This document shows, piece after piece, positions 1 to 11,617 of a DNA stretch of 11,617 nt. The translations under genes and the position numbers were made by a program. Source of the stretch: Clostridia bacterium (GTDB taxonomy: Bacteria > Bacillota > Clostridia > Oscillospirales > CAG-272). The notes below the pieces were generated by a model. That model was not told the origin of the DNA, made no database searches, and saw nothing but the letters and a program-made list of their open reading frames with translations. Where the stretch lies: contig JAFTIV010000034.1 of NCBI GenBank assembly GCA_017456685.1, forward strand, positions 1 through 11,617, given 5' to 3'. Numbering within the stretch: position 1 is the first letter of the stretch; every line of letters begins with the position of its first letter.

Positions 1-710
1 AGGAGCTTTTTGAAGAGGGCTATTACGACCTTGCCTCGCACTCAATGGACCATTGTCTCTGCTTTAACGAGGAAACACCGTGGGATGTGCGCGAAAAAGA
101 CGCAATTGACTCTAAGGTGGCGCTTGAGAAAATCTATGGAATAACCCCTCTTTGCTATGTAGCACCAAACGGTGGACACACACCCGAGGGCTGTCGTGCG
201 CTTCACAAGCACTATCTTGCAAACAGAAATAACAGCGAGGGCGGAGTTGACCCGGATACGATGGATTTTTATGATATAGGCACTATAATTCCCCGTCACG
301 AGCACGAAAATGCTCAGCCGTATGTTGATTTTATAGATAACCTTATCAAAAACGGCACCTATGCAATTCAAATAAATCACTGGCTAAGCGAGAAGGAGCA
401 GGACACCTTCCACGCACAGCGCCTAAGCGTTTTTGCCGAGGAGTGTGAATATATTGCCAAAATGGTAAACGAGGGCAAGCTCTGGTGCGCCTCAATGAAC
501 GATGCGGTAAAATACCTCTACGAAAGGAAAAATGCTGAAATATCGACACAGGGCGACAAAATCACCGTGTCACATTCGCTTGACAGGGCAATTTTCGATA
601 TGCCCCTCACTCTTGTTATAGACACGCCCGAGGACAAAAGGGTTGAAATCAACGGCACTCCCTTTGAAATCAAGGCGGGCAAGGATAATATCATTACAAT
701 AGAGGTATAA
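1..710 (+). CDS. Polysaccharide deacetylase family protein (NodB fold), 5'-partial
   Basis: The reading frame is open from base 3 to the TAA at 708-710, giving 235 residues with no start inside the window, so the N-terminal part lies upstream. Near the visible N-terminus is SHSMDH, which matches the metal-binding H-S-x-x-H motif of NodB-type carbohydrate esterases (CE4). About 35 residues later YVAPNGGHT resembles the R/A-P-x-G motif 3. The first motif, with the catalytic Asp, would lie upstream and cannot be checked. After the NodB region, residues NEGKLWCASMNDAVKYLYER resemble the usual end of the barrel, and the last ~60 residues look like a small beta-rich domain. Family members remove acetyl groups from peptidoglycan or other surface glycans. 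The substrate here is unknown and a catalytically degenerate member is possible. The next gene begins one base after the stop, which suggests an operon. Confidence 0.72.
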   Translation, partial: ELFEEGYYDLASHSMDHCLCFNEETPWDVREKDAIDSKVALEKIYGITPLCYVAPNGGHTPEGCRALHKHYLANRNNSEGGVDPDTMDFYDIGTIIPRHEHENAQPYVDFIDNLIKNGTYAIQINHWLSEKEQDTFHAQRLSVFAEECEYIAKMVNEGKLWCASMNDAVKYLYERKNAEISTQGDKITVSHSLDRAIFDMPLTLVIDTPEDKRVEINGTPFEIKAGKDNIITIEV

Positions 711-711
711 A

Positions 712-978
712 ATGCTAACATACGCGTCAATTGCATTTGGAATAATATCGGTAATAGCCTTTTTTGCATATGCGCTTGATAAAAGCAAGGCTAAGCGCCG
801 TGCGTGGAGAATTCCCGAGAAGGTGCTTCTTGGGCTATCGTTTTTTGGCGGAGCGCTTGGTGGCACGCTTGCGATGTCGCTTTGTAGGCACAAGACTAAG
901 CATTGGTACTTTGTTGTCGTAAACGCAATAGGGCTTGCGTGGCAAATAGGCGCGCTAATTTGGCTTGCACAGCTTTAA
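712..978 (+). CDS. DUF1294 family small membrane protein
   Basis: An 88-residue hydrophobic protein. It shows the DUF1294 signature in order: a first membrane segment (about residues 5-21), a D-K pair (23-24) in a basic stretch, WRIPE (32-36), a glycine-rich second hydrophobic segment LSFFGGALGGTLAM (42-55), RHKT (59-62), then a third hydrophobic segment to the C-terminus. Length is typical for the family. The start is supported by AGAGG at 701-705, six bases before the ATG, so the RBS lies inside the last codons of the deacetylase gene and the two are probably translationally linked. The molecular function of DUF1294 is unknown. It acts in the cytoplasmic membrane by prediction only. Confidence 0.85.
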   Translation: MLTYASIAFGIISVIAFFAYALDKSKAKRRAWRIPEKVLLGLSFFGGALGGTLAMSLCRHKTKHWYFVVVNAIGLAWQIGALIWLAQL

Positions 979-1012
979 AACGAGCGAAAGTTAAAAATAT
1001 TACAAAAAAGAC

Positions 1013-1041
1013 TTGACAAATAAAAGGACTTGTGATAAAAT
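1013..1041 (+). promoter_or_regulatory. Sigma-A-type promoter of the tRNA-Thr gene
   Basis: A consensus TTGACA (1013-1018) is followed after exactly 17 bases by TAAAAT (1036-1041). TG at 1033-1034 gives an extended -10 (TGATAAAAT). Transcription would start near 1048, a few bases before the mature tRNA 5' end at 1055. This is the best promoter match in the window, as expected for a stable RNA gene. Confidence 0.8.
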
Positions 1042-1054
1042 AACCTTCGCAAAT

Positions 1055-1130
<76 letters not shown>

Positions 1131-1163
1131 AAAAAGCGACAAGCACAGGCTTGTCGCTTTTTT
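1131..1163 (+). terminator. Rho-independent terminator of tRNA-Thr
   Basis: A perfect 9-bp stem GCGACAAGC (1136-1144) / GCTTGTCGC (1149-1157) with a 4-nt loop ACAG is followed by six T (1158-1163). The A run 1131-1135 upstream can extend the stem and makes the element potentially bidirectional. It begins directly after the CCA end. Confidence 0.93.
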
Positions 1164-1183
1164 GACGAAGTCGTCCTATATGC

Positions 1184-1283
1184 CCAAGGGCTGAGCCCTT
1201 GGATTTCATCGCTCTGCGATTTCATCTGCGGAGCAGATTTCAACCGTCCTTTTAGACGGATTTTATTGCGAGGTGTGCCTTGC
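1184..1283 (+). repeat. Five-hairpin array with ATTTCAN linkers (copy A)
   Basis: Five small palindromic hairpins follow each other, separated by 7-8 nt linkers. H1 is CCAAGGGC/GCCCTTGG (1184-1202, loop TGA). H2 is CGC-TCT-GCG (1210-1218). H3 is CTGC-GGA-GCAG (1226-1236). H4 is CCGTC/GACGG (1244-1259, loop CTTTTA). H5 is GCGAGG/CCTTGC (1268-1283, one G-T pair). Linkers are ATTTCAT, ATTTCAT, ATTTCAA and ATTTTATT. The array lies between the tRNA terminator and the RBS of the radical SAM gene; H5 ends two bases before that RBS. The same ordered set exists in reverse orientation at 10001-10101. Whether it acts as RNA (leader) or DNA (dispersed repeat) is unknown. Confidence 0.85.
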
Positions 1284-1285
1284 AC

Positions 1286-1292
1286 AAAGGAG
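1286..1292 (+). promoter_or_regulatory. RBS that fixes the radical SAM gene start
   Basis: AAAGGAG lies six bases before ATG 1299. The open frame runs upstream to an ATG at 1086, but that ATG is inside the tRNA and the extension crosses the terminator and hairpin array, so 1299 is the real start. Confidence 0.85.
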
Positions 1293-1298
1293 CGATTT

Positions 1299-2264
1299 AT
1301 GTCTCAAGTAACAGAAAACCCATTTAAATATAGCGACACGAACAAGAGGTATCACACCTACGATTATTTTTTGCGCCATACCTTTGGAGAGAAGTGCGCA
1401 AAGATTTCGCTCGATGCAGGGCTTACCTGTCCAAACCTTGATGGTACGGTGGGAGTAGGGGGATGCATTTATTGCTCGGGCGGTAGCGCATCGCTTAGCT
1501 GTCGCGCCCTTACCTCTCTTAGAGAGCAATACGAGCGTGGGCGCGCCATAATGCTATCAAAATGGAAGGACATAAAAATGTTCATTCCGTACCTTCAAGC
1601 CTATACAAATACCCACACGAGTGTGGATAATTTGAGGAAAATCCTCAATGAGGTGGCATCACTTGAGGGGGCTGTGATGGTAAACATCGCAACCCGTGCC
1701 GATTGCCTTGAAAACGAGAAAATAGACGAGCTTTGCGCGCTTGCCGAAAAAATGCCCGTAACAATCGAGCTTGGCTTGCAGAGCGCGAGCGACAAGACGG
1801 CAGAGCTCATAAACCGCTGTCATACCCTTCTTCAGCTTGAGGATGCGGTTGCAAGGCTGAGAGAGCGCGCGCCAAAGGTCAAAATTGCCATTCATATAAT
1901 CAATGGCTTGCCGTGCGAGGACAAGGCACAAATGCTTGAAACAGCGCGTACTGTGGCTAAATTAGGCGCAGATATAATAAAAATTCACCTTTTGCACATA
2001 ATGAGGGGCACACCCCTTGAGGCACTCTATACCTCGGGCAAATACAGACCTCTTGAGATGAGAGAGTATGTAGATATAGTATGCGACCAAATCGAGCTTC
2101 TTCCGCCCGAGATGGTGATTGAAAGGCTGACGGGCGATGGAGAAAGAGAAGCGCTTTTAGCACCGCTTTGGAGCCTAAAAAAGACAGCAGTTATAAACGA
2201 AATTGATAAGGAGCTTTACCGTCGAGGCACGATGCAGGGCGCGCGTCTTGCGACACAGGGCTAA
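1299..2264 (+). CDS. TIGR01212/YhcC-family radical SAM protein
   Basis: A 321-residue protein. Near the N-terminus it has KRYHTYDYFLRHTFGEKCAK, then CPNLDGTVGVGGCIYC with Cys44, Cys56 and Cys59. This CX11CX2C spacing is the unusual [4Fe-4S]/SAM motif of the YhcC/TIGR01212 group, distinct from the classical CX3CX2C. Further family-like segments are YLQAYTNTHT, the EGAVMVNIATRADC region, MPVTIELGLQSASDKT and KIAIHIINGLPCED, in barrel order similar to Elp3/MiaB-like radical SAM enzymes. Length is close to the family's usual ~300 residues. The substrate is not established for the family as far as I know. No convincing promoter is visible between the tRNA terminator and this gene, so it may depend on the array region or on read-through. 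The SLC13-like gene follows after 35 bp, probably co-transcribed. Confidence 0.88.
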   Translation: MSQVTENPFKYSDTNKRYHTYDYFLRHTFGEKCAKISLDAGLTCPNLDGTVGVGGCIYCSGGSASLSCRALTSLREQYERGRAIMLSKWKDIKMFIPYLQAYTNTHTSVDNLRKILNEVASLEGAVMVNIATRADCLENEKIDELCALAEKMPVTIELGLQSASDKTAELINRCHTLLQLEDAVARLRERAPKVKIAIHIINGLPCEDKAQMLETARTVAKLGADIIKIHLLHIMRGTPLEALYTSGKYRPLEMREYVDIVCDQIELLPPEMVIERLTGDGEREALLAPLWSLKKTAVINEIDKELYRRGTMQGARLATQG

Positions 2265-2299
2265 GGAAAGGCGCCTTAAGGAAGCAATTTAGAGGATTT

Positions 2300-3406
2300 A
2301 TGAAAAGGGTACTTATCTTTATAAGAGGACACATAGTGTTCGTAATTGCCACGCTTGTGGCTCTAATAAGCTCATTTATCGTTCCACCGAGCAGGGCTTA
2401 TCTTGATTACATAGACTTCAAAACCCTTGCGTGCCTTCTTGCCACGCTTGCGGTTGTCTGTGCGCTTAAGAATATTAAATTTTTCGGCATAGTAGCCCGC
2501 AAAATCATACACGCCACCCCAAATTTTAGAGTGTGCGTGCTTGCGCTTATCTACATAACCTTTATAGGCTCGCTCTTTATCGCAAACGATATGGCGCTTA
2601 TAACCTTCTTGCCACTTGGCTGGTATGTCCTTAGCGAAACGGGCAATGAAAAATATACCCCTTGGCTTTTCGTTTTGCAAAATATCTCGGCAAACCTTGG
2701 TGGAATGCTGACTCCGTTTGGAAACCCACAAAACCTCTACCTGTATTCGAAATTCAATATTCCAACAGGCGAATTTATGCTCATAATGCTTCCGCCGTTT
2801 CTTTTGGCGGTTGCAATGCTCACTCTTTGCGCGCTCTTTTTCCCGAAAACGAAAATGGAGCTAAAAACTAAGGAGCCCTTTGTGTTTAAGCGCACAAGAA
2901 GCATAATCTATCTTGTAATTTTCACCCTGACCATTTTAATGGTATTTTCAATAGTTCCGTGGCAAATCGGTCTTGCGCTCACCCTTGTGTCAATTTTTGT
3001 CCTTGACCGCCACGCGCTTTTAAGGGTTGACTACTTTTTGCTTGGCACATTCCTTATGTTCTTTATCTTTGCAGGAAATATGTCAAGCATCGGCGCTGTA
3101 AGGGAGCTATTCTCATCGCTTCTTGAAAAAAGCACGCTTGTTTTCTCGGCACTCTCGTGTCAGGTTATCTCAAATGTGCCAAGCGCAATTCTGCTCTCAC
3201 AATTTACAAGTAACTATAAGGAGCTTTTGTATGGCGTAAACATAGGCGGAACGGGCACACTAATTGCCTCGCTCGCCTCGCTTATCACCTTTGCAGAGTA
3301 TTCTCGCACGGGCGCTGGCTCGAAGCTAAAATACCTCGGGGTCTTTACGCTTCTTAACTTAATTTTCCTTTTCGCCTTGCTCGCGCTTTGCCTTATTTTG
3401 GTGTAA
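2300..3406 (+). CDS. SLC13 / ion transporter superfamily permease (anion transporter)
   Basis: A 368-residue, strongly hydrophobic protein with about ten membrane segments separated by a cytoplasmic-looking basic stretch (about residues 182-200). Two matched half-motifs typical of ArsB/NhaD/SLC13-type carriers are visible: NDMALITF (96-103) with NISANLGGMLTPFGNPQN (128-145) in the first half, and SNVPSA (291-296) with NIGGTGTL (314-321) in the second. The repeated N-x-P/G-G-T-type elements are the substrate/sodium sites in the family. The substrate (dicarboxylate, citrate or another anion) cannot be told. At 368 residues it is somewhat short compared with ~400-470 residues in many members. 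ATG 2300 is preceded by AGAGGA at 2291-2296. The downstream terminator at 3428 closes the unit. Confidence 0.82.
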   Translation: MKRVLIFIRGHIVFVIATLVALISSFIVPPSRAYLDYIDFKTLACLLATLAVVCALKNIKFFGIVARKIIHATPNFRVCVLALIYITFIGSLFIANDMALITFLPLGWYVLSETGNEKYTPWLFVLQNISANLGGMLTPFGNPQNLYLYSKFNIPTGEFMLIMLPPFLLAVAMLTLCALFFPKTKMELKTKEPFVFKRTRSIIYLVIFTLTILMVFSIVPWQIGLALTLVSIFVLDRHALLRVDYFLLGTFLMFFIFAGNMSSIGAVRELFSSLLEKSTLVFSALSCQVISNVPSAILLSQFTSNYKELLYGVNIGGTGTLIASLASLITFAEYSRTGAGSKLKYLGVFTLLNLIFLFALLALCLILV

Positions 3407-3427
3407 TTTACAATAAAATGCAAAATT

Positions 3428-3452
3428 AAAGCACCCTTTGGGTGCTTTTTTT
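3428..3452 (+). terminator. Rho-independent terminator after the SLC13-like gene
   Basis: Stem AAAGCACCC (3428-3436) with GGGTGCTTT, loop TTT, then a run of seven T (3446-3452). It starts about 20 bases after the permease stop and separates the radical SAM-permease unit from typA. Confidence 0.93.
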
Positions 3453-3511
3453 CTCGAAAATGAAAAAATTTTGAAAATTTTCAAAAAACCCTTTATTTTT
3501 ATAATATTATA

Positions 3512-3520
3512 TGCTACAAT
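3512..3520 (+). promoter_or_regulatory. Probable extended -10 of the typA promoter
   Basis: TGCTACAAT (3512-3520) is an extended -10 element (TG-N-TACAAT). A -35 at the ideal 17-bp distance is weak (TTTATT, 3492-3497), as is common for extended -10 promoters. TATAAT at 3500-3505 is an alternative -10 with an equally weak -35. The whole stretch 3460-3550 is A/T-rich and lies between the permease terminator and typA, so a promoter must be near, but the exact one is uncertain. Confidence 0.45.
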
Positions 3521-3561
3521 AATGCCGACCCAAAAATTTAGTTTAATATTTAGATGGATAT

Positions 3562-3570
3562 AGAGAGGAA
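3562..3570 (+). promoter_or_regulatory. RBS that fixes the typA start
   Basis: AGAGAGGAA sits 4-6 bases before ATG 3575. An in-frame ATG at 3554 would place this RBS inside the gene and has only an A/T-rich sequence before it. Starting at 3575 gives [18 protein letters not shown], the usual TypA N-terminus. Confidence 0.85.
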
Positions 3571-3574
3571 TAAA

Positions 3575-5395
3575 ATGATTAGAGAAGATTTAAGAAATGT
3601 TGCTATCATCGCACACGTTGACCACGGAAAGACAACACTCGTTGACGGAATGCTCCAGCAGGGCGGTGCATATCACGAAAATCAAGCTACAACAGAAAGA
3701 GTAATGGACTCAAATGACCTTGAAAGAGAAAGAGGAATTACAATTCTTGCGAAAAATACCGCTATTCATTACAAGGGCAAGAAGATAAATGTAATCGACA
3801 CCCCAGGCCACGCGGACTTCGGTGGAGAGGTTGAGAGAATTCTTAAGATGGTAAATGGTGTTATTTTGCTCGTTGATGCAGCAGAGGGACCAATGCCACA
3901 GACCCGCTTCGTGCTTCAAAAGGCAATGGAGATGGGACACAGAATAATAGTTGTTGTAAATAAAATCGACCGTCCCGATGCTCGTATTCACGAGGTTGTT
4001 GACGAGGTGCTTGAGCTTCTTATTGACCTTAACGCAACCGACGACCAGCTTGACTCACCTATGCTCTTCTGCTCAGGCAGAAGCGGTACAGCCTCACTCT
4101 CACCTGATGTTGAGGGCGAAAACCTTATTCCACTCCTTGACACAATCCTTGAATACATTCCCGAGCCAGAGGGCGAGGAGGACGAGCCTCTTCAATTGCT
4201 CGTTTCAAGCGTTGACTATAGCGATTATGTTGGAAAAATCGGTATCGGTAGAATTGAGCGCGGTACTATTAAGGTTGGACAAGAGGTTAGCGTTTGCAAC
4301 TTCCACTCAAATGACAAGCCACGCCGTGCAAAAATAATTTCAATCTATCAATTTGACGGACTTTCTCGCTCACAGACACAGAGCGCAACCGTTGGAGACA
4401 TCGTATGCTTTAGCGGTGTTGAGGAGCTCTCAATTGGTGACACGGTTTGCGCAATTGACACCCCAGAGCCACTTGAGTTCGTAAAGGTTTCCGAGCCTAC
4501 AATGGAGATGACCTTCTCTGTAAACGATAGCCCATTTGCAGGACAAGAGGGCAAGTTTGTAACCTCAAGACAAATAAGAGACCGCCTTTACAAGGAAACC
4601 CTTAAGGATGTTTCTCTCCGCGTAACAGATGGCGAAACGACAGACTCCTTCAAGGTTGCGGGCAGAGGTGAGATGCACCTTTCAATCCTTATTGAGAATA
4701 TGCGTCGCGAGGGCTATGAGCTCGCCTGCGGAGCACCAAAGGTTCTTTACAAGGAGATTGACGGAATTCTCAACGAGCCAATGGAGAGAGTTTCTATTGA
4801 TGTTCCCGAGGAGAGCGAGGGCATTGTAATGCAGAAGCTCGGCGCTCGTAAGGGTGAATTCGTTGATATGGCAAAGGTCGGCACAAGAACAAGAATTGAA
4901 TACCTAATCCCATCAAGATGCTTGCTCGGCTACAGAAGCGAGTTTATGACTGACACAAAGGGAGAGGGAGTTATAAACACACTCTTTGACGGCTATCAGC
5001 CATTCAAGGGCGATGTTGTAACAAGATTTACAGGATCACTTATCGAGTCGGAGAACTGTGAGGCAACCTCATATGGTCTTTTCAATACTCAGGACAGAGG
5101 CGCTATGTTCATCGGCGTACAGACCCCGGTTTACGAGGGTATGATTGTTGGTGAATGCCCTAAGATGGAGGACATTGTTGTAAATGTTTGCAAGAAGAAG
5201 CACCTAACCGCAGTTCGCTCAAAGGGCGCGGACGAGGCTCTTATTCTTGTTCCACCAAGAGTTTTGTCGCTTGAGCAGGCAATTGAGTATATCGCAGATG
5301 ATGAGCTTATTGAGGTAACACCAAAATCGCTTCGTCTTAGAAAGAGAATTCTTAATACTCAGCTAAGACTTAAGGCACAAGCAAAGCTTAAGTAA
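3575..5395 (+). CDS. typA: Ribosome-associated translational GTPase TypA/BipA
   Basis: A 606-residue protein, the normal TypA length. G-domain motifs are all present: G1 AHVDHGKT (13-20), G2 region ERGITI (52-57), G3 DTPGHADF (75-82) and G4 NKID (129-132). The rest follows TypA order: domain II from about residue 200 ([20 protein letters not shown]), then the EF-G-like domain III ([20 protein letters not shown]), domain V and the TypA-specific C-terminal domain, with [18 protein letters not shown] and a lysine/arginine-rich tail. TypA binds the 70S ribosome near the EF-G site and is linked to stress and cold adaptation and 50S assembly. Codons are more regular than in neighbouring genes, in line with good expression. 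It appears to be its own transcription unit, with a terminator upstream and a hairpin downstream. Confidence 0.98.
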
Positions 5396-5403
5396 AAAAA
5401 TAT

Positions 5404-5430
5404 GGCGGAGAAGACCTCTCCGCCTGTTTT
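5404..5430 (+). terminator. Probable terminator/attenuator between typA and the Sel1 gene
   Basis: A perfect 8-bp stem GGCGGAGA (5404-5411) / TCTCCGCC (5417-5424), loop AGACC, is followed by TGTTTT. The short, G-interrupted T tract suggests partial termination, so some transcripts may continue into the Sel1-repeat gene, whose RBS starts two bases later. Confidence 0.7.
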
Positions 5431-5445
5431 CAAAGGGGACCTTAT

Positions 5446-6030
5446 ATGAAAGCCTTTTACACGAAAAAGAAATTTGAACAGCTATTACAAGAGGCAATGA
5501 ATGGTGAGGCAAGCTCGCAATACGCACTTGGCTATATTTACGAAACAGGAAATATAAGCGATATGACCGAGGATGAGCGAAGGGAGCTGATAAACCTATA
5601 TGAGGCGCTCGACTGGTATGAGAGCGCGTCGATTGATGGTTGGAGCGTAGCGCAAGAGGCTGTCTTGCGAGTGAGAGGACTTATAGAGGCTAATTTTACA
5701 TTTTCAAGCGAGCAAATAGAGGAATATATCAGCCTTGCAGAAGAGGGTAGCCTTGATGGACTGTATGTGGCGGGCTGTGGACTTTTAAGAGGACAGCAGG
5801 GCTGGATGCTAAATCCCAAGGCAGGAGAAAAATATTTAAAAAGGGTAACAGAAATGGGCTCGGTTCAAGCAGCCAAGAGTCTGGCGCACTATTATGCGTT
5901 TTGCCCAAGCCCTTCGTTTTTGAGCAAGGAAAAGTGCCTTGAATACTGTGACATTGCCGAGAAAATGGGTGGCAACAGCTCGCAAATCGAGGAGCTAAGA
6001 GACCTTATAAGACTTGGAATAATATTTTAA
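5446..6030 (+). CDS. Sel1-like repeat protein
   Basis: A 194-residue, helix-rich soluble protein without signal peptide. Sel1/TPR-like helical pairs are visible: MNGEASSQYALGYIYETG (A-x-Q-x-x-L-G-x-x-Y pattern), GSLDGLYVAGCGLLRG followed by KAGEKYLKRVTEMG, and SVQAAKSLAHYYAF followed by KCLEYCDIAEKMGG. The repeats are diverged and the central part (about 45-75) fits the consensus poorly. Sel1 repeats act as protein-binding scaffolds, but partner and role here are unknown. AAGGGGA at 5433-5439 supports the start. The stop codon overlaps the RBS of the next gene (6042), so the two are very likely translated from one mRNA. A second Sel1 gene lies beyond the lyase at 7578. Confidence 0.82.
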   Translation: MKAFYTKKKFEQLLQEAMNGEASSQYALGYIYETGNISDMTEDERRELINLYEALDWYESASIDGWSVAQEAVLRVRGLIEANFTFSSEQIEEYISLAEEGSLDGLYVAGCGLLRGQQGWMLNPKAGEKYLKRVTEMGSVQAAKSLAHYYAFCPSPSFLSKEKCLEYCDIAEKMGGNSSQIEELRDLIRLGIIF

Positions 6031-6041
6031 GGAGATAGATT

Positions 6042-7292
6042 ATGTTTTCGGATAGACTTTTACAAATTTCAGCGCAAGCAGAAAAAGAGCTTGCTCCTAT
6101 TTTCGCAAAAATAGATTCAATTTCATTTGATAACACCGAGAGGGTGCTCGATGCCTTCCGTGAGTATCGCGTAAGCGAGGCTATGTTCGCAGGAACTACA
6201 GGCTATGGCTATGACGATATGGGAAGAGACACCCTTGATAAAATATACGCGCGCGTAATGGGCGCGGAAAGCGCATTCGTTCGCCACAACATCGTAAACG
6301 GAACACAAGCGCTCACAATAGGACTTTTTGGTCTTCTAAGACCAAATGATATTCTTCTATCCGTTACAAATCAGCCATACGATACCCTTTGCGAGGTAAT
6401 CGGTATAAACGGCGCAAATGGTGACGGCTCACTTGCAGACTTCGGTGTAGAGTATCAGCAGGTTGACTTTACAAAGGACAAGAAAATAGACTTTGACGGA
6501 ATCGCAAAGAAATTAAGCGAGGGCGGAAAGAGAGTAAAGGTTGTATTCATTCAGCGCTCAAAGGGCTATCTTGACCGTCCAACCCTCACAGTTGAGCAAA
6601 TAGGCGAGATTTGCGCATTTGTAAAGGCAAGAAGCGACGCATATGTGGTTGTAGATAACTGCTATGGCGAATTTACCGAAACAAAAGAACCAACAATGGT
6701 TGGCGCAGATATGATAATGGGCTCACTTATCAAAAATCCAGGTGGTGGAATTGCCGAAAGCGGTGGCTACATTGCAGGAACAAAAAGAGCAGTTGAGCTT
6801 GCGTCCTATCGCTTAACAACAGTAGGCACGGGCGCTGAAGTTGGAGCAAGCCTTGGTCAAAACAGAAGCATGTTCAAGGGCTTTTTCCTTGCGCCTCATA
6901 TAGTTGCACAGGCGAAAAAGACCGCACACTTTGCCGCATATGTTCTTGAAAAGCTCGGCTTTGATGCATACCCTCGCTACGATGAGATGCGCTCGGACAT
7001 AATTCAAACAATCAAATTCGGCTACCCCGAGGGACTAATAAAATTCTGTCAAGGAATACAGAGCGCAAGCCCCGTTGACTCCTTCGTAACCCCAATGCCA
7101 TGGGCAATGCCAGGCTATGCAGACGAGGTAATAATGGCAGCAGGCGCCTTCACCCAAGGCTCCTCAATCGAAATCAGTGCAGACGGACCAATAAGAGAGC
7201 CTTATATAGCCTTTTTCCAAGGCGCGCTAACTTATGAGAGTGGGAAGATTGCGATTTTGACTGCCGTCCAAAAGCTCCTTGACGAGCAATAA
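6042..7292 (+). CDS. PLP-dependent methionine gamma-lyase-like / 'aluminium resistance' family protein
   Basis: A 416-residue protein of the PF06838 family (B. subtilis YnbB type), a fold-type I PLP enzyme. Visible features: GTTGYGYDDMGRD (51-63), typical of the family N-terminus; the cofactor-binding region RHNIVNGTQAL (81-91); VVVDNCYGEF (202-211) with Asp205, expected to contact the pyridine nitrogen; and MGSLIKNPGGGIAESGGYIAG (226-246), where Lys231 is the expected Schiff-base lysine. The length matches the family. Related Cys/Met-metabolism enzymes cleave C-S bonds, but the true substrate of this family is not settled. AAGGAGAT at 6029-6036 is the RBS and overlaps the upstream stop codon, indicating translational coupling with the Sel1 gene. 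No terminator with a T tract is visible after the gene. Confidence 0.93.
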   Translation: MFSDRLLQISAQAEKELAPIFAKIDSISFDNTERVLDAFREYRVSEAMFAGTTGYGYDDMGRDTLDKIYARVMGAESAFVRHNIVNGTQALTIGLFGLLRPNDILLSVTNQPYDTLCEVIGINGANGDGSLADFGVEYQQVDFTKDKKIDFDGIAKKLSEGGKRVKVVFIQRSKGYLDRPTLTVEQIGEICAFVKARSDAYVVVDNCYGEFTETKEPTMVGADMIMGSLIKNPGGGIAESGGYIAGTKRAVELASYRLTTVGTGAEVGASLGQNRSMFKGFFLAPHIVAQAKKTAHFAAYVLEKLGFDAYPRYDEMRSDIIQTIKFGYPEGLIKFCQGIQSASPVDSFVTPMPWAMPGYADEVIMAAGAFTQGSSIEISADGPIREPYIAFFQGALTYESGKIAILTAVQKLLDEQ

Positions 7293-7312
7293 GCTTCGTT
7301 CTTCTGCGTTGC
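7291..7312 (+). repeat. 22-bp dispersed module, first copy
   Basis: This stretch begins on the stop codon of the lyase gene and matches 9861-9882, just after rlmH, at 21 of 22 positions. The identical core is TCGTTCTTCTGCGTTGC (7296-7312 and 9866-9882). Both copies lie directly behind a coding region on the same strand. It may be a fragment of a longer dispersed repeat whose fuller form is at 9859-9959. Confidence 0.75.
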
Positions 7313-7324
7313 GGAATGACAAGC

Positions 7325-7541
7325 AAATGCGAAATGCGAAATGCGGAGTGCGGAATGGCGGGGACGCCCCCGCGGGCGAAAAGAATGAAAACAGTGCGTA
7401 AGCGCGTTTTCTACCTTTTTTCTTCACTTTTCATTCTTCTTTCTTCGTTCTTCATTCCCAAGTGGCAAGCAAATGCAAAATGTCTGTATGTAAATTATAT
7501 TGATTTATCATTTCGCACTTCGCATTCCGCATTTCGCATTT
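7325..7541. repeat. 217-bp nested inverted-repeat element
   Basis: The 33-bp outer arms 7325-7357 and 7509-7541 are inverted copies of each other at 30 of 33 positions; two of the three differences would be G-U pairs in RNA read from the + strand. The arms are built of heptamers of the type (A/G)AATGCG. Inside lies a second perfect 11-bp inverted pair, AAGAATGAAAA (7381-7391) with TTTTCATTCTT (7428-7438), and a GC-rich hairpin GCGGGG/CCCCGC (7358-7373). A direct repeat of 18/20 positions links 7317-7336 with 7463-7482 (core CAAGCAAATGC). No protein-coding sense is apparent. It resembles a MITE-like or structured repeat; no clear target duplication was seen. Confidence 0.8.
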
Positions 7542-7566
7542 TTGCGCAAACTCAACCATCAAAAAC

Positions 7567-7573
7567 AGGAGGG
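7567..7573 (+). promoter_or_regulatory. RBS that fixes the start of the second Sel1 gene
   Basis: AGGAGGG ends four bases before ATG 7578. The open frame extends upstream to 7500, but that part translates the inverted-repeat arm, so 7578 is preferred. Confidence 0.85.
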
Positions 7574-7577
7574 TAAT

Positions 7578-7946
7578 ATGAGCCAAGGTCAATTAGACGA
7601 AATTTACGAAAGGGCGCAGGCGCTTCTTTCGTCGGGCGATTACAGGAGCGCGTTTATCGAGCTTGAGAAAATAGCGCTCAAGGGACACATTCCCGCAATG
7701 AGTATGATGGGCTATCTTTACGAGGTAGGCAAAGGAACAGAGCCCGACATTTACAAGGCGGTTGAATGGTACAAAAAATCAGCCGAGGGTGGAAGCAACA
7801 CTGCGCAATACAATCTTGCGTCCTGCTACAAGAACGGAAAGGGCGTCAAGAAGGACCTATGCGAGGCGGTGAGATGGTTTACCGCATCAGCCGAGCAGGG
7901 AAACACGCGCGCTCAATACACCCTTGCCTATAGGCACCTAAACTGA
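7578..7946 (+). CDS. Sel1-repeat protein, N-terminal piece (ended by an in-frame TGA)
   Basis: This 122-residue piece has a helical N-terminus and two regular 36-residue Sel1 repeats (HIPAMSMMGYLYEVGKG... and SNTAQYNLASCYKNGKGV...). A third repeat (NTRAQYTLAYRHLN) is cut by TGA at 7944-7946. The same frame continues without any other break to 8798 and completes the third repeat at exactly 36 positions. The TGA sits at position 15, which is Gly in repeats 2 and 4 (KNG, FDG), so a GGA-to-TGA change is the simplest explanation. Without it the gene would encode 406 residues. It is therefore either a recently broken gene, a sequencing error or a read-through product. Sel1 repeats mediate protein-protein contacts; the specific role is unknown. 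Confidence 0.8.
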   Translation: MSQGQLDEIYERAQALLSSGDYRSAFIELEKIALKGHIPAMSMMGYLYEVGKGTEPDIYKAVEWYKKSAEGGSNTAQYNLASCYKNGKGVKKDLCEAVRWFTASAEQGNTRAQYTLAYRHLN

Positions 7947-7985
7947 GAGGGCACGCCTCAAAGCAACGAGGAATACATAAAATGG

Positions 7986-8798
7986 ATGACAAAATCAGCC
8001 ACAGGGGGAAATCTAAATGCACAATTCGCCCTTGGCTGTGACTATTTTGATGGCACAAACGGGGTCGAAAAAAGCATAGAAAAGGCAGAGATATTTTTGA
8101 AAAGACCCGCTCAAGGTGGCAACTCAAGGGCTCAGCTTTTGCTCGGTAGGATTTACAAAAAGGGCGGAGCCGTTCCAAGAGATGAAAAGAGAGCATTTGA
8201 GCTTTTCGAGCTCTGTGCCGAGCGCGAGCCCGAGGGAAGATATGAGCTTGGGCTTTGCTACTATAACTCCATAGGAGTTAAAAAATCATACTACACAGCT
8301 ATGCGCTACATTAAGGCTGCTGCCGATGCAGGCGTTGAAAAGGCGCAGAAATTTATCGAGGCGCAAAACCGCGTTGAAGAAGAAAAGGCGCGTCGCTCGG
8401 TGCTTCTTAAGTCTTATGTAAAGGCTATCACCTACAGAGAGGACGCAGAGATAGAGGACCTTATAAAGGCGTGTCAGCTTTGCGAGGAAACCTTAAACCC
8501 AAGCGATGCGTTTGCTGTAAGGGCGTTTGCTAAAATGCGCTACTGGCTCGCTCTTGCGTATTACAAAAGGGACACAGAGGACCCAAGCAATGCACGCCTT
8601 GCGCGCCAAAAAATGGAAAAATCAGCAGAGCTTGGCTATGACGAGGCGCAATTTCGCCTTGCCGAATGGTATTTTAAGGACTATGGCTTAAGCGAAGCAG
8701 ATACGCACGACTATGAGCCCGATGCAATCCGCCTGCTCAAGAGCGCAGCGGAGCAGGGTCACAAGGGTGCGAAGGCGGTATTAGACGCGCTACAATAG
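7986..8798 (+). CDS. Sel1-repeat protein, C-terminal piece of the same gene
   Basis: This is the same-frame continuation of 7578-7946; the frame is open from 7947 and the first ATG is 7986 (270 residues from there). It starts in the middle of the third Sel1 repeat and then has repeats at NLNAQFALGCDYFDGTNGV, NSRAQLLLGRIYKKGGAV, PEGRYELGLCYYNSIGVKK, a charged helical linker (EAQNRVEEEKARR), and repeats at AFAKMRYWLALAYY and YDEAQFRLAEWYFKDYG, ending in an A-A-E-Q-G-x-x-G-A-K segment. The nearest purine-rich sequence (GAGGAA, 7968-7973) is 12 bases from the ATG, too far for a good RBS, so independent translation is doubtful. The ORF remains free of further stops, which argues for a very recent lesion. 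The next gene, proX-like, follows after 26 bp and may be in the same operon. Confidence 0.75.
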   Translation: MTKSATGGNLNAQFALGCDYFDGTNGVEKSIEKAEIFLKRPAQGGNSRAQLLLGRIYKKGGAVPRDEKRAFELFELCAEREPEGRYELGLCYYNSIGVKKSYYTAMRYIKAAADAGVEKAQKFIEAQNRVEEEKARRSVLLKSYVKAITYREDAEIEDLIKACQLCEETLNPSDAFAVRAFAKMRYWLALAYYKRDTEDPSNARLARQKMEKSAELGYDEAQFRLAEWYFKDYGLSEADTHDYEPDAIRLLKSAAEQGHKGAKAVLDALQ

Positions 8799-8824
8799 AG
8801 CACAAGCTAAAAGGAGAGGACACA

Positions 8825-9376
8825 ATGATACTTTTAAAGGGTCGTCCAAAGGACGAGAGTGGCAGAGAGGCAAGGGAAATCCGCGTTTACGACTACCTTG
8901 ATGCGCTCGGCATAGAGTTTTATCGCGTTGACCACGCGCGCGCAGAAACAATGAACGATTGCGAGGCAATCGACATTGCTCTTGAGACGGTTATGTGTAA
9001 AAATTTAGTTCTTTGCAACCGTCAACACACGATGTTTTATCTGCTTATGATGCCCGCAAGCAAGCCATTTAGGACAAAGGATGTGTCGCATCTTATAAAT
9101 TCTGCTCGCCTTAGCTTTGCCGAGAGCGAGTATCTTGAAAAATTCCTTGATGTTCACCCTGGCTCAGTTAGCATAATGGGTCTTATGAATGACAAGGAGC
9201 ATAGCATCAATTTGCTCATTGACAAGGAGGTGCTCGAGCCCGAGTTTATCGGCTGTCACCCCTGTGAAAATACTACAAGCCTAAAAATTAGAACAAAGGA
9301 TATTTTAGAAAAATATCTTCCTGCAACAGGACACACACCTTTAATTCTTGACATACCAAGGACAGAAGAATGCTAA
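8825..9376 (+). CDS. Prolyl-tRNA deacylase / YbaK-EbsC domain protein (ProX/PrdX type)
   Basis: A 183-residue single-domain protein of the YbaK/aminoacyl-tRNA-editing family, in the subgroup of free-standing relatives of the ProRS editing domain. Supporting segments are the N-terminal helix ending IEFYRVDHARAETMNDC, then CKNLVLCNRQHTMFYLLMMPASKPFRTKDV with conserved Lys59, SARLSFAESEYLEKFLDVHPGSVSIMGLMND, where GSVSIMGL (113-120) is the substrate-pocket loop, and a C-terminal HPCENTTSLKI. Enzymes of this group hydrolyse mischarged tRNA-Pro, mainly Ala-tRNA-Pro, in the cytoplasm; the exact specificity here is inferred. A strong RBS AAGGAGAGG (8811-8819) precedes the ATG. The gene overlaps rlmH by 7 bp, so the two are likely translated together. 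Confidence 0.9.
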   Translation: MILLKGRPKDESGREAREIRVYDYLDALGIEFYRVDHARAETMNDCEAIDIALETVMCKNLVLCNRQHTMFYLLMMPASKPFRTKDVSHLINSARLSFAESEYLEKFLDVHPGSVSIMGLMNDKEHSINLLIDKEVLEPEFIGCHPCENTTSLKIRTKDILEKYLPATGHTPLILDIPRTEEC

Positions 9377-9852
9377 GCATAAAAATTATCGCTACAGGCG
9401 ATTTTAAGGAAAATTATCTAAGAGAAGCGTGTGCCGAATACAAAAAACGCCTTGGCGCGTGGTGCAGGCTTGAGGAGATTATTCTAAAGGAGGAAAGGCT
9501 TCCTGATAATCCCTCGCCCTCACAAATTGAAAAAGCTCTTGAGGCAGAGGAAAAGAGAATTCTTGAAAGGCTCACCCCAAGGTCATATGTAATCGCAATG
9601 TGCGTAGAGGGGAAACAGCTAAGTAGCGAGGAGCTCGCGCAAAAAATCAGCGAAATACAGACACAGGGCAGGAGCGAAATTGTATTTATAATAGGCTCGT
9701 CCTATGGCTTGTCAAACACCATAAAATCGCGCGCAGACTACAAGCTCTCAATCTCAAGGCTAACCTTCCCACATCAGCTTCTAAGAGTGATTTTGCACGA
9801 AACAATATATAGAAGTGTTTCTATTTTGCAGGGCGCCAAATACCACAAATGA
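9370..9852 (+). CDS. rlmH: 23S rRNA (pseudouridine1915-N3)-methyltransferase RlmH
   Basis: A 160-residue protein, the normal length for this SPOUT-fold enzyme, which uses SAM to methylate N3 of pseudouridine 1915 in helix 69 of 23S rRNA on the assembled ribosome. Visible motifs are IKIIATGDFKENYLREACAEY at the N-terminus, SYVIAMCVEGKQLSSEELA, the SAM-binding knot loop FIIGSSYGLS (106-115), and the C-terminal FPHQLLRVILHETIYRSVSI (133-152) ending in YHK, which is where RlmH proteins usually end. The start ATG overlaps the proX-like stop (ATGCTAA), with AAGGA at 9358-9362 as RBS. The stop is TGA, evidence that TGA is a normal stop codon in this genome. No T-rich terminator is visible afterwards. 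Confidence 0.97.
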   Translation: MLSIKIIATGDFKENYLREACAEYKKRLGAWCRLEEIILKEERLPDNPSPSQIEKALEAEEKRILERLTPRSYVIAMCVEGKQLSSEELAQKISEIQTQGRSEIVFIIGSSYGLSNTIKSRADYKLSISRLTFPHQLLRVILHETIYRSVSILQGAKYHK

Positions 9853-9858
9853 TGCGCA

Positions 9859-9959
9859 GGAAGCGTCGTTCTTCTGCGTTGCTCCTCGTGGGTAATCTCG
9901 TCGTATGCCATATACGCCTTCGCCTACCCACTGCGGTGCGCCTTGAACAACTCGCTTCC
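9859..9959. repeat. 101-bp imperfect palindrome with 22-bp dispersed module
   Basis: Paired segments are nested symmetrically: GGAAGCG (9859-9865) with CGCTTCC (9953-9959), GTTC (9868-9871) with GAAC (9945-9948), GCG (9876) with CGC (9939), GTGGGTA (9888-9894) with TACCCAC (9925-9931), and CGTAT (9902-9906) with ATACG (9912-9916). Positions 9861-9882 repeat 7291-7312 (21/22). It has no T tract and so is not a normal terminator. It may be a dispersed palindromic repeat or a structured RNA. Confidence 0.75.
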
Positions 9960-9963
9960 ACAG

Positions 9964-9991
9964 CATCGAAATACTGCGTTGCTCCTCGATG
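9964..9991. repeat. Hairpin holding the second copy of a 15-bp direct repeat
   Basis: CATCGA (9964-9969) pairs with TCGATG (9986-9991). CTGCGTTGCTCCTCG at 9974-9988 is an exact copy of 9874-9888, exactly 100 bp upstream. The sequence directly after it, TGGCAAGCAAGTGCG (9990-10004), resembles 7317-7331 and 7463-7476, tying this interval to the element after the lyase gene. Confidence 0.7.
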
Positions 9992-10000
9992 GCAAGCAAG

Positions 10001-10101
10001 TGCGTAGCGATGCTACGCAACGAAATCCGTCTTGCGACGGTTGAAATCTGCTTTGCAGATGAAATCGCTTCGCGGTGAAATCCAAAAAGCCTACTTTTTG
10101 G
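10001..10101 (-). repeat. Five-hairpin array (copy B), inverted relative to copy A
   Basis: Read on the - strand the order is CCAAAAAG/CTTTTTGG (10082-10101), CGC-GAA-GCG (10066-10074), CTGC-AAA-GCAG (10048-10058), CCGTC/GACGG (10027-10040) and TGCGTAGC/GCTACGCA (10001-10019). Linkers are ATTTCAC, ATTTCAT, ATTTCAA and ATTTCGT. This is the same order, stem set and linker length as 1184-1283. Hairpins 2-4 keep identical stems with different loops; hairpins 1 and 5 keep their outer stem bases but differ inside on both arms, so pairing is preserved. Confidence 0.85.
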
Positions 10102-10110
10102 ATTGAGTTA

Positions 10111-10193
10111 GACGGATTTCATTTCAACGAGGCTCTGCCTCGATTTCAACCACGCATCGCGTGGATTTCAACCATACAGAGTATGGATTTCAT
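10111..10193 (+). repeat. Three-hairpin array with ATTTCAN linkers (+ polarity) before mnmG
   Basis: It begins with a half unit AGACGG-ATTTCA that looks like the 3' arm of a CCGTC/GACGG hairpin. There follow CGAGGC-TCT-GCCTCG (10128-10142), CCACGC-ATC-GCGTGG (10150-10164) and CCATAC-AGA-GTATGG (10172-10186), separated by ATTTCAA and closed by ATTTCAT. Each has a perfect 6-bp stem and a 3-nt loop, with different stem sequences. The polarity is opposite to 10001-10101, the switch lying at the CCAAAAAG hairpin. It ends 56 bp before the mnmG ATG. Confidence 0.83.
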
Positions 10194-10249
10194 TGATTTA
10201 CTATAGCCATTTTATAGTTAGTGAATTTTTTAGAAAGGAAGTTACCATT

Positions 10250-11617
10250 ATGAACGCAAATAAAACGAGAATATGTGTCGTTGGTGCGGGGCACGCAGGC
10301 GTTGAGGCTGCGCTTGCCTGTGCAAGAATGGGAATTGACACCATTCTTTTTACAATGTCGCTTGATGCGATTGCAAATCTACCGTGCAATCCCTCGATAG
10401 GTGGAACGGCTAAGGGTCACCTTGTGTACGAGATTGATGCGCTTGGCGGTCAAATGGGACGAAGCGCGGACCTTGTAACCCTTCAAGCGCGCACGCTCAA
10501 CCTTGGCAAGGGTGCGGCGGTATATTCTAAGAGAATTCAAGCCGACAGAATGAAATATCGCGCGATAATGAAGAGTGTTCTTGAGCGCACTCCAAATCTT
10601 CGCGTAATTCAAGCGGAGATTACCGACCTTGAAATTACAGGCGAGGGGGCAGAGCGCAAAATTAGCGCAGTAATTACCAAGCTTGGCGAAAAATTCGAAA
10701 CAGAGTGCGCCATTTTGTGTACAGGCACCTTCCTAAATGGCACAATCCACACGGGCAACATTTGCTACACCTCGGGTCCTGACTCTCTAATGGCGGCAAC
10801 GGGTCTTACAGATGCCCTTGTGCGCGAGGGAGTATCTATGATGCGCTTCAAAACAGGAACTCCTGCAAGAATTCACGCAGACAGTGTAGATTATTCCAAG
10901 CTTGAGATTCAGCTTGGCGATGCCGACCAGCTTCCGTTCTCCTATCAAACCGACGAAAATGAGTATGCAGGCGCAAATCAAATCCCCTGCTACATCGCAT
11001 ATACAAACGAAAAAACACACGAAATTATAAAATCAAACATAAAGCGCTCGGCAATGTATTCGGGCAACATTCACGGCACAGGCCCTCGCTATTGCCCCTC
11101 AATAGAGGACAAAATTGTCCGCTTTGCAGACAAGGAGCGCCACCAATTATTCTTAGAGCCTATGGGCGCGGACACGAAGGAAATGTACCTTCAGGGCTTC
11201 TCGACCTCTATGCCAATTGAGGTTCAACGAGAAATGGTTTACTCCCTTGCTGGCTTTGAGCACGCAGAGATTATGCGCTATGCGTATGCAATAGAGTACG
11301 ATTGCACCGACCCTCAGGAGCTTTTGCCAACCCTTGAATACAAGAAAATATCGGGTCTTTATGGCGCAGGACAATTCAATGGCACCTCTGGCTACGAGGA
11401 GGCGGGCGCGCAAGGACTTGTGGCTGGAATTAACGCATCGCTCAAGCTTCTTGGCAAGGAGCCTCTTATTCTGCCTCGCTCATCATCATATATCGGCACT
11501 CTCATTGATGACCTTGTTACCAAGGGCACAAGCGAGCCATATCGTATGATGACCTCTCGTAGCGAATATCGCTTGCTTCTAAGGCAGGACAATGCCGATT
11601 ACCGCCTAACTCCTATA
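10250..11617 (+). CDS. mnmG: tRNA uridine-5-carboxymethylaminomethyl modification enzyme MnmG (GidA), 3'-partial
   Basis: The frame is open from ATG 10250 to the last base, giving 456 residues of an enzyme that is usually about 630 long, so the C-terminal quarter lies outside. The start follows AAAGGAAG (10234-10241). Visible motifs: the FAD Rossmann loop [14 protein letters not shown] (8-21); [14 protein letters not shown] (45-58) with Cys46, the counterpart of the conserved E. coli Cys47; [22 protein letters not shown]; the second conserved cysteine Cys282 in [35 protein letters not shown]; and [29 protein letters not shown], which is FAD-binding. With MnmE it uses FAD and methylene-tetrahydrofolate to build the cmnm5/nm5 group on wobble U34 of certain tRNAs. 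No mnmE or rsmG is seen upstream; instead rlmH and the hairpin arrays precede it. Confidence 0.97.

Follow-up and report, generated by a model that had tools for sequence, protein, structure and literature searches.

Gut-1 hairpin arrays as probable gene-less parts of a word-specific S23/IVP mobile-element family

In excerpts of the 2010 report on Gut-1 (Weinberg et al., PMC2864571), this motif is filed as an RNA of unknown role and host, known only from human gut sequence, and is listed among the motifs most likely to be expressed as noncoding RNA. Tandem heptamers precede the S23p gene in the 23S intervening sequence of Coxiella, which is regarded as a selfish element, and no function is known for S23p proteins, according to the available parts of PMC4990558; further background is given in parts of PMC2858038 and PMC2408588. 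A link between Gut-1-type arrays and genes of the S23p family (PF05635) was not found in the literature that we searched, which left out preprints and most subscription journals.

Here we analysed a stretch of 11,617 nt from a Clostridia bacterium (contig JAFTIV010000034.1 of assembly GCA_017456685.1; hereafter, the window), which carries two arrays of short hairpins separated by a common word. The most probable reading, in our view, is that Gut-1 makes up the cis portion, devoid of the gene, of a family of S23/IVP mobile elements that are specific for a word, and that the arrays of the window are such gene-less copies. The linkage and co-inheritance of word and protein are well supported; from these we infer recognition of the word by the S23/IVP protein and movement of the element.

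Two Gut-1-type arrays and their copies

The Rfam model of Gut-1 (RF01706) matches the second array of the window at 10018-10086 with 52.4 bits against a gathering score of 50. The pattern, which the first-pass annotation had not recognised as a named element, thus belongs to a named family; no Rfam match at the gathering score is listed for the copy at 1184-1283. That annotation had described copy 1 as five palindromic units with near-constant linkers. Four of these are perfect hairpins, joined by ATTTCAT, ATTTCAT and ATTTCAA with the word (ATTTCAN) reading on the plus strand, and the fifth is an imperfect palindrome (Table 1). As it had also noted, the same units recur in inverse order at 10001-10101, and the best-matching 50 nt of the two copies are 88% complementary; copy 2 is longer than this, continuing to about 10193 with a second half in which the word is inverted. 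The stems CGC/GCG, CTGC/GCAG and CCGTC/GACGG are indeed identical in both copies, and another stem has changed on both arms with its pairing kept, from CCAAGGGC/GCCCTTGG to CCAAAAAG/CTTTTTGG. When five mononucleotide shuffles of the window were scanned with the detector that had found the arrays, no shared-word array appeared.

Table 1. Features of the window and their coordinates
Feature	Positions	Strand	Remarks
tRNA-Thr(GGT)	1055..1130	+	adjoins copy 1; terminator-like inverted repeat at 1129-1164
Copy 1, Gut-1-type left half	1184..1259	-	hairpins 1244-1259, 1226-1236, 1210-1218, 1184-1202; no right half
Imperfect palindrome at leading-hairpin place of copy 1	about 1266..1284	-	read from sequence
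Gene-less pair of hairpin-less tandem words	7325..7357 and inverted 7509..7541		AAATGCG-type, 91% complementary, ~150 nt between
Copy 2, leading hairpin	10001..10019	+	occupies place of terminator hairpin in relatives
Copy 2, left half	10018..10101	+	CAACGAAAT, then four hairpins; words TTGAAAT, ATGAAAT, GTGAAAT
Copy 2, distal partner A' GACGGATTTC	10111..10120	+	complementary to GAAATCCGTC at 10022-10031
Copy 2, right half	10121..10193	+	three hairpins, inverted word ATTTCAA/ATTTCAT

Both copies are intergenic and lie outside 23S rRNA helices. Copy 1 is oriented away from tRNA-Thr, opposite to the canonical position behind a tRNA, and copy 2 is located between rlmH and mnmG, so that neither occupies the canonical position. 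A PF05635 gene is absent beside both and present in the fuller copies of relatives.

Among the other features of the window, the pair of tandem words at 7325 and 7509 is possibly, by comparison with the layouts of loci L343 and L370, a second (tandem) layout of the same superfamily; it looks more like the STRR type discussed below than the Gut-1 arrays do. A repeat, CGAAATACTGCGTTGCT ... GTGCGCCTTG, occurs at 9862-9995 and 7280-7325, with several copies in the window and its own genome, and is also present in at least one other species of the genus (L164, G008). At 7500-8798, what by its look is a repeat-protein gene is apparently split by a stop near 7944 into ORFs of 7500-7946 and 7986-8798.

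The search for further copies in the source genome and its relatives that the first-pass annotation had proposed returned many; the two arrays are not the product of one duplication. The family comprises 23 places, the query itself included, and its core pattern has 22 exact matches, the two of the window among them, and none when read backwards. From the window's own assembly (1.43 Mb in 208 contigs, 63.7% complete), 43 candidates were scored and 41 Gut-1 matches at E<=1e-3 were obtained. At least one match was present in 66 of 96 relatives, and 57 of the 96 had one above the cut-off. A scan of named genomes, with a start pattern that favours copies with a complete left end, found the pattern in at least 119 stretches. 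Among the matches listed, nearly all were from uncultured Clostridia, Oscillospiraceae or Ruminococcaceae and most, by their record titles, were from animal-gut sources; those in Desulfococcus, Flavobacterium and Stakelama look like chance matches. Loci L046-L075 were top Rfam matches. When arrays with other words were scanned against Rfam, only tRNA matches and sub-threshold antisense matches on tRNA genes were obtained besides Gut-1.

Stem pairing and genomic position of the arrays

Pairing was analysed in 102 distinct copies fitting a start pattern. Of the 59 distinct sequences of the second hairpin, which is the segment between the second and third words, 40 pair at all four outer positions, compared with 84 of 2000 pairs of arms drawn across copies. 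The outer pairing of the third hairpin is complete in 32 of 49 (236 of 2000 across copies), and the first hairpin pairs at five positions in 50 of 53 (559 of 2000). The first stem is able to pair either locally or with a distal partner, and a distal partner of the copy's own first stem was found in 102 of 185 copies versus 7 of 186 cross-copy draws; the latter survey is no evidence for the local stem, because that stem was required to be perfect. The claim of the first-pass annotation that folded structure is involved therefore holds to the extent that this is a structured repeat family in which both arms of a stem change together. Covariation by itself is compatible both with selection on structure and with template-switch correction of palindromes.

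Quasi-palindromes undergo correction, and template switching during replication could be the source of much of the stem pairing without any selection on structure. The observation that loops differ between copies while stems match is in line with this account of the covariation, which we consider unlikely, with an appreciable share of probability nonetheless. It leaves unexplained why one word is common to all linkers and inverted in the right half, as well as the tRNA-end position and the linked gene. Correction of this kind is compatible with the mobile-element explanation that we favour.

Position was surveyed in 195 copies, again with a start pattern that favours complete left ends: in 66, a same-strand tRNA or tmRNA gene precedes the copy by no more than 80 nt, in none does one on the opposite strand do so, and the remaining 129 have no such RNA gene before them. 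CCA ends 65 of these 66 RNA genes and G begins 55 of the 66 elements behind them, the order in tRNA-end elements being G, A-run, hairpin and T-run, followed by the start CAACGAAAT. A perfect hairpin ends within 9 nt before this start in 86 of 122 copies, compared with 86 of 902 control positions. The terminator hairpin is part of the element: the CCA is followed by GAAA at 55 of the 66 tRNAs that have an array and at 3 of the 54 that have none. One terminator-hairpin sequence recurs behind two tmRNAs and one tRNA-Leu.

The mobile-element explanation is supported by orthologous sites with and without arrays. At the tRNA-Trp site, the sequences of two genomes (G010 and G023) are 95% identical over 620 nt and diverge exactly at CCA; this is the single base-level comparison of flanks, and G010, which has no array there, differs in the terminator too. 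At the tRNA-Thr and rlmH-mnmG sites, as read by eye, arrays are present in some species of the genus and absent from others. Arrays at one and the same site also differ in their word, which can be TGAAAT, TGATATAC, TATGTAATC, TATGGAATC or ATGATGTT.

Two side observations concern the flanks. A conserved segment of ~55 nt (GAGTTCGAATTCATACGCAAAACTGCC...) that ends in a terminator was seen behind arrays with different words in several families (L046, L047, L050, L051, L065, L066 and L086). Copies without a T-run often begin behind a hairpin with a TGTTCTTAAGGACA-like core (L056, L058, L059, L060, L210, L218, L227 and L334). A larger element, in which genes would separate the two halves of the array, was also considered; in 20 regions around copies, up to 19.7 kb long, only compact arrays were seen.

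The S23/IVP gene and its word

When all ORFs near arrays were clustered, the leading family occurred at 14 loci, with a median distance to the array start of 186 nt, and the second, an ABC transporter, at 10 loci with a median of 2.8 kb. A profile of the leading family found it in 21 of 313 loci. Its members are four-helix-bundle proteins, PF05635/TIGR02436, whose name (S23/IVP) derives from the intervening sequences of 23S rRNA. Four further loci (L321, L387, L064 and L067) gave no domain match.

An upstream word array, counted wherever one of eleven words occurs four times or more in the 330 nt before the gene, was present at 57 of 85 unselected PF05635 genes, or 58 of 88 with three dropped rows restored; the word list was compiled after the sequences had been read. 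A word array was present in 67 of all 96 PF05635 rows, compared with 1 of 1920 shuffles and with 4 of the 96 stretches taken downstream. Two rows (L176 and L070) were left out as the same genes as L339 and L372, and five (L224, L270, L401, L357 and L314) had been removed manually, either because they were fragments or for no good reason; on recounting, the word was found in L357, L224 and L270 and not in L401 or L314.

Word class tracks protein clade, not genome, and this result is well supported. The protein tree is built on 119 columns and leaves many forks open; along it, the word changes 15 times among the 67 rows, whereas shuffled words change 44.6 times on average and at least 40 times. 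For the 57 unselected rows, the shuffled mean is 41.4 and the minimum 35, against 15. The genome label changes 51 times on the tree. The words of S23/IVP clades include TGAAAT, GTGATGT, GTGAAGT and GTGATATT, and eight elements of the TGAAAT clade resemble one another from the terminator up to the gene's stop codon, past which they are unrelated. The gene stands behind the right half in the hairpin layout and between the halves in the tandem layout. An ORF of at least 60 aa starts between -20 and +150 nt from the PF05635 stop codon at 72 of 96 loci, overlapping by one base in 16; these ORFs, which differ from locus to locus, may be cargo.

The gene and the arrays also co-occur among genomes. 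PF05635 is present in 63 of the 96 relatives: 57 have both Gut-1 and PF05635, 9 Gut-1 only, 6 PF05635 only and 24 neither (p=4e-10), and outside the genus the corresponding numbers are 30, 8, 6 and 23 (p=2e-6), both p-values being optimistic because the genomes are related. Nine pattern matches were on viral contigs, including L312, which carries an array together with a PF05635 gene, and on two gut phage contigs a PF05635 gene follows a word array.

Several observations count against the mobile-element reading. Nine of the 66 Gut-1 genomes have no PF05635, both copies of the window lie outside the canonical tRNA position, and the placement of the gene differs between layouts. In addition, the three PF05635 genes of the window's own assembly, which is 64% complete, all carry words other than that of the window. 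The partner of the window arrays may be missing from the incomplete genome, may have been lost or may never have been there.

In relatives, the fuller form of the element begins where a tRNA or tmRNA gene ends in CCA, at its 3′ end, or behind another hairpin. It consists of the terminator hairpin, CAACGAAAT, a left half of hairpins with a word of 6-9 nt between them, a right half with the word inverted, and the gene for the S23/IVP protein. In the mechanism that we propose, the protein, probably a ring, would recognise its own word, exposed as a single strand between hairpins in RNA or in single-stranded DNA, and such recognition might regulate the element, move it, or both. Arrays without a gene would be served in trans or be decaying. 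The host would probably supply the catalytic step, with neither a reverse transcriptase nor a Y1 transposase providing it.

Part of this evidence would also suit regulatory leaders or extended terminators, in which the protein binds the words in its own mRNA leader, like a ring-shaped attenuation protein, and the arrays spread by ordinary recombination and horizontal transfer only. The words immediately precede the start codon. For the tandem layout, three or more tandem word units lie within 130 nt upstream at 25 of the 30 loci fetched, compared with 6 of 29 stretches located further upstream and with 19 of 90 shuffles. One solved relative found by sequence, 2rld, has five chains, and another S23/IVP relative is described as a homopentamer in the available parts of PMC4990558. 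Against this stand the many gene-less copies in one genome, the inverted word of the right half, which an RNA-binding leader does not need, and the junctions at tRNA ends, and we judge this explanation to be rather improbable.

A small RNA acting in trans, the 2010 classification of Gut-1, would account for the covarying stems and agrees with the original assignment in the excerpts of PMC2864571. With 41 matches in one assembly that is 64% complete, and with copies behind terminators in either orientation to their neighbours, we attach very little weight to it.

The junction at RNA 3′ ends and the resemblance of PF05635 to Avd, noted in excerpts of the literature, would fit a retroelement in which the S23/IVP protein and a reverse transcriptase acting in trans join the element to the 3′ ends of stable RNAs. 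RVT_1 was found in 23 of 96 genomes, with no association with Gut-1 (p=0.20) or PF05635 (p=0.32), and gave no match in the window's own assembly. Because 32 of the 43 PF05635 genomes that are at least 90% complete have no RVT_1, such a mechanism in trans is disfavoured, and we hold it to be highly unlikely.

The REP-like family that the first-pass annotation had left open, a repeat moved by a Y1 (RAYT) transposase, is suggested by intergenic palindromes with a fixed neighbouring word and is scarcely credible here, since Y1, present in 43 of 96 genomes, showed no association with Gut-1 (31 with both, 35 with Gut-1 only, 12 with Y1 only and 18 with neither; p=0.66) and, among four weaker Y1 loci inspected, GTAGGGG-type repeats accompany the two that are RAYT-like, neither of which has a Gut-1 array. 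At L164 and L165, RAYT-like genes have GTAGGGG-type palindromes inside the coding sequence itself.

Comparison with known systems

In a wider set, 57 of 299 Bacillota genomes have a PF05635 match, 49 of them above the cut-off. Five loci chosen by eye were scanned, and an LSU rRNA gene encloses four of them and an RNase P RNA gene the fifth. At L443 (genome G143), the PF05635 gene and its upstream words lie inside the RNase P RNA gene, where the RF00010 match spans 775 nt for a model of 367 positions. Several cyanobacterial and Bernardetia plasmids have the word upstream and its reverse complement downstream. For 70 loci that do not belong to the eleven-word set, two or more inverted words stand downstream in 35 and two or more direct ones in 15; draws across loci gave 306 of 2912.

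These loci raise a broader proposal, which we put forward tentatively and would rate at somewhat below even. Gut-1 arrays, the S23p-associated tandem heptamers of 23S intervening sequences and possibly STRR may be cis elements of one word-coded selfish superfamily, in which each S23/IVP protein would read its own word, presented bare or between hairpins in inverse halves. Their sites would be the ends or helices of stable RNAs (tRNA, tmRNA, 23S rRNA and RNase P RNA), sometimes with cargo behind. Should Gut-1 and S23p be two halves of a single element, both would gain a testable role. This would also provide a protein-word recognition code with many natural pairs, a repeat class that settles at tRNA 3′ ends, and a handle on the heptamer repeats that lie in tandem next to this gene in other phyla. 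A warning would follow as well, namely that a covarying Rfam family can be a mobile element.

With Gut-1 as defined in Rfam (RF01706), the window copy shares the hairpins and the TGAAAT spacers. Rfam models the left half alone and files it as an sRNA gene, whereas the copies described here are repeats that also have a terminator hairpin and a right half in inverted form, and that at some loci include a PF05635 gene. REP/RAYT systems likewise have intergenic palindromes with a fixed adjacent word, but there is no Y1 association here and the partner is a four-helix bundle.

On Nostoc plasmids, PF05635 genes have tandem heptamers next to them, and inverse words frequently follow the gene; these heptamers are candidate members of the cyanobacterial STRR families. 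Their heptamers have no hairpin spacers, whereas Gut-1 words are spaced by hairpins. Avd of diversity-generating retroelements belongs to a related fold family, according to the available parts of PMC10053308; unlike Avd, the PF05635 gene is found mostly in genomes that have no reverse transcriptase. The 23S rRNA intervening sequences with an S23p gene share the protein family and, in Coxiella, as far as the excerpts describe it, the tandem heptamers before the gene. Gut-1-type elements differ from them in lying outside rRNA, at tRNA or tmRNA 3′ ends or behind hairpins, and in spacing their words with hairpins.
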